From Candidatus Zixiibacteriota bacterium (GTDB taxonomy: Bacteria; Zixibacteria; MSB-5A5; GN15; FEB-12), in contig JAHOYZ010000024.1 in assembly GCA_019038695.1 (NCBI GenBank), positions 1 to 64,000 of the forward strand: a DNA stretch of 64,000 bases. Direction: 5' to 3'. How positions within the stretch are numbered: position 1 is the first letter of the stretch; every line of letters starts with the position of its first letter. Below the pieces are notes generated by a model, which saw only the letters and a list, made by a program, of their open reading frames with translations, did no database searches and was not told the origin of the DNA. Below are positions 1 to 64,000 of the stretch, one piece after another. A program made the position numbers and the translations under genes.

Positions 1-1377
1 GACCGCGTCTCCCTGCTGGCGCAGCACCCGGCGACCGTTGGGCAGCCGACGGAGCAGGGGATAGCCTGGATTTCTGTAGCTGTCGTCCTCGTCGAGATCG
101 AACCACAGGCGCGACGTGCCCTCGTCCACGTCCAGGAGCCAGACGTAGCGCCTGCGGCGTATCCGCTCGCGCTGGGTGAGCATGAGCGTGCCGCCCTCGG
201 CGCCCCAGGCGTTCCGCCAGGGTTGGATACGGTGCTCGGCTCGGAAGATCTCCTGGGGCTTTGCTGTGAAGGGTGCGTCCAAACGCATCAGTCGATCGCG
301 GTGTGATACTTCGGCTACTGGATCTCCTCCGTCGAGCGCCTCAACCCAGAAAAGCGTGTGGGACGTAGTGGGACGCCACGCAACAGAGCGCGGGCCAATT
401 GGCACACCGTGGATCGGGATTTCGTTGGACAGGGGCAGGGAGGCGATGTTCGCTACCAGATCGCCCTCATGGTTCCACACCTCGATCTCGCTTGCGAAGC
501 GCCACCAGGCCACCTCATGGGACCAGGGACCGATCAGACGCTCGATGAGGAGATACTCGCCGTCCGGTGAGAACTCGGCCGTGGTATAGGGAGCGGGTGC
601 ACCGACGGCTTTCAGTTCGGCTGTCCTTGGGTCGACAATCACCAACTCGCAGGTGGTGTAGTACTCGAAGAGGGCATCGTCGTGAGCAGTCTCGAGCAGG
701 TTGCGCGCCTCGTAAGTGGAGCGGGCCGAGGCTCCCGCTCCCTCAAGGATCTCCGGACCTGCCGGTATGGCTGGCGGCTCGGGAGCCGGTCCACGCTTGG
801 GGATACGGCGGACAAGCAGGCGCTCCTGGTCGGGTAGCCAGCTCACGGCGGTGCCCATCAGCGGGTTGAGAGCCAGGTTCTCGATCTTGGTCACGTTGCC
901 TTCCACTGAGCCGACCCAAAGGCCGATGTGATCGGCGTGCCCGACGGTGAGCGCGAAGCGGTGGCCGTCCACGGTCCATTCCACGTCGTGGACCTCGCTG
1001 TTCGCCAGTAGATCGAGCGGTGTCGTAGCTCCATCCTCGACCCGGACTAGGCGGGGGGAGGTGCCCCCGTGATCGCCATGGTAGCCGTTGACGGCGGGAT
1101 TGACCCTGATGCCGGCCAGCTTGTGCATCGGTGCGGCTCGCTCGGCGAGGGGAGGATATTGCACGGGATCTGCGTGGAGCATGTACTCGCCAGTTGGAGC
1201 CGTCCACACCCAGGGGAGCCGCTTTGCGTGGAGCACCTCCAGTAAGTCTTCGGGCGGAGACCGCCATTCGGTTGTCGGCTGCATGCTGTCGTCGGAAGCC
1301 CCTGAGCTAGCTGCCGTCACAAACCCCACCATCGTCATTACAAGTAGAGTAGCTACTATCACGATTGTTCTTTTCAT
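1..1377 (-). CDS. S9-family (prolyl oligopeptidase-like) peptidase, N-terminal part
   Basis: The reading frame is open for 459 codons from an ATG at 1377 to the left edge, so the gene is partial and has no stop in the window. AGGAGGT lies six bases before the ATG. Residues 1-25 form a Sec signal peptide (MKRTIVIVATLLVMTMVG). The rest has the WTVDG, LWVGSVEG and FSPDGEYLL strands of a beta-propeller, and a TYEARNLL segment typical of S9 dipeptidyl/oligopeptidase propellers. The catalytic alpha/beta-hydrolase domain would lie beyond the left edge. By family it should be a periplasmic or secreted serine exopeptidase or oligopeptidase. The gene is visibly G+C-richer than the DNA after it (41 of 60 bases in 1021-1080). 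I am confident of the reading frame and fairly sure of the family. The substrate is unknown. Confidence 0.8.
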   Translation of the reverse strand, partial: MKRTIVIVATLLVMTMVGFVTAASSGASDDSMQPTTEWRSPPEDLLEVLHAKRLPWVWTAPTGEYMLHADPVQYPPLAERAAPMHKLAGIRVNPAVNGYHGDHGGTSPRLVRVEDGATTPLDLLANSEVHDVEWTVDGHRFALTVGHADHIGLWVGSVEGNVTKIENLALNPLMGTAVSWLPDQERLLVRRIPKRGPAPEPPAIPAGPEILEGAGASARSTYEARNLLETAHDDALFEYYTTCELVIVDPRTAELKAVGAPAPYTTAEFSPDGEYLLIERLIGPWSHEVAWWRFASEIEVWNHEGDLVANIASLPLSNEIPIHGVPIGPRSVAWRPTTSHTLFWVEALDGGDPVAEVSHRDRLMRLDAPFTAKPQEIFRAEHRIQPWRNAWGAEGGTLMLTQRERIRRRRYVWLLDVDEGTSRLWFDLDEDDSYRNPGYPLLRRLPNGRRVLRQQGDAV

Positions 1378-2023
1378 TCTTGACCTCCTGAGTCTATCCC
1401 GTTCTTTCACATAGTTTGAGAGCTGGTTCTGCTGGGTAGCTACTGGTTAAGATGTCCTCTTTCGGTTTCCGAAATGGTGTGACACGTCACTGATTTCTTT
1501 CATGAGGCCGTAACGCAATAATACCTCCTCGATCTCCCGCCTCCTAGTCCGACGTTGCTCAGAAGGCCGTAGCGTCCAGTTAGTGTACGCCTGCAAACAA
1601 AGTGGGCAGGTAATGAGAGTCAAGTTACAATTCACTTGGTGGCCATCGTGATCTGAAAGGCGTATCGCCGTGGTTTGGTGAAGATTCAACGCTTTGGTCT
1701 CTACTTATGAATTGTCTACTTGACAGGGAAGCTTACGGAAAGTTTCACAGTCAAAATACCGTCACAAACTTAGATGTGACAGGGCACATACAGTTGATAT
1801 GTTGTACCATAGCAATTCAGGGACTTGAATACTTTGTACAAATCTGCCGCCGAGTGTGATAGCATTGTGATCTTCCACATTCAGCAAAGGGCTGCAATCT
1901 ATAGAAGTCGGTGATCAAAGATAATTCCTAGTCAAGATCAGACCATAGTTTCACACATGACACCAGCTGGTCCAACAACGGAGGGTTTGCCAACAAGTCT
2001 GCCCCATTGCCCGCTTTATTCGC

Positions 2024-2052
2024 TTGACAATCATTTCGTCATTTAGCATAAT
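2024..2052 (+). promoter_or_regulatory. sigma70-type promoter of the HTH regulator
   Basis: A perfect TTGACA at 2024-2029 and CATAAT at 2047-2052 are separated by exactly 17 bases, about 55 bases before the regulator start codon. It is the most canonical promoter I noticed in the window and probably drives the whole sulfur module. Confidence 0.7.
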
Positions 2053-2057
2053 ACCAT

Positions 2058-2075
2058 AGAATCGATAGAATCGAT
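2058..2075 (+). promoter_or_regulatory. tandem 9-mer, possible operator
   Basis: AGAATCGAT occurs twice head to tail, directly after the -10 box and inside the expected leader. Its position suggests a repressor site, perhaps for the HTH protein encoded just downstream. Binding is inference. Confidence 0.4.
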
Positions 2076-2104
2076 AAATTCAATAGTGTCATAGGAGACG
2101 ACTT

Positions 2105-2863
2105 GTGATGACTAAAGGCTCCTACAAGGACTATCTCACTACAGGGCAAATTGCTGCGCTTTGTTCAGTAACTCCGGATACTGTTCTCAAGTGGATCAGA
2201 GCTGGTAGACTATCTGCTCGACGCACTCCTGGAGGACATCATCGCGTTCCTCGATCTGCACTTGACTCCTTTCTTGGCAGTGGAGAGTCAACCCCTACAA
2301 CGCAGAAGCGTGCTTCGATCCATTACTGCTGGGAGTTCAACTCGCAGGATGGCAAGATCACGTCAGAATGCCAGGACTGTGTAGTCTATCGTTCCCGCAG
2401 CCTTCGCTGCTACGAAATCTCTGGCTTACCTATCAAGGCTGGACATGCCAGGCGATTCTGCAAGAGTAGCTGCGAGGAATGCGACTACTTCAAGATGGTG
2501 CGTGGGCAAGCTCCGAATGTCCTGGTCGTTACTGATCAACAAGATGTGCGCACTTCACTTGAAGTCGACTCAGAACATTTCAGCTACAATGTAAAGATAA
2601 CAGACTGCGAATACAGATGTTCAATGGAGATCGAGGGATTTCGACCCGATTATGTGGTTATCGACTGTTCACTAGGCAGCATTCGCAGCCGGGATTTTGC
2701 GCAGTTGCTCGCCGATGATCCTCGGATCCCCTTCGTCAAGGTAATACTCGTGGGCAACGGGCGCAAGCTCCCGGACGAATGCAACAAGCTAGTTTATGCG
2801 TTAGATCAGCGTCGTTTCACAGCCCGAACGCTTTCTGATCTGATTTCAGGAGAAATCTCATAG
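2105..2863 (+). CDS. HTH / Cys-rich / receiver-like transcriptional regulator
   Basis: The protein has 252 residues in three parts. Residues 11-57 form a MerR/excisionase-type winged HTH (LTTGQIAALCSVTPDTVLKW, then TPGGHHRVPRSAL). Residues 75-126 carry seven cysteines (75, 89, 92, 102, 119, 123, 126) in CxxC and CxxxCxxC spacing, suited to a metal or Fe-S centre. Residues 136-250 look like a degenerate response-regulator receiver with Asp187 at the end of the third strand and acidic residues near 144-147. AGGAG at 2093-2097 serves either GTG 2105 or ATG 2108. It is the first gene behind a strong promoter and precedes the DsrC/DsrMK-like genes, so it probably controls them in response to redox, sulfur or metal state. 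The domains are seen; the signal is inferred. Confidence 0.75.
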   Translation: MMTKGSYKDYLTTGQIAALCSVTPDTVLKWIRAGRLSARRTPGGHHRVPRSALDSFLGSGESTPTTQKRASIHYCWEFNSQDGKITSECQDCVVYRSRSLRCYEISGLPIKAGHARRFCKSSCEECDYFKMVRGQAPNVLVVTDQQDVRTSLEVDSEHFSYNVKITDCEYRCSMEIEGFRPDYVVIDCSLGSIRSRDFAQLLADDPRIPFVKVILVGNGRKLPDECNKLVYALDQRRFTARTLSDLISGEIS

Positions 2864-2949
2864 TTATGTTAGTCGTCAGAATCAGTTTGGGGACCAGAGA
2901 GGATTATCGTAGAGATAGGATCTAATACCTACTTGATATTGGAGGAATT

Positions 2950-3267
2950 ATGTCAGAGTCAGGTAACGAAAATGTGGACAACGTGGAAAACGAAGATGGC
3001 TTCCTGAGGGAAATGTCGTCGTGGTCCCGAGAGATTGCTGAGGAACTTGCCCATAGGAATGACATTGGCCCTCTAACGGAGGACCATTGGAAAATCATCG
3101 AGTTTGTGAAGGAGTACTTCGAGAAACACAAGAGAGGTCCATCGATCCTGGAAATCAGTAAGCGAACCAACTTCGATTCGAAGAAAATCTGTACTTTGTT
3201 CCCGTGTGGTGTTGCCAGAGGAGCATATCGGTTGGCTGGCTTGCCGAGACCGAGCGGATGTCTGTAG
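2950..3267 (+). CDS. DsrC/TusE-family sulfur-carrier protein, single domain
   Basis: The 105-residue protein follows the DsrC pattern along its whole length: DGFL near the start, LTEDHW at about 38-43, then FPCGVARGAY and AGLPRPSGCL at the end. Members of this family carry sulfur or disulfide equivalents on a swinging C-terminal arm. Classical DsrC uses two arm cysteines (Cys93 and Cys104 in the 105-residue Desulfovibrio protein). Here Cys104 is present as the penultimate residue but position 93 is Tyr, so on its own it cannot form the intramolecular disulfide. It resembles TusE in that respect, but no tusBCD genes are near and the neighbours are DsrM/DsrK-like. GGAGG lies four bases before the ATG. 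It probably works with the membrane complex encoded next. Confidence 0.85.
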   Translation: MSESGNENVDNVENEDGFLREMSSWSREIAEELAHRNDIGPLTEDHWKIIEFVKEYFEKHKRGPSILEISKRTNFDSKKICTLFPCGVARGAYRLAGLPRPSGCL

Positions 3268-3356
3268 CCTGCTGTCGAAAAGGTGCAGATAGTCATATGA
3301 AACTACCCCTCCATAGGTTTGAGAGAAGCAGATAAACGCTCGGAAAGGAGCTTACT

Positions 3357-4055
3357 TTGAATTACTTCATTCTTGGCATTCTACCATTCATTACCGTGTT
3401 GATTTTCGTGCTCGGAATGGGATACAGGCTTTATACCTGGTTTCACACACCGCAACCAGGTGCACTGACTCTCTTCCCGGCTCCAAAAGCTGGGTCAGAG
3501 ACTTTCTTTAATGTACTCAAGGAATCGTTTCTATTCCCAAGTCTCTTTCAGGGAGACAAGGTCCTCTGGGGAATTTCCTGGATATTTCATGTCATGCTCG
3601 CTTTGATCTTTGTCGGACACATACGAGTTGTCACTGATTTTCCGAAGCTGTGGGCAGCTCTTGGTATCAATGCAGATAAGATGAGTGCTGTCTCCGGTGG
3701 TGCAGCAGGTATCTTGATTATGGTCCTTGCGATTGTGCTAATAGTGCGAAGACTTGCTGTACCGCGCGTTCGACAAATCTCTAATCTTCCTGACTATATA
3801 ACTCTGCTGTTGATCACTGCCATTCTTGTTACCGGTAACGCCATGAGGTTTGGAGAGCATTTCGATCTGGAAATAACCAGAACATATTTCTCGGCTCTCT
3901 TCACATTCTCACTTAGTGCGGCGATAATACCGCAGGTTGGTATGTTTACGCTGCACTTCCTACTGGCGCAGCTCTTGATCATTTTTATCCCTTTCAGCAA
4001 AATCATGCACTTTGGCGGGATGTTCTTCACTCAGACTGTTATTAAGAAAGCTTAG
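3357..4055 (+). CDS. DsrM/HdrE-like membrane cytochrome b subunit
   Basis: The 232-residue protein has about five hydrophobic spans and the layout of the nitrate reductase gamma/DsrM/HdrE cytochrome b family. Histidines in or near membrane helices (H78, H88, H168, H200, H218) are candidate haem ligands. The start is TTG at 3357, with AAGGAG six bases upstream. By family it takes electrons from menaquinol and passes them across the membrane to the DsrK-like subunit encoded 15 bases downstream. It completes a minimal DsrMK-type pair. No DsrJ, DsrO or DsrP genes follow. The family is clear; the direction of electron flow is not visible from sequence. Confidence 0.8.
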   Translation: MNYFILGILPFITVLIFVLGMGYRLYTWFHTPQPGALTLFPAPKAGSETFFNVLKESFLFPSLFQGDKVLWGISWIFHVMLALIFVGHIRVVTDFPKLWAALGINADKMSAVSGGAAGILIMVLAIVLIVRRLAVPRVRQISNLPDYITLLLITAILVTGNAMRFGEHFDLEITRTYFSALFTFSLSAAIIPQVGMFTLHFLLAQLLIIFIPFSKIMHFGGMFFTQTVIKKA

Positions 4056-4070
4056 AAGGGAGACAGCATT

Positions 4071-5402
4071 ATGACGAAGAATCCTGAGGCTCATGAGGCA
4101 ATCAAGCAGAAGACTACTGGAAGCAAGATAAACGAGGAAGTCACCAGTGCCTGTAGATCCATCGATAAAGGTCCTCGTGTATTGAAACTATATATGGAGA
4201 TGTGCGCAAAATGTGGTACCTGCGCCGAGCAATGTCCTGTCTATAAGGGTGGCCCGACGGATCTGCGCAATCCAGTTCTACGCTCCGACCTGATCCGCTC
4301 TATCTATAAGAGACATGAGACGATGTCGGGCAAATTGCTTGGGAAAGCCGTTGGTGCAGAAGATTTCAACGGCGATATGCAACAATTCGTTGACGCCTTT
4401 TACGAGTGCACTGGCTGTCGCCGCTGTGCAACCTTCTGTCCGATGAGTATAGACAATTCGGTGATAACCAGGAAAGGAAGAGCAATCGCGGATAAACTGG
4501 GTTGGACACCCGAGAACCTGCAGAAGGTAGTTGCCATCTCTCTCGAAACCGGGAACACTGATGGCGCGTCCAAAGTGGCTTTTACTGAATCAGTCAAGTT
4601 TCTTGAGGAAGAAATCAAGGACAATTGTGGGATAGATGTCAGGATCCCTTATGATGAAGTTGGTGCTGATGTCTTCTTTGTTCCGCCTTCTGGTGACTTA
4701 TTAGTCAATCCTGAAGCTGTCATGGGGATTGCCAAGGTATTCCACATGACTGGAGTATCGTGGACTCTAAGTTCAAAGGCTTTTGATGGCGCAAATTATG
4801 GTTTGTTCACGGGTGATGATGCCTCGATGAAACTGGACAACAAGTTGTACGTCGAGGAATGCAAACGCCTCGGCAGCAAGACCATGATGATGGGTGAATG
4901 TGGTCACGCCCATCGTATCATGAAGTTCATTATGGAAAAAGCCGGTTGGTGGGGTAAACTTCCTTTTGAGATCACGAACGTTCTCCAGTACACTGCGAAA
5001 TGTGTTGAGAACGGCGAAATCAAATTCGACAAGGATCGTAACCCTGATCCGGTCGCTTATCACGATCCCTGTAACTTCGGACGGAGTTGCGGGATTGTCG
5101 AGGAGCCTCGAATCATCATGAAAGCAGCCTGCGCTGACTTCCGCGAGATGACTCCCAATCGTAGCCAAAACTGGTGCTGCGGCGGCGGCGGTGGTTTGTC
5201 TGCCATGGATGATATTCATGAATTTCGAATGAATGTATCTGGAACGATGAAATTGATGCAGATTGACGCTACCGGAGCGAAGTTCTGTGCTGCACCATGT
5301 TCCAATTGCAAAAGACAGCTAATACAGCTAATGGAATACCACAAACGGGACGTTGTAATTGGAGGTGTGCACGACGTAGTATTTAACTCGATCGTGATGT
5401 AG
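4071..5402 (+). CDS. DsrK/HdrD-like Fe-S protein with CCG domains
   Basis: The 443-residue protein begins with two [4Fe-4S] ferredoxin motifs, C45-x2-C48-x2-C51-x3-C55-P and C113-x2-C116-x2-C119-x3-C123-P. It ends with two CCG modules: HDPCNFGRSCG with NWCCGGGGG, and FCAAPCSNCK. This is the architecture of DsrK and of HdrD, whose CCG region binds the special cluster that reduces disulfides. The spacing to the DsrM-like gene is 15 bases, so the two subunits are made together. Its likely substrate is a disulfide or trisulfide on the DsrC-type proteins of this module. No dsrAB genes are seen in the window, so true sulfite respiration is not supported here. Confidence 0.85.
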   Translation: MTKNPEAHEAIKQKTTGSKINEEVTSACRSIDKGPRVLKLYMEMCAKCGTCAEQCPVYKGGPTDLRNPVLRSDLIRSIYKRHETMSGKLLGKAVGAEDFNGDMQQFVDAFYECTGCRRCATFCPMSIDNSVITRKGRAIADKLGWTPENLQKVVAISLETGNTDGASKVAFTESVKFLEEEIKDNCGIDVRIPYDEVGADVFFVPPSGDLLVNPEAVMGIAKVFHMTGVSWTLSSKAFDGANYGLFTGDDASMKLDNKLYVEECKRLGSKTMMMGECGHAHRIMKFIMEKAGWWGKLPFEITNVLQYTAKCVENGEIKFDKDRNPDPVAYHDPCNFGRSCGIVEEPRIIMKAACADFREMTPNRSQNWCCGGGGGLSAMDDIHEFRMNVSGTMKLMQIDATGAKFCAAPCSNCKRQLIQLMEYHKRDVVIGGVHDVVFNSIVM

Positions 5403-5679
5403 ATAAGTACTGATTCTGAGAAGATTGAGAGGAGTGACTGAAAGAAGTCGCATAGATCAAAGTGTTAATCTATTTCAGGCATGCATGCTGATAGTGGTGC
5501 CTGACTCACCATCCATGCGTTCTACATCTCATCGGATGTGTGGTAATAGTTGGATTATACATCAGGTTCAGAGTGCCATCAACAATCTGAATGGATTCGA
5601 GTGCTTGGCTTGCAATTGAAATCACCTGTATGTGGAAGATTGTCCAAATGAAGTCACTACATGGACTCAGGAGGTTCAC

Positions 5680-6516
5680 ATGAACAATGTACCATGCAGG
5701 AACCGGACATTCCTTCTAGAACTTAGGTCAGTATATGATTACGTCCTGAGCGAGTACTCCCATTGGCTGATGTGTATGACTCATAGGCTTGGGCGCGAAT
5801 CGGCCTTGGAAGTATGGAACGACGCATTGTTGCGATTTGATGTGGAGTTTTTGGATCAAATACTCTCAAACGGCTGGAGCGAAGCACCCAGTTCCTGCAA
5901 TATCGCAGACTCAGAGCGCCCTATGGAAGGAATCCTGGAAGTGTTCTTTGCTGATCACGACAGTAATGACGAAGAGGATGAAGATAGAGAAATCATCATG
6001 GCTGCACCCCCTTTGCTCCAGATTAGGGAGAAGTTAGCCCAGGGTCCCATACACAGATCTTCGACCACCTACGAGGCCATACATCTATACTGCCATGGTT
6101 TTGCACTGATGGCCGAATCACTGATTGACCGTTTCGGTTGCTTAGGTATGCTTCTTGCCTATGATATCAGACTGGAAGAGATTGCGATGACAAATTTCGA
6201 GAAACTCAGCGTTGAGGAATTTATCAAGAGACGTCGAACTCGATTCAGCAAAGATCCAGAGGAACTCGAAATACACTCGGCCGGATTGGAAGCGGAACTC
6301 ATCAGCTCATCTGATACTGAGATAGTAACTCACACAACGGAATGTGAGTGGGTAAGGTATTATAGAGACCACCATCCCACTGTAGGCTATCTTATGTGCT
6401 GCAGTGTCGATGATATTGCATACAGAGCAATAAACGAACGCCTTCGTCTGCAGCGCACGACCACACTGATGGAAGGTAGTTCATGCTGTGATTTCAGAAT
6501 TTTCGCTGTTGAGTAA
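5680..6516 (+). CDS. ATC-hydrolase-like protein (L-2-amino-thiazoline-4-carboxylate hydrolase family)
   Basis: The start is set at ATG 5680 because AGGAGG lies five bases before it, giving 278 residues. The last 70 residues carry the family's signature: CEWVRYYRDHHP, then GYLMCCSVDD, then RTTTLMEGSSCCDF. Family members open amino-thiazoline rings on a route to cysteine, but most genomic copies are uncharacterised and may act on other sulfur compounds. An acidic stretch with DSNDEEDEDRE lies near residue 95. The gene sits between dsrK-like and tandem dsrC-like genes on the same strand, so a role in the same thiol chemistry is a fair inference. The 277-base gap before it may contain its own promoter. 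Confidence 0.65.
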   Translation: MNNVPCRNRTFLLELRSVYDYVLSEYSHWLMCMTHRLGRESALEVWNDALLRFDVEFLDQILSNGWSEAPSSCNIADSERPMEGILEVFFADHDSNDEEDEDREIIMAAPPLLQIREKLAQGPIHRSSTTYEAIHLYCHGFALMAESLIDRFGCLGMLLAYDIRLEEIAMTNFEKLSVEEFIKRRRTRFSKDPEELEIHSAGLEAELISSSDTEIVTHTTECEWVRYYRDHHPTVGYLMCCSVDDIAYRAINERLRLQRTTTLMEGSSCCDFRIFAVE

Positions 6517-6685
6517 ACGGCCTTCCGAACTTGACTACTGTTCTGAGTAGCTTTGAATTGCCCAGCCTGAATGCAGCAGCTATTCTCCTAGCGTCTAATC
6601 AGTTTCAGTTGCTTTGTCCCTTCATATTTCTTATCCTGATTAAGGCTAAGTGGCCAGAGCTTCACTGGCGTGAGAGGACTAATGG

Positions 6686-7339
6686 ATGGATCAGCAGACT
6701 GTCACTTTCAATGGAAAAGAGTATGAGCTTGACGGCTATGGCTTTCTTGATCTGCCTGACAAATGGGACGAGGATTTTGCTGATGGAATGGCTGGAATGG
6801 TGGGCATATATGACGGCCTAACAGAGGACCACTGGAAATTCATTCACTATGTCAGAGGAAAATTCCTTGCAGAAAACACTGTCCCTGTCGTTGTGATAGC
6901 CTGCTCAGACAACGAAATGAGATTGAGCAGACTCCGCGAACTTTTTCCTGCTGGGTATCATCGCGGCGCTTGCAGGATTGCTGGTATCAACTTTGCTTTC
7001 ATGTCTGAAAGTAATATCTGGCTCACCTACGAAACTGCCCCTCCGGTTGAGGCTGAACACAAAGTGGATGAGCTTGGCTTCCTCCAGGATTTCGAGAAAT
7101 GGAACGAGCGATTTGCCCAGTGGGTTGTACTCAATTGGAGCCTTCCTGACGGTCTGACTGAGGAACACTGGGTGATCATTCGATTTTTAAGAGATATCTA
7201 TCGTGGCACAAATAATGTTCCCACAATATACGAAGTGTGCCGATCATGCAACATTGAGCTTGATGATTTCGGGAAACTCTTTCCCAAGGGATATCGCCGA
7301 GGCGCGTGTCGGGCAGCGGGACTTCCGCTTCTGGCCTGA
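6686..7339 (+). CDS. tandem-domain DsrC homologue
   Basis: The 217 residues are two DsrC domains in a row. Each has a GFL...W entry (about 19-27 and 132-141), LTE-D/E-HW (45-50 and about 157), an FPxGY turn and RGAC-R-AG (Cys96 and Cys208). Both halves keep the inner arm cysteine (equivalent to Cys93) and both lack the last PxPxGCx segment, so neither has the penultimate cysteine. The second copy stops at LPLLA just where that segment would begin. This is the mirror image of the single-domain homologue at 2950-3267. GAGAGGA lies eight bases before the ATG. It could be the redox partner or a regulatory decoy. I know of no fixed function for fused DsrC pairs. Confidence 0.8.
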   Translation: MDQQTVTFNGKEYELDGYGFLDLPDKWDEDFADGMAGMVGIYDGLTEDHWKFIHYVRGKFLAENTVPVVVIACSDNEMRLSRLRELFPAGYHRGACRIAGINFAFMSESNIWLTYETAPPVEAEHKVDELGFLQDFEKWNERFAQWVVLNWSLPDGLTEEHWVIIRFLRDIYRGTNNVPTIYEVCRSCNIELDDFGKLFPKGYRRGACRAAGLPLLA

Positions 7340-7474
7340 GATGTTTCCATTTACCTGAGAACACGGTTTGACCTGTCCCAGTTATCGATACAGTTTGAGG
7401 GTTAGTTGCAGCGGTTCAGCCTAATCTGGGTACGAAGTAAATCAGAGCTAAAGCTATACGGGTCATTGAACAGT

Positions 7475-7503
7475 GGCTTCCCCACACACGTGGGGATGAA
7501 CCG
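7475..7503 (+). repeat. single orphan type I-E-like CRISPR repeat
   Basis: The 29 bases match the type I-E repeat form: a CTTCCCC start, a 6-bp stem (CCCCAC at 7480-7485, GTGGGG at 7490-7495) around an ACAC loop, and an ATGAACCG end. No second copy lies one spacer away and no cas gene is in the window, so it is an isolated unit, either a relic or a chance insertion. Confidence 0.6.
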
Positions 7504-7572
7504 GCACAATGGCGGGAGAACCGGGAGCTATCTACAGAACTGTAAAATACGATAGGTTTTGACGATGTACAG

Positions 7573-7806
7573 CTGCGATGGTCTGAGATAGTGATCTAAG
7601 TCACCAGATCCCAGATAGTGGCTGCGTTCGAGGGAACATGTGCCCCAGTAGCACTTGAACAGATCTGATGATTAGCTCGTAGAGTTGTGCTAATGGTTGT
7701 TCATGTCCAACTAACCAACGGAAACGTTGTGGGTTAGGTGGGTCATGGACTTGATTCAGAGAGCTTGCGGTTCACGGTTGGTTCGAAGAGGGTACAAAGA
7801 TGCTCC
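7573..7806. repeat. 234-bp dispersed intergenic repeat, copy A
   Basis: It aligns without net gaps to 22809-23042 (234 bp each). Conservation is strongest in the first 85 bases (ATGGTCTGAGATAGTGATCT...) and the last 30 (GTTCGAAGAGGGTACA...ATGCTCC). The middle has diverged. Short dyads such as GTGA/TCAC in the conserved head could be RNA stems. It contains no open frame. Confidence 0.7.
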
Positions 7807-8237
7807 GTACGTGAACCACGTTTCGAACTTGATTGCACAGTTGTACCACATTGCACCAATTTGAACCGTTTTTTGAATGTCGTCATAGAGGTACAAACTG
7901 GTACAGTCAAGCCTTGGTCATTGTCAATTATATTGGGGCAGGGGAGAGGGATACGAAGATCAGTCCGTGAGCACGAATGTCGACGGGAGGGGATAAGATG
8001 GTCCACCTGAAAGGATAGTCAAGGACAAGTCGGGGCAATTAGGATTGATCCCACTCAGTCGACTGCAGCTCGAAACCTATCTTTGCATGCCACCGGCAAT
8101 TGTCATCACTCTGGCTCATGTCCAGCATTGAGCTCTTCAAGCAGGGGAGCGATATTCCTGGTTTCAAGAGGTAGCTGGCGGCAACGACAATAATCACATC
8201 CTGCGAAAGCGGGTAGACAGCCTCCAGGCAGAGATCA

Positions 8238-8456
8238 CTAGTAAGCTGTAAATGTCCCTGATTCTTCTATCTTGACCTGATGTCCCTCGAGTTGATCGGG
8301 AATCTCTTTCTTCGTTTCCTCGGTCAATCCCGCCACAAACACCTTTATACAGGGGATACCATCGCACAATCCCAAACCGGTACCGGTTACTCCGGGAAGG
8401 GACATCAACTGCCTGGTGTATTTTTCCAATACGCTTTCTATAGTTTTATTATCCAT
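8238..8456 (-). CDS. small protein matching the N-terminal domain of the adjacent protease
   Basis: The protein has 72 residues. The core LPGVTGTGLGLCDGIPCIKV and the end IPDQLEGHQVKIEESG line up with residues 70-140 of the trypsin-like lipoprotein encoded just upstream (HPDVVGTGTG and IPETIDGLPVVAK). It has no signal peptide, so it should stay in the cytoplasm unless the start is wrong. CAGGA lies five bases before the ATG. The gene is the last in a two-gene set with the protease. It may be a stand-alone copy of a protease pro-domain, acting as inhibitor or folding helper. The similarity is seen by eye and the role is inferred. Confidence 0.65.
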   Translation of the reverse strand: MDNKTIESVLEKYTRQLMSLPGVTGTGLGLCDGIPCIKVFVAGLTEETKKEIPDQLEGHQVKIEESGTFTAY

Positions 8457-8475
8457 TCCATCCTGACTGCTTGAG

Positions 8476-8515
8476 AGAGAACACGAACTCCTAAACTGTG
8501 GAGTTCGTGTTCTCT
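8476..8515. terminator. long perfect hairpin between protease and small gene
   Basis: A 16-bp perfect inverted repeat (8476-8491 with 8500-8515) with an 8-base loop lies 35 bases past the protease stop and before the small gene. No T-run follows on either strand, so it may act as an mRNA-processing or stabilising stem rather than a strict terminator. Confidence 0.55.
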
Positions 8516-8550
8516 AAACAAGGACTTTCGATCATTGATCGCGATAGTTC

Positions 8551-10419
8551 TTAGTACGTTACCGTTACCTCATTGGAACAAGGTGAACCGCCGATCTCGC
8601 AAACCTGGTATGTGAAGGATCCGCCCCCGACGCTAGTGGTTACATCGGTGTAGAATCCGTCGTTTTCCGTGACTACGAGCAGAGCCCTATCACGGTAAAT
8701 CTCGACGTCGGTGCCCGTAGCGCCGCTCCACTCCAGATCCGTCTGCTTACGGCCCTTAACTTTGTAACCGGTAGCGGTCAGGGTGAAGGTGCCGCCACTC
8801 GAAACCGAGACATCCTTTGAAGTCGAGCCGGTAGCTCCGTCGTCGTCGGTAACCGTCAGCGAAACGGAGTAGGTGCCGTCGGTGCCGTATGTATGGGAAG
8901 GATTCTGCGCTGTCGAGGTAGAGCCGTCACCGAAGTTCCAGTCCCAGCCGACCACACTGCCATCCGAGTCGGTGCTCAGATCGGTGAAATCAGCCGTCAG
9001 ATCAGTTGTCGTGAAGCTGAAGTCAGCGATCGGCGGGTCGTTGGTTACGCCGCTCGAAACCGTGACATCCTTCGAAGTCGAGCCGGTAGCTCCGTCGTCG
9101 TCGGTAACCGTCAGCGAAACGGAGTAGGTGCCGTCGGAGCCATAGGTATGGGAAGGATTCTGGGTAGTCGAGGTATTTCCATCACCGAAGTCCCAGTCCC
9201 AGCCGACCACACTGCCGTCCGAGTCGGTACTCAGATCGGTAAAGTCAGCGGTGAGATCGGTAGTAGTGTAACTGAAATCAGCAGTCGGCGGATAGTTTGT
9301 AACTCCACCGCCATCGTCAATCGTTACATTGAACCTGTCGAGAACATAGTGGATAGGATTGGCAAGAGTATAATCGGGACTACCGGCAAACAGCAGCCCG
9401 ACCGGATTGTTCTTCCCGTCGTCAGTTACAATCAGCGAGCCAGAGTCACCGCCGTCACTGAAAGCGCCGGGTGTGATGGCGATCTGGTCTACCATTATTG
9501 CCGACTCCGCGCACATCATCGGACCTCTCGGTATATAGCATACTTCAACGGTCACGTTCACTTCCGAGACCTCACCATGTGTCCAACCGGTTGTTCGGCC
9601 GTATTTCTGCACGTTCTGACCGATAGAGGCAGACACTATCTGTGTGCTGGGAGTTCCGTAGCCGTCTCCCGTCGGTGTTGCGGTGCCAACGTTGCCGGTC
9701 GTTGTCAACGCGATGGCAGCATCAATATAATTGTCGCTGCCGTCCAACAAGATCGGCTCGTAATCGTAGAGGGTGCCGATGGCATCCGCGGGATCAGTTC
9801 CGCCGTCAGTAGGCCCAGGCTGAAGCACATTGTCACCGATTGAGGCGGCATTGACGTTCGCGTAGATATGGTTATTGCTTAGCGCATAGACATTACCCCC
9901 GGCGTCCTTGACCCTGCAGCCGATTGTGCCGGCAGTGATATCGGGATGGCCGGTCGATACACCGATAGGAACCGGACGATCAAACCGCGCCTTAGGATCG
10001 GCATAGATGACGAATTTGCCGGTCACCTTGGCGACAACTGGCAAACCGTCAATCGTTTCCGGAATTGCGTCGAGCGCATCCACTTTTCCTAATGCAGCCG
10101 ACGTGAATGTTCCCCGCTGAGGGACCCGGCTTACCGTATAGACGACAACCGCAAGTTCACCATCTTCATTACGCCCGGTTCCGGTACCCACGACGTCCGG
10201 GTGGCTCATCAAAGCCTCAGTAGATCGATCCTGAACCGCCATAACAGCCTGAACCCCGGGGTTCATGTTGTTTAGTAAGATCGACTGTGCTGCCGATTTG
10301 GGTGCATTCGTGATGGCACTTTCTTCACTGCATCCAATCCATAAACCGATGGAAACAATGAGTACAAGTGTTACTAAGGTAAAAAGGCTTACCTGTGAAA
10401 ATAGTTGATGCCTTTTCAT
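8551..10419 (-). CDS. trypsin-like serine protease lipoprotein with PKD repeats
   Basis: The 622-residue protein starts with a lipoprotein signal (IGLWIGC, Cys30). A small domain (62-140) follows, then a chymotrypsin-fold protease. His184 (LSNNHIYA), Asp233 (NYIDAAIA) and Ser326 (GGDSGS) form the expected triad. Two nearly identical PKD domains (about 375-460 and 465-545, each with GWDWDFGDG or a close variant) and a C-terminal FN3-like domain (548-622) make up the rest. It should be anchored in the envelope, facing outward, with the PKD part as spacer or binder. AGGAG precedes the ATG. The two PKD repeats are so alike at DNA level (around 8810-8990 and 9070-9250) that they could recombine. 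A hairpin and the 72-aa homologue of its own N-domain follow. Confidence 0.85.
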   Translation of the reverse strand: MKRHQLFSQVSLFTLVTLVLIVSIGLWIGCSEESAITNAPKSAAQSILLNNMNPGVQAVMAVQDRSTEALMSHPDVVGTGTGRNEDGELAVVVYTVSRVPQRGTFTSAALGKVDALDAIPETIDGLPVVAKVTGKFVIYADPKARFDRPVPIGVSTGHPDITAGTIGCRVKDAGGNVYALSNNHIYANVNAASIGDNVLQPGPTDGGTDPADAIGTLYDYEPILLDGSDNYIDAAIALTTTGNVGTATPTGDGYGTPSTQIVSASIGQNVQKYGRTTGWTHGEVSEVNVTVEVCYIPRGPMMCAESAIMVDQIAITPGAFSDGGDSGSLIVTDDGKNNPVGLLFAGSPDYTLANPIHYVLDRFNVTIDDGGGVTNYPPTADFSYTTTDLTADFTDLSTDSDGSVVGWDWDFGDGNTSTTQNPSHTYGSDGTYSVSLTVTDDDGATGSTSKDVTVSSGVTNDPPIADFSFTTTDLTADFTDLSTDSDGSVVGWDWNFGDGSTSTAQNPSHTYGTDGTYSVSLTVTDDDGATGSTSKDVSVSSGGTFTLTATGYKVKGRKQTDLEWSGATGTDVEIYRDRALLVVTENDGFYTDVTTSVGGGSFTYQVCEIGGSPCSNEVTVTY

Positions 10420-10758
10420 GCTTCACTCCTGAATTAAGATTTGTATTACTTGTGAAAAGGAACTCAAAATATAAGGACACCTCATGGAGGGGTGCTAAGG
10501 ATACTGCTCGAAATGAGCAATGAGTAGGGCGAGCATTAGCGTGACGGTTACACTTATCCTCATGTTTCCTCCAATGATTCTTGCTATAATGCTAGGATTG
10601 AGTGAACGCGGCCTGAACGCAAACGATCACAACCGTCGGATCGTGCTTGCCGTAGACCTTGCCACGTTATCCATGAATTGAATCGGACGATAGATCGGAA
10701 GATAACTAGGGCTCTTTCATACCACCTCCTTTGATCGCGCTATGCATTTGCGACACAT
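10420..10758. other. intergenic region
   Basis: This 339-base gap lies upstream of the protease. A 22-codon frame with a ribosome site (10495-10563, -) is listed separately. A promoter for the protease gene should lie here, but I cannot single one out. Confidence 0.4.
10495..10563 (-). CDS. possible 22-residue leader-like peptide
   Basis: ATG at 10563 has GGAGG four bases upstream. The frame encodes MRISVTVTLMLALLIAHFEQ and two more residues before TAG. The peptide is a hydrophobic signal-like segment and nothing else. It could be a small membrane peptide or the start of a decayed exported protein. The ribosome site is the main support. Confidence 0.25.
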   Translation of the reverse strand: MRISVTVTLMLALLIAHFEQYP

Positions 10759-11148
10759 TCATTTAAAGGTGATCTCGGGCTGCGAATCATGATTGGTTTC
10801 GGTTGTTCTCTGTTTTCTGCGCGTAGGGTAGGATGGACACACTACAACTCGTCCCGAACCTTCATCGAAACTCTGCAGTGCGTCGGCGCTGCATAACGAG
10901 GCGGCGAATAGGTTAATCTCGGCGATTTGTGTTGTTTTCGGTACGGTCATAGTATGCGACAGAAGGTTAGGATTAGGTAATGTGCATGCCTCAATAGCAT
11001 CACAGGCAAATATAACCCTCTCATTCTCATTAAGACACGCGAACTCGTACAAAAATACACAGTATCTTTTCAGAGGACTGAATTTCGTCGATGTGCATAG
11101 ATCACACGCGTTTGGTGCGAACTGTAACGAGGCGGAAGGACGGAGCAA
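10759..11148 (-). CDS. hypothetical cysteine-rich protein, doubtful
   Basis: The 129-codon frame fills the gap between the protease and subtilase genes and contains seven cysteines (ACDLC, RYC, FAC, FACDAIEAC). I recognise no family, see no signal peptide and find no strong ribosome site at its ATG. It may be a real lineage-specific gene or chance coding in a 400-base spacer. Confidence 0.2.
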   Translation of the reverse strand: MLRPSASLQFAPNACDLCTSTKFSPLKRYCVFLYEFACLNENERVIFACDAIEACTLPNPNLLSHTMTVPKTTQIAEINLFAASLCSADALQSFDEGSGRVVVCPSYPTRRKQRTTETNHDSQPEITFK

Positions 11149-11248
11149 TACGATGTGATGGTCGTATGCGTGGGTCGAGAGGCTCGATGTTCCTATTCAG
11201 GCCAACTATCAGACAAGGTCAGCTTCCATACGGCGGCCTGAGTTGGTA

Positions 11249-12664
11249 CTAATCTGCGTAGCAGGGCATAAAGTCAGTGCCCCCCCCGAATATGTATTCA
11301 ACAAGACCAACCACATCGCCGATATTAAACTGTGTGCTGCAGTCAAAATCAGTCAATCGTCGGCCTAGATTGCTAAGCGGCTTTCCTAGAAAACAATAGC
11401 CTACCAGGGCAGTCAAATCAGTTATGTTGATCTCCCCCGACATATCGAGATCACCGTAGCTGAAGGCAACGACTGAACTGAAAGCGGCTATACGTCCGTA
11501 GCTATAATAGATATCGGGCTGCGAAATCGACCCCCATGCGAACTCAGTATCGCTCGACATCCGAACATGCGCTTCCATATCCAGAGGACTTATGTCGGGG
11601 TTGATGGATCGGACCAGAGCACAGGTCGCACTGACCAGAGGCGCGGCAAACGACGTTCCACTCCAAGTCCCCCATTCGTATTCACCGGCAAGAGAACTGT
11701 AGAGATTGACGCCAGGTGCACAAACGTCAATATGGGTGCCATAATTCGAGAAATCGGCTATTAGATCAATCGTATCCAGCGCCGATACCGCGATTACCCC
11801 CGGCAGAGCCGCCGGATACGACAACGATGATGACGCCTGATTACCAGCCGCCGCCACCAATGCGATTCCGAAATCAATGGCTTCGGCACAAGCAGCCTGA
11901 AGGCTGGGGTTGTCCTCTCGAAACACGAAGCTCATATTGATTACGTCCACATCAAGCACCGTGGCCAAACTGATGGCGCTCGCAACGGTGAAAGAAGTAC
12001 CGATACCGTCGCCATCAAAGGCTCTGATGGGAAGCAGGCTAGTTTGGGGGGCCGTCAATCGGATCAGACCGGCCACAAAGGTACCATGTCCATAGGCGGC
12101 ACCCTGTTCCTCGGCAGGAATGTCGTCCTGGTCAACGAAATCGTACCCTGAACTGTTTATAGAACCTTCGAAGTATGGATGGGTTAACTCAATACCATTG
12201 TCGATAACAGCCACAACCGAACCCTCACCGCGTGTAATGATATGGGCAGAGTCGAGTCCGATGCTGTAGGCGGCAGGCTGACCGTATAGTGAACCGGGAC
12301 TCGCACCTGCAACGAAGGGGGGGATATCTTCATCTGGAAACGCTATACTCGTCTGCTGGATCTCGGGGAGGCTAATCTGATAGTTCGGCTGGGAAAAAAC
12401 CACATCGGGGAGATTGGACAGAAACTCAATGGCGGCTTCAACCGGTAACGTCGCTGGGAATTCAACAAGGAACATGTCCCTCCCTGCAATGCTGTCTATG
12501 GCTATGCCATCGATTTCTGCGACAACGGAGTCCGGGACCTGTGAGGGAATGAGCTTCATTATGAGTTGACCGGGAATGTACGGATCCTGCGCCTGCACGG
12601 TACTCCAGAATAATCCAACGCTAAGCGCCATGATCAACTGTAACTTACGCCTATATTTTAACAT
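11249..12664 (-). CDS. secreted subtilisin-family (S8) protease with dockerin-like C-terminus
   Basis: The 471-residue protein has a Sec signal ending near ALA-type residues STVQAQ (1-26), then a fervidolysin-like pro-region (to about 100). The S8 catalytic domain carries Asp155 (AVIDNG), His193 (YGHGT), oxyanion Asn275 (AAAGN) and Ser338 (SGTSFAAP), so it should be active. Residues 405-471 form two dockerin-like repeats (GDLDMSGEINITDLTALV and a second, looser one ending VVGLVEYIFGGG). It begins 26 bases after the CHAT gene, as the last gene of the ECF sigma/CHAT operon. The pairing suggests one regulated proteolytic programme with a cytoplasmic and an exported protease. Confidence 0.88.
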   Translation of the reverse strand: MLKYRRKLQLIMALSVGLFWSTVQAQDPYIPGQLIMKLIPSQVPDSVVAEIDGIAIDSIAGRDMFLVEFPATLPVEAAIEFLSNLPDVVFSQPNYQISLPEIQQTSIAFPDEDIPPFVAGASPGSLYGQPAAYSIGLDSAHIITRGEGSVVAVIDNGIELTHPYFEGSINSSGYDFVDQDDIPAEEQGAAYGHGTFVAGLIRLTAPQTSLLPIRAFDGDGIGTSFTVASAISLATVLDVDVINMSFVFREDNPSLQAACAEAIDFGIALVAAAGNQASSSLSYPAALPGVIAVSALDTIDLIADFSNYGTHIDVCAPGVNLYSSLAGEYEWGTWSGTSFAAPLVSATCALVRSINPDISPLDMEAHVRMSSDTEFAWGSISQPDIYYSYGRIAAFSSVVAFSYGDLDMSGEINITDLTALVGYCFLGKPLSNLGRRLTDFDCSTQFNIGDVVGLVEYIFGGGTDFMPCYAD

Positions 12665-12690
12665 ACTATCTCTTCCTTCACATTGTTGTT

Positions 12691-15450
12691 CTAAATGCCC
12701 AAAAGTACAAAACCACTCCAGAATGCCGGGTCTATCGTCATACGGGACATCTGTTTTATGGCTGATCTATATGCATCCGGCACCTGCCCGGAGGATGCCA
12801 AAGCTTCATAGAAAAACATCATAAATGCTGCGCTGTGCCTGTCTGCCAAGGGCCACAAAGAGGCCAACACATACCGGCTACCGGCCTGGTGAAAGGCCTT
12901 TGCCAAGGTATACGAATTACCGTAATATAATCCCGGAGCAGCCGTTTGGCAACCTGAAAGAGTAACCAGTGATGCTCCCACCCCTTCGGCATAGAGGTCA
13001 AACGGATACAGAGGACCGTCGCTCATAAAGATTTGAGAGAATAGCGGGTTCTCAGACGACCGTGAGGCGTGTGTTGCTATGTGTACAAAACCTCTGGTCT
13101 GTGCCAGGTTTTTTCTTAAGGTCTCACAATCTGCTTCTTCTCCTATGAACACGTTAGAGGTTTTGAAGAGGGACTTTATTCTCTCAACCTCTGCAGTAAC
13201 GGCGGGTATAGTCTCTGATGGAACACCAAAGATGGCATTGGGTTGCCTTTTGAACCGCACTGTTGATCGTTTTCTATGTCGAAGGTCATGCGGACAGACT
13301 ACAGTATCCAGATTGAATAAGTCTTTGAAGTAGGTGCCGCCATCATTCATCAAAGCCATAAATGGCACTTGAGCAAAAACACCGTCGGCAACGACTATTA
13401 GCCTATTACCAGACAATTCTTGTTCCAGGGGTTTGATCAGGACGCGGTATAGTTTTCTGAGATAATGTCTCTGTGCTTCGTCGGACGATTCACCGCTTCC
13501 GATGCCAATAACCGCTCTTTCAACCACAAAATGAAGCTCCCACACGATTGCTCGCAACTGCTGTAAAGATATCTCCAATGGAATCCAAGTGACGTTATCT
13601 TTATCACCGCAGAAAGCAGCAATACTCCCGCTACTTGTGGCGTGGAAGTTAACGATTGACTCCCCGGGTTTCAACAACTCCGCAACAGAGTTCAGTTCTG
13701 TATCAAGCACCCGGTCACGAACCGGCCGGTGGGAGTATGTCCTTATCCGTCTTTCGATCGACCAGAGTCGCTGTTCAGAATCGTAGTAAGTGTCAGACTG
13801 AGTACCGCTCCGCTGATCCCCTGTGGAAACTTTAGTCAACTTCTTGATCGAAGCGCGGAGCTCCGATCGCTCATCAAGGAGACGCCGAGGAACACGCTTC
13901 AAACTCAGCCTCGTCTGATGTCGCCTTTCGTTGATAATTGACAATGCCCGGAGATTGCTCAAGAACGATGAATCGTAGCGCCCGAGATGTAACAGTGAAT
14001 CAACAACTCCCTTGTAAGCATCCAGTTTGTCCAAGATAAAGAAGAACCGTATCTCATCGGAGTGGAGACCAGCCACCATCTTTTCCAGGATTTCCACCGC
14101 CCGTTTGAAGTGATCCAAGGCTCTCGAATTCTGTTTGCTCCGGTCATAATACTGCCCCAGGATGATTTGCAGGTCGTAAACCTGATAACCTGCCAGCTTA
14201 CTGGTGAGCAGGGATTCTGCAGCGCGAATCCCTTTTGCGCTGTCACCGTTATGAAGCATGATTCGCACCAGATGTATGTCAGCATCGGAGGTTCTTCGCC
14301 TGTCGCCGCTTTTCTTAAAAAGTCGCTTGGCTCGTAGCGTCGCCTCATCGGCAGCTTTGATTCGCCCATTCGTCAACGAAAGCTGAGCCAGAGCCATCGA
14401 TGTAATCCCGAGCCAGAGGTCATTCTTCTCCTGCTGGAACAGCCTGGCAGACCGCCTAAGATAGCGGGATGCCAATCTGGGTTCACCGAGTTTGAGATGG
14501 GCAATTCCAATGAAATACGTTGCTTTGGCTGATTCATATTGCATCCCGAGCTTACTGAACTGGTTTGTGGCTTCTTCTCCGAGGTGAATAGCGGTCCCAA
14601 GTTGATTCAAATGTAGATTCACCTCAGCCAGATCCAATTGCGTAAGGGTCGCAGTTCTTCGGTCTCCGAGTTTGACGAATGTCGTATGGACTTCCTCAAA
14701 AGTCCTCAGTGATTCTGCATATTCGTCTTTAAGAAAATAGAGATAGGCTAATGAATACTTCGCCTTACATTCAAAAAGATGGAATCCCTCTTTTGCGTAT
14801 GTGTCGCCCGCTAACTTGTACAGTTGAGCAGCGACATCCAGTTTGTTTAGGTTAGCGAAGATGTTGGCCCGGTTAAAGTCAACTGTCGCAACGGCTACGC
14901 CGCCATTGGCCGCCAGAATCGTACGGGCTTTATCGTAGTATGCAAGGGCCAGGTGATTGCGGTCCATCCTGTGATACACGTTGCCAATGTTCGCGAGAAC
15001 TTTGCCCACGTTCGGCGACATCCGCTTCTTTCTAAAGTAGCTAAGTGACTTCTTGCCGGTTTTGATCGCTTCATCATAGTAGCCCAGATACATCTGTGCA
15101 TCCATAAGACCTTGGCCAACAAGAGCCACAGCGCGGGAATCACGCTGTTTTCGGAACAACGCACTCACCTGCTTGTATTGCTTCAAAGCCTGCCGATGAT
15201 TGCCCATCCACTGGCTGACGCGCGCCTGCATTGCAATCAAGTTGGGTTTGTATTTCGCCGGTAACAAGCGGACACAAGGTCTCAAACCGTCCACCAATCT
15301 CTTTGCTTTTCGGAGATCGGTCGCGAGCAGTCGATTTATGGAACTGTTTAGACAATCCAGAAAACTATCCATGTCGCCGTCGAAGCGACTATCGATCAGC
15401 CGATTGACGGCATCTCTATTTTTCAGTTTTCTCACATCGGAGAGTTTCAT
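12691..15450 (-). CDS. TPR-CHAT caspase-like protease
   Basis: The start is taken as ATG 15450, which overlaps the preceding stop by one base (TGATG). This gives 919 residues. About residues 50-470 are tetratricopeptide repeats (for example AKATYFIGIAHLKLGEPRLA). After a linker with charged helices comes a C-terminal CHAT domain (about 640-915). His794 (HIATHA) and Cys834 (LSGCQT) form the caspase-like dyad, both intact. No signal peptide is seen, so it is cytoplasmic. CHAT proteases act in bacterial stress, death and defence pathways, with TPRs as sensor or substrate arm. The operon partners are an ECF sigma factor, an anti-sigma-like protein and a secreted subtilase. A natural guess is that it cleaves the anti-sigma-like protein or another regulator. 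Confidence 0.88.
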   Translation of the reverse strand: MKLSDVRKLKNRDAVNRLIDSRFDGDMDSFLDCLNSSINRLLATDLRKAKRLVDGLRPCVRLLPAKYKPNLIAMQARVSQWMGNHRQALKQYKQVSALFRKQRDSRAVALVGQGLMDAQMYLGYYDEAIKTGKKSLSYFRKKRMSPNVGKVLANIGNVYHRMDRNHLALAYYDKARTILAANGGVAVATVDFNRANIFANLNKLDVAAQLYKLAGDTYAKEGFHLFECKAKYSLAYLYFLKDEYAESLRTFEEVHTTFVKLGDRRTATLTQLDLAEVNLHLNQLGTAIHLGEEATNQFSKLGMQYESAKATYFIGIAHLKLGEPRLASRYLRRSARLFQQEKNDLWLGITSMALAQLSLTNGRIKAADEATLRAKRLFKKSGDRRRTSDADIHLVRIMLHNGDSAKGIRAAESLLTSKLAGYQVYDLQIILGQYYDRSKQNSRALDHFKRAVEILEKMVAGLHSDEIRFFFILDKLDAYKGVVDSLLHLGRYDSSFLSNLRALSIINERRHQTRLSLKRVPRRLLDERSELRASIKKLTKVSTGDQRSGTQSDTYYDSEQRLWSIERRIRTYSHRPVRDRVLDTELNSVAELLKPGESIVNFHATSSGSIAAFCGDKDNVTWIPLEISLQQLRAIVWELHFVVERAVIGIGSGESSDEAQRHYLRKLYRVLIKPLEQELSGNRLIVVADGVFAQVPFMALMNDGGTYFKDLFNLDTVVCPHDLRHRKRSTVRFKRQPNAIFGVPSETIPAVTAEVERIKSLFKTSNVFIGEEADCETLRKNLAQTRGFVHIATHASRSSENPLFSQIFMSDGPLYPFDLYAEGVGASLVTLSGCQTAAPGLYYGNSYTLAKAFHQAGSRYVLASLWPLADRHSAAFMMFFYEALASSGQVPDAYRSAIKQMSRMTIDPAFWSGFVLLGI

Positions 15451-16040
15451 CACAACTCCAACTCGACGATCATGATCACTTTTGTGTTTTCTTGCACGGT
15501 TAGCTTGCACTTACCTGCGGGAACGCGATTCATCTGGAAAATGTGAAACTCGTTTGTATCACACTTGAGCTTGGTTCTGCCGGACTGCAAGCGGATTGCA
15601 TGGCGTATTTCTTTTTTGACACCTGAAATCTTCCCGATCAACTGATATGAAGCACTTGTGACGGGATAAAGCGATAATTCGAGGCTCAACTGATCGGTAT
15701 TGAACCTCATTTGCCTGGTACTGACTTTGGCGGGACGAACACCGCTTGGTAAAGGGAGCAATTGTGAGTCAAAAGTTGCGATGCCAGTTTTAATGTCGCC
15801 GGCTTTAGTGCACTTTTTCACTTCTTTAAGAACACGCCGCACAAGCGCACGCGACGGTTTTTGAAGCTCCGGATAATCTTCACCGAGTAGTGCACACGAA
15901 AGTGATCTGAGACATGACAGATAATCACAGAGTTCAGTATCCTTGGCCAGTTCAGATTCGATCTGACGTCTCCTTGAACCACTAAGTCTGCCACTCACGT
16001 ACGCAAGCAGTTCAGCTAACTTCTCTTCAGATACTTCCAT
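15450..16040 (-). CDS. anti-sigma-like protein of the ECF/CHAT operon
   Basis: The 196-residue soluble protein opens with a helical segment (LAELLAYVSGRLSGSRRRQI, then ESELAKDTELCDYLSCLRSL). This resembles the N-terminal helices of anti-sigma factors, but the HxxxCxxC zinc signature is not complete. The last 100 residues look like a small beta-sandwich (SYQLIGKISGVKKEI, VPAGKCKLTVQ). No membrane helix is present, unlike many anti-sigma factors. It lies 46 bases after the ECF sigma gene and overlaps the CHAT gene by one base, which is the best argument for its role. It is the obvious substrate candidate for the CHAT protease. Function is inferred from position. Confidence 0.55.
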   Translation of the reverse strand: MEVSEEKLAELLAYVSGRLSGSRRRQIESELAKDTELCDYLSCLRSLSCALLGEDYPELQKPSRALVRRVLKEVKKCTKAGDIKTGIATFDSQLLPLPSGVRPAKVSTRQMRFNTDQLSLELSLYPVTSASYQLIGKISGVKKEIRHAIRLQSGRTKLKCDTNEFHIFQMNRVPAGKCKLTVQENTKVIMIVELEL

Positions 16041-16086
16041 CCTAATACCTACAGTCTAATAGCTCTCAAAATTCCATGTTCTCTAG

Positions 16087-16650
16087 TCAAGATCGTTTTG
16101 TCTTCTTTTCCAGAATTCTTCTCAGCTTGGTAAGGTTTCTACCCCTGGTTGGTCCTATAGAAGACACCGGGATTCCAAACCTTTTGGCTATTGCCTTGTA
16201 ATCGGGCCGGCTGTTCTCAAGGAAGAGAGCTGTTATCAACTCTTTCTCTTTATCGGAGAGAGTCAATAGAGCTGTCTTAAGGGCTTCAATCCGCCTGTTC
16301 ATTTCAAGTACTTGATCCGGCCTCTCCGAAGGTGAGTCCGGGAACAAACTCATACCATCAGAATCCAGATAGTTGACGAACTTTGATGCCCGGAAGAAGT
16401 TGGCAACCATTCGACGAGTAGTGGTGGCTACATACGCTACTGTTTTGTTCGGTGAGGAAATCCGGTGTATGTGTGTGACGAGTTTATAGCTGACCTGGCC
16501 AAACACGTCAAAGCACTCTTGGCTATTTAGACCACTCTGACGGCAAATCGAGAATATGATCGGCGTCACGATATTCATAAGTTTGTCCCAGGCATCGTCG
16601 TCTCCTTGTTGACAACGAGTGACAATGTGTCTAAGCGAGCTATCGCTCAT
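16087..16650 (-). CDS. ECF-type RNA polymerase sigma factor
   Basis: The 187-residue protein has the two sigma regions of group 4 factors. Region 2 (about 10-95) contains the QQGDDDAWDKLM start and the CFDVFGQV helix. Region 4 (about 115-180) contains LSDKEKELITALFLE and a DYKAIAKRFGIPVSSI HTH with RGRNLTKLRRIL. It is the first gene of a compact four-gene minus-strand operon, so it may drive its own transcription. The 132-base gap before it must hold its promoter. It belongs to the type found beside zinc-less anti-sigma proteins and large effector genes. Confidence 0.88.
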   Translation of the reverse strand: MSDSSLRHIVTRCQQGDDDAWDKLMNIVTPIIFSICRQSGLNSQECFDVFGQVSYKLVTHIHRISSPNKTVAYVATTTRRMVANFFRASKFVNYLDSDGMSLFPDSPSERPDQVLEMNRRIEALKTALLTLSDKEKELITALFLENSRPDYKAIAKRFGIPVSSIGPTRGRNLTKLRRILEKKTKRS

Positions 16651-16782
16651 CGAAAAGCCTCAATTGCCTTGATATATCCAGATGTTCTCCTAGCACCCAA
16701 AATATCGGTGGGATGCTCGCATATCAACACTAGGGATCAAAATGCACCATCGATTGTTTCCTGACAGACAGTCAACTGGCGA

Positions 16783-18603
16783 TCACGGACACGGTAGTGG
16801 CAGTGGACCTCCAGTAAACAAAAAGGCCACCAAGTATGTCAGGTCTCCTATATTTATGCTACTGTTGTTGTCTATATCACCTTCAATATAGCATGGCGGA
16901 GGCACACCGCCAGTAAACAAGTACGCCACCATGTATGTCAGGTCTCCGATATTCAATACGCCAGAATGATCAAGATCACCACGCAGAAGACAACAGCTTG
17001 ATGAATCTGCGATGGTTATATCCACAACCTCTGAGTCAGACAAGCTCTCGTCGCTTGCGATGAATGTCACGCTATGCGTTCCGGTATCGCTAAGTACCAG
17101 AGTCCAGGAGAACAGACCACTGCCGTCACCATAATCTTCGAAGTCAGCACCGGTTGGAAGGTCGGGCGCCGATAAGGCAGGTACGGTTCCATCCGGGTCA
17201 GACGCTGTCACGGTGAAGATCACAGGCGTACCCACAACACCGAATTTGGGACCAATGGGATCAAGAACCGGGGGAGCATTCTCAGAACCACCCGCCTTGT
17301 GATAAAGTAGCAAACTGCCACGATAATTGTCAGAAGAGGAGGCTCCTACAGCGATCGCAACAGCACCACCAGCCCCAAAGTCTTCCCAGAAACCCACTGC
17401 TTTTCCCATTTCCTGGCCGGAACTACTACCGAGAAAGTTCGTGTCCACAACTACTGAGGGTCCTCCGTCGAATAGCAGTGCTCCACCGGCATCGGTTCCT
17501 CCATCGTCATTACCTGGCATTCCAGCTATGATTTCGTCGAATCCGTCACCGTTCACGTCGGCTGAGGAAGCAACATCGAATCCCAGATAGTCATGTTTCA
17601 ACCGCCCGAGATTGTAGCTGTAGTCGGCGACACCGTCAAAGCTGGGTCCGCCATTAAACACATATATCTCCCCAACCGAGAACGTGTCTATGGAAACACC
17701 GTCACTACCCATTATTAGGTCCCAATAGCTGTCACCGCTGACCTTACCGGAAGCCAGCGACCAACCAAATTTATATCCCGCCGAGTCGCCGGTTATTATC
17801 AAATCCGGGATAGTATCTACTGAACTACCACCACTGAAGACATACACCCGGCCCTGATTGAGGTAAGCAGCATCATAACTATAGGCACCAACAGACAAGT
17901 CCGAATAAGAATCACCGTCGTAGTCTTGTGACGATATCGCAAAGCCAAACCGCTCACCATCGGCAGTACCAACTAGAATCAGGTCGGCAGCAAAGTCGGG
18001 CGAGGGACCGCCCAAATAGACATAGACTTTACCTGCTTTGGTGAAACCGCCCCAATCGTTATAGTAGGCTCCAACGGCAAAATCATCGTATGAGTCATTG
18101 TTAAAATCACCTGCTCCGGTAACCGCAATACCGAAGTAATCGCTGCCGTTTTGGCCAGTGAAAATATGATCAGCAACGACGTCAGCCGAAGGACCGCCAT
18201 AGAAGAGATAAACGGCGCCGGCACTTGTGGCCGGGACATCATAGAATGGAGCTCCCACGAGCAGATCGTCGTAACCGTCGTTGTTGAAATCTCCCGCTGA
18301 TGACAGCGACTTGCCGAAGAATGAACTGGGGTCACCGACAAAAGTGAGATCCGCAACGGTATCGGCTGACGGTCCCCCGAAGTATAGGTAAACCTTGCCC
18401 GAGGAGGTACCGGCATCGTCATTTGCGGGTGCTCCCACCGCCATGTCCAAGTGGCCGTCCCCGTTGAAATCAACAGCGCAAATGGCAGCCCCATATTGGT
18501 CACCATCGTTCTCTCCGGAAATCTCACCCGCAACCTCGAACCCATCTGCTACGGTACTCGCCCAGAGCATCGACAGCAACACCAACACTGATGATCTAAC
18601 CAT
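16783..18603 (-). CDS. secreted FG-GAP (integrin-like) propeller protein with dockerin
   Basis: The 606-residue protein has a short Sec signal (1-19), then about seven FG-GAP blades (22-410) with repeated DFNGDGHLD, DFNNDGYDD and VYLYFGGPS motifs that bind calcium in integrin propellers. An Ig-like domain follows (about 440-530; APPVLDPIGPKFGVVG, SDPDG), then a C-terminal dockerin pair (RGDLDHSGVLNIGDLTYMV and EGDIDNNSSINIGDLTYLV). It is probably a cell-surface or matrix protein. AGGAG precedes the start. It lies upstream of the ECF operon on the same strand, separated by 132 bases, and could be transcribed separately. Confidence 0.85.
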   Translation of the reverse strand: MVRSSVLVLLSMLWASTVADGFEVAGEISGENDGDQYGAAICAVDFNGDGHLDMAVGAPANDDAGTSSGKVYLYFGGPSADTVADLTFVGDPSSFFGKSLSSAGDFNNDGYDDLLVGAPFYDVPATSAGAVYLFYGGPSADVVADHIFTGQNGSDYFGIAVTGAGDFNNDSYDDFAVGAYYNDWGGFTKAGKVYVYLGGPSPDFAADLILVGTADGERFGFAISSQDYDGDSYSDLSVGAYSYDAAYLNQGRVYVFSGGSSVDTIPDLIITGDSAGYKFGWSLASGKVSGDSYWDLIMGSDGVSIDTFSVGEIYVFNGGPSFDGVADYSYNLGRLKHDYLGFDVASSADVNGDGFDEIIAGMPGNDDGGTDAGGALLFDGGPSVVVDTNFLGSSSGQEMGKAVGFWEDFGAGGAVAIAVGASSSDNYRGSLLLYHKAGGSENAPPVLDPIGPKFGVVGTPVIFTVTASDPDGTVPALSAPDLPTGADFEDYGDGSGLFSWTLVLSDTGTHSVTFIASDESLSDSEVVDITIADSSSCCLLRGDLDHSGVLNIGDLTYMVAYLFTGGVPPPCYIEGDIDNNSSINIGDLTYLVAFLFTGGPLPLPCP

Positions 18604-18735
18604 TTTTGGGTCTCCTAAACACTACAGAGCAAGAGAGACCTTAGCAAGCAGGTCCATCTCTTGCTCTGATATACTAACACAAACACGGAGAATCACTTCT
18701 CCCTTTCGGGAGAAATGATGAGAGGTATTTGTTTC

Positions 18736-19821
18736 TTATTTAAGCAGCAGCATCTTCTTAGCGCTACTTATGTCATCGGTCGTTAATCTGTAGAAATATA
18801 CTCCGGTGGAATACCCCGTGGCATCCAGCTCAACGTTTACTTCACCGACACCGGCAGAGCCAGAGTGAGACCATACTTCCCGACCGGTCACGTCGTAGAC
18901 CTTCACTGTGTAAGATCCCGCGTTCTCCAAGTAGAAGCTGATCGTGGTGGTTGGGTTAAATGGGTTCGGATAGTTTCCCAGGTTGACGCTGCTCTCATTA
19001 TTACTGCCCTTGTCATCTCCATCGTTGGAAGGAAAGAAACCTTCCACAAAGACTGTTTGACAGGTAGTTGCGACCGCACTACCGGATGTCGCCGTTATGC
19101 AGACCGTATACTCCCCCTCAGGCATGGCCGGCGGCACGGGAAAGCGAAACTCCCGAGCTATAGTCTCACCGGCGCCCAAGTCCACCGGGACACCACCGAT
19201 TGTGATGGAGGTATCAAAGAACTCAAACGTGGCTTCAAGCGTGATAAATGATGCCTCGTCGCCACAGTTCCCCAGTTCGAAAGCACCCTCGAGAAACGAG
19301 CCTGGCGCGGCCTGAACAGTGTCTGGCAACTCAAGGTCAACATTGACACACTCACCCTCAGCGCCAGATAGAGCCATACCGAACGTTGGGGAGGTACCGG
19401 TCAGCTCGCCTCCGCCAAAGTTGGGAATATATATGGACGCGCACTCAGATGCCAGAGCAGCCGATGAATCGTGGGCATCGGCATAAGCAGTAACACAGAG
19501 CATTATCGAGTCCCCGAAAATCGACGGCGGAGTAGGTATAAACAACTCACGTGACACACCTTCGCCGGCGCCAAGATTGAGGGGTACAAGGCCCAAAGTG
19601 ATGTACTGATTCATCACCTCAACCTCGATTTCCAGCCAGGCTACGCCGGCTTCATCGCCACAGTTTATCAATTCCACAAACCCGTTCACCATTCCGCCGT
19701 AATCAGACGATGCCTCGTTGGGGAACTCAATGTCTAACTCGACGCACTCCTGGGCCAGAACCGGCTGCAGACCGAAAAGTAGCGCCGTGCTGAAAAGCAG
19801 ATACAATACTTTCCTTTTCAT
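18736..19821 (-). CDS. exported protein with two CARDB-like repeats and an NPFNP sorting tail
   Basis: The 361-residue protein has a Sec signal ending LQPVLAQ (1-23). Two homologous domains of about 100 residues (24-125 and 155-260) both run CV-x-DLELP ... NCGDEA ... LGAGE ... PVPP ... CVTA. The C-terminal domain (about 285-361) starts NYPNPFNPTTTISF and ends GVYFYRLTT...KKMLLLK. This is the FlgD-Ig/T9SS-type tail found on many exported FCB-group proteins. The internal duplication suggests a paired binding surface. The tail implies delivery to the cell surface. It has no enzymatic motif. Confidence 0.8.
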   Translation of the reverse strand: MKRKVLYLLFSTALLFGLQPVLAQECVELDIEFPNEASSDYGGMVNGFVELINCGDEAGVAWLEIEVEVMNQYITLGLVPLNLGAGEGVSRELFIPTPPSIFGDSIMLCVTAYADAHDSSAALASECASIYIPNFGGGELTGTSPTFGMALSGAEGECVNVDLELPDTVQAAPGSFLEGAFELGNCGDEASFITLEATFEFFDTSITIGGVPVDLGAGETIAREFRFPVPPAMPEGEYTVCITATSGSAVATTCQTVFVEGFFPSNDGDDKGSNNESSVNLGNYPNPFNPTTTISFYLENAGSYTVKVYDVTGREVWSHSGSAGVGEVNVELDATGYSTGVYFYRLTTDDISSAKKMLLLK

Positions 19822-20518
19822 GTTTTTACCTTTTGTCCTTTCTTTTGTTTATTTAAACTTAGGTTTCTTAAACGCTTATATTACAAAACTCATGTAGTAA
19901 TTCAATCCTCGGCAAGTACCTGCCAACATCCTTTTCTTACTTATCAGACACGTGAATGCAGTGGAAAATACATGGTATCTTCAGTCTGTGGGTGTATCTT
20001 GCGTTCATTAGATAGCCATTCTGCTTGGTTTCTGGCCGTGTGATTATCGGTGTAATTTATTGTGGTTCAAAGAGAAAAGCGGGATTAGCTGTTCAATACC
20101 CAGAACTTTTCGGCTGAGTTTTCAGATCGATTAGAAATATAGGGGAAAGCGGTGTTGAGGTCACAATCGGCGGAAACGTCGAGGGTTATGCGGGATACAG
20201 GGTCAATGGAAAGAGTTTGCTGTCTACAGGTAGTTCGAAGAGGGTACAAAAATGCTCCCCCAGTTGTACGAATTTCGCAACTGGCTTATTGACAACACTA
20301 CCGGAATTGTGATTGCACAACTCGGCGGGTTCGAAGGTTTGTATGATGTATCACAACTATGGTTACAGGAACGCGTTGGAAGATAATCGTAAATTATGAC
20401 ACAGCTCACGGCAATACACGGTGTTCTGAGACAGGGATATAGGGTAGGCGTGACTTTTTCCATTGGAGAATCAACGGACTGTAACGACCTCCGCAGGTAT
20501 ACTCGATTGTAATGACAA
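19822..20518. other. intergenic region with repeat copy B
   Basis: This 697-base gap between minus-strand genes holds the partial repeat at 20170-20258. A 79-codon frame at 20224-20463 (-) overlaps that repeat and is not called. Apart from T-rich stretches near 19840-19880 I see nothing. Confidence 0.4.
20170..20258. repeat. dispersed repeat, copy B (3' part only)
   Basis: These 89 bases match the right end of the 234-bp repeat (copy C at 22954-23042): GCGGAAAC, GGGTTATGCGGGATACAGGG, then GTTCGAAGAGGGTACA and ATGCTCC. It is closer to copy C than to copy A and lacks the conserved left end. Confidence 0.75.
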
Positions 20519-21406
20519 CTAATCTCTCTGCACGCGAAGCATTAGGCGATCCTGAACGATTACCTTACCATCCACACGGATCTCATACATGTAGAGGCCC
20601 GCACTGAGGAGGTGCCCAGAATTGTCGAGCCCGTCCCACGGAATCGAATTCGTCCCCTCCACCAATCGGCCGCATGTCAGCTTTCTAAGTTTCTTACCAC
20701 TTAGGTCCATGATTAAGATATCAACGCTACCACTATTAGATAGTTTGAATGTGAAGAGATGTTTTCCGACCTCAGATGGGAATTTTCCTGGCAATTCATG
20801 TCTGGGAGTGATGGTATCTGACAGTACACTGTCAGCAGCCTCGAGCGCCTGTATCACTTCCGCTTGAGTTTCCGATGTTTCATCGCGCTCTTCTGTACCA
20901 TCTAAAAGCTGAAGACCCTGGCTATCGATTAGGCACCCACCATTACGATACTGGGAACCCAGGAAAGATGTCCATTTGTGGTTTGAGAATCGCAACCGTG
21001 TGCCAATTCCCAGAATGCCTCCGTCGATGTCTATTTGGTCTCCGCTCTTCTCCATGACTAATAGGTATAATTCACTTCCAATTTTGACAGGATAGTTATT
21101 GTCAAGAGTCGAATCCTCGGAATACGTTATCAGAGTGTTTTTCATTTGCGTTGAGAAATCGCTGCCCACCTGTAGTGTTCCCGTGAGGTTGTTTCGAAAC
21201 ATCTTGCTGTTTAGCTCCGCCGTGTTTCCGACTTGACGAATCAGACACTGAGTTCTGGCGTGATTCGATCCTAATTGACTTTCCGTCAGACTATCGGGGC
21301 TATCCCCGAGCTTCATGTGTGTTGACAGTATTTCCTCTGCGCTCCCGATGTTTGCACAAAAGGCGGTCAGGAAAAGACCGGTGATCCATTGCAATCCCCA
21401 TTTCAT
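20519..21406 (-). CDS. exported protein with FlgD-Ig-like tail
   Basis: The 295-residue protein has a Sec signal (1-23, ending NIGSAEE). Its middle is a beta-rich region I do not recognise (residues 40-170, with DGGILGIGTRLRFSNHKW). The last 70 residues form the FlgD-Ig-like module (VDILIMDLSGKKLRKL, WDGLDNSGHLLSAGLYMYEI), which serves as a surface-sorting tail in FCB bacteria. GGAGG precedes the ATG. It begins 69 bases after the lipoprotein gene on the same strand, so the two may be co-transcribed. Function is unknown. Confidence 0.65.
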   Translation of the reverse strand: MKWGLQWITGLFLTAFCANIGSAEEILSTHMKLGDSPDSLTESQLGSNHARTQCLIRQVGNTAELNSKMFRNNLTGTLQVGSDFSTQMKNTLITYSEDSTLDNNYPVKIGSELYLLVMEKSGDQIDIDGGILGIGTRLRFSNHKWTSFLGSQYRNGGCLIDSQGLQLLDGTEERDETSETQAEVIQALEAADSVLSDTITPRHELPGKFPSEVGKHLFTFKLSNSGSVDILIMDLSGKKLRKLTCGRLVEGTNSIPWDGLDNSGHLLSAGLYMYEIRVDGKVIVQDRLMLRVQRD

Positions 21407-21475
21407 ATCAACTCCTCCATTACCTATTATTACTTTCCTTCACATGCCTCACGTATTTATTTTGGCGTCGTTGGT

Positions 21476-22510
21476 TCACTTTTTGCTCTCACATTGCATA
21501 CTCGAGATCATATCCAACACCGTCTGAATGTTCTCCTCAATGTGGTTCTTATCCGCATCCGACATCGCCACAAATATTGGACTCAGCTCTCCTGAGATTT
21601 CGCGCTTTGGCAAATACAATATGAAGAAAGAATGACTTTCGGTGTCAATCGCGTCGCGGAAGATGCTCTGGCAGATCACTTCATAATACTCATTTTCGCC
21701 TATTTGCATGAATTTTCGTGATTCGATATCTATTGGCAGCTGCCTTGGTGCCCATTCACGGAAGACGAACTCCATGAGGAACTTACTTATCCAATCCTCG
21801 TTGATAACGTTATGGCTGGGATCAACACACTGCTCATTTAGTATCACGTAAACTAATCGACACGATGGCTTAAGCATACCGGTACATCGAAAGAAATCGA
21901 GTATAATCGGGAAATCGGACTTGTCAGCCCGTCTATGCATCAACCATTTGTCGGTCTCAGGTGGTGTTATGACAAAACTGACTCTCGAGTTGGGTGCTGA
22001 AAGGGAAAACTGATATGGCCGCCTTGGGGCCTCTGTAAGAATGAATCCTGATTCCCCAGTTATATCATGTAAATAGGGTTCCCAAGAGTACAGCTTCTTT
22101 GATTCCCTATAGGGCTCAACCCTGGTGAAAAGGCTGTACGTATGGCCTGCCTTCACATCTACATGGAGAGTAACTGGGTCCTTAGAAAATGCTTTATAAA
22201 GTTGTCCATTCAAATAGATGTCGGACTTATGATAACGGACCTCAAGATCATGAGCCCCTGGGAGTAACAGCACTCCGTAGGCTACCAATCCTTCACCATT
22301 CTCGGTTGTGTCTCGACCATCTACTCCACAGATATAGGAACCTCCATCGCTCTCTCTGAGTACAAGAGCGTGGCGATTCTCACCTCGCAATTCTGGGCCG
22401 GGGTATGCCTTGAGCACGGTGTAAGTAGTAAACCTGGCTGAACAGGCGCAGAAGGCAATTGCAAGATAGGTACCGAGAAGGATTATACACGTGTACCTCA
22501 TTAGTTTCAT
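21476..22510 (-). CDS. hypothetical lipoprotein
   Basis: ATG 22510 is preferred over the upstream TTG because AGGAG lies eight bases before it. This gives 344 residues. A lipobox (AFCAC) ends the signal peptide. Residues 20-130 hold a YGVLLLPGAHDLEVRYHKS segment of the kind seen in PEGA-like or carbohydrate-binding small domains. The rest (residues 170-340) has PNSRVSFVITPPETDKW and mixed alpha/beta character with no family I recognise. It probably lies on the periplasmic face of a membrane. It is the first gene of the long minus-strand run. Confidence 0.6.
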   Translation of the reverse strand: MKLMRYTCIILLGTYLAIAFCACSARFTTYTVLKAYPGPELRGENRHALVLRESDGGSYICGVDGRDTTENGEGLVAYGVLLLPGAHDLEVRYHKSDIYLNGQLYKAFSKDPVTLHVDVKAGHTYSLFTRVEPYRESKKLYSWEPYLHDITGESGFILTEAPRRPYQFSLSAPNSRVSFVITPPETDKWLMHRRADKSDFPIILDFFRCTGMLKPSCRLVYVILNEQCVDPSHNVINEDWISKFLMEFVFREWAPRQLPIDIESRKFMQIGENEYYEVICQSIFRDAIDTESHSFFILYLPKREISGELSPIFVAMSDADKNHIEENIQTVLDMISSMQCESKK

Positions 22511-23038
22511 GCACAAATCTCCTTCCCTACACTTCCCATATTTTATAGGATGGCGGTTGAACTACAACATAAAAAGCCATGCAAATCAGTCGCTGTCTGT
22601 CGTCAAAACTATTCGTAAATTTATATTTCAAATATAAGAGATACGTTCCATCATTATCAAGTTCAATAACAGAATATAATTGGATTAAAAGTTCTAAAGT
22701 AAATTTAGGGTGCAGTTGTAAGTTGTATTATGGCATGAGCTTAGAAGTATGCGGGGTTGACGAGACTCGAACTCATTTCGCACTGCGTTGCAGATGTGGT
22801 TGAGGACACTGCTATGGTCTGAGATAGTGATCTATGTCACAAGATCCCAGATAGTGGCTACGTTTGGGGGAACATGTGCCCCGGCAGCATCTGAACCAAC
22901 CTGATTATCGACTCGCAGGGATGTGTTTCTGGTGACGCACGTTCACCTAACTCGCGGAAACATCAAGAGTTATGCGGGATACAGGGTCAATGGAAAGAGT
23001 TTGCTATCTACCGGGAGTTCGAAGAGGGTACATAAATG
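22511..23038. other. intergenic region with tRNA fragment and repeat copy C
   Basis: This 528-base gap separates the lipoprotein gene from tRNA-Asn. Bases 22560-22740 are A+T-rich without features. A tRNA 3' fragment (22751-22776) and repeat copy C (22809-23042) fill the rest. Confidence 0.5.
22751..22776 (-). other. truncated tRNA 3' end
   Basis: On the minus strand, 22760-22776 forms a T-arm (5-bp stem around TTCGAGT). It is followed by CAACCCC at 22753-22759, like an acceptor 3' strand. The matching GGGGTTG 5' strand and the D and anticodon arms are absent upstream, so it is a fragment. Confidence 0.4.
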
Positions 23039-23042
23039 CTCC
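22809..23042. repeat. 234-bp dispersed intergenic repeat, copy C
   Basis: This is the full-length counterpart of 7573-7806. Its right end (ATGCTCC) runs into the 3' acceptor end of tRNA-Asn. The other two copies also end in ATGCTCC although no tRNA follows them, so the family may have arisen from sequence downstream of this or a similar tRNA gene. Confidence 0.7.
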
Positions 23043-23111
23043 GGTGGTTGGACTCGAACCAACGGCAAGCTGATTAACAGTCAGCTGCTCTACCAACTGA
23101 GCTACACCGGA
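23039..23111 (-). tRNA. tRNA-Asn (GTT)
   Basis: The 73-base cloverleaf is complete: acceptor TCCGGTG/CACCGGA, D-arm GCTC/GAGC, anticodon stem GCTGA/TCAGC with loop CTGTTAA (anticodon GTT), T-stem GTTGG/CCAAC with TTCGAGT loop, and discriminator G. CCA is not encoded. Confidence 0.95.
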
Positions 23112-23473
23112 GTATTGTAGTTAGCAACTCGCCCAGAGGCGAGACGGCAATTATTATATCGTTTCGACCTAATGTCAATAGTTATTTAGGTACTCCTGGC
23201 GACACCGCGCTCACCTCAGTCATAGGGTCAAGCGCATCAGGATACATCAAAACAGTGGCAACCATATACTTGTCATTGGCTCCAGTCGGATGGTCCTCCA
23301 TCAATCGTTTTCAGTCGAAGCCAAACTGGTCTGGTATCCTTCAAGTTGAGTTCTGCATCACGCCTGTCAATTGAACTACTATCGATTCCCGATACTCCTG
23401 CAACCAAATCGTACAGCTTCCGTATAACCGAATAGAGAATGCAATAAGCTGAATATTTGGGAGATGTGAACCT
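23112..23473. other. intergenic region between tRNA-Asn and PDZ gene
   Basis: These 362 bases must hold the divergent promoters of tRNA-Asn (-) and the PDZ gene (+). A short dyad CTCGCC-CAGA-GGCGAG lies near 23128-23143. I see no gene. Confidence 0.4.
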
Positions 23474-24610
23474 ATGAAGAAGATAATTGTCACGTTGTCG
23501 ATTATGGGGTTGGTGCTGATTCTCGCGGTCGGACATGCACTATCGGGGTCTCGTTCCAGTTCGGATCGAGGTTGGCTTGGTATCTCTATGCAGTCGGTTG
23601 ACTATGATCTGGTGGAAGCTTTTGAACTGGATGTCAAGTACGGTGCGATTATCAACGATGTTTTTGATAAATCGCCAGCCGAGAAAGCCGGGCTCCAGGA
23701 AGATGATGTGATCATTGCCTTCAACGGCGAGAAGGTCACTGATGGTGAGGATCTGACCGATCTACTTGACGATACCAAAACCGGTGACAAAGTTGAGTTG
23801 ACGATTATTCGCGACGACAAAACTCTGACTCTCAAGGCTGAACTTGGGGAGCAGCCACCCCGTCGGAAACTATCCAAACGTAATGTCTTTCGTCACAATG
23901 ATGGCGTGTTCTATAGTCATGGTACTCATGGATACATCGGGGTGAAACTGATTGATCTGACCAAGCAACTTGGTGAGCATTATGGGGTTAAGGATGGCCG
24001 TGGAGCGTTGATCATGGATGTTGAAGGAGATTCCCCGGCCGAGGAAGCTGGTCTTAAGGCGGGAGATGTGATCATCGAAGTTGATGGTGACGAGGTCTTC
24101 GACGGTGATGACGTTTCGGATATCATTGGTGATATGGAAAAAGGAAACCTGGCCGCAGTCAAGGTAATGCGAGATGGTAAGGAATCTGAGTTCAAACTTA
24201 CGGTTGTTGAAACCGATGACCAACGGTTTGATCGAATTTTTGGTCCTGATATCAGTGTCGTGATGCCTCATCATTCGGGGCGTTATCTCCACCGTAGTGA
24301 TTTCGACTGGGACGAATTTGAATTTGATTTTGATTTCGATGATTTTGCCCACGATTTTGAACAACTTGAACACCTTCAGCATCTTGATGGTTTAGGAGAA
24401 TTGGAAGATCTGGATGATCTCCTTGAGGAACTCGGGCGAATGAAGATCGATTTGAAACATGATGTACGTGGAGCTACGAAGGATGTGCACCGATTCCGAA
24501 TGGATGAAGATGAGCTTAGGGATGATATGAGAGAGCTCAGGGAAGAGCTCAAAAAAATGAATGAAGAGTTGCGTCGGGATCTTCGCGACATTCGTGACCG
24601 TCTCGACTGA
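23474..24610 (+). CDS. exported protein with two PDZ domains and acidic coiled tail
   Basis: The 378-residue protein has a Sec signal (1-24, ending GHALSGS) and two PDZ domains: about 33-120 (GWLGISMQ, SPAEKAGLQEDDVI) and 150-235 (GYIGVKLID, SPAEEAGLKAGDVI). From residue 265 on it is very acidic and then charged coiled coil (DFDWDEFEFDFDFDDF, later RELREELKKMNEEL). The PDZ pair resembles those of DegP/DegQ, but no protease domain precedes it. It may present substrates or tether partners in the periplasm. A good terminator follows at 24656. Its own promoter is in the gap after tRNA-Asn. Confidence 0.8.
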   Translation: MKKIIVTLSIMGLVLILAVGHALSGSRSSSDRGWLGISMQSVDYDLVEAFELDVKYGAIINDVFDKSPAEKAGLQEDDVIIAFNGEKVTDGEDLTDLLDDTKTGDKVELTIIRDDKTLTLKAELGEQPPRRKLSKRNVFRHNDGVFYSHGTHGYIGVKLIDLTKQLGEHYGVKDGRGALIMDVEGDSPAEEAGLKAGDVIIEVDGDEVFDGDDVSDIIGDMEKGNLAAVKVMRDGKESEFKLTVVETDDQRFDRIFGPDISVVMPHHSGRYLHRSDFDWDEFEFDFDFDDFAHDFEQLEHLQHLDGLGELEDLDDLLEELGRMKIDLKHDVRGATKDVHRFRMDEDELRDDMRELREELKKMNEELRRDLRDIRDRLD

Positions 24611-24655
24611 GAAAATTCCAAGCACTGCAACACTGCCTGGAAATCCTCCTCGTAT

Positions 24656-24683
24656 AGACCCTGCTCCGGCGGGGTCTTTTTTT
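24656..24683 (+). terminator. rho-independent terminator after the PDZ gene
   Basis: AGACCC...GGGGTCT hairpin with an inner CTCCGG turn, followed by seven T. It lies 46 bases after the PDZ stop and upstream of hprK, so the two genes are separate units. Confidence 0.8.
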
Positions 24684-24734
24684 ACTGAGTTTGATACTTG
24701 CGCAGGGGGCATGTACTTTCATATACATATTAGC

Positions 24735-25706
24735 ATGTCAGGAATAACGGTCGAAAAACTATATACGGCGCGCAATCAGGATTTGGATCTGACCCTTCTT
24801 AACAGCAGTACAGCGGGGTTGAATAAAACAATCCACCATCCGGAGTTACACCGCCCGGGTTTGGCACTGACAGGTTTCTTTGAGCGTTTCGCCAATCGAC
24901 GTGTGCAAGTGATTGGTGAGACGGAGATGGCCTACATTAATCGGCTATCTGTCGAGGATTTGGAGAAGATATCCGGTCGGTTATTTGAGTATGACGTTCC
25001 AATGGTGATCATTTCCAAGGGTATTGCTCCTCCGCCCGAGTTTATTGAGGCGGCCGACCAGCATCGCACCGGCGTATTTTCCAGCCGCCTGACTACGGCG
25101 GAGTTAATTAATCGTCTCAGTGCTTACCTCGATCATCTTTTTGCTCCGACGATATCGGTGCACGGTACGCTGGTTGATGTGTATGGAGTGGGGTTGCTCT
25201 ATACTGGCAAGGCCGGAATTGGTAAGTCAGAAGTTGCGCTCGATCTGATAGAACGCGGGCATCGGTTGGTGGCTGATGATACAGTGCAAATTACGCGGAC
25301 GGCACCGGATGTGGTGATCGGCTTTGGATCGGAGTTACTTGGCCGGCATATGGAAATTCGCGGGGTAGGGATAATTGATGTCGAACAGCTTTTTGGCATC
25401 CGTTCAATCCGTCTCCAGAAACGTATCGAAGTAGAGGTTCATCTGACACTGTGGTCTGAGACCGAGGACTATGAACGGCTTGGTATTGACGATCGCAAGA
25501 CAGCAATCCTGGGAGTCCAGCTTCCGATCATCACTTTACCGATCTCGCCGGGCAAGAATATCACAGTTATCTCAGAAGTCATAGCAATGAACCATATGCT
25601 GAAAGTGTATGGCCAGAACTCGGCACTTGAGTTTACCAAGAAACTGTCTCAGCAGATAAGTCGTCGAACGGTAGCCAGGGATTATCTGGAATCCGACTAC
25701 GAATAG
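24735..25706 (+). CDS. hprK: HPr kinase/phosphorylase
   Basis: The protein has 323 residues from ATG 24735 (24711 is an alternative start; an earlier one would overlap the terminator). The N-terminal domain covers 1-130. The kinase domain has His143, Walker A GKAGIGKS (158-165), Asp181-Asp182 and the HprK signature MEIRGVGIIDVEQLFG (206-221), all intact. In Firmicutes it phosphorylates a serine of HPr for catabolite control. In Gram-negative bacteria it usually accompanies an incomplete PTS. No ptsH or other PTS gene is near. The following gap, 144 bases, separates it from the parvulin pair. Confidence 0.92.
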   Translation: MSGITVEKLYTARNQDLDLTLLNSSTAGLNKTIHHPELHRPGLALTGFFERFANRRVQVIGETEMAYINRLSVEDLEKISGRLFEYDVPMVIISKGIAPPPEFIEAADQHRTGVFSSRLTTAELINRLSAYLDHLFAPTISVHGTLVDVYGVGLLYTGKAGIGKSEVALDLIERGHRLVADDTVQITRTAPDVVIGFGSELLGRHMEIRGVGIIDVEQLFGIRSIRLQKRIEVEVHLTLWSETEDYERLGIDDRKTAILGVQLPIITLPISPGKNITVISEVIAMNHMLKVYGQNSALEFTKKLSQQISRRTVARDYLESDYE

Positions 25707-25850
25707 CCACTTTACATATTTCAGGAACATTCAAAAGAGGCTTGGCGTATGACCGTATGTTATGTATAATATTGGTCTTGCCGTTGTCTGGGAACCCCAA
25801 CAGTGGCGATGTTGTATGATAGACATGGAACCGATGGAGGACAATACTCG

Positions 25851-27572
25851 ATGCGAAAAAGTTATCTGATTGGTCTGTTTGCCTTAGCGGCTATACTGCT
25901 TACCCTGACCGGTTGCGGTACAAATGACGATGTTTTAGCGGTGATTGGTGACTATGAACTTACTGCCGATGAATTTGAAAGTTTCTTTCGGCCGGGATAC
26001 GCATTTTCATCTGCCGAAGATGAATTCGAGAAACGCAAGGAAGTTCTGGACACTCTGATTGTTACGCGATTACTGGTTCAGGGTGCGTACGAAAAGGGAA
26101 TCGACCGGCTGGAAGAACTGGCTCGGGTAGTTCTGGCCAATAAGGATAAGTTACTGGTGGATGTTCTGGCTTTCCGAAAAGTGAGTGAGAAATCGGAGCC
26201 GTCACTGGCCGAGATGAATGCATTCTGGGAGAAACAGGAATTCAAGGTCCGGGCATCACATATCCTTGTGTCCGATGTTGATACCGCCCAGATGCTGATC
26301 GAGCGTATTGAAGCCGGGGAGAATTTTGAGAAACTGGCACACGAGTATTCTATCGATCCTTCAGCAAGTAAAAACAAAGGCGACTTGGGGTATTTCACCT
26401 GGGGAAATATGGTGGATGCTTTTCAGGAGGCTGCCTGGGCTATGGAGCCGGGTCAGGTTTCTCCACCGGTGAAGACCCGTTATGGCTATCACATAATCAA
26501 AGTTGTCGATCGTTTGCCCAACGAATACCGAACCGATTTTGAATCGGCGAAAAATGAAATCAAGGATCAACTTACTTCGATCAAACGACGTCAACTGGGG
26601 GAAGCTTACTTTGAGGATATCAGGGGACGTTATGTGATCCGGATTGATACTGCCACCTGTGACTACCTGATGCACAAGAGGGAAATGGTTTATCCTCCGC
26701 AACTTCTTAAAACTTTACCTCGGAATGACTTTGACCCTGAGCAGCTTGATCGTAGTGAGAGCGAATTGGTTTTGGCCACTTGGAATGGAGGTCAGATGTC
26801 AATCTCTGAGTATCTGGACCTGGCCCGCAACGTGCCTTCCAATTTGAAGCCGGACCTGGATGATTACGACTCGCTGGCGACGGTTGTTTTTAATATGAAG
26901 CTGAGCGATATCCTGATCCTTGAGGCGCATAGCGATGGGATAGACAATGACCCTATGTATCTGGACAACGTGCGGCTTCTCAAGGAACTATCGATGGCGG
27001 ACTTAATGAAGAACGATTCTATATCTACTTTACCGCCGCCTGATGATGAAGCCATCCGGCAGTATTATGATGAACACGTCGAGGAGTTCACCGACCCGGC
27101 GCGAGTCCGTGTCTACGAGATCCTGCTCAGCGATGAGCTCAAAGCTCAGAAGTTAGCCAAGGAAATAAAGTCGCGCCAGGCGTTCAAGAACCAGGCTATG
27201 GATCTGACCGAGCGGCCCGGAAAGCGCGCCGAGGGTGGCGATTTGGGTTTTATTGAGCGGCAGTGGTTCCCGGAAATCTACGATGTTGCAGTAGAAGCCG
27301 CATTGGGATCAATCGTCGGGCCGATTCCCAATGGTGGCAAGTACTCGGTAATCTTTGTAGAAGATCGTATCGACGCTGTACTTAAAGATTACTTGGGGCA
27401 GAAACGAATAATAACGCAGATGATCACGTCGCAACAGAAGGCCGATGCGATCACGGCCTGGGTCAACGAGCGGAAACAAGCTACTTCGATAGAGATCAAC
27501 GAAGATGCGATTCGGGCGACAATTAACATGGAAAAGTATGCTGCTGTTCCCGAGCAGAGTGACAACCAGTAA
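25851..27572 (+). CDS. parvulin-type peptidyl-prolyl isomerase lipoprotein
   Basis: The start is ATG 25851, because the upstream frame start would put 16 residues before a normal lipoprotein signal. This gives 573 residues. Lipobox LTGC gives Cys22. A SurA/PrsA-like helical N-region leads into a first parvulin domain (about 140-235; ASHILVSDV, GDLGYFTWG, YGYHIIKV) and a second, more divergent one (about 370-470; RVYEILLSDE, GGDLGFIERQ). It should fold or escort outer-membrane and exported proteins from the inner face of the envelope. It is two bases from the surA-like gene, forming a chaperone pair. Confidence 0.85.
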   Translation: MRKSYLIGLFALAAILLTLTGCGTNDDVLAVIGDYELTADEFESFFRPGYAFSSAEDEFEKRKEVLDTLIVTRLLVQGAYEKGIDRLEELARVVLANKDKLLVDVLAFRKVSEKSEPSLAEMNAFWEKQEFKVRASHILVSDVDTAQMLIERIEAGENFEKLAHEYSIDPSASKNKGDLGYFTWGNMVDAFQEAAWAMEPGQVSPPVKTRYGYHIIKVVDRLPNEYRTDFESAKNEIKDQLTSIKRRQLGEAYFEDIRGRYVIRIDTATCDYLMHKREMVYPPQLLKTLPRNDFDPEQLDRSESELVLATWNGGQMSISEYLDLARNVPSNLKPDLDDYDSLATVVFNMKLSDILILEAHSDGIDNDPMYLDNVRLLKELSMADLMKNDSISTLPPPDDEAIRQYYDEHVEEFTDPARVRVYEILLSDELKAQKLAKEIKSRQAFKNQAMDLTERPGKRAEGGDLGFIERQWFPEIYDVAVEAALGSIVGPIPNGGKYSVIFVEDRIDAVLKDYLGQKRIITQMITSQQKADAITAWVNERKQATSIEINEDAIRATINMEKYAAVPEQSDNQ

Positions 27573-27574
27573 GT

Positions 27575-28879
27575 ATGACTACGATGGAATTTGGAAAAAC
27601 ACTTGTTCTGGTGATTGGTTGTCTGTTGACGGCAACATGCTCATGGGGTCAGCGGGAGCCGGTTGATAAGATTGCCGCCATTGTTGGTAACAAGGTCATT
27701 CTGGCTTCAGAAGTGGCTGGACAAGTACAGATGATTGCTCTTCAGTCGGGGCAACAACCGAGGAATGAAGAAGAACTGCTGCAGTTGAAGAATGACGTTC
27801 TGGAACAGATGGTTTCCGATCGTTTGTTTCTGGTAGCGGCAGAGAAGGATACCTCGATTTCGTTGCGTCCTGAAGAAATAGACCGGGCGCTTGAAGAACA
27901 GGTAGCTCGCGTCTCCCAGAATTTCGGCAGCAATGACGATTTTTTAGCCGCTCTGGCTGCCGAGGGTCTCACTCTGCGCGACCTGAAGAAACAATATCGC
28001 GGGGATATTGAGGGCCAGTTGCTCAAGCAACGTTTCATTTCTAAGCGTCTTCAGACAGTTTCGGTTTCGCGCCATGAGACGGAAAGTTTTTTCCACGATT
28101 TCAAGGATTCCATTTCCAGCCAACCGGAAGCGGTCAAGCTGGCACATATTCTGATTCGCATCGAGCCATCGCAACAGGTGGAGGATTCGGTCGAAGCCAA
28201 TGCTACCAAACTGCGCCAGTTGGTTCTTGATGGAGCGGATTTTGCAGCCATCTCAGCTCAGCACTCCAGTCTGGGGGCTGGAGCCAGTGGTGGTGATCTG
28301 GGTTACATTGCACGCGATGACGTGGTGCCGGAGTTTGCCCGTGCAGCCTTCAGTTTATCTGTTGGCGACATCTCGGGTGTGATCCGTACTCAGTTTGGTT
28401 ATCATGTTATCAAGTGTGAAGGTAAGCGTGACGATCGCCTTTGGCTGCGACATATCTTACTTTCAGTGGTGCCGGGAACTGACGATACGCTTCGAGCGCA
28501 TAAGCTGGTCGATTCGCTCATTGGAGAAGCCAACGGGGGTGGTGATTTCGAAGCTCTGGCTAAGGCCTTTTCGACTGATAATACCACTCGTGCCCAGGGA
28601 GGTGAGTTGGGCTGGTTTGCTGCCGAAGAGCTACCCGTTGAGTTCGCTTCAGAGATAAGAGGCTGGAGTACTCCCGGCGAGCAGCGTGGGCCAATCATAT
28701 CACAGTTCGGTCTGCACATTCTCAGGTTGCTGGACTACCAAGCCGAACGTCAGTTCAATCTTGAAGATGACTTTGACGAGCTGAAACAACTTGCTCGCCA
28801 GGAGAAGACATCCCGGTTGATTGAAGAATGGGTCGATGAAATCAAGAGTCACACTTACATCGAATATAGACTTGAGTAG
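27575..28879 (+). CDS. surA: SurA-like periplasmic chaperone/parvulin
   Basis: The 434-residue protein has a Sec signal (to about residue 25, CSWGQ), the SurA N-domain opening (VDKIAAIVGNKVIL, then LLQLKNDVLEQMV) and two parvulin domains. These are at about 190-285 (KLAHILIRIE, GGDLGYIARDD, FGYHVIKCE) and 292-390 (WLRHILLSV, GGELGWFAAEE, FGLHILRL). Length and order match SurA, which delivers unfolded outer-membrane proteins to the Bam complex. It is tightly coupled to the upstream parvulin lipoprotein and to the S4 protein downstream (2 bases). Confidence 0.85.
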   Translation: MTTMEFGKTLVLVIGCLLTATCSWGQREPVDKIAAIVGNKVILASEVAGQVQMIALQSGQQPRNEEELLQLKNDVLEQMVSDRLFLVAAEKDTSISLRPEEIDRALEEQVARVSQNFGSNDDFLAALAAEGLTLRDLKKQYRGDIEGQLLKQRFISKRLQTVSVSRHETESFFHDFKDSISSQPEAVKLAHILIRIEPSQQVEDSVEANATKLRQLVLDGADFAAISAQHSSLGAGASGGDLGYIARDDVVPEFARAAFSLSVGDISGVIRTQFGYHVIKCEGKRDDRLWLRHILLSVVPGTDDTLRAHKLVDSLIGEANGGGDFEALAKAFSTDNTTRAQGGELGWFAAEELPVEFASEIRGWSTPGEQRGPIISQFGLHILRLLDYQAERQFNLEDDFDELKQLARQEKTSRLIEEWVDEIKSHTYIEYRLE

Positions 28880-28881
28880 CC

Positions 28882-29130
28882 ATGCGTCTTGATGATTATC
28901 TTTCTACGGTAGGGGTTATCAAGCGACGTACTGTCGCCAAGGAAATGGGGCAACATGGTCTTCTGGAAGTTGGTGGTCGTACTGTCAAGCCAGCCTATCA
29001 AGTGAAGATCGGTGATATTGTGCGGATCAAGGGAAGCCGTCCGCAGGTGGTTGAAGTGGTGGCTCTACCGACCGGCTCTGTTCCCAAGGACCAGCGCGAT
29101 AAGTATTACAAGTCTATCGATCCACATTAG
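28882..29130 (+). CDS. small S4-domain RNA-binding protein
   Basis: The protein has 82 residues. The S4 fold is plain: MRLDDYLSTVGVIKRRTVAK, then GLLEVGGRTVKPAYQVKIGD, then VRIKGSRPQ. It is of the Hsp15/RqcP size class, which binds rRNA or stalled 50S subunits. Two bases separate it from surA, so it is translated with it. Which of the S4 subgroups it belongs to cannot be told by eye. Confidence 0.8.
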   Translation: MRLDDYLSTVGVIKRRTVAKEMGQHGLLEVGGRTVKPAYQVKIGDIVRIKGSRPQVVEVVALPTGSVPKDQRDKYYKSIDPH

Positions 29131-29305
29131 TTAGACTGACCGAGCGGCCGATCATCCGGTCCATTTCCTGTTATCCATCCGAGGCTTGACACCAGGGACA
29201 GGTTCTGCCTATGTTGCTGAGAGCCGTTTCGCATTGTGTTTGAGGTCTTGGTGAAGCAGCGCTGATTGTTGCTTCCTGTGCGTTTGGTAAAAGAGGACCA
29301 GTCTA

Positions 29306-29995
29306 ATGGATTTCGATGACTCTATAAAATGGCCCACATCGCAGCCCGAGGCTCACGGACTACAGGAAAAAATATCACGGCAGGTGACGCTGATGCCGAT
29401 GAACGATTCTCCGCGGCTCATCGCGGCGGTGGATACTGCCTATGGTTTTGGAGGACAGAATATCTATGCATCGGCAACGGTAACATCTTTTCCTGAACTT
29501 GAGGAAGTAGAACAAATATCAGGCTGGGCCGAGGTTAAGTTCCCATATGCCCCGGATTTACTGTTTTTCCGCGAGGGGCCGGTGATGGTCGATGTTTTGT
29601 CCCGTTTGCAGAGCTCGCCTGATGTACTCATCATTCATGGCCACGGTATTGCTCACCCCCGACAGTGTGGGGTCGCTGGTCATATAGGGGTACTCTTTGA
29701 CCTGCCGACTATTGGTTGTTGCCGTCGGTTACTTGACGGACACCATCACGAGGTCGCACCGCGTAAGGGGAGTTACGAATCCATAGTATATAGAGATAAG
29801 GAAGTAGGCGTGGCGTATCGCAGTAAAGACAATGTTAAGCCGATTTTCATTTCACCGGCTCATCTGAGTGATCTAAAGACAGCCCAGGATATCATTGTTC
29901 GGAATCTTCGAGGCTTCCGACTTCCGGAGCCGTTGCGCATGGCCCATTCGTCAGCGAATGCGTACAAACGATACATTGAAAAAGGGCGTTACTGA
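29306..29995 (+). CDS. nfi: endonuclease V family protein with altered active site
   Basis: The 229-residue protein aligns over its length with endonuclease V, which nicks DNA one base 3' of inosine. Asp43 (AAVDTAYG), the wedge FPYAPDLLFFREGP with Glu90, and His214 (RMAHSS) are kept. The central catalytic motif normally reads VDGHGIAHP. Here it reads IHGHGIAHP, so the metal-binding Asp (D110 in Thermotoga) is His111. The conserved Lys after PTIGxA is Arg140 (PTIGCCRR). Both changes are read directly from 29635-29665 and 29715-29730. It may be inactive, altered in metal use, or only a binder. A 175-base gap precedes it and the amidohydrolase follows. Confidence 0.85.
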   Translation: MDFDDSIKWPTSQPEAHGLQEKISRQVTLMPMNDSPRLIAAVDTAYGFGGQNIYASATVTSFPELEEVEQISGWAEVKFPYAPDLLFFREGPVMVDVLSRLQSSPDVLIIHGHGIAHPRQCGVAGHIGVLFDLPTIGCCRRLLDGHHHEVAPRKGSYESIVYRDKEVGVAYRSKDNVKPIFISPAHLSDLKTAQDIIVRNLRGFRLPEPLRMAHSSANAYKRYIEKGRY

Positions 29996-29999
29996 AGTA

Positions 30000-31229
30000 G
30001 TGAAAACAGTATACAAGCGAAGCCGGAAATCAAGAGTGCGGACGGAGATATCCGATATTCTCCGTCTGGTCGCGAAGCAGAGTCGTCGCCAGGTGACGAT
30101 TCGTCGGCATTTCCATAAGCACCCGGAACTGTCATTCGAAGAAATCCAGACTACAGCCTATATCCTCAAGGAGCTTAGAGCTGTCGGGTTGAAGATACTC
30201 CCGGTCTCTTCAAGGACAGGTGTGCTGGCGGAACTGAACGGGGCTTTGCCGGGACCGACATTAGCCATACGAACCGATATTGATGCTCTGTCTGTTGCGG
30301 AAATGACGGGACTTCGTTACCGATCCTGCCGGGATGGAATTATGCATGCCTGTGGTCATGATGTTCACATGGCAACTGTACTTGGGGCGGTCAAGGTTCT
30401 GGTCGAAATACGTGATCAATTGCAAGGGAAAGTACGTTTTATTTTTCAGCCCGGAGAGGAATCGCCACCGGGTGGAGCGCAACCGATGATCGCCGACGGT
30501 GCCCTGAAGGATGTCTCGGCTATTCTCGGTTTGCACGTTGATCCGCACTTAGCGGTCGGTAAGATCGGTTTGCGGGATGGGGTGACGATGGCCTCGGTGA
30601 CGGATTTTGATCTGATCATCAGTGGTACCGGCGGTCATGCGGCGCGTCCCCAAACTTCGGTTGATGCAATTGTTGTTGCCGCTGAGGTTGTGGAATCAAT
30701 CCAGAAAATTGTATCGCGGGAGATTGACCCCATAGCTCCGGTAGCAATTACTTTTGGAAAGATCGCAGGGGGTACGGCCCGGAATGTTATTGCTGATCGG
30801 GTGGTACTCACCGGCACCGCGCGGGCGCTCTCCAAGGCAGCCTCACGCCGACTACCGAAGTTGATCAAGCGTACCGCAACGGGGGTATGTAAGGCGCGTG
30901 GCGCCCGAGTCGAGATGGTGACAATGGCTGGATATCCGGTGTTAAGTAATGATGCCAGAGTGAATCGACTACTGGCACGAAATTACCAAACGCTGTTTGG
31001 GCGGAACAAAATCGCCAAGACAGAGCCAGTGCTGGGGGGAGAGGATTTTGCCTGCTACCTGCAAAAGGTGCCGGGGGCGATGTTTCGACTGGGTGTGAGG
31101 AACAAGAATATCGGCGCCGATCAACCCTGGCACTCTTCACGATTTATAGTCGACGAGGAATCTATGCGTTTCGGAACCGCCCTGTTGGCGGCAACGGCCA
31201 TAGATTTTCTGTCTAACGGGTTTAGATGA
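30000..31229 (+). CDS. M20-family amidohydrolase (N-acyl-amino-acid/hippurate type)
   Basis: GTG 30000 is chosen because the earlier frame start overlaps nfi by 100 bases. This gives 409 residues. The M20D signatures are intact: HKHPELSFEE, RTDIDALSVAE, HACGHDVHMA (metal ligands), QPGEESPPGGA (catalytic Glu) and the late GGEDFACYLQKVPG. Two-domain zinc enzymes of this group deacylate amino acids or peptides in the cytoplasm. The last bases overlap the start of the propeller gene (ATGA), so the two are coupled, though a functional link is not obvious. Confidence 0.88.
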   Translation: MKTVYKRSRKSRVRTEISDILRLVAKQSRRQVTIRRHFHKHPELSFEEIQTTAYILKELRAVGLKILPVSSRTGVLAELNGALPGPTLAIRTDIDALSVAEMTGLRYRSCRDGIMHACGHDVHMATVLGAVKVLVEIRDQLQGKVRFIFQPGEESPPGGAQPMIADGALKDVSAILGLHVDPHLAVGKIGLRDGVTMASVTDFDLIISGTGGHAARPQTSVDAIVVAAEVVESIQKIVSREIDPIAPVAITFGKIAGGTARNVIADRVVLTGTARALSKAASRRLPKLIKRTATGVCKARGARVEMVTMAGYPVLSNDARVNRLLARNYQTLFGRNKIAKTEPVLGGEDFACYLQKVPGAMFRLGVRNKNIGADQPWHSSRFIVDEESMRFGTALLAATAIDFLSNGFR

Positions 31230-32704
31230 GTTGTCTCTGCGCTCAATGGTTGTGGCTGCTGATCAGTTTTCTGGTCATGGGTGCCTCGGTGTCGGCTGAG
31301 TTTTATCGGGGGCAATCTGTAACATGGTCTAATTTTTCTCACATCCGGCAGATTACCGCTTCGGTATCGCACGTCTATTTTCTGACCACGCGTGGAATCA
31401 TTATCTATGACAAGGAACAGGATGTGTGGAAAGACCCATTTACGAATCACGAGGGGCTTGATGATTGGGATATACAGCGTATCTGGGTGGATAACTTTGG
31501 GGACAAGCTATTTGTAGCAACTTCGACCGACCTGCTTGAATATGATATGTTGATTGATAAGTGGTTCGAGGCTTTCGGGACTCCGGATCTTGATAAGCAT
31601 GAGCGACATATTCCTCCGCCCTCAATCATGTACGCTCCGGCTGGTTTCCATTATGATGGTGGCACAGGACATCTCGTTGATAGCTGGGCACGGTTTTTTC
31701 AGTTTGTTGATGTTCTTGATGACGGGAGTGGTGAACTTTGGATTGGCGCCTGGGATTTTGGTGTGCTGACGGCCGGTAGCATATCCCACCGCCTCGAGTT
31801 GCTTCCTTTCGGGCTTCTTCAAGACAGGGTTAACACTATCTATCAGGACGATGGCGTTCTGTGGGTGTCCGGGGCAATAACTAGTGATTCTCGTTCGGGT
31901 CTGACCAGATTCGATCTTGATGGTTTGGAGTTTTCGTACGTCGAATCAGGAGTACGGCCTGAATTTCCCGGAGATGATGTCAACTGTCTGACTGGCGATG
32001 ATGACCACATCTATATTGGTACCCCTCTGGGACTACATATCCTGGACCGACAGACCGAGCGGGTCAGTCGAAGTTTTTCCACCATTGATGGCCTCAACAG
32101 CGGCAATGTGCTGAGTATTCTCGCTTTCGGTGATACGCTGTTTGTCGGTACGGCGGAAGGGCTTGCTATGATTATGCTCGACGGCGACTCGTCACAGGTT
32201 GTGAGGCCAACACAATTTGCCAATGCTATTGTGTATGATCTCGAACTTGTGAATGGTTCTATCTGGATTGCGTCGAGTATCGGATTCTACCGCATCAAGT
32301 TGGGAACCGGTGAAATTCAACGATATATTGATCCGGATCATGTTCTGTTCGGCGATGGTTATGATATTGAGGTCTATGACCAGTATTTGTGGTTTCTGGC
32401 TGATGGTGGTCTGGTTCAGTTGGACACGAAGACAGCAGAATCTCGTTCATACCAGAGCGTAACTGAGCGGCTTACCGCCAATGATCTGGCCGTCAATGAT
32501 ACCATCGCGGTAGTGGGTACAAACAATGGCTTCACCATTTTGTTTCATGCGAATAATCCTCCGTACACTCGCGATTTCACGACGGCCGATGGCTTGCCGT
32601 CCAATTACATATACTCGGTCGTTTTGGATTGTGACTATCTCTGGCTTGGCTCCGACAAGGGGCTGACTCGCTTCTTGTGGAATAATCCTGAGCGGGTGGA
32701 CTGA
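31226..32704 (+). CDS. exported beta-propeller protein (two-component-regulator propeller type)
   Basis: The 492-residue protein starts in an ATGA overlap with the amidohydrolase gene. A Sec signal (1-24, MGASVSAE) leads to repeated propeller blades with the sensor-type pattern: GLDDWDIQRIWVD, LLQDRVNTIYQD, GLNSGNVLSILAF and GLPSNYIYSVVLD, each followed by LWIG or LFVG. Such blades form the periplasmic part of hybrid two-component sensors. Here no membrane helix or kinase follows, so it is a free or loosely bound protein. It may be a ligand-binding or scaffold protein of the envelope. Confidence 0.75.
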   Translation: MSCLCAQWLWLLISFLVMGASVSAEFYRGQSVTWSNFSHIRQITASVSHVYFLTTRGIIIYDKEQDVWKDPFTNHEGLDDWDIQRIWVDNFGDKLFVATSTDLLEYDMLIDKWFEAFGTPDLDKHERHIPPPSIMYAPAGFHYDGGTGHLVDSWARFFQFVDVLDDGSGELWIGAWDFGVLTAGSISHRLELLPFGLLQDRVNTIYQDDGVLWVSGAITSDSRSGLTRFDLDGLEFSYVESGVRPEFPGDDVNCLTGDDDHIYIGTPLGLHILDRQTERVSRSFSTIDGLNSGNVLSILAFGDTLFVGTAEGLAMIMLDGDSSQVVRPTQFANAIVYDLELVNGSIWIASSIGFYRIKLGTGEIQRYIDPDHVLFGDGYDIEVYDQYLWFLADGGLVQLDTKTAESRSYQSVTERLTANDLAVNDTIAVVGTNNGFTILFHANNPPYTRDFTTADGLPSNYIYSVVLDCDYLWLGSDKGLTRFLWNNPERVD

Positions 32705-32812
32705 TTGTTATTGGATTGACGTTTGAAGTTGATTGCTCATCGGGTATTACTTACTATTATACATGTGGACGCTTCGATCTGATGACACGGTGATACAGAC
32801 TGTGGAGACAAG

Positions 32813-33730
32813 ATGGCATTGATTCTGGAGAATTCCTGGTTTAAGTTGATCGCCGTGGTAATGGGTCTTCTGCTGTGGTTTCATGTAGCCACTGAGAAGG
32901 AGTACAACCACGAGATACATCTTCCGGTAACAGGGATCACACTGGGTGATTCACTGACGCTGGCCGAGCACCCTCCCGAATCGCTGTTGGTGGTTGTATC
33001 CGGTACCGGCAAGCAACTGCTGCGTCGTGGCTGGCGTCACCAGGGTTTGCGTATAAATGCTGCCCAGTATCGAAGTGGTCAGTACACTGTTAATCTCAGT
33101 ACTACCAATACAGCTCTGGCTGATATCTCGCATTCTGTCATTCTTGACGAGATAATTTCTCCGGGTTCCGTAGTGCTGGAGATTGATTCACTTACGAGCA
33201 AAGAGGTGGATGTATACCTCGATTTGGTGACAGAACCGGATGAAGGTTTTGCGGTTAGCCGGATAGTAGGTCCTGAGCCGAAGCAGGTCACCATTGAAGG
33301 TGCACGATCGTTGTTGCGAAGGACCACAGCCATTAGCACGGTTCGAAAGGAGCTTGCCGGCCTGCGGAGCAATATCAGCGTTGTTCTGTCGTTGACTGAG
33401 GCAAGAGGGTATGATATAAGTCTGGAGCCGGACTCGGTGGTAGTGAAAATCGAAGTGGTGCCGGTCAAAACGCGGGTGTTCACGTCGGTTCCCATCGTTA
33501 TCTATAATGCCACGCTCACAGAAGAGGTTCGTATGACTCCGACTATGTTGGATATCGAACTGACTGGTCCCCCTGATGACATAGACCTCCTGAATGTCAA
33601 TGCCCTGGTTGCTTCGGTTGATTTCCTAAGTCGCGACAGTGCTGGCTTGGCAGACATCAAGATCGAATGCCCTTCGCATTTTCGGGTTCGGCATTCTTCT
33701 GCTCAAACCGTGCGTTTTTCGGAACCTTAG
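32813..33730 (+). CDS. YbbR/CdaR-like membrane-anchored protein
   Basis: The protein has 305 residues. A single N-terminal helix (SWFKLIAVVMGLLLWFHVAT) carries the start motif of YbbR proteins. Three to four YbbR repeats of about 80 residues follow (VTGITLGDSL, VDVYLDLVTEPDEGF, TRVFTSVPIVIYNAT). In Firmicutes the homologue CdaR binds and tunes the diadenylate cyclase CdaA and lies next to cdaA and glmM. Neither gene is here. It is one base from tsaD, so the two are co-translated. Confidence 0.8.
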   Translation: MALILENSWFKLIAVVMGLLLWFHVATEKEYNHEIHLPVTGITLGDSLTLAEHPPESLLVVVSGTGKQLLRRGWRHQGLRINAAQYRSGQYTVNLSTTNTALADISHSVILDEIISPGSVVLEIDSLTSKEVDVYLDLVTEPDEGFAVSRIVGPEPKQVTIEGARSLLRRTTAISTVRKELAGLRSNISVVLSLTEARGYDISLEPDSVVVKIEVVPVKTRVFTSVPIVIYNATLTEEVRMTPTMLDIELTGPPDDIDLLNVNALVASVDFLSRDSAGLADIKIECPSHFRVRHSSAQTVRFSEP

Positions 33731-33731
33731 C

Positions 33732-34733
33732 ATGTTGGTGCTGGGTATCGAAAGCTCATGCGATGAGACAGCGGTTGCGGTTGTGAGGGACGGTCGCGAG
33801 ATTCTGTCGAACGTAATTCTCTCTCAGGCCGATCACGCCCGATTTGGTGGTGTGGTTCCGGAGATCGCCGGTCGGGCACATCTCAGAACGATAGTACCGA
33901 TTTACCGTCAGGCGTTGGAGGAAGCGTCGGTTTCTCTGGATGACATTGATGTGGTGGCGGCAACGATGGGCCCGGGGTTGGTCGGAGCACTGTTGGTCGG
34001 ACTGACATTTGCCAAGGGATTGGCCTGGGCGGCAGGCAAACCGTTTGTCGCGGTCAATCATATGGAAGGACATCTCGCGGCCAACATGGTACAACATCCT
34101 GACCTCAACGAGCATCATTTAACGCTGATAGTTTCCGGCGGTCATACGATGCTGGTCGAGGTGAAGGAATTTGGCGAGTATGACATTCTGGGACAAACTA
34201 AAGATGACGCCGCTGGTGAAGCTTACGACAAAGTAGCCAAACTACTTGAGCTTGGTTATCCCGGAGGACCAAAACTTGATGAACTGGCTCAGCAAGGTAA
34301 TCCCAATTATGTCAAATTCCCCCGAGCCATTATTAGGGAACAGAGCTACCAGTTCTCTTTCTCCGGTGTCAAGACAGCCGTGGCGATGCATGTCCACAAG
34401 CTTAGCCCTGAGGAATTGGTACATCATCGAACTGATATTGCCGCTTCGTTCCAGGAAGCGGTAGCCGAAGTGCTGGTCACCAAGACGGTGCGAGCCGCTC
34501 GCGAACGGAATATCACCGATGTGACCCTATCGGGTGGAGTGGCGGCCAACAGTCGTCTGCGAGCATTGATGCGGGAGAAACTGGATCGCGAAGGGAAAAG
34601 GTTGTTTTTCCCTGATACCAATCTTTGTACCGATAATGCTGTGATGATCGCGACGGTCGGTTTCTATCGTTACGAGAAGGAAGGTCCGGGTGAGTTCGTC
34701 GCCAATGCCGTACCCTACCTTAGATTGGAATAA
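33732..34733 (+). CDS. tsaD: tRNA N6-adenosine threonylcarbamoyltransferase
   Basis: ATG 33732 gives 333 residues, the usual TsaD length. The ASKHA-fold motifs are present: MLVLGIESSCDETAVAVV at the start, the metal-binding HMEGH, SGGHTML, FSFSGVKTAV and LSGGVAANSRLR. It transfers the threonylcarbamoyl group to A37 of ANN-decoding tRNAs with TsaB and TsaE, which are not nearby. It is the last gene before the virus-derived cluster and is complete, so the cluster did not disrupt it. Confidence 0.97.
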   Translation: MLVLGIESSCDETAVAVVRDGREILSNVILSQADHARFGGVVPEIAGRAHLRTIVPIYRQALEEASVSLDDIDVVAATMGPGLVGALLVGLTFAKGLAWAAGKPFVAVNHMEGHLAANMVQHPDLNEHHLTLIVSGGHTMLVEVKEFGEYDILGQTKDDAAGEAYDKVAKLLELGYPGGPKLDELAQQGNPNYVKFPRAIIREQSYQFSFSGVKTAVAMHVHKLSPEELVHHRTDIAASFQEAVAEVLVTKTVRAARERNITDVTLSGGVAANSRLRALMREKLDREGKRLFFPDTNLCTDNAVMIATVGFYRYEKEGPGEFVANAVPYLRLE

Positions 34734-34883
34734 CGGTCAGTAATTACAAACAACTATCAGGAACTCAAGCTATCAAGGGAGTGGTAGCTGGAGGGCGAGA
34801 TACGTCCGTGTACGATATGAGTCATGTTTCCAATGGGTGGGGACGGAGTTGAAACCGAACATATAGTTGTTGCTCTGTAGTCG

Positions 34884-34906
34884 ATCAAATTATCTACCAA
34901 TTTGAT
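34884..34906. promoter_or_regulatory. 8-bp inverted repeat before the capsid cluster
   Basis: ATCAAATT (34884-34891) and AATTTGAT (34899-34906) are a perfect dyad with a 7-base spacer, 43 bases before the portal start. The shape suits a dimeric repressor site for the cluster. It could also be a weak stem ending tsaD transcription. Confidence 0.4.
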
Positions 34907-34948
34907 GCAGTTTCATGGTCATGTCTGCTTGAAAAAAGTGAGGTGACT

Positions 34949-36220
34949 ATGAGCAAAACTGAAAATGGGGCGAGATCAGAACAATGTGGAGCACTGTCTG
35001 TTGACGAACTGGCGGCGGCTACAGCGGTGGCTCCGTCGCGGACGTTACGAACTGCGGATCGTATCGAGAGTATGCTCAAGCTGAGCGCAGATGATATCTC
35101 GTCGGGCCGTTACGGAATTATGCTGTACCGGTTTCTAACCGACCATGTACCAGTCATCAATTCCTGTGTCTGGACGTGGACGCGGTTGTCAGCAGCGCCG
35201 GGAAGATTTCGGGTTATATCAGCAACCAATCCGGCTGTGAGTCGTCGGGCCGAGGAGCGGCTGGAGAACCTCATGGATAATCTCTATCAAGGTGCTCACC
35301 TGTCAACGGCCGGGGGAGCCGGGTTCCTGGTTGATCTATTCACGGGGCTGTACCGTGATGGGATGTATGGCGGATTTCTCACGGTCAGAAAGGATGGCAG
35401 CGGAGTTGATCGCTTCCTTCCGGTAGATAGCTCTCGCATCGGAATTGGCGAAGGGTCTGGACGGATGCAACTTGTTTATGATCTTGATGATCGAACATAT
35501 AGTCTGGACCGACCGGATTACTATCACCTAAGCCTGGCGGGAGCAAGCGACGGTAGCCCCGGTCGGTCAATCCTCAAAGCAGTGCCAACGGTAACATATA
35601 TTGAGCAACAACTCGTTGATGATATGCGTCGGGCTTCTCATAACAGTGGGTTTCATCGATTACATGTGAAGATCACTCCCCCGGAGCGTATGGCCGGTGA
35701 GTCGGACAGTGCCTTTACTGACCGCATCAACCGGTACTTTGATTCCACCGTGTCGATGATACGTTCGTGCGATGTGGACGACAATCCGGTTACGTGGGAC
35801 AATGTTGCGGTGGAATATATCGGCCCCAGCGGTAATCGGAGCGTGGTCAATAGCTGGTTTCAGAATCATCGCTCAATGGTGGAGGAGATTTGTTCAGGGA
35901 CCAACCTGGCTCCATTCCTGTTAGGCTATTCTTACGGAGCAACCACGACCTGGTCAGGATTTAAGTTCGACATGGTTATGCGACAGGTGGCCACAGTCCA
36001 GGCCCAGGCGGCCCGGTTCCTCGAATGGATAGCGGGTATTGATCTGGCCCTGGCTGGTATTGACACTCAGGTTCGGTTCGAATTCGACAACACCTTTGTC
36101 TATCAGGCGACCGACAAAGCGACTGTGACGACGAGCCGGATTGACAACATCATCAGATTGTACGAGGCTGGTTTGATTGACAAAAAAACCGCCACTACTC
36201 AGGCTGGAGAGGCGCTGTAA
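34949..36220 (+). CDS. phage portal-like protein
   Basis: ATG 34949 is used, two codons after a GTG, with GAGG just upstream. This gives 423 residues. The layout is that of portal proteins: an alpha-helical N-part (SADDISSGRYGIMLYRFLTD), a central region with FLPVDSSRIGI and YYHLSLAGASDGSPGRSILKA, the GSxNGAPFLLG-like CSGTNLAPFLLGYSYGATTTW, and a C-terminal helix (TSRIDNIIRLYEAGLIDKKTA). The portal forms the dodecameric DNA gate at one capsid vertex and docks the terminase. In most phages the terminase gene precedes it; here the order is reversed. Confidence 0.78.
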   Translation: MSKTENGARSEQCGALSVDELAAATAVAPSRTLRTADRIESMLKLSADDISSGRYGIMLYRFLTDHVPVINSCVWTWTRLSAAPGRFRVISATNPAVSRRAEERLENLMDNLYQGAHLSTAGGAGFLVDLFTGLYRDGMYGGFLTVRKDGSGVDRFLPVDSSRIGIGEGSGRMQLVYDLDDRTYSLDRPDYYHLSLAGASDGSPGRSILKAVPTVTYIEQQLVDDMRRASHNSGFHRLHVKITPPERMAGESDSAFTDRINRYFDSTVSMIRSCDVDDNPVTWDNVAVEYIGPSGNRSVVNSWFQNHRSMVEEICSGTNLAPFLLGYSYGATTTWSGFKFDMVMRQVATVQAQAARFLEWIAGIDLALAGIDTQVRFEFDNTFVYQATDKATVTTSRIDNIIRLYEAGLIDKKTATTQAGEAL

Positions 36221-36255
36221 ACCAGTCTGCTGGAACAATTGACTGGCGACGCGGA

Positions 36256-37578
36256 TTGTCTGACCCATCATATTTTGCTGAGGCGGTACTGGGGATCAAA
36301 TTGCACCCAGGACAGAAAAGCTGGCTGGGTGGAAGCGGTGAACGTGAGAATACACTGGTGACGGGTAACCGGTGGGGCAAATCATTCGTTTCAGCAATCA
36401 AGGTGCTGCACCATGCTATCTATCGGCCACGACCTCTCAAGTACGATCACAGCGGTCGCTATCGTATTTGCACTGCCTCGATTACACAGGACCAGGCCAG
36501 TATCATCTTTGATCAGGTTGTACGTCTGGTTCATCAATCGGCGATCCTGCATCCGTTGATGACCTCGCACACACGTACGCCCTATCCCCGGATGATATTC
36601 GGCAACGGAGCTACAGTAGAAGCCCGCTCTACACAGAATCGGGGTGAGTATCTGCTTGGGAATGATTATGATCTGTTCATCTTTGACGAGGTGGCCTTTG
36701 AAACTGACCCGGAGTATGTGGTCGAGGAGGTCATCCAGATGCGGTTGGCGGATCGCGAGGGGCGGCTTGATCTGGTATCCACACCCAACGGGAAGAACTG
36801 GTTCTATCGCCGTGTTCAGGACATACTGGCGAAGCGACGACCCGGTTATGCGCAGTCAGGAGACAGCCGGGAAAACAACTACATCTCGCGTGACTTCCTC
36901 GATGAACGGGTTCAGTATTTCTCGGAACGACGGTTACAGCAGAATATCATGGGGCAGTTTGTCGATGCCGGAGGGGAGATTCTCAGGGGGGCTTACATTG
37001 ATGCGGCCCTGGAGCGACATCGTCGCTCTATGTCCCACTCACCTCCTGTCTTAGACTCTGTCGAGAACGAGAACAAGGGCACCTTATTGCTTTCGGGGTG
37101 GGACTTGGCGAGAAAACGAACTGCCACAGTAGGCGTAACCGTGGCTGTGTTCGAGGGGCAGGCACGGATGGTGGCGTTGGAACGATTTCGCATGTTTGAC
37201 TGGCGGATTGTGATCGAGAAGATCAAACAGCGTCAGCTTGATTATCCCGGTCAGTTGGTGATAGATGCCACCGGTCTTGGCGATGTTGTGGCGGAACAAA
37301 TGTCAGAGTACAATCCGTTGTGTGTCATATTCACGCCCGCCACCAAGGCGGAGCTGCTGACGAACGTCGAGCTGTTTCATGCCCAGGGAAGGATTGCCTA
37401 TGAACGTTGGGAACTGCCTGATGGTCCCGGACGGATCTGGTCATTGGAGGACGAGTTGCGTTCGGCCCGATGGGATGACAACAACCAATGTGATGCTCTG
37501 ATGGCTCTGGCGCTGGCTCTGTGGCCTTTGCGCCGACGGAGCAGGATATCGGTGGAGCCGAGAGTGGCCATGCTGTGA
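36256..37578 (+). CDS. terL: terminase large subunit
   Basis: The protein has 440 residues. The ATPase part has Walker A GNRWGKS (38-44) and Walker B LFIFDEVA (140-147, Asp144-Glu145). The RNase H-like nuclease part has acidic residues in SGWDLARK (about 286), VIDATG (about 337) and the DNNQCDALMAL helix (about 417), so both activities look intact. It pumps DNA into the procapsid and cuts it. The called start is TTG 36256 with a weak ribosome site. An upstream non-ATG start (ATT 36238) is possible. No small-subunit gene precedes it, though one of the short genes downstream could serve. Confidence 0.88.
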   Translation: MSDPSYFAEAVLGIKLHPGQKSWLGGSGERENTLVTGNRWGKSFVSAIKVLHHAIYRPRPLKYDHSGRYRICTASITQDQASIIFDQVVRLVHQSAILHPLMTSHTRTPYPRMIFGNGATVEARSTQNRGEYLLGNDYDLFIFDEVAFETDPEYVVEEVIQMRLADREGRLDLVSTPNGKNWFYRRVQDILAKRRPGYAQSGDSRENNYISRDFLDERVQYFSERRLQQNIMGQFVDAGGEILRGAYIDAALERHRRSMSHSPPVLDSVENENKGTLLLSGWDLARKRTATVGVTVAVFEGQARMVALERFRMFDWRIVIEKIKQRQLDYPGQLVIDATGLGDVVAEQMSEYNPLCVIFTPATKAELLTNVELFHAQGRIAYERWELPDGPGRIWSLEDELRSARWDDNNQCDALMALALALWPLRRRSRISVEPRVAML

Positions 37579-37648
37579 GTGGACGTAAGAGCTATTGCTC
37601 ACGACTGGGTGACGAGCGTGAGCAACGCGTCTATCGGACAAGAAAACA

Positions 37649-37677
37649 CCTCCTGAGTGGAAGTTGAGCTCAGGAGG
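37649..37677 (-). terminator. terminator of the PEP-CTERM gene
   Basis: CCTCCTGAG (37649-37657) and CTCAGGAGG (37669-37677) form a perfect 9-bp stem. Read on the minus strand it lies 31 bases past the PEP-CTERM stop and is followed by TGTTTTCTT. It may also stop plus-strand transcripts after terL. Confidence 0.65.
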
Positions 37678-37708
37678 CGCGGAAGGGTAGAAGAATACGG
37701 GGATTGTC

Positions 37709-38005
37709 CTATGCTTTTTTCCTGCGGCGAGCGAGATGAAGCGCTCCAAGTCCCGCTCCCATCAGAATCAGTGTGGCCGGCTCAGGAATCTCTGGCGGAG
37801 GATCGTCTGAGGGACAGGGTGCGAAGTCGCCGTTATCTGTGTTACATTGGTCAACTGGAGCTGTAGGCTGTTCAGCTCCGGATATCGTCTTAGGTATGTT
37901 GACTCCGTGCACTTCGTCTACTGTGAATCCCATCACCAGCAGGAAGATGAAAAGGGCAGCGATCCACTTCAGCGGGTGTTGTTTTGTCTTCTGATAGATA
38001 GTCAT
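37709..38005 (-). CDS. PEP-CTERM sorting-signal protein inside the capsid cluster
   Basis: The protein has 98 residues. A signal peptide (WIAALFIFLLVMGFTVDEVHG) is followed by a short Cys-containing linker (QCNTDNGDFAPCPSDDPPP). The C-terminus is a textbook PEP-CTERM signal: PEPATLILMGAGLGALHLARRRKK. Exosortase would cleave after PEP and release or anchor the 55-residue mature peptide. No exosortase gene is in the window. It is the only minus-strand gene among the capsid genes, with its own terminator, so it is a separately expressed cargo (a moron-type gene). The tiny mature part suggests a peptide with a job other than structure. Confidence 0.85.
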   Translation of the reverse strand: MTIYQKTKQHPLKWIAALFIFLLVMGFTVDEVHGVNIPKTISGAEQPTAPVDQCNTDNGDFAPCPSDDPPPEIPEPATLILMGAGLGALHLARRRKKA

Positions 38006-38258
38006 AATCTCTTTTCCTGTTCTTCAGGCACAGTCTACTTATTTATTCTGACCTAAGAATAGCAAAGGCTGTGCCGCCGGTTGTACGCTCCGTCGATACC
38101 CGCTAAGTTTGTTATTGTCATGCGATTACGACAATGTATGGGGATAGTACAATATGCTCCGGAATTGCATAGTCGGATATTGGTTTGCGCAATAATACCT
38201 CAAAACCTCTGCTGATCGTGGTTTGCGGCTTCTCTGAAAAACCAGAAACGGAGGTTCT

Positions 38259-39800
38259 ATGAACGCCGATATTGGCAAAATCACAGCCCGATTGGCCGAG
38301 AGAGATGAGGCCATCAGCACTGAATTAATCAAGCTGATCAATACTAACATCAATCCCCCTGAACCACTGGAGAAGGATGATGTGTACATCAGGGCCATGT
38401 ATGTCGTCTCGGATGAGGTCAACAGTTTTGGCGGTTGTTTCCCGACTGACGAACACCAGGCGCTGTGCCGGTTGTTGATTGACTCGCCGGTAATGGTTGG
38501 CCATCGCAAGGATCGTTTGCCAATTGGGCGTAATTTTCATGCGGCAGTCGTTGAGCATCAGGGACGGCACTGGGTCAAGAGCTACTTCTATTGGCTGAAG
38601 AGCGCCCAGGGAGCCGACACGCTACGGGAGAATATCGACGGCGGAATCTACAAAGAGTGTTCAATTGGTTTCACTTTCCTGATGCCGGAGTGTTCTGTAT
38701 GTGGTCAGGATATTCGTACCTGTGAACACCAGCCATTCGAGCGGTACGACCGTGACGGAACAGAAGTGGTGTGCCATTTCAACTATCGGCAGATCGAACG
38801 AGTGTTGGAAACATCACTGGTCTACCGTGGGGCGGTGGCGGACACATCAATCTCGAAAGAACTGCGAACTCAGAAAGCAAAGCCAAAGGTCGACTTGCCA
38901 GCTACCGAACAGGTGATTACCAGTCCCACCGAACTTGACGCTGCCGGGCAGTACCTGGTGACGCCGCGCTACGAAGGTCTGCCGGTGCTGGTGACGTGCA
39001 GCGCTGAAGGGATAGCGATTGTCTCACCGGACGGAGTCGCTCTTCCGGAGGAAATGGTGGGTCGATTTACCGATCGTCGTCTACCGGAGATGCGAGATGT
39101 CTTCGGTTACCTGATCGGTCTGCGTGGCAAGGAACGCTGCCGGGTTGATCAGGTGCGGCGCTTCATTGATGGGAAATCGTCATCGGTCCGGCGGCTGGAG
39201 ATTCGATTGTTCCCCCGGGATGACTTCCAGTTGCCGGACGCATCGGTTAGTGAGAGGCGATACCAGGTGCGTATGCAACCTGGCAGGCTCACTGATCTGG
39301 CTGGATTATCACCCGCAGCGTTGGCTCTATCGACGCGGGACGGTGTCAAAGTCTGGCCGGAAGGAAAGTATCCCCCCCGATTCGCAGGGTACAGCTATCA
39401 TGTTGACCGACTAAAAGAGATTCGTAGGGAATCGCCCAGAACTGTTGGCTACTACACGCTGAAGGTGGACATAGAGACTGGACGAGCGCAACTGATGCTG
39501 ACCGAGAACGATGCGGTTCGGCGTCTGGAAGTGCGGCAGTTTGATTTTTCCCGTCTGGCACAGGGCGCACGATTTGTCACTGATGCAATCAGTGAACCTG
39601 ACGGTGTGAGTGAGATCAACACGACGACAGCGGTCTGTGGTGACATTGTAGAGAGTACGTTGGTGGGAAAGAGTACCCTCTGGAGGCTAACAGGACATCT
39701 GAACGGACAGTTCTGTCTACAGCCAATCAAGCTCCATGAACGCCAGAGATACATTTTCCACAAATCAGCGGACCGTCTCAAAGTGACGCAGCTGAATTAA
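38259..39800 (+). CDS. prohead protease-like protein with long C-terminal extension
   Basis: The protein has 513 residues, far longer than the usual 180-250 of prohead proteases. Residues 30-190 show the S78-like pattern GHRKDRLPIGR, NFHAAVVE, YFYWLKSAQGADTLRENI and DGGIYKECSIGFTF, with a candidate His and Ser. The insert CSVCGQDIRTCEH (about 150) looks like a zinc knuckle. Residues 220-513 are a beta-rich region I do not recognise (TPRYEGLPVLVTCSAEGI). The protease would trim scaffold and capsid proteins; the extension could be the scaffold itself. GGAGG precedes ATG 38259. Confidence 0.6.
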   Translation: MNADIGKITARLAERDEAISTELIKLINTNINPPEPLEKDDVYIRAMYVVSDEVNSFGGCFPTDEHQALCRLLIDSPVMVGHRKDRLPIGRNFHAAVVEHQGRHWVKSYFYWLKSAQGADTLRENIDGGIYKECSIGFTFLMPECSVCGQDIRTCEHQPFERYDRDGTEVVCHFNYRQIERVLETSLVYRGAVADTSISKELRTQKAKPKVDLPATEQVITSPTELDAAGQYLVTPRYEGLPVLVTCSAEGIAIVSPDGVALPEEMVGRFTDRRLPEMRDVFGYLIGLRGKERCRVDQVRRFIDGKSSSVRRLEIRLFPRDDFQLPDASVSERRYQVRMQPGRLTDLAGLSPAALALSTRDGVKVWPEGKYPPRFAGYSYHVDRLKEIRRESPRTVGYYTLKVDIETGRAQLMLTENDAVRRLEVRQFDFSRLAQGARFVTDAISEPDGVSEINTTTAVCGDIVESTLVGKSTLWRLTGHLNGQFCLQPIKLHERQRYIFHKSADRLKVTQLN

Positions 39801-39841
39801 ACAGAACCAAGAAATATACAATGCGATAATCGGGAGAACAA

Positions 39842-40150
39842 ATGGTACGACATCCAACAGAAGTCGGGTTCCGACTGAGTGGACCGCTTCTGAATATGGT
39901 GGCAATGGTAGCTGGAGCGTTGGTCGCGTACTTCTTAACAATTCAGTCACTCAGGATCGATCTGGCGACCAAGGCGGAGACAGGGGTTGTAGGAACATTG
40001 GACAAAAAGCTGGGAAACATTGAGGTGATCCTTAAGGAGGGAGTAGTGAGTAAGGAACAGTTCTTCATTTTCTCAAAGGAAATGGAAGCCCGCTTGACAA
40101 GAATCGAAGCCTACCTGGCGGAAGGATCGGGAGGGAAGATTGGACAATAA
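39842..40150 (+). CDS. small membrane protein with coiled coil
   Basis: The 102-residue protein has one membrane helix near the start (LLNMVAMVAGALVAYFLTI), then a predicted coiled coil (SKEMEARLTRIEAYLAE). In a phage setting this size and shape occurs in holin-like or membrane-docking proteins, but nothing decides it. GGGAG precedes the ATG. The end overlaps the next gene by 11 bases. Confidence 0.5.
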   Translation: MVRHPTEVGFRLSGPLLNMVAMVAGALVAYFLTIQSLRIDLATKAETGVVGTLDKKLGNIEVILKEGVVSKEQFFIFSKEMEARLTRIEAYLAEGSGGKIGQ

Positions 40151-40541
40151 TATTATTGATGTCGCCCACATCACCGAGATGGTTGGCGCTCTAACAGATG
40201 ATGGCCTGCCGACGATTGACTTTGACGGTCACCGACGGTGGTTGGCTGAACTTGCGGTTCGACTTCCGGAGTTGCTGCGGCTCGACCGGGAGATGGAGGT
40301 ACTGCGAACCGATTACGAAGGCCGCATTGCCGGCATGACCAAAGCCATAGCGGCGGTGAGTCGCAACCGTGAGGCGCTGAAGCAGGCCACTGTTTTTCTG
40401 GAAACGTTATCGGAGATGAACGCAACTGATCTTGTGCGTCAATACGCACTGATGTCGGTTCGATTTCGCGATGCCTTTCCGACCAGTTTCGGTCGGCTGC
40501 CCGTTTGTGTCGGTCACTCGAATCGAGCGGGAGAGCAATAA
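40140..40541 (+). CDS. small helical protein of the capsid cluster
   Basis: The 133-residue protein starts at TTG 40140, inside the previous gene. It is mostly helical, with a coiled stretch (LLRLDREMEVLRTDYEGRI). I recognise no family. It could be a scaffold or a terminase small subunit by size and position before the capsid gene. Confidence 0.5.
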   Translation: MDNNIIDVAHITEMVGALTDDGLPTIDFDGHRRWLAELAVRLPELLRLDREMEVLRTDYEGRIAGMTKAIAAVSRNREALKQATVFLETLSEMNATDLVRQYALMSVRFRDAFPTSFGRLPVCVGHSNRAGEQ

Positions 40542-40625
40542 GTTAACTGAGGGACTGAGGTCCCGGCCATGAGGGAGACATTCCCGGCCACGAAGCAAAA
40601 GACGTTATGAATGAAAGGAACAATC

Positions 40626-41045
40626 ATGTCAGTAAGAGATCAGAACCTTGAGGCAGTAGCCCCGGTACTGGTAACGTTCGACATTGCGCAAACTGCCGGT
40701 GTGGACGATCTCAAGGATGCCGACCTCGGAAATCCAGTGATGCTCACAGGTAGCAATGAAGTGGGGCCAATTACTAACGGAAGTCAGCTACTTGGGAAAC
40801 TCCTCAGTCTGACGTTGACGGACAACGATGACGGTCAACGGCTGGCTACAGTTCAGGTGGGCGGAATCTGCCGACTGGCGATCGGGACGACCTATCCGAC
40901 GATTGGCAACCGGGTCATCGGTGGAGCGAGCAACACAGTCAAACAAGCCACAACGGTGGCGAGCGATCCGGCCGGAGGCAATATCGCCCGAGGGACAGTT
41001 CTGGAAGTCAACGGCACCACCGATTGTGTCATACTGCTAAATTAG
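40626..41045 (+). CDS. capsid decoration-like protein
   Basis: ATG 40626 is used (AAAGGA six bases upstream; ATG 40611 is in frame too), giving 139 residues. It is beta-rich, with ATVQVGGICRLAI and ASDPAGGNIARGTVLEVNGT. This resembles the small head-stabilising or DUF2190-like proteins that sit directly before the major capsid gene in many phages. It ends 12 bases before the capsid start. The identification rests on position and style. Confidence 0.55.
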   Translation: MSVRDQNLEAVAPVLVTFDIAQTAGVDDLKDADLGNPVMLTGSNEVGPITNGSQLLGKLLSLTLTDNDDGQRLATVQVGGICRLAIGTTYPTIGNRVIGGASNTVKQATTVASDPAGGNIARGTVLEVNGTTDCVILLN

Positions 41046-41057
41046 GTGAGGAATATT

Positions 41058-42161
41058 ATGGACTTTGATCAGTTCTTACAGATGTCCGAACAATCCGATT
41101 TGCATCGCGAACTGGGGGCCGACAGAACGCCGGGACCGGTAGACCTTGGTCGTGCCGCAACCCTTGACGTCAGTCGCGATTTCTATACCGAGGCAGATGC
41201 CCGGGGTTTGACTCTGTCAGAAATGCTGGAGTTGGATGAATATGACCCCAGCCGGGCGGGATCGTCACTGGATGCTTTTGAGCGTCAACTGGTGCTGGCC
41301 GGAATCCGTTTTGGCGGCAAGACACCAACAACCGTGGAGCAGTTCTTTCAACAGGCTCCTGCTCTGCTGCCGGAGTTCATGCGGCGCGAAGTTCGCAAGG
41401 GTCAGGCCATGCGTCCCGAGTTGTCGCGTCTGGTGGCCAACACGACTACGGTGGCCAGCAACAACTACACGCCGTTTTTCATCGACACTTCCGACAGTGC
41501 GAAGTTCTCGCTGCGCCCGATTGGTGACGGCGCCGATATCCCGCAGTTGCTGGTGACGGAGCAGAACCATGCCGTGAGTGTAATTGATTACGGCCTGGCA
41601 CTCAAGACCAGCTACAAGGCACTGCGGTACCGAACGACATCGCAGTTCCGGGTACTGTTGTGGTACATCGGGTTCCGCCTTCAGACGGACAAGATCGCTA
41701 TGCTGGTCGATACGATCATCAACGGCGACGGTAATGACAATGCCGCAACAGTTTTCAACTCGGCTGCGAGTGGGACGCTTGACTACGACGATCTCATTAC
41801 GCTGTGGTCCAAGTTCTCGCCTTTTGAGATGAACACCGTCATCGCCCATGTCAACCAGATGAAAACCGTGCTCACATTGGACGAGTTCAAGGACCCGATG
41901 GCTGGTTATCGTTTCCAGAACACCGGCGACCTGTTCAGTCCGCTGGGGGCGTCATTGGTACGATGCGATGAAGTGCCGACTGATATCGTTATCGGTCTGG
42001 ACAGTCGCTTTGCTGTCGAGGAAGTCATTACCCAGCCGTTGATGGTTGAGTATGACAAGATAATCGAACAGCGGTTCGAGGAAGCGGTCATTTCCGAGTC
42101 GGTCACTTATGCCAAAGTGATCAAGGAAGCCTCGGTGGTGCTCGACACAGTTTACTCCTAA
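41058..42161 (+). CDS. major capsid protein (HK97-fold type)
   Basis: ATG 41058 with GAGG six bases upstream gives 367 residues. About 100 residues of N-terminal helical region could be cleaved as a scaffold (delta) domain. The shell part has typical features: VASNNYTPFFIDTSDSAKFS, an inner KTSYKALRYRTTSQFRV helix, FEMNTVIAHVNQMKTVL and a final strand region VISESVTYAKVIKEAS. A strong hairpin follows at once, as after many capsid genes. The prohead protease gene upstream is a matching partner. Confidence 0.7.
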   Translation: MDFDQFLQMSEQSDLHRELGADRTPGPVDLGRAATLDVSRDFYTEADARGLTLSEMLELDEYDPSRAGSSLDAFERQLVLAGIRFGGKTPTTVEQFFQQAPALLPEFMRREVRKGQAMRPELSRLVANTTTVASNNYTPFFIDTSDSAKFSLRPIGDGADIPQLLVTEQNHAVSVIDYGLALKTSYKALRYRTTSQFRVLLWYIGFRLQTDKIAMLVDTIINGDGNDNAATVFNSAASGTLDYDDLITLWSKFSPFEMNTVIAHVNQMKTVLTLDEFKDPMAGYRFQNTGDLFSPLGASLVRCDEVPTDIVIGLDSRFAVEEVITQPLMVEYDKIIEQRFEEAVISESVTYAKVIKEASVVLDTVYS

Positions 42162-42168
42162 GCAATCC

Positions 42169-42191
42169 GGGACCCGGCTCGTCCGGGTCCC
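42169..42191 (+). terminator. hairpin after the major capsid gene
   Basis: GGGACCCGG and CCGGGTCCC form a perfect 9-bp stem with a CTCGT loop, 8 bases past the capsid stop. No T-run follows, so it may set mRNA stability or partial termination. Confidence 0.6.
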
Positions 42192-42208
42192 ACTCCTAGT
42201 GAGGATTT

Positions 42209-43618
42209 ATGCAGCAGGAAATCACGACAACTACTGCCGCCAACGGACTGGGATATCCGTCCGGACGCAAGCTGTTGCGGGTCGAATCGGGACAATACAC
42301 CGGACGTCAGGTGGTTCTGATTCAAACGGCAGCCGGTGAAATTAAGTACAGTTACGCCGACGCACCCTATTCATCATGGTCGTCGCTAACCACGATTGCT
42401 ACCGATACCGCCGATGAGCCGTTCGATTGCGTTATGATGTCCGACAGCGACATCCACATAGTCTACTCCGAGACCAGTACCAATTACCTGGTGACACGCA
42501 AGCTCGATTTTGGGGGCGGTGTGTGGTCGATTGGACTCAAGGTGACCATCTACAGTGGAACATCGTTGTATCCATCTGTAGCCGTGGAAGTTGACGGTAA
42601 ATTGTGGGTGGCTTTTGCCAAGGTTACGGGCGGTGTGAAAACGTTGTATGTCAAATCATCGACCGACAGTGGGGCAACCTGGGGGAGTGGTCCAAGCGAC
42701 AATGGAACCGTCCTCACGGACGGAGCGTCATCGGTCTTTCCGAAGACTATCATAGCAGCCGGCGACATCCATGTAATTTACAGTGAAGCCGCCGCCAAGA
42801 TAGCAATACGATCCCTGCCCATTGCCGGCGGAAGCTGGTCAAGTGAGGTAGTGATTGCGACCGGGACGGTGCTGGATCAGCATTATGATGCCGCTCTGGC
42901 CGTCGATGGCAGGCTGGGAGTGGTTTGGGACAACAACGAACTCAAGTTCCGGGAACATGATGGGGCAGCATGGGGGGCGGTGTCGTCGCTGGATGCCGAC
43001 AGTGGTAGTTCTCCACAACTGAAGTACTCAAATAATATCCCGGTAGTGACTTTTCTGAGTGCATTTGCCTCAGACCAGAAGATCATTATGTACACTACCA
43101 GGCACACCGGAAGTTTCTCAACCCCTGAACCGTTGGATGCGAGAGCAAAGGAGCTCAATACCGTGCTGGCCTATGAATCATCATCAGCCAGCTATGAAGA
43201 CCTCACTTCCGTCGCAGCCAGCGCCACGACCGGTGATGTGTATCATTCCGGCTCCGGCAAGCTTCTGAATGCGAGCGGTGACTCTCTGTTTCTGGGAATG
43301 GATCGGAAGTTCCGCTTCCTCAAGTTGCTGCTCTCCACGGCGGGTGCGGGCGGAACGGTCGTATACAGTTACTGGAATGGGTCAAACTGGATTGCATTCA
43401 CTCCGGCCGGGGGTGGTTTTGATTTCGACGCCACGGATAAGGATCTGCTCCTCTGGGATGATTTCAACGATGTCCCACACGATTGGCAGAAGCTCCTCTT
43501 GTACGAAAACAATCGATTTTGGATAAGAGTTGAAGTGAACTCAGTGTTCACGACGTCACCGGTGGGGAGTCAACTAACGGCCATTTCTGACCTACAGATT
43601 TTGGTCGCAAGGAGGTAG
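42209..43618 (+). CDS. beta-propeller (BNR-like) structural or fibre protein
   Basis: The protein has 469 residues. Residues 15-290 hold repeated blades of sialidase-like form (VVLIQTAAGEIKYSYADAPY, DSDIHIVYSETSTN, SSTDSGATWG, GDIHVIYSEAAAKI). Residues 330-469 form another module with SYWNGSNWIAFTPAGGG and NNRFWIRVEVNS, known to me from phage tail and baseplate proteins. It could be a receptor-binding fibre. No signal peptide is seen, which fits a virion protein rather than an exported host protein. It lies right after the capsid hairpin. Confidence 0.5.
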   Translation: MQQEITTTTAANGLGYPSGRKLLRVESGQYTGRQVVLIQTAAGEIKYSYADAPYSSWSSLTTIATDTADEPFDCVMMSDSDIHIVYSETSTNYLVTRKLDFGGGVWSIGLKVTIYSGTSLYPSVAVEVDGKLWVAFAKVTGGVKTLYVKSSTDSGATWGSGPSDNGTVLTDGASSVFPKTIIAAGDIHVIYSEAAAKIAIRSLPIAGGSWSSEVVIATGTVLDQHYDAALAVDGRLGVVWDNNELKFREHDGAAWGAVSSLDADSGSSPQLKYSNNIPVVTFLSAFASDQKIIMYTTRHTGSFSTPEPLDARAKELNTVLAYESSSASYEDLTSVAASATTGDVYHSGSGKLLNASGDSLFLGMDRKFRFLKLLLSTAGAGGTVVYSYWNGSNWIAFTPAGGGFDFDATDKDLLLWDDFNDVPHDWQKLLLYENNRFWIRVEVNSVFTTSPVGSQLTAISDLQILVARR

Positions 43619-43621
43619 CTC

Positions 43622-44434
43622 ATGTCATATACCAATGTCCAATTGGTCAGTCACCATCTGGCCACCGCGTTCCCCGTGTATGGCGCAGTGCGCGATCAAC
43701 CGGTCGTCCTTGATACCGACGAATACGTATCGTTTTTCTCCGGGGCAGTCGAGGAATCATCGTTGCGTGTCAAGTCGGTCCAGTCGGTTTCGCCTGAGCG
43801 TGTTTCGATCACGCTAGCTTCGGGGACGAATTCATTGACGGCAGGACCTCTGAAACGCGGTTCGATCGTGGTTGCGTCGGATAGTTCTCTGGGGACGGTG
43901 TTTGTCGAGAACGTTGATTATGTTGTCGACTATGGCAGTGGTGATCTATTCATCAAGACCGACGGTGCCCTGTCGGTGAGTGACAGTGTGGTCGTCTGGT
44001 ATATCCCATTCGTGACATATGTGACAGGTAGCGATTTCCAGGTGCGTGCCAGGCTCGGCCAGTTGCGGCGTCTGTCGGGAGGTAATATCGCTGCCGGTGA
44101 GACGATGTTCCTGGACTACGAGCCGGTGTATCAGAGCCATAACGAGGAGATACTCAACTCAGCCGTTCTTGAGGCCAACGGGCAGATCGAACGGGAGGTC
44201 GATCCCTCGGGAGCCTTTGGGGCTGATCCCGTTCTTCAGGCGGCGGCAACTTATAGGGCTTTGGCTATTGTCTGTCATGCGTCGGCAGCTCGCGAATTGT
44301 CGTCCATGCGAGGCGAAGACCGTTCAGCGGTGGCATGGATTAAGTTGGCTGAAGTGTTTGCCGAGCAATCAGGTCGGCTGGTCAGAGAGTTCCGTCCACC
44401 GTTCGACGGTCCTAACGGACCGGTTCATAGTTGA
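43622..44434 (+). CDS. head-tail connector-like protein
   Basis: The protein has 270 residues. The first 140 are beta-rich (DEYVSFFSGAVEESSLRVKS, GTVFVENVDYVVDYGSGDLF). The last 100 are helical (LQAAATYRALAIVCHASAAR, then WIKLAEVFAEQSGRLV and REFRPPFDGPNGP), as in gp6-like adaptors. GGAGG precedes the start, three bases after the previous gene. Neck or connector is the best guess from position; a structure prediction would settle it. Confidence 0.45.
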   Translation: MSYTNVQLVSHHLATAFPVYGAVRDQPVVLDTDEYVSFFSGAVEESSLRVKSVQSVSPERVSITLASGTNSLTAGPLKRGSIVVASDSSLGTVFVENVDYVVDYGSGDLFIKTDGALSVSDSVVVWYIPFVTYVTGSDFQVRARLGQLRRLSGGNIAAGETMFLDYEPVYQSHNEEILNSAVLEANGQIEREVDPSGAFGADPVLQAAATYRALAIVCHASAARELSSMRGEDRSAVAWIKLAEVFAEQSGRLVREFRPPFDGPNGPVHS

Positions 44435-44450
44435 GAAAAGGAGGATGAAT

Positions 44451-44819
44451 ATGGGTTTGGCGGAGGTTACTTCACGCCGTATGTGGTTTGTTCCTGACTT
44501 CACCGTTTGGGGATTGCCCAACATGGGGGAACTGGCATTCGTGACTCTGGAACAGGTTGGGGCCGAGAAGACCGTCCTGTATGGCAGTTGTTCTGTCGGC
44601 GAGAGTTCACAGGAAGTGTCGTTTGATGACCTGGTTGATTTTCGCGGAAACGTACTCCCAGAGATAATAGAATCGCCCCGGGTTTTCCTGCGCTCTCACA
44701 CCTCTGATGCGGTTTTTGTTGTCGGCAGTGAATCAGGGACGAGTTTCAAAGTGGCTCGCGAGGCGGATAGCTCTGGCCCGGTGGCGGCGGATCTGCTGAT
44801 AATCGAGATGGGGGGCTAA
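44451..44819 (+). CDS. small beta-rich protein of the capsid cluster
   Basis: ATG 44451 is preferred because AAAGGAGG ends six bases before it (ATG 44445 would touch it). This gives 122 residues. The sequence (FVTLEQVGAEKTVLYGSC, PRVFLRSHTSDAVFVVG) suggests a beta-sandwich. I recognise no family. Tail completion or head-surface roles are possible. Confidence 0.5.
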   Translation: MGLAEVTSRRMWFVPDFTVWGLPNMGELAFVTLEQVGAEKTVLYGSCSVGESSQEVSFDDLVDFRGNVLPEIIESPRVFLRSHTSDAVFVVGSESGTSFKVAREADSSGPVAADLLIIEMGG

Positions 44820-44820
44820 C

Positions 44821-45117
44821 GTGGGAAGAGAGGAAAGCTACCTGAGATCAGGTCGCGACTCAGTTGACAAGATAGATGGGCTGATTGAGAGCTGTTATGA
44901 CAAATTGCTCAAGAAGGTTAGTGAACAGGGTCTTACAATAGGAGAGTTCTTGAAAATGATAGACATGCGAATGAAAGTCGCCGCCAAAGAACCTGGTAAT
45001 AAAGAATTCTGGGACATGCTGGACAAGATACGAAAAGCCGGATTGGGGGAAGACAAACCAAAAGCCTCTACCGGTCGCAAGCAACCTGCCAAGGCACGGA
45101 AGGAGAAGGCGGCGTGA
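44821..45117 (+). CDS. small charged protein of the capsid cluster
   Basis: GTG 44821 lies two bases after the previous stop. The 98-residue protein is helical (LIESCYDKLLKKVSEQGLTI), with a basic Lys/Ala tail (GRKQPAKARKEKAA) that could bind DNA. Its size and helical N-half would fit a terminase small subunit displaced from its usual place, but that is a guess. It overlaps the next gene by four bases. Confidence 0.5.
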   Translation: MGREESYLRSGRDSVDKIDGLIESCYDKLLKKVSEQGLTIGEFLKMIDMRMKVAAKEPGNKEFWDMLDKIRKAGLGEDKPKASTGRKQPAKARKEKAA

Positions 45118-45878
45118 TAATACGACTGGGCGCAGTACTAATAGTCCTCGCTTTGATGGCAACGGTAGCACAGACAGGCGTTGACACGCTTAAAGGCACT
45201 TCCGACATAGAGGATTGTTACATCTACTCATATGCCGACTGTGATCCTGAGCGCCCTGGGGAAGATTGCCGCCGTTTCAACACCGGAGGATTGTACCGAA
45301 TGCGGATTGGTGTATACCCTTCCGCAAGGGATCATCGTGCATTATTGAGTATTCCTGGATGGGAAGGGTCGATTCCGGATTCATCGAAGTTTCTGATTAA
45401 CTGCGTGTATGAATTTGACGGTGTCGACCGTAAGATATTTCTCTACCCCTTGACCAAACAGATTTATGAAGGGACAGAAGTGACCTCGATGCTGGGTGAC
45501 TACCCCAACCCGGACTCTGGTGCGACATGGTATCACGCCTGGCTGGATGTGGGCGATTCCGACTCACTTAACTGGACCACTACCGGTGGAGATTACAATG
45601 TCGGAGTGGCCTGTACCACAACAATCACCGGCACTGACCAGTACTTTTCGTTTGACCACTTTAACCGGGTCCTCAATTACTGGGATACATCCAGCCAAGA
45701 TTACGGCTTCATCTTGATTAACGAGAATGCGTTTCCCGCAAACTCTGCACAGAAACAAATCCTAACCACCGAATCATCGACCGGGCTCTCGCCTATGGTT
45801 TTGCTCTTTACGACCGACTTTTTCGAAGTCGTTGGCGCTCGGCGACGGATGATCGGTCAGATATTGAGTGACGGATAG
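45114..45878 (+). CDS. Sec-exported DNRLRE-like protein of the capsid cluster
   Basis: GTG 45114 overlaps the previous stop (GTGA), with AGGAG upstream. The 254-residue protein starts with a signal peptide (LGAVLIVLALMATVAQTGVD). The rest follows the DNRLRE/beta-sandwich pattern of surface proteins: RALLSIPGWEGSIPDSSKFL, GATWYHAWLDVGDSDSLNW, FDHFNRVLNYWDTSSQDYG. An exported protein translationally coupled to virion genes is unusual. It may coat the cell or the released particle. Confidence 0.6.
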   Translation: MIIRLGAVLIVLALMATVAQTGVDTLKGTSDIEDCYIYSYADCDPERPGEDCRRFNTGGLYRMRIGVYPSARDHRALLSIPGWEGSIPDSSKFLINCVYEFDGVDRKIFLYPLTKQIYEGTEVTSMLGDYPNPDSGATWYHAWLDVGDSDSLNWTTTGGDYNVGVACTTTITGTDQYFSFDHFNRVLNYWDTSSQDYGFILINENAFPANSAQKQILTTESSTGLSPMVLLFTTDFFEVVGARRRMIGQILSDG

Positions 45879-45901
45879 TAGGAGAGATATGGAGATCAAG
45901 T

Positions 45902-47116
45902 ATGAACATAAATGATAATTGGAGACGTGCTATGAAACTTATCACCGGTCTGGCTGTTTTGATGCTGCTTACCTCACCTGCCTGGCCGTCGGTGGTGAAC
46001 AACTCTACCAGTTCACCTACTGCAGAAGACTCTCTAGTTGTACTGTTTTTCTCGCTCGACAGTCTTGGCAATCCAACGACTGCAGACTCGGCTTTTGTTC
46101 TTGTGATGGCACCCAATGGGGGAGTTGCTTTTCGCGATTCAATGGCTATTGGCGACAGCAGGATTACTTCGCAGACAGTTGGCGCCAAGCAGTACTATAC
46201 TTTTGCAGAACAGGTGTCAAACATCGACGGTCCGGGTGCACCTGGCGTATACAACCTGGCATTAACAGTAAAAAATAACAGCTTGGGACTACTCACGCCT
46301 ACAAGGATGATATTTCAAATTATCAGCACCGAGTTTTCTGACCAGATAGCTCTGTTGACGGATTCGGTGATGGTAAAGGGGGGGATAATCGATACCAACA
46401 AGACCGAGCGCGGAGACTTGGCGGATTCGACTTCTATCGCTCGGTGGGTTTGGAACACACCACAATCGGGTCACACTACGAGCGGGTCCTTCGGGAAGTA
46501 CCTTGACACCGAGGTGTCGGGAATTAGTGGCGGTACCGGAGCATACTCCTTTACACTCGTAACCTGGGACACAGCTGCCGACCAGGCTGTATCGGGAGTT
46601 TCCATGCAGGTTCGAGGTGTCAACCAGAGCAGTCTGGTGGCTACAGGATCAACCAACAGCAATGGCGAAGTCGCCTTCAATCTTGATGCTGATAGCTTTG
46701 TGGTGGTGGCGTCATCGCCCGGTTACATGTTCGATGCCTATGATACCCTTGCTGTCATTGGAACCGGTACTGATACGGTCATGGGTTACCAATTTGATGT
46801 CGGAACGCCGACTAACCCGGGCTTGTGCCGGGTCTATGACTGGGTATACAATTTGGCCGGTGAGCCGGAAACAGGCGTGTCCGTCACAGCTTCGTTGCCT
46901 GACGGCGTAGTCAAATGTGACGGATATGTGATCTCTCCGTTTGCCGTGAGCACCACAACGGATACTTTCGGGCTGTTCATACTCGACCTATTACCTTCGG
47001 AAATACTCGATCCGTCCGACACCCGGTACGAGATTACTATCATGCGCTCCGATGGAACAGTACTGCGACAGCGAGTGACCGTTCCCGACTCAACCTATTG
47101 GAAGTTAACATGGTAG
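45902..47116 (+). CDS. Sec-exported Ig/CarboxypepD-like protein of the capsid cluster
   Basis: The protein has 404 residues from ATG 45902. ATG 45932 also has a good GGAGA site and would start directly at the signal peptide (MKLITGLAVLMLLTSPAWPS). Two beta-sandwich repeats of the carboxypeptidase-regulatory type are visible: AADQAVSGVSMQVRGVNQSS...GEVAFNLDADSF and YNLAGEPETGVSVTASLPDG. The last gene of the cluster, it ends 40 bases before a shared terminator. Surface adhesion is a reasonable guess. Confidence 0.6.
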   Translation: MNINDNWRRAMKLITGLAVLMLLTSPAWPSVVNNSTSSPTAEDSLVVLFFSLDSLGNPTTADSAFVLVMAPNGGVAFRDSMAIGDSRITSQTVGAKQYYTFAEQVSNIDGPGAPGVYNLALTVKNNSLGLLTPTRMIFQIISTEFSDQIALLTDSVMVKGGIIDTNKTERGDLADSTSIARWVWNTPQSGHTTSGSFGKYLDTEVSGISGGTGAYSFTLVTWDTAADQAVSGVSMQVRGVNQSSLVATGSTNSNGEVAFNLDADSFVVVASSPGYMFDAYDTLAVIGTGTDTVMGYQFDVGTPTNPGLCRVYDWVYNLAGEPETGVSVTASLPDGVVKCDGYVISPFAVSTTTDTFGLFILDLLPSEILDPSDTRYEITIMRSDGTVLRQRVTVPDSTYWKLTW

Positions 47117-47155
47117 ACTAGAGTATTTGTTTTCCAATTTAGAGTCAAAACGAAC

Positions 47156-47179
47156 GGGCGGCACCTTGTGGTGCCGCCC
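47156..47179. terminator. bidirectional terminator at the right end of the capsid cluster
   Basis: GGGCGGCACC and GGTGCCGCCC form a perfect 10-bp stem with a TTGT loop between two convergent genes. T-rich tracts flank it, better on the minus strand (GTTCGTTTTGAC). Confidence 0.8.
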
Positions 47180-47225
47180 TCGATATTTGGCGGTAGTCGT
47201 TGCTAAGAACGGTCCCTGTGGAACA

Positions 47226-49310
47226 TCAATAGTTGGGTGGACTGGCCGTACCAAACAGGAAGTTCATATAGTAGACGACATCGGTTATATTGATTGTACC
47301 GTCACCGTTGGCATCGGCACGAGCTCCACCTCCGATCGGTGGTTCTCCATTGCTGGCAACAAAATCCATGAGGTAATCCAGGTCCAGAATATTGGCTACG
47401 CCATCCCCGTCGTAGTCGCCATAGGCATAGCTCGAACCGCAATCATAGTGGAGGAGCACTGAAGAACTGGCCCGGTGGCCAGTGGAGTTACCGGCTATAG
47501 CTGTGACATGGTACCAATCTCCCTCGATTATGCCGGTCGGAGTCCACGTAATAGACCATCCGTCGGATCCGTCTAAGTCCCCTGCAAAGGAAGTGAGATT
47601 CACAGTCCAGTCCGTGGGGATAACTGATATCATAATGTCAATCTGATGCCAGGAGCCATCAAGGTAAAGACTACTCCAGGCACCAATTTGCCGTATGGGA
47701 ACTTCATCCATCGTCCCGGTGACAGGGTTTGAGATGCGTACCAAGTGGGTGCCGTCTGGCTGTTCCCAACCGGAGAATCCGTCAACTGTGACCCATTGTC
47801 CGGGAGTTCCCCCCAGACCGAGAAGGACACCGCGTTGTTCGCCCTCCGCCCATTGACGTATCGTGTAGTAGTCAGGACTACGCTGGAAATCAGAATTTAC
47901 TGGAACTCCCTTATCCTCGAAGAAGTCGCGCATTCCGCTAACGAGATGTCCATCCCAGGTGCCCATATCAGCCGCTGTCTGGGTGTAGTTGTTGGCCAGT
48001 TGGTTTGCTAATGAGTCCAGGGTGAGTATGTGGCCTCCTTCATTCATCAAATCTTCGTAACCTCGGTCAAACCACAATTGAATAATTGTCGCAGCGGCTA
48101 ACGGTCCATTGTAGTGTGATCCGTGAGGGGACGGTCCAACGATAGCAAGACTGGCTGAATATGTATTGTCCGCCGGATGGCGAAGGCCATACATGTAGAG
48201 CGCGTCCGGATCAGGGCACGAAGCCAGGAGATTCAGGGCGGTGCAGAAGGATTCGCCATTGCTTGGAGAAACAATGGTGGGAAGGGGTGGTTTTGGCTTT
48301 AGGTAAACCGAAACTGTCTCGGAGAAACCTTGCCCCAGAGTATCGTAGACAGTGGCTCGGAGTAGAGTATTACCTTCCGATAATCCCTCGAAATTCCATT
48401 GGATGCTGAAATCATCACCGATACCCGCCTGATTTGTACCGTCGCGGAACGATGACGTACCGTCAACATCCTGTCCGATCATGATCCAGGTTGTTCCCGA
48501 TCGGTACTCGAACTCGGTATGGCTGACTATCGTTGATCTCGTTGTCTCGTGTGCCCAAAGAGAGGCCGAACCGAGGAGAGTATCGCCTTCTTGCGGAAAC
48601 ATAAAACTCAGTTGGGGAGTCGGTCCTCCGTCCGACGGGATGCCCGCCGCATAGAGTACCAGTCGTCCCGAGAAATTGTAGAACGAATTATCAACCAGGT
48701 CGACCCACCCTAATGTGTCGTCCCAGATATTGTACGAAACACAGGTAGTCGGGAAGGTGTCAATAACGACTGCTGCGCTGTCAGCTACCTCAAAAACAGA
48801 ACCAAGGAAAAAGCCGGCGAAGAACGGCCCATTAACTGTGACCGGCGTATCAAGAGGTATCCAAATATCATACAGATCCCGGCCAGGTACATCCAGCACC
48901 CACTCACTGGATACGCTCAACAGTTCACCTGGATACGGACATCCGGGGACACTGAGGTCGACTGCTTCCACATCAACAGACACACTCAGAGTGGTAGCCC
49001 TGCCAAAAAACATGGGCATATTGATCGCGATTATCGTGAACGGATATGGCGAAGGGCAGGAGGCCTCCGGATCGAGGTAGCTCTTGTAGAGTTCGTTGCC
49101 GGTGACCCAGCCATCAATTTTGTAAAAGATCCCCTGGTCGTGGCGTACGATACAGGTGTCAGCGGTGATCAGTGAGGGCGCGACACGAAGTTCGGTTTTG
49201 TCCAAATCATCAATTCGAACCAAACGGGCCTGTTTCTTAGTTTCCGCACATAGCGGGCCGGCGACGAATATGAAAACCAGTAGACTAATGACGACCAGTC
49301 GAAGCGACAT
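47226..49310 (-). CDS. exported protein with degenerate C39-like domain and dockerin
   Basis: ATG 49310 is chosen (AGGAG six bases upstream, then a Sec signal ending AGPLCAE), giving 694 residues. A beta-rich N-half (DGWVTGNELYKSYLDPEASC, with cysteines) is followed by an Ig-like domain (EFEYRSGTTWIMIG). A region near 370-560 resembles papain-like C39 peptidases: SHYNGPLAAATIIQLWFDRG stands where CGPxAAA would be, and GQWVTVDGF where the His would be, so catalysis looks lost. A dockerin pair ends the protein (GDYDGDGVANILDLDYLM, DANGDGTINITDVVYYM). Probably a surface binder. Confidence 0.7.
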   Translation of the reverse strand: MSLRLVVISLLVFIFVAGPLCAETKKQARLVRIDDLDKTELRVAPSLITADTCIVRHDQGIFYKIDGWVTGNELYKSYLDPEASCPSPYPFTIIAINMPMFFGRATTLSVSVDVEAVDLSVPGCPYPGELLSVSSEWVLDVPGRDLYDIWIPLDTPVTVNGPFFAGFFLGSVFEVADSAAVVIDTFPTTCVSYNIWDDTLGWVDLVDNSFYNFSGRLVLYAAGIPSDGGPTPQLSFMFPQEGDTLLGSASLWAHETTRSTIVSHTEFEYRSGTTWIMIGQDVDGTSSFRDGTNQAGIGDDFSIQWNFEGLSEGNTLLRATVYDTLGQGFSETVSVYLKPKPPLPTIVSPSNGESFCTALNLLASCPDPDALYMYGLRHPADNTYSASLAIVGPSPHGSHYNGPLAAATIIQLWFDRGYEDLMNEGGHILTLDSLANQLANNYTQTAADMGTWDGHLVSGMRDFFEDKGVPVNSDFQRSPDYYTIRQWAEGEQRGVLLGLGGTPGQWVTVDGFSGWEQPDGTHLVRISNPVTGTMDEVPIRQIGAWSSLYLDGSWHQIDIMISVIPTDWTVNLTSFAGDLDGSDGWSITWTPTGIIEGDWYHVTAIAGNSTGHRASSSVLLHYDCGSSYAYGDYDGDGVANILDLDYLMDFVASNGEPPIGGGARADANGDGTINITDVVYYMNFLFGTASPPNY

Positions 49311-49440
49311 CCGATTTCTCCTTGTAAAGCACAATATTCGGGCTTTTCTTTGATTATCGAGCGTTTGGCCGGTATACTTGATCGAAAATCGACCATATTG
49401 CTTGAGAACTATTGCTTGGGATTGGCAGTTGAATTTCATT

Positions 49441-50310
49441 ATGAACGACAATAGCGGACATCGGAAGATTGTCAGGAAGCCGGAATGGTTGCGAGTACCG
49501 GTTATTGGTGGCACCAAGTTCGAACATGTTGATCATCTGGTGAAGGGGCTGGGATTGAACACAGTTTGTCGCGAGGCGAATTGTCCCAATCGAGGGGAGT
49601 GCTTCAATCGCGGAACAGCGACCTTTCTTATTCTTGGATCAAAGTGCACGAGGAACTGTCGTTTCTGCGATATCGAGATAGGTCGTCCTGCGCCTCCTGA
49701 TGCCGGTGAGCCAGCCCGAACGGCTGAGGCGGCCCGACTACTGGATTTGAAATACGTGGTGGTTACTTCTGTTACCCGCGATGATCTTGCAGATGGAGGA
49801 GCCAATCATTTTGCAGCCACCGTAGCTGAGATTCGAAAAGTCCTCCCAGAAGCAGGCATAGAACTCCTGACTCCCGATTTCAAGGGATCATCAGAAGCAG
49901 CCAGAGTTATCATTCGAAGCTGCCCGGATGTTTTCAATCATAATGTCGAAACTGTTCCAAGACTGTATTCTAAGGTCAGACCGGCGGCAAAGTATGATTG
50001 CTCTCTAACCCTGTTGCGACAAGTTCACAACGAGTCAGATATCAGAACCAAGTCGGGGCTCATGTTAGGTCTGGGCGAGAGACGTGAGGAACTGGTTACC
50101 GTATTTGCCGATCTGGCCGAAGTAGGTGTTTCTATTCTTACTATGGGGCAGTACTTGAGTCCCTCCTCTAATCATCTCCCGGTGGAGAGGTATGTTCTCC
50201 CTGATGAGTTTTCCGATTTGAAACGGCTGGCCCTCGAAGCAGGTATATCGCAAGTAGCCTCCGGCCCTTTGGTTCGATCTTCCTACCGGGCTGATGAACT
50301 CCTTCCTTGA
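49441..50310 (+). CDS. lipA: lipoyl synthase
   Basis: ATG 49441 gives 289 residues. The auxiliary-cluster motif CREANCPNRGEC and the radical-SAM motif CTRNCRFC are complete, as is the late SSYRADE with the serine that ligates the auxiliary cluster. It inserts two sulfurs into octanoyl-ACP-linked protein domains. lipB is not adjacent, and the gene stands alone. The ribosome site is weak. Confidence 0.95.
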   Translation: MNDNSGHRKIVRKPEWLRVPVIGGTKFEHVDHLVKGLGLNTVCREANCPNRGECFNRGTATFLILGSKCTRNCRFCDIEIGRPAPPDAGEPARTAEAARLLDLKYVVVTSVTRDDLADGGANHFAATVAEIRKVLPEAGIELLTPDFKGSSEAARVIIRSCPDVFNHNVETVPRLYSKVRPAAKYDCSLTLLRQVHNESDIRTKSGLMLGLGERREELVTVFADLAEVGVSILTMGQYLSPSSNHLPVERYVLPDEFSDLKRLALEAGISQVASGPLVRSSYRADELLP

Positions 50311-50438
50311 TATCTGAGTATCGTTCCAGTCCAATCTTTGTACATTACGTCCTTGGGCTATGGGCATGTCGTCAGGTTATCCGATAACTGAAGTGAGTCG
50401 TCGATTGTAGGAGCGAAGAAGAAAAGACCGAGGAACAG

Positions 50439-51953
50439 ATGGATTTTGATTCAACCCCGACAATCCTCGTTGTTGATGACGAGGAATACATTTGTAGTGT
50501 GATTGAAGAGGCACTTGGGCCAGACAAGTACTCGCTTGCGATTTTCCAGGACCCGGCCGAGGCGCTGAAGTATCTTCAATCCCATCCGGTTGATCTTGTC
50601 CTGAGTGATCTGCTGTTGGGTGAGCATTCCGGAGTTGATATTCTGGAAACTGCCCAGGCTACCCAGGATGATGCGGTCGTGATTCTGATGACGGCTCATC
50701 CGACAGTGCAGACGGCGGTCACGGTTCTGAAGAAGGGTGCCTATGATTTCCTCGTCAAGCCGTTCAAGCTGGAGATGCTCCGCTCGACGATACGACGTGC
50801 CCTGTCACACCAGCATGTCTTACGAGATAACCTCAGGTTACGTGGCCAGGTCGAATTCCTGAAGGTAGCCAATGCACACGCCTCCGGAATTGAGATTGAC
50901 CGGCTGTTACAGATGGTGGTTGATTCGGCTAAAGAGGAACTGGGTGCCGTTGCAACAGGCCTGTTCGAGATTGAACCGAAATCAGAAACTCCAATTCGGC
51001 AGGTTTTCGCCGTAGATGATCCCGCCTTTGAAGATCAAGTTCTTAGTGTTCAAGCTTTGAAGAAGTTCGCCGGGACCTGGCGTCCGAGGCCGGTCATTGA
51101 GGGTAAGCGGATTAAGCAGCGTGGCCAGTCGTTGGTAAGACTGACAATTTATCAACCCATTTTCATTCGTAGAACTTTGCACGGCGTCATTAGCCTTGTG
51201 ATAGAATCCCATTTTGGTCAGGTTACGCCCGGGCAGTTGGACATCCTCTCGATCCTGACCAATACGGCGGCATCAGCCATAGCCAATCACAAATTGTATG
51301 GAGACCTTCAACAATCCTATTTGGAAGCTATCCGTGGTTTGGCCAACGCCATTGAGGCACGTGATAATTATACGGCTGGTCATACTGATCGCGTCTGTGT
51401 TCTGGCTGAGGAAGTAGCGCGCGAAATGGGCTGGAGCGAGAATCAAATTCATGACTTGATCATGGGCTGCACCCTGCACGATATTGGGAAGATTGGTGTT
51501 CCGGACAGCATCCTCAACAAAGCGAGTGCCCTTACCCAGGATGAAACAAAGAAAATGCGTAAACATCCCGAACTCGGGTTGAGAATAATTCGCGGCATAA
51601 GCAGATTCAAACCAGCAGTACCTTATATCGGTGCTCACCATGAACGTTGGGATGGTCACGGTTATCCAAAACATCTCAAGGGAGAAGACATCCCTTTGGA
51701 AGGACGCTTGTTGGCTGTGGTTGATACCTTTGATGCCATTTTGTCAGATCGACCATATCGATTGGGAACCGACTCGAAATCAGCCGTTGAGGAGTTGATC
51801 AAATATAGTGGAGTGCAGTTTGATCCTGAGATTGTAGATCTGTTCCTGACTGTGGTAAGCAAAGGGAAGATCGACTTCAAGGAGCTGTATGGCACCGATG
51901 AGGACGCTGATTGTACGGATGAGATTACTGTTAGCGAAACGGTATCGGTGTAA
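50439..51953 (+). CDS. receiver-GAF-HD-GYP response regulator (c-di-GMP phosphodiesterase type)
   Basis: The 504-residue protein has a receiver (1-120) with Asp13-Asp14, phospho-acceptor Asp57, Thr85 and Lys107. A GAF-like domain follows (about 145-290; ASGIEIDRLLQMVVDSAKEE). An HD-GYP domain (about 295-470) has CTLHDIGKIGVPD and HHERWDGHGYP, then GRLLAVVDTFDAI. All metal and GYP residues are present, so it should hydrolyse c-di-GMP. The cognate kinase is not nearby. The 3' end overlaps the convergent M50 gene by 23 bases. Confidence 0.92.
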   Translation: MDFDSTPTILVVDDEEYICSVIEEALGPDKYSLAIFQDPAEALKYLQSHPVDLVLSDLLLGEHSGVDILETAQATQDDAVVILMTAHPTVQTAVTVLKKGAYDFLVKPFKLEMLRSTIRRALSHQHVLRDNLRLRGQVEFLKVANAHASGIEIDRLLQMVVDSAKEELGAVATGLFEIEPKSETPIRQVFAVDDPAFEDQVLSVQALKKFAGTWRPRPVIEGKRIKQRGQSLVRLTIYQPIFIRRTLHGVISLVIESHFGQVTPGQLDILSILTNTAASAIANHKLYGDLQQSYLEAIRGLANAIEARDNYTAGHTDRVCVLAEEVAREMGWSENQIHDLIMGCTLHDIGKIGVPDSILNKASALTQDETKKMRKHPELGLRIIRGISRFKPAVPYIGAHHERWDGHGYPKHLKGEDIPLEGRLLAVVDTFDAILSDRPYRLGTDSKSAVEELIKYSGVQFDPEIVDLFLTVVSKGKIDFKELYGTDEDADCTDEITVSETVSV

Positions 51954-53097
51954 AAGAAATCACCAGAATCACAATTGATGCAATGCCGGCCAGCAATGCC
52001 GCCCGTGACAGCGGTTGCTGATCATCGAGCGTCGGTGGATGTTTCACCCGAAAGACCAGACCAAACACGGCAAACACCCACCACATAGGCGACTGAAAGC
52101 CCAACACGAAAAGACTTCCCATAGCAAGCATGCCAAGCCAGTGCTGATGTCGACGGGTAAGACCGTACAAGATGTGTCCACCGTCAAGCTGTCCTATTGG
52201 CAAGAGGTTGATCGCCGTAACCAGTAGACCCACCCAGCCGGCGAATGCGGCCTCGGAAAGCAAGTACATCTGTCCTTCCGGGGCGTTTCCGATAAGGGCC
52301 TGGGTGACTACGCGCATAAGGATTGATTCTCCTTCGAGGGCGAAAGGCAGGTCCTTGATTCCGAAAGTACCAAGTGGCTGGAAAGATGATTCCGCCAGTC
52401 CATAGATTAGCCAGAACACCGCCACTACCCATCCCGCCAACGGACCGGCCGCGCCGACTTCGATAAGATCACGGCGATTGTGAAATGGCGACCTTGATTT
52501 GATGATGGCTCCAAAGGTCCCAATGATGTTTGGAGCCGGAATGAAATATGGCCACGAAGTTATGATATGCCGCCTGCGACCGGCAATAAAATGACCCATC
52601 TCGTGCACCAGCAGGATTGACATCAGCGCCAGGGCAAACTCAACCCCAACGCCTTTGCTCAAGTCCTGGCCGGTGCCATCGACGGCCAGGGGAAAAGCCT
52701 TGAGAAGAAGACTTCCTTCATCAATTGCAACTGTCCCGCCATTTTGGAGTTGCATGGCAATGTAGTATGCGGCGGCGTTGAGATTGCGCAGGAAAACCGG
52801 AACTACGTATATGGAAAAAAGAGTGGCAACAAACAGTATGATGTTGAGCGGAGGGATACGTAGTCGCGGTTTCGGGTCAATGCGTAGCAGCGTACCGGCC
52901 TCGGTGGTCTCAAGGGTAAACCGATAGCCCGCTGTCTTGAGTCGCGAAGAGATGGCTTTGTGCGCTTTTGATCTATTCAGAGATCGATGGGTCAGGCCAA
53001 AGACCAGCTCATTCCCACGATAATACGCGGCGTTAATCTCAAACAGGTCACGCAATAGCAGGGTGATCTGGTCGGTGCTGTCGTTATCGGTGGACAT
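51931..53097 (-). CDS. M50-family (site-2 protease type) membrane metalloprotease
   Basis: ATG 53097 gives 388 residues (an in-frame ATG three codons earlier is possible). A soluble N-region of about 85 residues precedes the membrane part. HEMGH (zinc site) and LLPIGQLDGGHI (third ligand) are intact, with hydrophobic spans between and after. This resembles the EGY1/YwhC branch, in which the N-region precedes several helices. Its substrate may be a membrane anti-sigma factor or signal peptide, but none is coded nearby. Confidence 0.88.
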   Translation of the reverse strand: MSTDNDSTDQITLLLRDLFEINAAYYRGNELVFGLTHRSLNRSKAHKAISSRLKTAGYRFTLETTEAGTLLRIDPKPRLRIPPLNIILFVATLFSIYVVPVFLRNLNAAAYYIAMQLQNGGTVAIDEGSLLLKAFPLAVDGTGQDLSKGVGVEFALALMSILLVHEMGHFIAGRRRHIITSWPYFIPAPNIIGTFGAIIKSRSPFHNRRDLIEVGAAGPLAGWVVAVFWLIYGLAESSFQPLGTFGIKDLPFALEGESILMRVVTQALIGNAPEGQMYLLSEAAFAGWVGLLVTAINLLPIGQLDGGHILYGLTRRHQHWLGMLAMGSLFVLGFQSPMWWVFAVFGLVFRVKHPPTLDDQQPLSRAALLAGIASIVILVISFTPIPFR

Positions 53098-53135
53098 AAT
53101 ATGCAATTAAGGCACACGATGTATGCCGGTTCCAC

Positions 53136-53169
53136 AAAAAAAGAAGCGAGACCCCGAAGGTCTCGCTTC
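53136..53169 (-). terminator. rho-independent terminator of the giant exported protein gene
   Basis: On the minus strand an 11-bp perfect stem (GAAGCGAGACC/GGTCTCGCTTC) with a 5-base loop is followed by seven T. It lies 34 bases past the stop at 53203. Confidence 0.9.
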
Positions 53170-53202
53170 ATATATCAGGCGTAATGCCGTTCTAAAATCA
53201 AA

Positions 53203-56200
53203 TTAGAAAGCAAAAGCACCAACCGGGCAGTCACCACCGTTGAAGTAGAAGTCAATCAAGAAGTAGACATCATCAATATTGATGAGGCCACCCGGATCGC
53301 CATCTACATCTGAGAGGTGCTGGAACGGAATCGCTCCAGGAGTACCATCAGCAACGGTAATAGCCAGGTAAATGATGTCAGCCAGGTTAACCATGCCGTC
53401 ATTGTTGACGTCACCACGGCCGAAACCGGCCCACTGGTTGACCAAATTAGCCATAGGTACCAATTCCGCAGAACTGGAAGCGTCAGCCAGACCAAACAGT
53501 TGGAAGTGAACCACACCGATTTCGTATGTTTCATCTCCTACGAAGTCATGCTGAGCCAGGGTCACGAAGGCTTCTTCGTCACCAGCACCCATGTCACCAT
53601 CACTAAAGATACCAGGACCTGCGGTTACGTAACCCCAGGCGGCATCCCAGAACTGAGCCCAGTCCCAGAAACCTTGACCCGGGTTCACGCCAGAAGTACC
53701 CCAGACGTTAATCGAGGGTTCATAGCCGCAACCAAACGGAATCTTCACCTGACCAAAAGCCATATCCATTGTTGATTCATTGAAGAACCAGGATGTAGAT
53801 ATGTCACGGTCGATAAAGATGGTATCGTTACCGGCATCACAGTCGAAGTATTCGCCCATGTACCAGTTAGGTAGGTCAAGACCGTTACGTTCGGTGATTT
53901 CCATGATCTCAAGGGTAAGGTTAGCCAGCTCGGGAACGTCAATGGCGCCGACTACGCGACTGTTACAGTACAGTCCCATAGAGAGAGCGGCATCGAACGG
54001 AGCACCGAAGTTGCCCCAGTCCCAGCCATAGCCAAGGTCGAAGTTCTGGACCGAGTCGACCCAGCTCTTACAGACCATGTTACCCAGGATAGGATCATAG
54101 GTCCCACCATCGTCGTTGGTCATGTGACCCAGAGTGACGCCAGTTTGTAGTGCTGGCTTGCACTCACCGTCACACCAGTTCGGATCTGGCTGCATCGAGA
54201 CAAAGGCATCGACTTCACCACCACCTTGGGTCCAATCTTGACTATTGGTAGCCATGCGATGGCCGAGGGTGTCGCCGTCGTCCGCCCACCAGCCGTAAGA
54301 GCCCTGGTAGTACGTGGCGCCGTCGCCGTCAATCAGGAAGCAGTTGAAGCCGGAGGCACCGTCACCCCAGTCACCTGTTCCCAGGCGGCCAGTGTTGGTA
54401 ACGTGCTGCGCATTGGCTTCACCAATACCGAAATGCAGTGTCGTGGTGTCAATCAGACAGCCACCGACGAGTGTCACATACATTTCCGGACAAGCTAAAG
54501 TATCATCCAGAAAATAGTCCGGATCATTGGTGCAGAGCTGCACATAGAACGACTGCGGGCCACGGTTAATGTTGGCCTGTATAACGTCCACTACGAGATC
54601 AGCACTGTCACCGGCAGCCAAAACAGTCCCGTTTGTCGGGTAGTTTATGCCGTTGATGAAGTCCGGCATGCCAGCCGCAGAAGTGTTGGTCATCCGCTCA
54701 TTAGAGAAGTCACGGATAGTCTCGATCGAGCCTTCATCTATAGTGAGGTACTTAGACAAGAAAGCACTGCGGGAAATATCATTGGCGATATTGGCCGCAC
54801 GATCCATGAAATCAACCTTAGTATTCGAAGCAGCAAAATTGAAGATAACCGTTCCAAACGGATCGGTATCAGCAATTACGCTGTTGAAAATAAGGTCAGC
54901 ACATCCGGTATTCGTGAAGATACTAGGAGCAGAGAGTAGTACACTTGCCTGTCCACCAAACTCAACCGCAATTTGCGGGACGTAAGTCTGGATTTCGAGG
55001 CGAGGACGTGCAATGTCCTTATCCTTCAAGACGAATAGATTACCTATCAAGTCAGCTGTGACGAGAATAGGTTTACCGAGTTCATCAAGACCAAGTGCGA
55101 CGCCCACACCCTGACCAGGTGTGACGGAATGGCCACGACGTTGCCAGAGTTCTTCACCGGTGTTGCCATTAACGCAATGGAAGAAGCCGTCTTCGGTGAA
55201 CGCATAGACCAGATCAGGTGTAGGCTCCGGCTCGCAGGACATAACAGCGCCGGAATAGTAGCGACCACCACTTGCACTGCCAGGCTCGGTCCAATCCACA
55301 CTACCGGTGAACTTGTTGACGGCATACAAATTGCCACCAGCAGGCGGTCCCATCCAACGAGTCAGGGACGGCATTATCACACGGTTCTGATCAACAATGG
55401 GCGTCGAGTAGAACACACGGTTCGCAACCGTAGGATCACCTTCAATAGTTCCGTCCGACGCATGAATGCGATAGAACAGACCGTCAGTCGGGTGATCGGC
55501 TTCGGCACGCGAGTTTGCGTAGATCATATTAAGGCCGGCGTCATACGCAATACCACCAGTGAATCCTTCGTCTCCGACATACCCATTAGTATGGGTATAT
55601 ATGTTGACAGCCTGCAATCCACCAGCAGGGGGTACGGAAAGCTGCCAGTTGATAACACCCGTGGCAGCGTCGATGGCGTAAATGTCGCCCTCGGCTGCAG
55701 TGGCACGAGTACTGTAGAACAACTGGGTGCCGTCAGTGGCGCCGGAAATCCAGGTACTCTGAGTAACATAAACTGGGAAACCAGGAATTATGGCTCCAGG
55801 GAGTCCACCAGTAGGAATATCAATTCCAACTACTGCTGCATCGGCGCCGGTACCTTCTGATCCCCAGTAGAGGTTCTGGCCCAGAACGATGAAGTTGCCC
55901 CATCGCATCGAGCCAAACATTTCAGCGGGAGTAACGGTAGTGTTGGCACGGGCCCAAAGCTTGGTGCCAGTGGCGAAGTCAAGGCAGAAGATTTCACCAT
56001 TGCTACCACCAGTAAGGAACATGACAGGAAGGTCACTGTTGAATCCAGGTACTACGGCGATTGTCGGTGCGCAACGCACGTTCCCCGGCGTACCGTATTC
56101 CATTGGATAGAACGTGTATACCGGTAAACCGGTAGTAATGTCAAACACTATATATTCATCAGTGAACGAGCATACTACACGGTTGTCATAGATCACCGGA

Positions 56201-58155
56201 GCGGTCATACTAACGCCATTAGCATGCTTGAAGTTCCAAAGCAGGCTCATGTCGCACCAGGAATCACCGGTCTCCACATAGGAGTGGCCAGTGCGTGCCT
56301 GGTCGCCATTCCAGGTCGGATAATTCGCGACGGGAGCGCCGGCGGGAATTACCGAACAATCCAAACCAGTGTATGGAACGCAGCAATGAGTGGCTTCTAT
56401 GACCATATTCCAGTCACAGCCAACGCCCCAGTATGTACACATGGTGGACCAGGCGCCCCAGTACTCAGCCCAACTGTCAACGCAAGCACCGATACCGCCA
56501 CCAGCGTCGGACATAGTACGGATACCATCGATTGAGTCAGTACCATTCGATACAATGCCAACCCAGTAGTCACCAGAGATATAGGCGTCCGTTGCGACGA
56601 TTTGCATCGCCGGGAATAATACATAGTCACCAGGGTTCAGTGTAACCTGATCGGCTACAGCACCCGGCAAACCACCAGCATCGTGCCAGACATAGACCTC
56701 AGAGCTGGTTGTGTATGCGGTCGGTGTGCCATTGTCGTAGAGAGCTATGGCAACTTCCTGCACACGACATTGTGAACCAACGGAACTGAACCTCTGTGCA
56801 TGACCAAAGTCGCCATAAGCGTCTGGCAGACGCCAGAAATAGTCAACGCTAGTGTAGCACCAGTGGTCCGAGCACGTTTCGAACTCGTCACGACACGTGT
56901 AAGGTTCAAACATGAAGTTACAGTCGAGACCCCAACCATTAAGCATGTCTACCCAAGGTCCGCCAGCCCAATAGGAGGCCGAACGGCCGACACCAGCGGT
57001 GCCATCGTCGGATAGACAATACTCTAAGTCAACCGTAGCTGACGTTGAGAATGCAACGTGGAAGTCCCCGTTGATCATACCACCGAAAGGAACAGAAGTC
57101 CAGGTCGGGAAGGCAGGGTAAGTGCCGGCAGGTACGGTTACCTGGTAGATCGGCGGGTTAGCCGCATCAGGCAATCCGGCATCATCACCCCAAATGGTGA
57201 CAATAACATCGTCATTACCAAATGTTCCATTGCCTGCATCGTAGACCATGAGGTCTACCTGAACCAGAGTCTCAGGGGTTGAAACGCCGAAGCGCATCGA
57301 ATAGGCTTCGTCGCCATAAACATCGTGTGGGGCTGCCCAGATATAGGCGGCTCCAGCATAGTAACTATGCCAAGTGCAAACGGAATAAGGGATTTCATTG
57401 CAGCATCGTTCGCTCAGGATAAAGAACGAAACATCGAGACCCCAATCATTTAACATCGTCCCCCAGACACCGCCAATGTATTCACTGGCGCGCTCTTCAC
57501 CCGCATACGGTCCTTCAGCTTGATCCGAAATGATCGCCAGCGTATCGCCGGGACCACTCTGGAGAGTCGTCCAACCGTAATGATATTCATCGCCGTCACC
57601 GAACATCCAGCCACCAGCTGTGAAATCAGCCGAGGCATAGCCCAGACCGGAAGTCGGCAGGAGGGCGTAGAGAATATCAACCGAGTCAAGTTTGTTACCT
57701 GGGAATCCAAAACCATTATCGTCCCAAAGATACACACGCAAATCCGGCGTGCCGGTCATAACGGATCCGTACATGAGCAAATGAGCAAAATACAGCGTAC
57801 AATCGTAGCCGTCTTCTGTCGTAAAGCGCATGTTGAACAGATCATCTCCATAAGCATCCGGGATTGGCCAGTAGTAGTATGGAGCACCACTGGTATAATC
57901 CTGAACGTCACAGAATGAGAGATAAGGCGTGCCGGGCATAGAGAGGCCTGGCTCTACCTTACGCAGGGCAGATTCTGGTTTCTTAAAGGCGGGTTGTTCC
58001 GGACGGCCGTCAACGATAGCATTAAATCGAGGATTCGATGCATCAATCTTGATGACCGGGTTCAACTCACCTTTGCTTACGTCTGAAATTGCCGTACTGC
58101 TCAGGCCAATAACGAGACCTAAAACGAATACTGCGATTATCAGTCTTCTTAACAT
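53203..58155 (-). CDS. giant exported protein: three lobes, PQQ-like propeller, dockerin
   Basis: ATG 58155 has a perfect AAGGAGG and starts directly with a Sec signal (MLRRLIIAVFVLGLVIGLSS). The frame runs for 1650 residues. Residues 80-600 hold about four repeats of 150 residues marked by PDAYGDDLFNMRF, HDVYGDEAYSMRFG and PDAYGDFGHAQRFSS, each with YxxW and Cys pairs. Residues 610-1000 form a PQQ-type propeller (WNGDQARTGHSY, FDITTGLPVYTFYP, YAIDAATGVINWQL). A cysteine-bearing Ig-like part follows, then a dockerin pair (RGDVNNDGMVNLADIIYLA, GLINIDDVYFLIDFYFNGG). A surface scaffold or matrix protein is likely. Confidence 0.85.
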   Translation of the reverse strand: MLRRLIIAVFVLGLVIGLSSTAISDVSKGELNPVIKIDASNPRFNAIVDGRPEQPAFKKPESALRKVEPGLSMPGTPYLSFCDVQDYTSGAPYYYWPIPDAYGDDLFNMRFTTEDGYDCTLYFAHLLMYGSVMTGTPDLRVYLWDDNGFGFPGNKLDSVDILYALLPTSGLGYASADFTAGGWMFGDGDEYHYGWTTLQSGPGDTLAIISDQAEGPYAGEERASEYIGGVWGTMLNDWGLDVSFFILSERCCNEIPYSVCTWHSYYAGAAYIWAAPHDVYGDEAYSMRFGVSTPETLVQVDLMVYDAGNGTFGNDDVIVTIWGDDAGLPDAANPPIYQVTVPAGTYPAFPTWTSVPFGGMINGDFHVAFSTSATVDLEYCLSDDGTAGVGRSASYWAGGPWVDMLNGWGLDCNFMFEPYTCRDEFETCSDHWCYTSVDYFWRLPDAYGDFGHAQRFSSVGSQCRVQEVAIALYDNGTPTAYTTSSEVYVWHDAGGLPGAVADQVTLNPGDYVLFPAMQIVATDAYISGDYWVGIVSNGTDSIDGIRTMSDAGGGIGACVDSWAEYWGAWSTMCTYWGVGCDWNMVIEATHCCVPYTGLDCSVIPAGAPVANYPTWNGDQARTGHSYVETGDSWCDMSLLWNFKHANGVSMTAPVIYDNRVVCSFTDEYIVFDITTGLPVYTFYPMEYGTPGNVRCAPTIAVVPGFNSDLPVMFLTGGSNGEIFCLDFATGTKLWARANTTVTPAEMFGSMRWGNFIVLGQNLYWGSEGTGADAAVVGIDIPTGGLPGAIIPGFPVYVTQSTWISGATDGTQLFYSTRATAAEGDIYAIDAATGVINWQLSVPPAGGLQAVNIYTHTNGYVGDEGFTGGIAYDAGLNMIYANSRAEADHPTDGLFYRIHASDGTIEGDPTVANRVFYSTPIVDQNRVIMPSLTRWMGPPAGGNLYAVNKFTGSVDWTEPGSASGGRYYSGAVMSCEPEPTPDLVYAFTEDGFFHCVNGNTGEELWQRRGHSVTPGQGVGVALGLDELGKPILVTADLIGNLFVLKDKDIARPRLEIQTYVPQIAVEFGGQASVLLSAPSIFTNTGCADLIFNSVIADTDPFGTVIFNFAASNTKVDFMDRAANIANDISRSAFLSKYLTIDEGSIETIRDFSNERMTNTSAAGMPDFINGINYPTNGTVLAAGDSADLVVDVIQANINRGPQSFYVQLCTNDPDYFLDDTLACPEMYVTLVGGCLIDTTTLHFGIGEANAQHVTNTGRLGTGDWGDGASGFNCFLIDGDGATYYQGSYGWWADDGDTLGHRMATNSQDWTQGGGEVDAFVSMQPDPNWCDGECKPALQTGVTLGHMTNDDGGTYDPILGNMVCKSWVDSVQNFDLGYGWDWGNFGAPFDAALSMGLYCNSRVVGAIDVPELANLTLEIMEITERNGLDLPNWYMGEYFDCDAGNDTIFIDRDISTSWFFNESTMDMAFGQVKIPFGCGYEPSINVWGTSGVNPGQGFWDWAQFWDAAWGYVTAGPGIFSDGDMGAGDEEAFVTLAQHDFVGDETYEIGVVHFQLFGLADASSSAELVPMANLVNQWAGFGRGDVNNDGMVNLADIIYLAITVADGTPGAIPFQHLSDVDGDPGGLINIDDVYFLIDFYFNGGDCPVGAFAF

Positions 58156-59030
58156 GTATATCCTCCTTAAAGTAAGGAAAGCTGTGAACTTGCCGCACAA
58201 ACGTCGGCGAATTACCGGACTTGCCTTTTTATCGGCAGTCATAAGGCATTCCACCATGACCTCGCTGTTGTGTCTAGGGAAATGCGAGACAAACGCTGTA
58301 TCAAACAAGTTCAAATGTTCCTATCTTTCGGAGTCGGAGTTTGTAACTCCAGTTCTTTCTTTTCGTTGTGTCAAAAAAATTCAGTGCTTTGTAGCTCATT
58401 ATTTCACGGCTTATAGGTGTTTCTATTACCTCCATTAAACTAACCGCCTATATGCCCGAGGGCAAAAAAGCAGTTCGAGGTTATGGAAATAGTGGAAGTT
58501 ATTGAGGGTCGTATATCAGACAATAGTCGTGAAACCGTCAGTCATACCACAGCCGGAATTCCAAATGGGATTCAGAAGGCGATAAGACAGAATAATCCCC
58601 AAGCGAACCGGAGGATTTCGTTCAATAACAAATTGTCTTCACAAAAGAGGGTAAGATGTACGTTACAGACTAAATCATAAGTGGCTCTCAGATCTATTCC
58701 GCAACCTGCACACGCTCGGTACCAACTTACCTCATACTCAGGATTTGTCAAGTCGAAAATGGAAATAATTTCCAGAAAGTATTTGTAGGTCAGAATCCCT
58801 TGCGGTCCAGACAATTATCCAGTGGGCGGCAGACGCCCTCGTCTGCCGCTTTCGGCAATAGTAGCATTGTAGGTCAGAACCCCTTGTGGTCCTGACAATT
58901 ATTGAAGGCGGAACCGCGAAGAAGGGTTCCACCCTAAAGCATGACAACCAATCAGAGCGATATATCACAAACTCTGTAGAAATCGAAGAAAGGCTTGACA
59001 GGACGCCGGCTCGGGTCATCTTGGTGTGGG
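58156..59030. other. long intergenic region with REP-like repeats
   Basis: This 875-base gap lies between divergent genes. The first part holds the promoter and leader of the giant gene. 58783-58902 holds a repeat pair with hairpins. Minus-strand frames at 58572-59019 cross these repeats and are not called. Confidence 0.5.
58783..58902. repeat. REP-like pair of 36-bp direct repeats around a palindrome
   Basis: Two 36-base units (58783-58818 and 58867-58902) differ at three positions. Between them, 58826-58849 is a perfect 10-bp stem (GCGGCAGACG/CGTCTGCCGC) with a CCCT loop. A smaller GGAACC/GGTTCC dyad follows. This is the layout of intergenic palindromic repeats of the REP/BIME sort. Confidence 0.7.
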
Positions 59031-61436
59031 ATGCAACTTCATTCGCTAAAAATTCGGAATTATCGGGTACTTCGGAAGGTCGATCTTGAGTTTGGTGATG
59101 CTGTTATTGGTATCATCGGCAACAATGGGGTCGGTAAATCTTCAATTGTGGAGGCCATTTCATGGGCGCTTTATGGCCACCAGGCAGCCCGATCAGCCCG
59201 CGATGAGATCAAATCCAGCTATGCTGCAGCCAGCGATAATTGCGAGGTGACGCTGGATTTCTCCATCAAGGGAGAGTCCTATAGGGTAACTCGAAGCCTG
59301 ATAGGAAAGCGAGAGAGGCCGGAAGTGCAGTTATTTCGGGGGGAGGCTTCGGAATCGGTGGGGGTAACTGAGACTCGACGATATGTCGGGGAACTTCTGG
59401 GGTTGGATTGGAGAGGTTTTTTGACCTCTTTTCTGGCCCGACAGCAGGAACTTAACGCCCTTTCTGACCTGCCACCGGCTCGGCGGAGAGACCATCTGGC
59501 TGGAATGCTCGGTATCGAAAGGCTGGATCGGGTAGTTGCGCGGGTCAAAGAGGAAGCACGCCTGGATCGGGAAAAGGCAGAGTTGCTGGCCCCGCGACTG
59601 CTGGATTGTGACCGGATCTCGGCCCGGATAGCTGAACTCAGCTTGGAAAGATCCAATCTGACTCGGACCGTTGCAGAATTAGATGCTGAGCGCAGTCAAT
59701 CCGAAAAGGCGTTACGACAAACCACTATACAATACACCAAACTACAAGAGACGCGGTCTGTGTGGAGTCAGTTGACAGCTCAGATGGCGGCGATGGAGAC
59801 ATCTCACCGTCAGTTGCGGCAGCGGTTGGTACAATTGCGTGCTGAAGCAGATCGTCTGTCCGGACAAGCCGGCGAAGCTGATAGTCTTAAGGGGAGGATT
59901 ACGGAACTTCCGGTATTGAAACGGTGTCTTGATGATCTTAGGGCCACCCGAGGGCAGCTTGATCTTCACCAGCAGTTGACCACTCAATTGAGTGAGCTGG
60001 TTACTGAACGCAAGGATTTACGGCAGAGCCTGACTATGATCAGGATCGAATCCGGGTCGTTGAAGAAAGAGTTGGACGGAGTTCCTTCTGATATTGAGGG
60101 ACAATCCGACCGGGTAGGTCAGAAACTTGAGGAGGCTCGTGAAGAATACTCCCGGTGTCGGGGTCAGGGAGTAGCCGTGACAGAGCAGATATCTAAGTTA
60201 AGGATGCAAATGGAGCAGATTGCCAATTTGGGGCCGGACTCTACCTGTGATCGCTGTTTGCGTCCGCTTGGAGACGATCTGCCGAGCATCCGAAAGCACC
60301 TCAATGAGGAGATGGGACGACTCGCTCAACAGGATAATGAAGCCTCCCAACAGTTGAACACACTCAAGGCTGAGGGAGCTCTTTTGAAGGAAGAGTCGAC
60401 CCGTCTTCAGGCCAGCGAGACTCGACAGCGGGAACTGCAGATCAAACAAGAATCACTCGCTAAGAACGATAGTGAGCTTGTTCGGCGGGAAGAAGAAATC
60501 TCGCAGAGATTAGCTGATGTTACCAGTCGTTTGGATAAGGTCGGGCCGGTTGAATATGACCCTGAGCAGTTCTCCCGGGTGGAAAAGCAGGTTTCTTCTC
60601 TGGAGGATGATGAGAAGAGTCTCAACCAGTTGTTGGGTGCCCTGGCCAGGAAGCCTGCTGTCGAGAAAGAGATTGGTGATATTAAGGCTAGCATAGTGAG
60701 GTTGGATCATGAACTCGCTGATTCTAAGGAGGAACGAGAAAGTCTCGATTTCTCTGATAAGCGTTTCGAGGAATCCAGGTCAAAGTTCGAGGAGGCTCAG
60801 GCGAAACTGGAGAAAGTGCGGGGAGAGTTTGTGGCGGGAAGCACTAAACTTGAGGTCATGGCCAAGGAACTTGAATCCCAGGGGGAGCGGCTGGACGATC
60901 TCAACAAGATACGCGAGCAGGTCGATCAGTTACGTGATGACCAGTATTATGAGCAGAAGCTCGGTAGTTTGTTTGGGGAGTTTCGGGAGTATCTGGTATC
61001 GCGAATTCGTCCGACGCTGGCGGATTTTTCCAGTCGGCTCATTTCTGAAATGACAGATGGCCGCTATTCGATGGTCGAACTCGATGATAAGTATAACCTG
61101 CGTTTGCTTGATGCCAGTCAGTTCTATGGGATTGACCGCTTCTCCGGCGGAGAGAAGGATTTGGCCAATCTGTGTCTTCGCCTCGCAATCTCGCTGGCTC
61201 TGACCGAGTCGGCTGGTCTGGATCGGTCGTTTATCATTTTGGATGAGGTTTTCGGATCCCAGGATTCTAACCGCAAGGAGCTTATACTAAGTGCTTTGTG
61301 CAACCTGAAGCAACGCTTCCCGCAGATTATTCTGATTACTCATATTGAGGATATCCGCGATCAGGTGGAGACATTGATCGAGGTGGTTCCGGACGGGGAT
61401 GGTTGGTCGCGGGTGGAGGTACATGGGCATGGTTAA
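59031..61436 (+). CDS. sbcC: SbcC/Rad50-type SMC-like ATPase
   Basis: ATG 59031 gives 801 residues, shorter than the usual 1000 or so. Walker A GNNGVGKSS lies near residue 34. Long coiled coils flank a zinc hook (DSTCDRCLRPLG, about residue 405). The C-terminal head has the signature FSGGEKDLANLCLRL and Walker B SFIILDEVFGS. With SbcD (Mre11) such proteins open hairpins and process DNA ends. No sbcD gene is adjacent on either side. The 3' end overlaps the thermonuclease gene by eight bases, so the two are coupled. The reduced length comes from shorter coils. Confidence 0.88.
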   Translation: MQLHSLKIRNYRVLRKVDLEFGDAVIGIIGNNGVGKSSIVEAISWALYGHQAARSARDEIKSSYAAASDNCEVTLDFSIKGESYRVTRSLIGKRERPEVQLFRGEASESVGVTETRRYVGELLGLDWRGFLTSFLARQQELNALSDLPPARRRDHLAGMLGIERLDRVVARVKEEARLDREKAELLAPRLLDCDRISARIAELSLERSNLTRTVAELDAERSQSEKALRQTTIQYTKLQETRSVWSQLTAQMAAMETSHRQLRQRLVQLRAEADRLSGQAGEADSLKGRITELPVLKRCLDDLRATRGQLDLHQQLTTQLSELVTERKDLRQSLTMIRIESGSLKKELDGVPSDIEGQSDRVGQKLEEAREEYSRCRGQGVAVTEQISKLRMQMEQIANLGPDSTCDRCLRPLGDDLPSIRKHLNEEMGRLAQQDNEASQQLNTLKAEGALLKEESTRLQASETRQRELQIKQESLAKNDSELVRREEEISQRLADVTSRLDKVGPVEYDPEQFSRVEKQVSSLEDDEKSLNQLLGALARKPAVEKEIGDIKASIVRLDHELADSKEERESLDFSDKRFEESRSKFEEAQAKLEKVRGEFVAGSTKLEVMAKELESQGERLDDLNKIREQVDQLRDDQYYEQKLGSLFGEFREYLVSRIRPTLADFSSRLISEMTDGRYSMVELDDKYNLRLLDASQFYGIDRFSGGEKDLANLCLRLAISLALTESAGLDRSFIILDEVFGSQDSNRKELILSALCNLKQRFPQIILITHIEDIRDQVETLIEVVPDGDGWSRVEVHGHG

Positions 61437-62088
61437 TCACAACCGACAGCGGCGGCTGGTCATACGATTAGCGATCATGATTCTTCTGGTTGTTGTTCTG
61501 GTGGCATTTCGATTCGTAGGGGATATTGGACAGGAGAAGCATCCTAATGAACGATTCATTGTGGTCAGTGTCAAAGACGGCGATACCTTCACCATGACAG
61601 GAGGCGATAAGGTCCGTCTATTGTCGATGGACACGCCCGAGAAGGGGGAACCATTCTACGATGAGGCTACCCGGCTTCTCTCCGATCTGGTGTTGGGCGA
61701 GGAGGTGCATCTGGAGTTTGCCACTAAACGTCGTGACAAATATGGCCGGCTGCTGGGGTATGTTTATGTAGACAGCCTGTTTGTCAATCGTGCAATTTTG
61801 GAAAATGGTCTGGCAAATTTGTATCTGTTCAAGGATACCGATCTTGATCGGGAAGAGACGAACATTCTGTTGGGGGCGCAACGTTTGGCACTTGAGCGCA
61901 AGGTTGGGTTGTGGTCATTAGAGAGGGAGAAGGAAGATTACTATGTCGCTCGACCGGGGTCATTTCGGTTTCATCGTCCCGGTTGCGGTAATCTGAGACG
62001 CTCCAATTCGCAGGCGGACCGACTTTTTGATCATCGCCGAGAGGCACTCTGGGAAGGCCTGTCCCCCTGCCGCCGCTGTAGGCCGTGA
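61429..62088 (+). CDS. membrane-anchored thermonuclease (SNase) with Cys-rich tail
   Basis: ATG 61429 is preferred (GGAGG nine bases upstream; ATG 61423 is close behind it), giving 219 residues. An N-terminal anchor helix (LVIRLAIMILLVVVLVAFRF) leads to an SNase domain with KDGDTF, VRLLSMDTPEKGE and RDKYGRLLGYV, which hold the catalytic Arg, Glu and Asp set. The tail HRPGCGNLRR...PCRRC is an Ada-like metal-binding motif found on some bacterial SNases. It starts inside the sbcC-like gene. It may degrade DNA at the envelope. Confidence 0.85.
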   Translation: MVNHNRQRRLVIRLAIMILLVVVLVAFRFVGDIGQEKHPNERFIVVSVKDGDTFTMTGGDKVRLLSMDTPEKGEPFYDEATRLLSDLVLGEEVHLEFATKRRDKYGRLLGYVYVDSLFVNRAILENGLANLYLFKDTDLDREETNILLGAQRLALERKVGLWSLEREKEDYYVARPGSFRFHRPGCGNLRRSNSQADRLFDHRREALWEGLSPCRRCRP

Positions 62089-62224
62089 TGGCCCAGCGGA
62101 CTCGTGACCGCATGACGATTCAATCACCCATCTGAGAGTTGCAAGAACGGCCCCTTTTAATTTGTCAATATGGACAGTTTGTGCGTCTATGGAGTATACC
62201 TTATATAGAAGAGGGTTATTTTTT

Positions 62225-62788
62225 ATGAGAAACTTACGGTCTGTAATTGCGACGATACTTGTGCTCGCCCTGATAGGCGCGGGTTGTGGCGGCGAGAACC
62301 CCACTAAACACCAGGGGACAAGCAGCGCATTCTACGCCAATTCATTCGAGCTACCTACCGATACGCTCGGTTGGACCGGTCTTCATCCTGAGATGTTTGT
62401 CGACGGTGCCGCTCCCGGATGCGGAGAAAGGGCGCTTCAGATCGGCGGGGGCTGCCTTCAGCCGGCGGCAGCACTGACATTTTCAGCAGTAAGATGCGAT
62501 AAGTATTATGCTGTCAGCCTGTGGGGCAAGATTGATCAATCCCGCCAAATGGGTTCCGTTATGCTGACCATCCCTGGTGACGAAGGCATGTTTGGACCGT
62601 CAATTGCAATCAGAGTTGATAACGTGAATTGGACCCACTATCGTTCGAGTGAATTGCTCCATGTTCCCGCCGGAGTCGACATGTCTCTGATGCTGTTCAT
62701 CGGTGGTTTTGTCCCGAGCGGGATGATGATAGACAACCTTCAGATTGAGATGGTGATACCTGCAGATGAGACTAGTCGGTGCGATTGA
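62225..62788 (+). CDS. hypothetical lipoprotein with jelly-roll-like domain
   Basis: ATG 62225 gives 187 residues. Lipobox IGAGC marks Cys21. The rest reads as a carbohydrate-binding-module-like beta-sandwich (YANSFELPTDTLGWTG, KYYAVSLWGKIDQ, YRSSELLHVPAGVDMSLMLF). No enzyme motif is seen. The function is unknown. It probably sits in the outer or inner membrane leaflet. Confidence 0.6.
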   Translation: MRNLRSVIATILVLALIGAGCGGENPTKHQGTSSAFYANSFELPTDTLGWTGLHPEMFVDGAAPGCGERALQIGGGCLQPAAALTFSAVRCDKYYAVSLWGKIDQSRQMGSVMLTIPGDEGMFGPSIAIRVDNVNWTHYRSSELLHVPAGVDMSLMLFIGGFVPSGMMIDNLQIEMVIPADETSRCD

Positions 62789-62954
62789 CCAACGTGAGAT
62801 TCACGACATTGTCTTCAACATGTTCGCCGATGATTAGGCGCAGATCACTTCCGGCGGTTTCTGGTTAGATTCCCACCGGCGGGCTATCCCGCCTGTGCAT
62901 GTCGTAGCAAGATTTTTGCTTGCCCGGTCTCCTTTGTTTGTACAACATACAAGT

Positions 62955-63599
62955 ATGAAACTAATCAAAACCATATGCATGTTGGGTCTCTTGGTCGCGA
63001 TGGTGGCTCTGTACTCATCCGATTTGTTGGCCCAGACAGTATCCGGCCTGTCAATTAAACCGCCCGACAGTGCCGAAGCCGAACGGGTCCGTATCTGGGT
63101 GCCCATCGAGACCACCTCTAGATGTCGTACTCAGATCAACATTATGGACAGCGCCGGCGATACGGTAAGGCATTTGATCAACTATCTACCTAAACCGGGA
63201 TATTATAATTTCTATTGGGACAAGCGTGACGATTCCGGCCATAGGGTAGAGGCTGGCATTTATCCTTACGTGATCGAAAACTGCGGTGGGGAAAAACGCA
63301 GACGAGAGGTCGAAGCCCGGTTTTCTCGCTGGGAGCTGGCCTCGGTTTTTACTCCACTGGATACTGCTCGACCTTTCTGGATTGAACTTGAGTTGCTTGA
63401 AGACTCCGCTTTGGTCTCTGTCCGATACTTTACCCACAACGACCGACTGCTGGACAGTTTGGTTGTTGATTCGCTTCTGAACCGAGGGAAGCACGAGTTC
63501 GACTGGTCCTCCAGTCGCAGGGCTCGTCGCGGCAACTACATTATCAAGGTGTCTATAGGTGACTATCAATATATCCGCGAAGTAACCCACATTCCATGA
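62955..63599 (+). CDS. exported FlgD-Ig-like protein
   Basis: ATG 62955 gives 214 residues with a Sec signal ending SSDLLAQ (1-26). Two beta-sandwich units of FlgD-Ig type are visible (INIMDSAGDTVRHL, YNFYWDKRDDSGHRVEAGIY, and later LNRGKHEFDWSSSRRARRGN YIIKV). It overlaps the next gene (ATGA), so the two are coupled. Such modules bind or cap exported proteins; here the protein is nothing but modules. Confidence 0.6.
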   Translation: MKLIKTICMLGLLVAMVALYSSDLLAQTVSGLSIKPPDSAEAERVRIWVPIETTSRCRTQINIMDSAGDTVRHLINYLPKPGYYNFYWDKRDDSGHRVEAGIYPYVIENCGGEKRRREVEARFSRWELASVFTPLDTARPFWIELELLEDSALVSVRYFTHNDRLLDSLVVDSLLNRGKHEFDWSSSRRARRGNYIIKVSIGDYQYIREVTHIP

Positions 63600-64000
63600 G
63601 AGGCAACCCCTGTTTCCTTCGTCATGTGTGGGCGATATCTGTTCTGGCGATCGTCTTTGTCATGTCTTGCTCAAGACCTCCCGCGCCTGTAGCCAATCAG
63701 CCAAGTCTGGACGAGGGGTATTGGGAGAAAGTCTGGGTAGATCCGCAGATTGTTCGTGCCGAGACGGATTACACCCTTATGCGATCAGATCGGATCGACT
63801 CGCTTTATCACGAACCCGATGGCCAGTTGCAAACCAGTTTTTCATCGCTGGAGTTTGTTATAACTGAGGATTCATGTCAGGTGAGTATCAGCCTCGAAGG
63901 TGGATTTGACAGATCGCAGGTGGTTCCCATGATGGTCCGAACGCTGCCTTCGGGATTCTACAAGTTCACGCCTACTTCCGGGATTTCGTTGGGGCCAATC
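63596..64000 (+). CDS. hypothetical lipoprotein, 5' part
   Basis: ATG 63596 overlaps the preceding stop and the frame is open for 135 codons to the right edge. A lipobox (FVMSC) ends the signal peptide at residue 25. The visible mature part (YWEKVWVDPQIVRAETDYTL, later SCQVSISLEGGFDRSQ) matches no family I know. It is partial. Confidence 0.6.
   Translation, partial: MRGNPCFLRHVWAISVLAIVFVMSCSRPPAPVANQPSLDEGYWEKVWVDPQIVRAETDYTLMRSDRIDSLYHEPDGQLQTSFSSLEFVITEDSCQVSISLEGGFDRSQVVPMMVRTLPSGFYKFTPTSGISLGPI

Follow-up and report, generated by a model that had tools for sequence, protein, structure and literature searches.

A DsrMK-type gene cassette with an altered DsrC and a usual two-domain DsrC partner suggests a rewired cysteine pair in the carrier

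The window, a stretch of 64,000 nucleotides (G000:C24:1-64000), carries on its forward strand a cassette of five genes in the order regulator, DsrC-Y, DsrM2, DsrK2 and tandem DsrC. The regulator that opens the cassette (2105..2863, +) combines a MerR/excisionase-type HTH (HTH_17, 8e-12, Pfam) with a cysteine-rich middle and a receiver-like C-terminal domain, whose Response_reg match of 0.0068 is below the Pfam cut-off. Eleven of its cysteines are invariant across 22 aligned rows, and orthologues lie 5' of DsrC-Y in other loci. The interval between DsrK2 and the tandem gene is occupied by an ATC-hydrolase-like gene (5632..6516, +; PF14196, 2.9e-16), which is confined to the window, has no homologue in the other cassette loci examined and is thus rejected as a member of the cassette. 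No further recurrent neighbours were found in the loci compared.

Dissimilatory sulfur metabolism has DsrC as its central carrier, whose working part is taken to be the Cys93/Cys104 pair. The second gene of the cassette (2950..3267, +) encodes a DsrC-family protein of 105 residues, DsrC-Y (PF04358, E 5.7e-27), whose AF2 model displays the DsrC fold and matches the solved D. vulgaris DsrC (2v4j), the arm having a pLDDT of 53 that makes its modelled position unusable. The C-terminus, GLPRPSGCL, keeps the arm motif GLPxPxGC with its penultimate cysteine, Cys104 (3259..3261, +). In contrast, the Cys93 of canonical DsrC is replaced by Tyr93 (3226..3228, +) and two extra cysteines are present, Cys81 (3190..3192, +) and Cys86 (3205..3207, +), at positions where D. 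vulgaris DsrC has Tyr and Ser, the latter being the serine of the canonical FPSG. None of the four residues Cys81, Cys86, Tyr93 and Cys104 varies among 23 DsrC-Y homologues from 22 genomes, and for the three cysteines this invariance extends to genomes without the tandem. Most of the 23 homologues were recovered through a DNA pattern requiring Cys86 and Tyr93, so that the invariance of these two residues is partly by construction, whereas Cys81 and Cys104 lie outside the pattern. The same residues are found free of pattern bias in five sequences retrieved with the Pfam profile and through a protein search with DsrK2; the constancy of Cys86 and Tyr93 can therefore not be put down to pattern bias alone.

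The next two genes encode a putative membrane module. DsrM2 (3357..4055, +; 232 residues) is a NarI/DsrM-type membrane cytochrome b subunit (Nitrate_red_gam, 1.8e-19, Pfam) with invariant His78, His88, His200 and His218, all of them also found in canonical DsrM, and it scores 82 bits against the NCBIfam DsrM model, whose cut-off is 300. DsrK2 (4071..5402, +; 443 residues) is a DsrK-like Fe-S protein with a CCG domain that reaches 351 bits against NCBIfam DsrK, below the cut-off of 400 but still its best-scoring family, and is 34% identical to the genome's own DsrK. As expected of a DsrK, its two [4Fe-4S] motifs and CCG cysteines are conserved, and its C-terminus bears a CxxC whose counterpart in the aligned canonical DsrK of this genome is C and D. 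Since the DsrM2 histidines and the Fe-S and CCG cysteines of DsrK2 are kept, a quinone-linked reaction with a DsrC-type thiol/disulfide would be the natural reading, by analogy with the DsrMK family. The cassette thus resembles canonical DsrC with DsrMK(JOP) in encoding an arm-bearing, Cys104-containing carrier beside DsrM and a CCG-domain DsrK, and differs from it in the 232-residue DsrM2, the diverged DsrK2, the adjoining tandem DsrC and the lack of other recurrent neighbours. HdrDE (the CoM-S-S-CoB heterodisulfide reductase), TmcBC and HmcEF similarly pair a membrane b-type subunit with a disulfide-acting CCG protein; in contrast, the cassette proteins score far under the cut-offs of those families and their substrate would be the thiols of a DsrC-family protein.

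The last gene (6686..7339, +) encodes a tandem DsrC of 217 residues composed of two arm-less domains (PF04358 twice, E 6.5e-39), for which the AF2 model has a pLDDT of 90 and matches solved DsrC. Both halves retain the equivalent of Cys93, namely Cys96 (6971..6973, +) in the first and Cys208 (7307..7309, +) in the second, and for this arrangement the protein is here termed C/C. There is no cysteine at the expected arm position of the first half and the protein ends 9 residues past Cys208, so the C-terminal arm with its penultimate cysteine is missing and neither half has a Cys104 equivalent. In a 16-member alignment Cys73 (6902..6904, +), Cys96 and Cys208 are conserved in 16 of 16 sequences and Cys185 (7238..7240, +) in 15 of 16. 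No polypeptide of the cassette therefore unites Cys93 and Cys104, DsrC-Y having lost the former and both tandem halves the latter. The original prediction had described exactly these residues and coordinates, with Tyr93 and Cys104 in a 105-residue homologue and Cys96 and Cys208 in a tandem 3.4 kb downstream, and its concern that the cysteines might vary freely in orthologues is not borne out by 23 DsrC-Y and 16 tandem sequences. Its account of DsrC-Y as a single-cysteine protein is rejected, because it overlooked Cys81 and Cys86 and thus counted one of three invariant cysteines; the conserved Cys73 and Cys185 of the tandem had likewise been passed over.

Tandem DsrC proteins are not peculiar to the window genome, an idea rejected by their presence in other genomes, and are common in Zixibacteria, with up to 6 per genome. 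Outside the cassette they keep the Cys93 equivalent in the first half and have Val (30 cases), Ile (1) or Leu (1) in the second (C/V type). C/V tandems of this kind abound, and most have no neighbours in common. They share with the cassette protein the fusion of two arm-less DsrC domains and the first-half Cys93, but differ in the second half, belong to a separate clade and show no tie to DsrMK2. In all 18 tandem sequences that come from cassette genomes or lie next to DsrK2 the Cys93 equivalent is present in both halves, and together they form one clade with support of 100/100 that is tied to the cassette; the difference between C/C and C/V thus has a single origin and has since been passed on with the cassette. 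Both kinds coexist in genome G062, where the cassette holds one C/C tandem and two C/V tandems lie outside it.

A DNA-pattern scan of 84,980 species, each represented by one genome, returned 23 loci, 19 of them with DsrC-Y and, as far as the retrieved sequence extends, with other genes of the cassette. The cassette is spread over at least six phyla of uncultivated sulfur-metabolising bacteria, the records naming Zixibacteria, Latescibacterota, Deltaproteobacteria, Chitinivibrionia, Myxococcota, Planctomycetota, Calditrichaeota and Acidobacteriota. Within the window's phylum DsrC-Y is present in 9 of 133 genomes, and the pattern-independent search with the DsrK2 protein finds matches of 65-100% identity in exactly these nine, orthologues lying at 65-82%, and all other matches in the 133 genomes are at or below 43%. 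No complete locus was found with one of DsrC-Y and DsrK2 but not the other. The tandem accompanies DsrC-Y in 18 of 24 distinct genomes, at the same locus in 14 and mostly adjoining DsrK2, with both Cys93 equivalents read in 17 of the 18 (the second half in G068 is unread). Across the 133 genomes, DsrC-Y and the tandem are distributed as 6 with both, 3 with DsrC-Y only, 1 with the tandem only and 123 with neither (Fisher p = 8e-8, kinship ignored). The original prediction had asked whether the two genes occur together in other genomes, and they do. The tandem was not found in the DsrC-Y genomes G009, G028, G116, G069 and G077, among which G009 and G116 are rated 100% complete and G028 consists of one contig. 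In G072 it survives only as a stop-containing fragment, DsrC-Y of G148 has an in-frame TAG, and a tenth genome of the phylum, G118 (74% complete), carries a C/C tandem next to a partial DsrK2 where the contig stops, DsrC-Y not being found in that genome.

The window genome also encodes the canonical set. A full DsrC with both cysteines lies on another contig, near DsrL-like and RsbRD-like genes and canonical DsrM and DsrK, and a full-length DsrC is present in all cassette genomes checked except G076, where only DsrC-Y and the tandem are listed. DsrA exceeds its cut-off in 22 of 27 genomes tested, including the window genome, and is missing, weak or partial in the DsrC-Y genomes G064, G068, G075 and G078; AprA exceeds its own in 20 of 24. 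Most cassette genomes combine DsrA, AprA and full DsrC with the cassette. A separate full DsrC, which had been named as an observation that would speak against a divided pair, therefore does exist, and canonical sulfite reduction need not depend on DsrC-Y and the tandem. The window genome, G028, G053 and G116 yielded no DsrE-family partner (PF02635, TusBCD/DsrEFH-type); for the window genome this agrees with a pathway that is reductive and not of the oxidative, DsrEFH-dependent kind.

The reading preferred here, to which we give slightly less than an even chance, is that the locus encodes a second, dedicated quinone-linked DsrMK module with its own DsrC-Y carrier, intramolecular re-pairing of the cysteines and an accessory tandem. 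DsrM2, on the quinone side with its b haems, and DsrK2, with its Fe-S clusters and CCG catalytic domain, would exchange electrons with DsrC-Y, whose retained C-terminal arm and Cys104 would enter an active site. The resolving partner would have shifted from position 93, now a tyrosine, to Cys86 and/or Cys81 within DsrC-Y, and one of these two residues is, we infer, the probable partner of Cys104 in the same protein. As DsrC-Y and DsrK2 were not seen apart in complete loci whereas the tandem is sometimes missing, the core reaction should work without the tandem. The arm-less tandem, with its two Cys93-type cysteines, may then be an accessory partner that is usually co-inherited and dispensable in some lineages; in this role it would probably form or receive mixed disulfides or persulfides at the arm of DsrC-Y or at that of the full DsrC encoded in the same genome. 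For this module the chemistry of the disulfides, the direction in which electrons flow, the substrate and the contacts between partners are all putative. The strong linkage of the C/C tandem suggests that it takes part in most lineages, as a candidate heterodisulfide partner, sulfur acceptor or sensor. Its retention by most DsrC-Y genomes counts against this reading in so far as it points to more than a minor role.

The original prediction had placed the working pair between the two proteins and allowed it no other site. Such a centre would be an intermolecular disulfide or trisulfide joining DsrC-Y Cys104 to tandem Cys96 or Cys208, a protein heterodisulfide reduced by DsrM2K2 through DsrK2, with one tandem possibly serving two DsrC-Y molecules. 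We hold this reading to be unlikely. DsrC-Y and the tandem do carry complementary halves of the classical pair, the second-half cysteine is limited to the C/C clade, the tandem adjoins DsrK2 in most of the 18 genomes from several phyla that retain it, and the CCG motif of DsrK2 is more fully HdrD-like than that of the genome's canonical DsrK; the co-occurrence is indeed stronger than could have been known from one locus. What does not stand is between-protein pairing as the only option, since DsrC-Y possesses its own invariant Cys81 and Cys86 and five DsrC-Y genomes, G009, G116 and G028 among them, have no tandem that could be found. In addition, the change from C/V to C/C is a single evolutionary event and so offers no repeated co-variation. 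A disulfide between DsrC-Y and the tandem is thus possible but not required. If it does form and is reduced by DsrM2K2, it would be the protein counterpart of the CoM-S-S-CoB heterodisulfide known from methanogens. The tandem could equally be a regulator or sensor of sulfur state instead of a redox substrate, a proposal we hold to be improbable to the same degree. RspA proteins are regulatory members of the DsrC family that have its fold but not the complete classical cysteine pair. A tandem of this kind would act jointly with the cysteine-rich HTH regulator, sensing the state of DsrC-Y or of persulfides through a LexA-like HTH part and its cysteines. The tandems have no arm with which to enter DsrAB or DsrK, the DsrC fold bears a weak likeness to the DNA-binding domain of LexA, the cassette opens with a regulator rich in invariant cysteines, and the abundance of C/V tandems mostly devoid of common neighbours points the same way; however, that Cys96 and Cys208 are strictly kept, and that the gene stands right after DsrK2, suits a catalytic partner at least equally well. 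The literature searched holds no description of a tandem DsrC, of RspA or of such a system, and, most subscription journals being outside that search, an earlier description is possible.

Cys81 and Cys86 could themselves be structural or metal-binding, which counts against their role as resolving partners. Extended to all three cysteines, with DsrC-Y otherwise a TusE-like one-cysteine sulfur carrier, this becomes a distinctly improbable alternative, less so for the position of Cys104 alone on the arm and for A. vinosum DsrC, which binds sulfur through the penultimate cysteine alone (PMC3397948). Of the classical pair DsrC-Y, like TusE, retains the penultimate cysteine alone. In contrast, E. 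coli TusE has Thr93 and neither Cys81 nor Cys86, and organisms without DsrAB are reported to have Ala, Ser or Thr, not Tyr, at position 93 (PMC3397948), whereas DsrC-Y combines Tyr93 with extra cysteines in a genome that has DsrA. From the account of Stockdreher et al. both cassette proteins depart, DsrC-Y by a tyrosine in DsrAB-bearing organisms and the tandem by having no penultimate cysteine. TusE moreover works with TusBCD, and the window genome has no PF02635 match, as is the case for G028, G053 and G116. Residue 93, the additional cysteines and the lack of a DsrE-type partner thus all speak against a TusE-like function. Hardly any weight falls on DsrC-Y and the tandem as degenerate, functionless paralogues: the in-frame TAG of G148 and the stop-containing remnant of G072 are what such decay would leave, but they stand against invariant residues and a gene order conserved in at least six phyla.

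The cassette, with its altered DsrC and usual two-domain partner, suggests that the classical cysteine pair of the carrier has been rewired. A pair rewired in at least six phyla while DsrMK is kept would mean that the chemistry of the DsrC carrier is not fixed. The cassette provides natural variants for probing what DsrK recognises and cautions against counting every dsrC, dsrM and dsrK gene of a metagenome as part of the sulfite-reduction set.

The window carries an ATC-hydrolase-like gene (PF14196; window 5632-6516) placed between DsrK2 and the tandem DsrC gene, and none was seen in the other cassettes compared. Downstream of the tandem, a reading of the sequence alone assigns a PKD-repeat protein (window 8551-10419), a subtilisin-like protease with dockerin-like repeats (window 11249-12664) and a TPR protein whose C-terminus is CHAT-like (window 12691-15510). 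An additional DsrK-like protein of the same genome is encoded on a separate contig (G000:C28:236-1453) and displays 41% identity to DsrK2.

Outside the cassette, tandem DsrC genes of the C/V type, in which the Cys93 equivalent of the first half is replaced by Val, rarely Ile or Leu, in the second, have genes for [NiFe] hydrogenase, for its maturation and for NAD/Fe-S subunits in their vicinity at loci L041, L042, L043, L044, L058 and L069. A fusion of a class-V aminotransferase with an AIR-synthase-like (SelD-type) protein is located near such genes at L038, L051, L055 and L057. Three DsrC domains are found in a 363-aa protein at L065:7898-8986.

Among the further genes for DsrC-Y, the DsrC-family protein with Tyr93, that of genome G148 (L162:10632-11000) contains an in-frame TAG, attributed to assembly error or decay. 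Genome G075 possesses a second DsrC-Y-like gene (L135:6035-6361), whose product ends GCA and which adjoins its own regulator and DsrM homologues.

In the window regulator (2105-2863), seven cysteines in the stretch that joins the HTH to the receiver-like domain are invariant across an alignment of 22 rows, as are four more inside the latter domain. A possible role of the cassette regulator is the sensing of redox state or of a metal.
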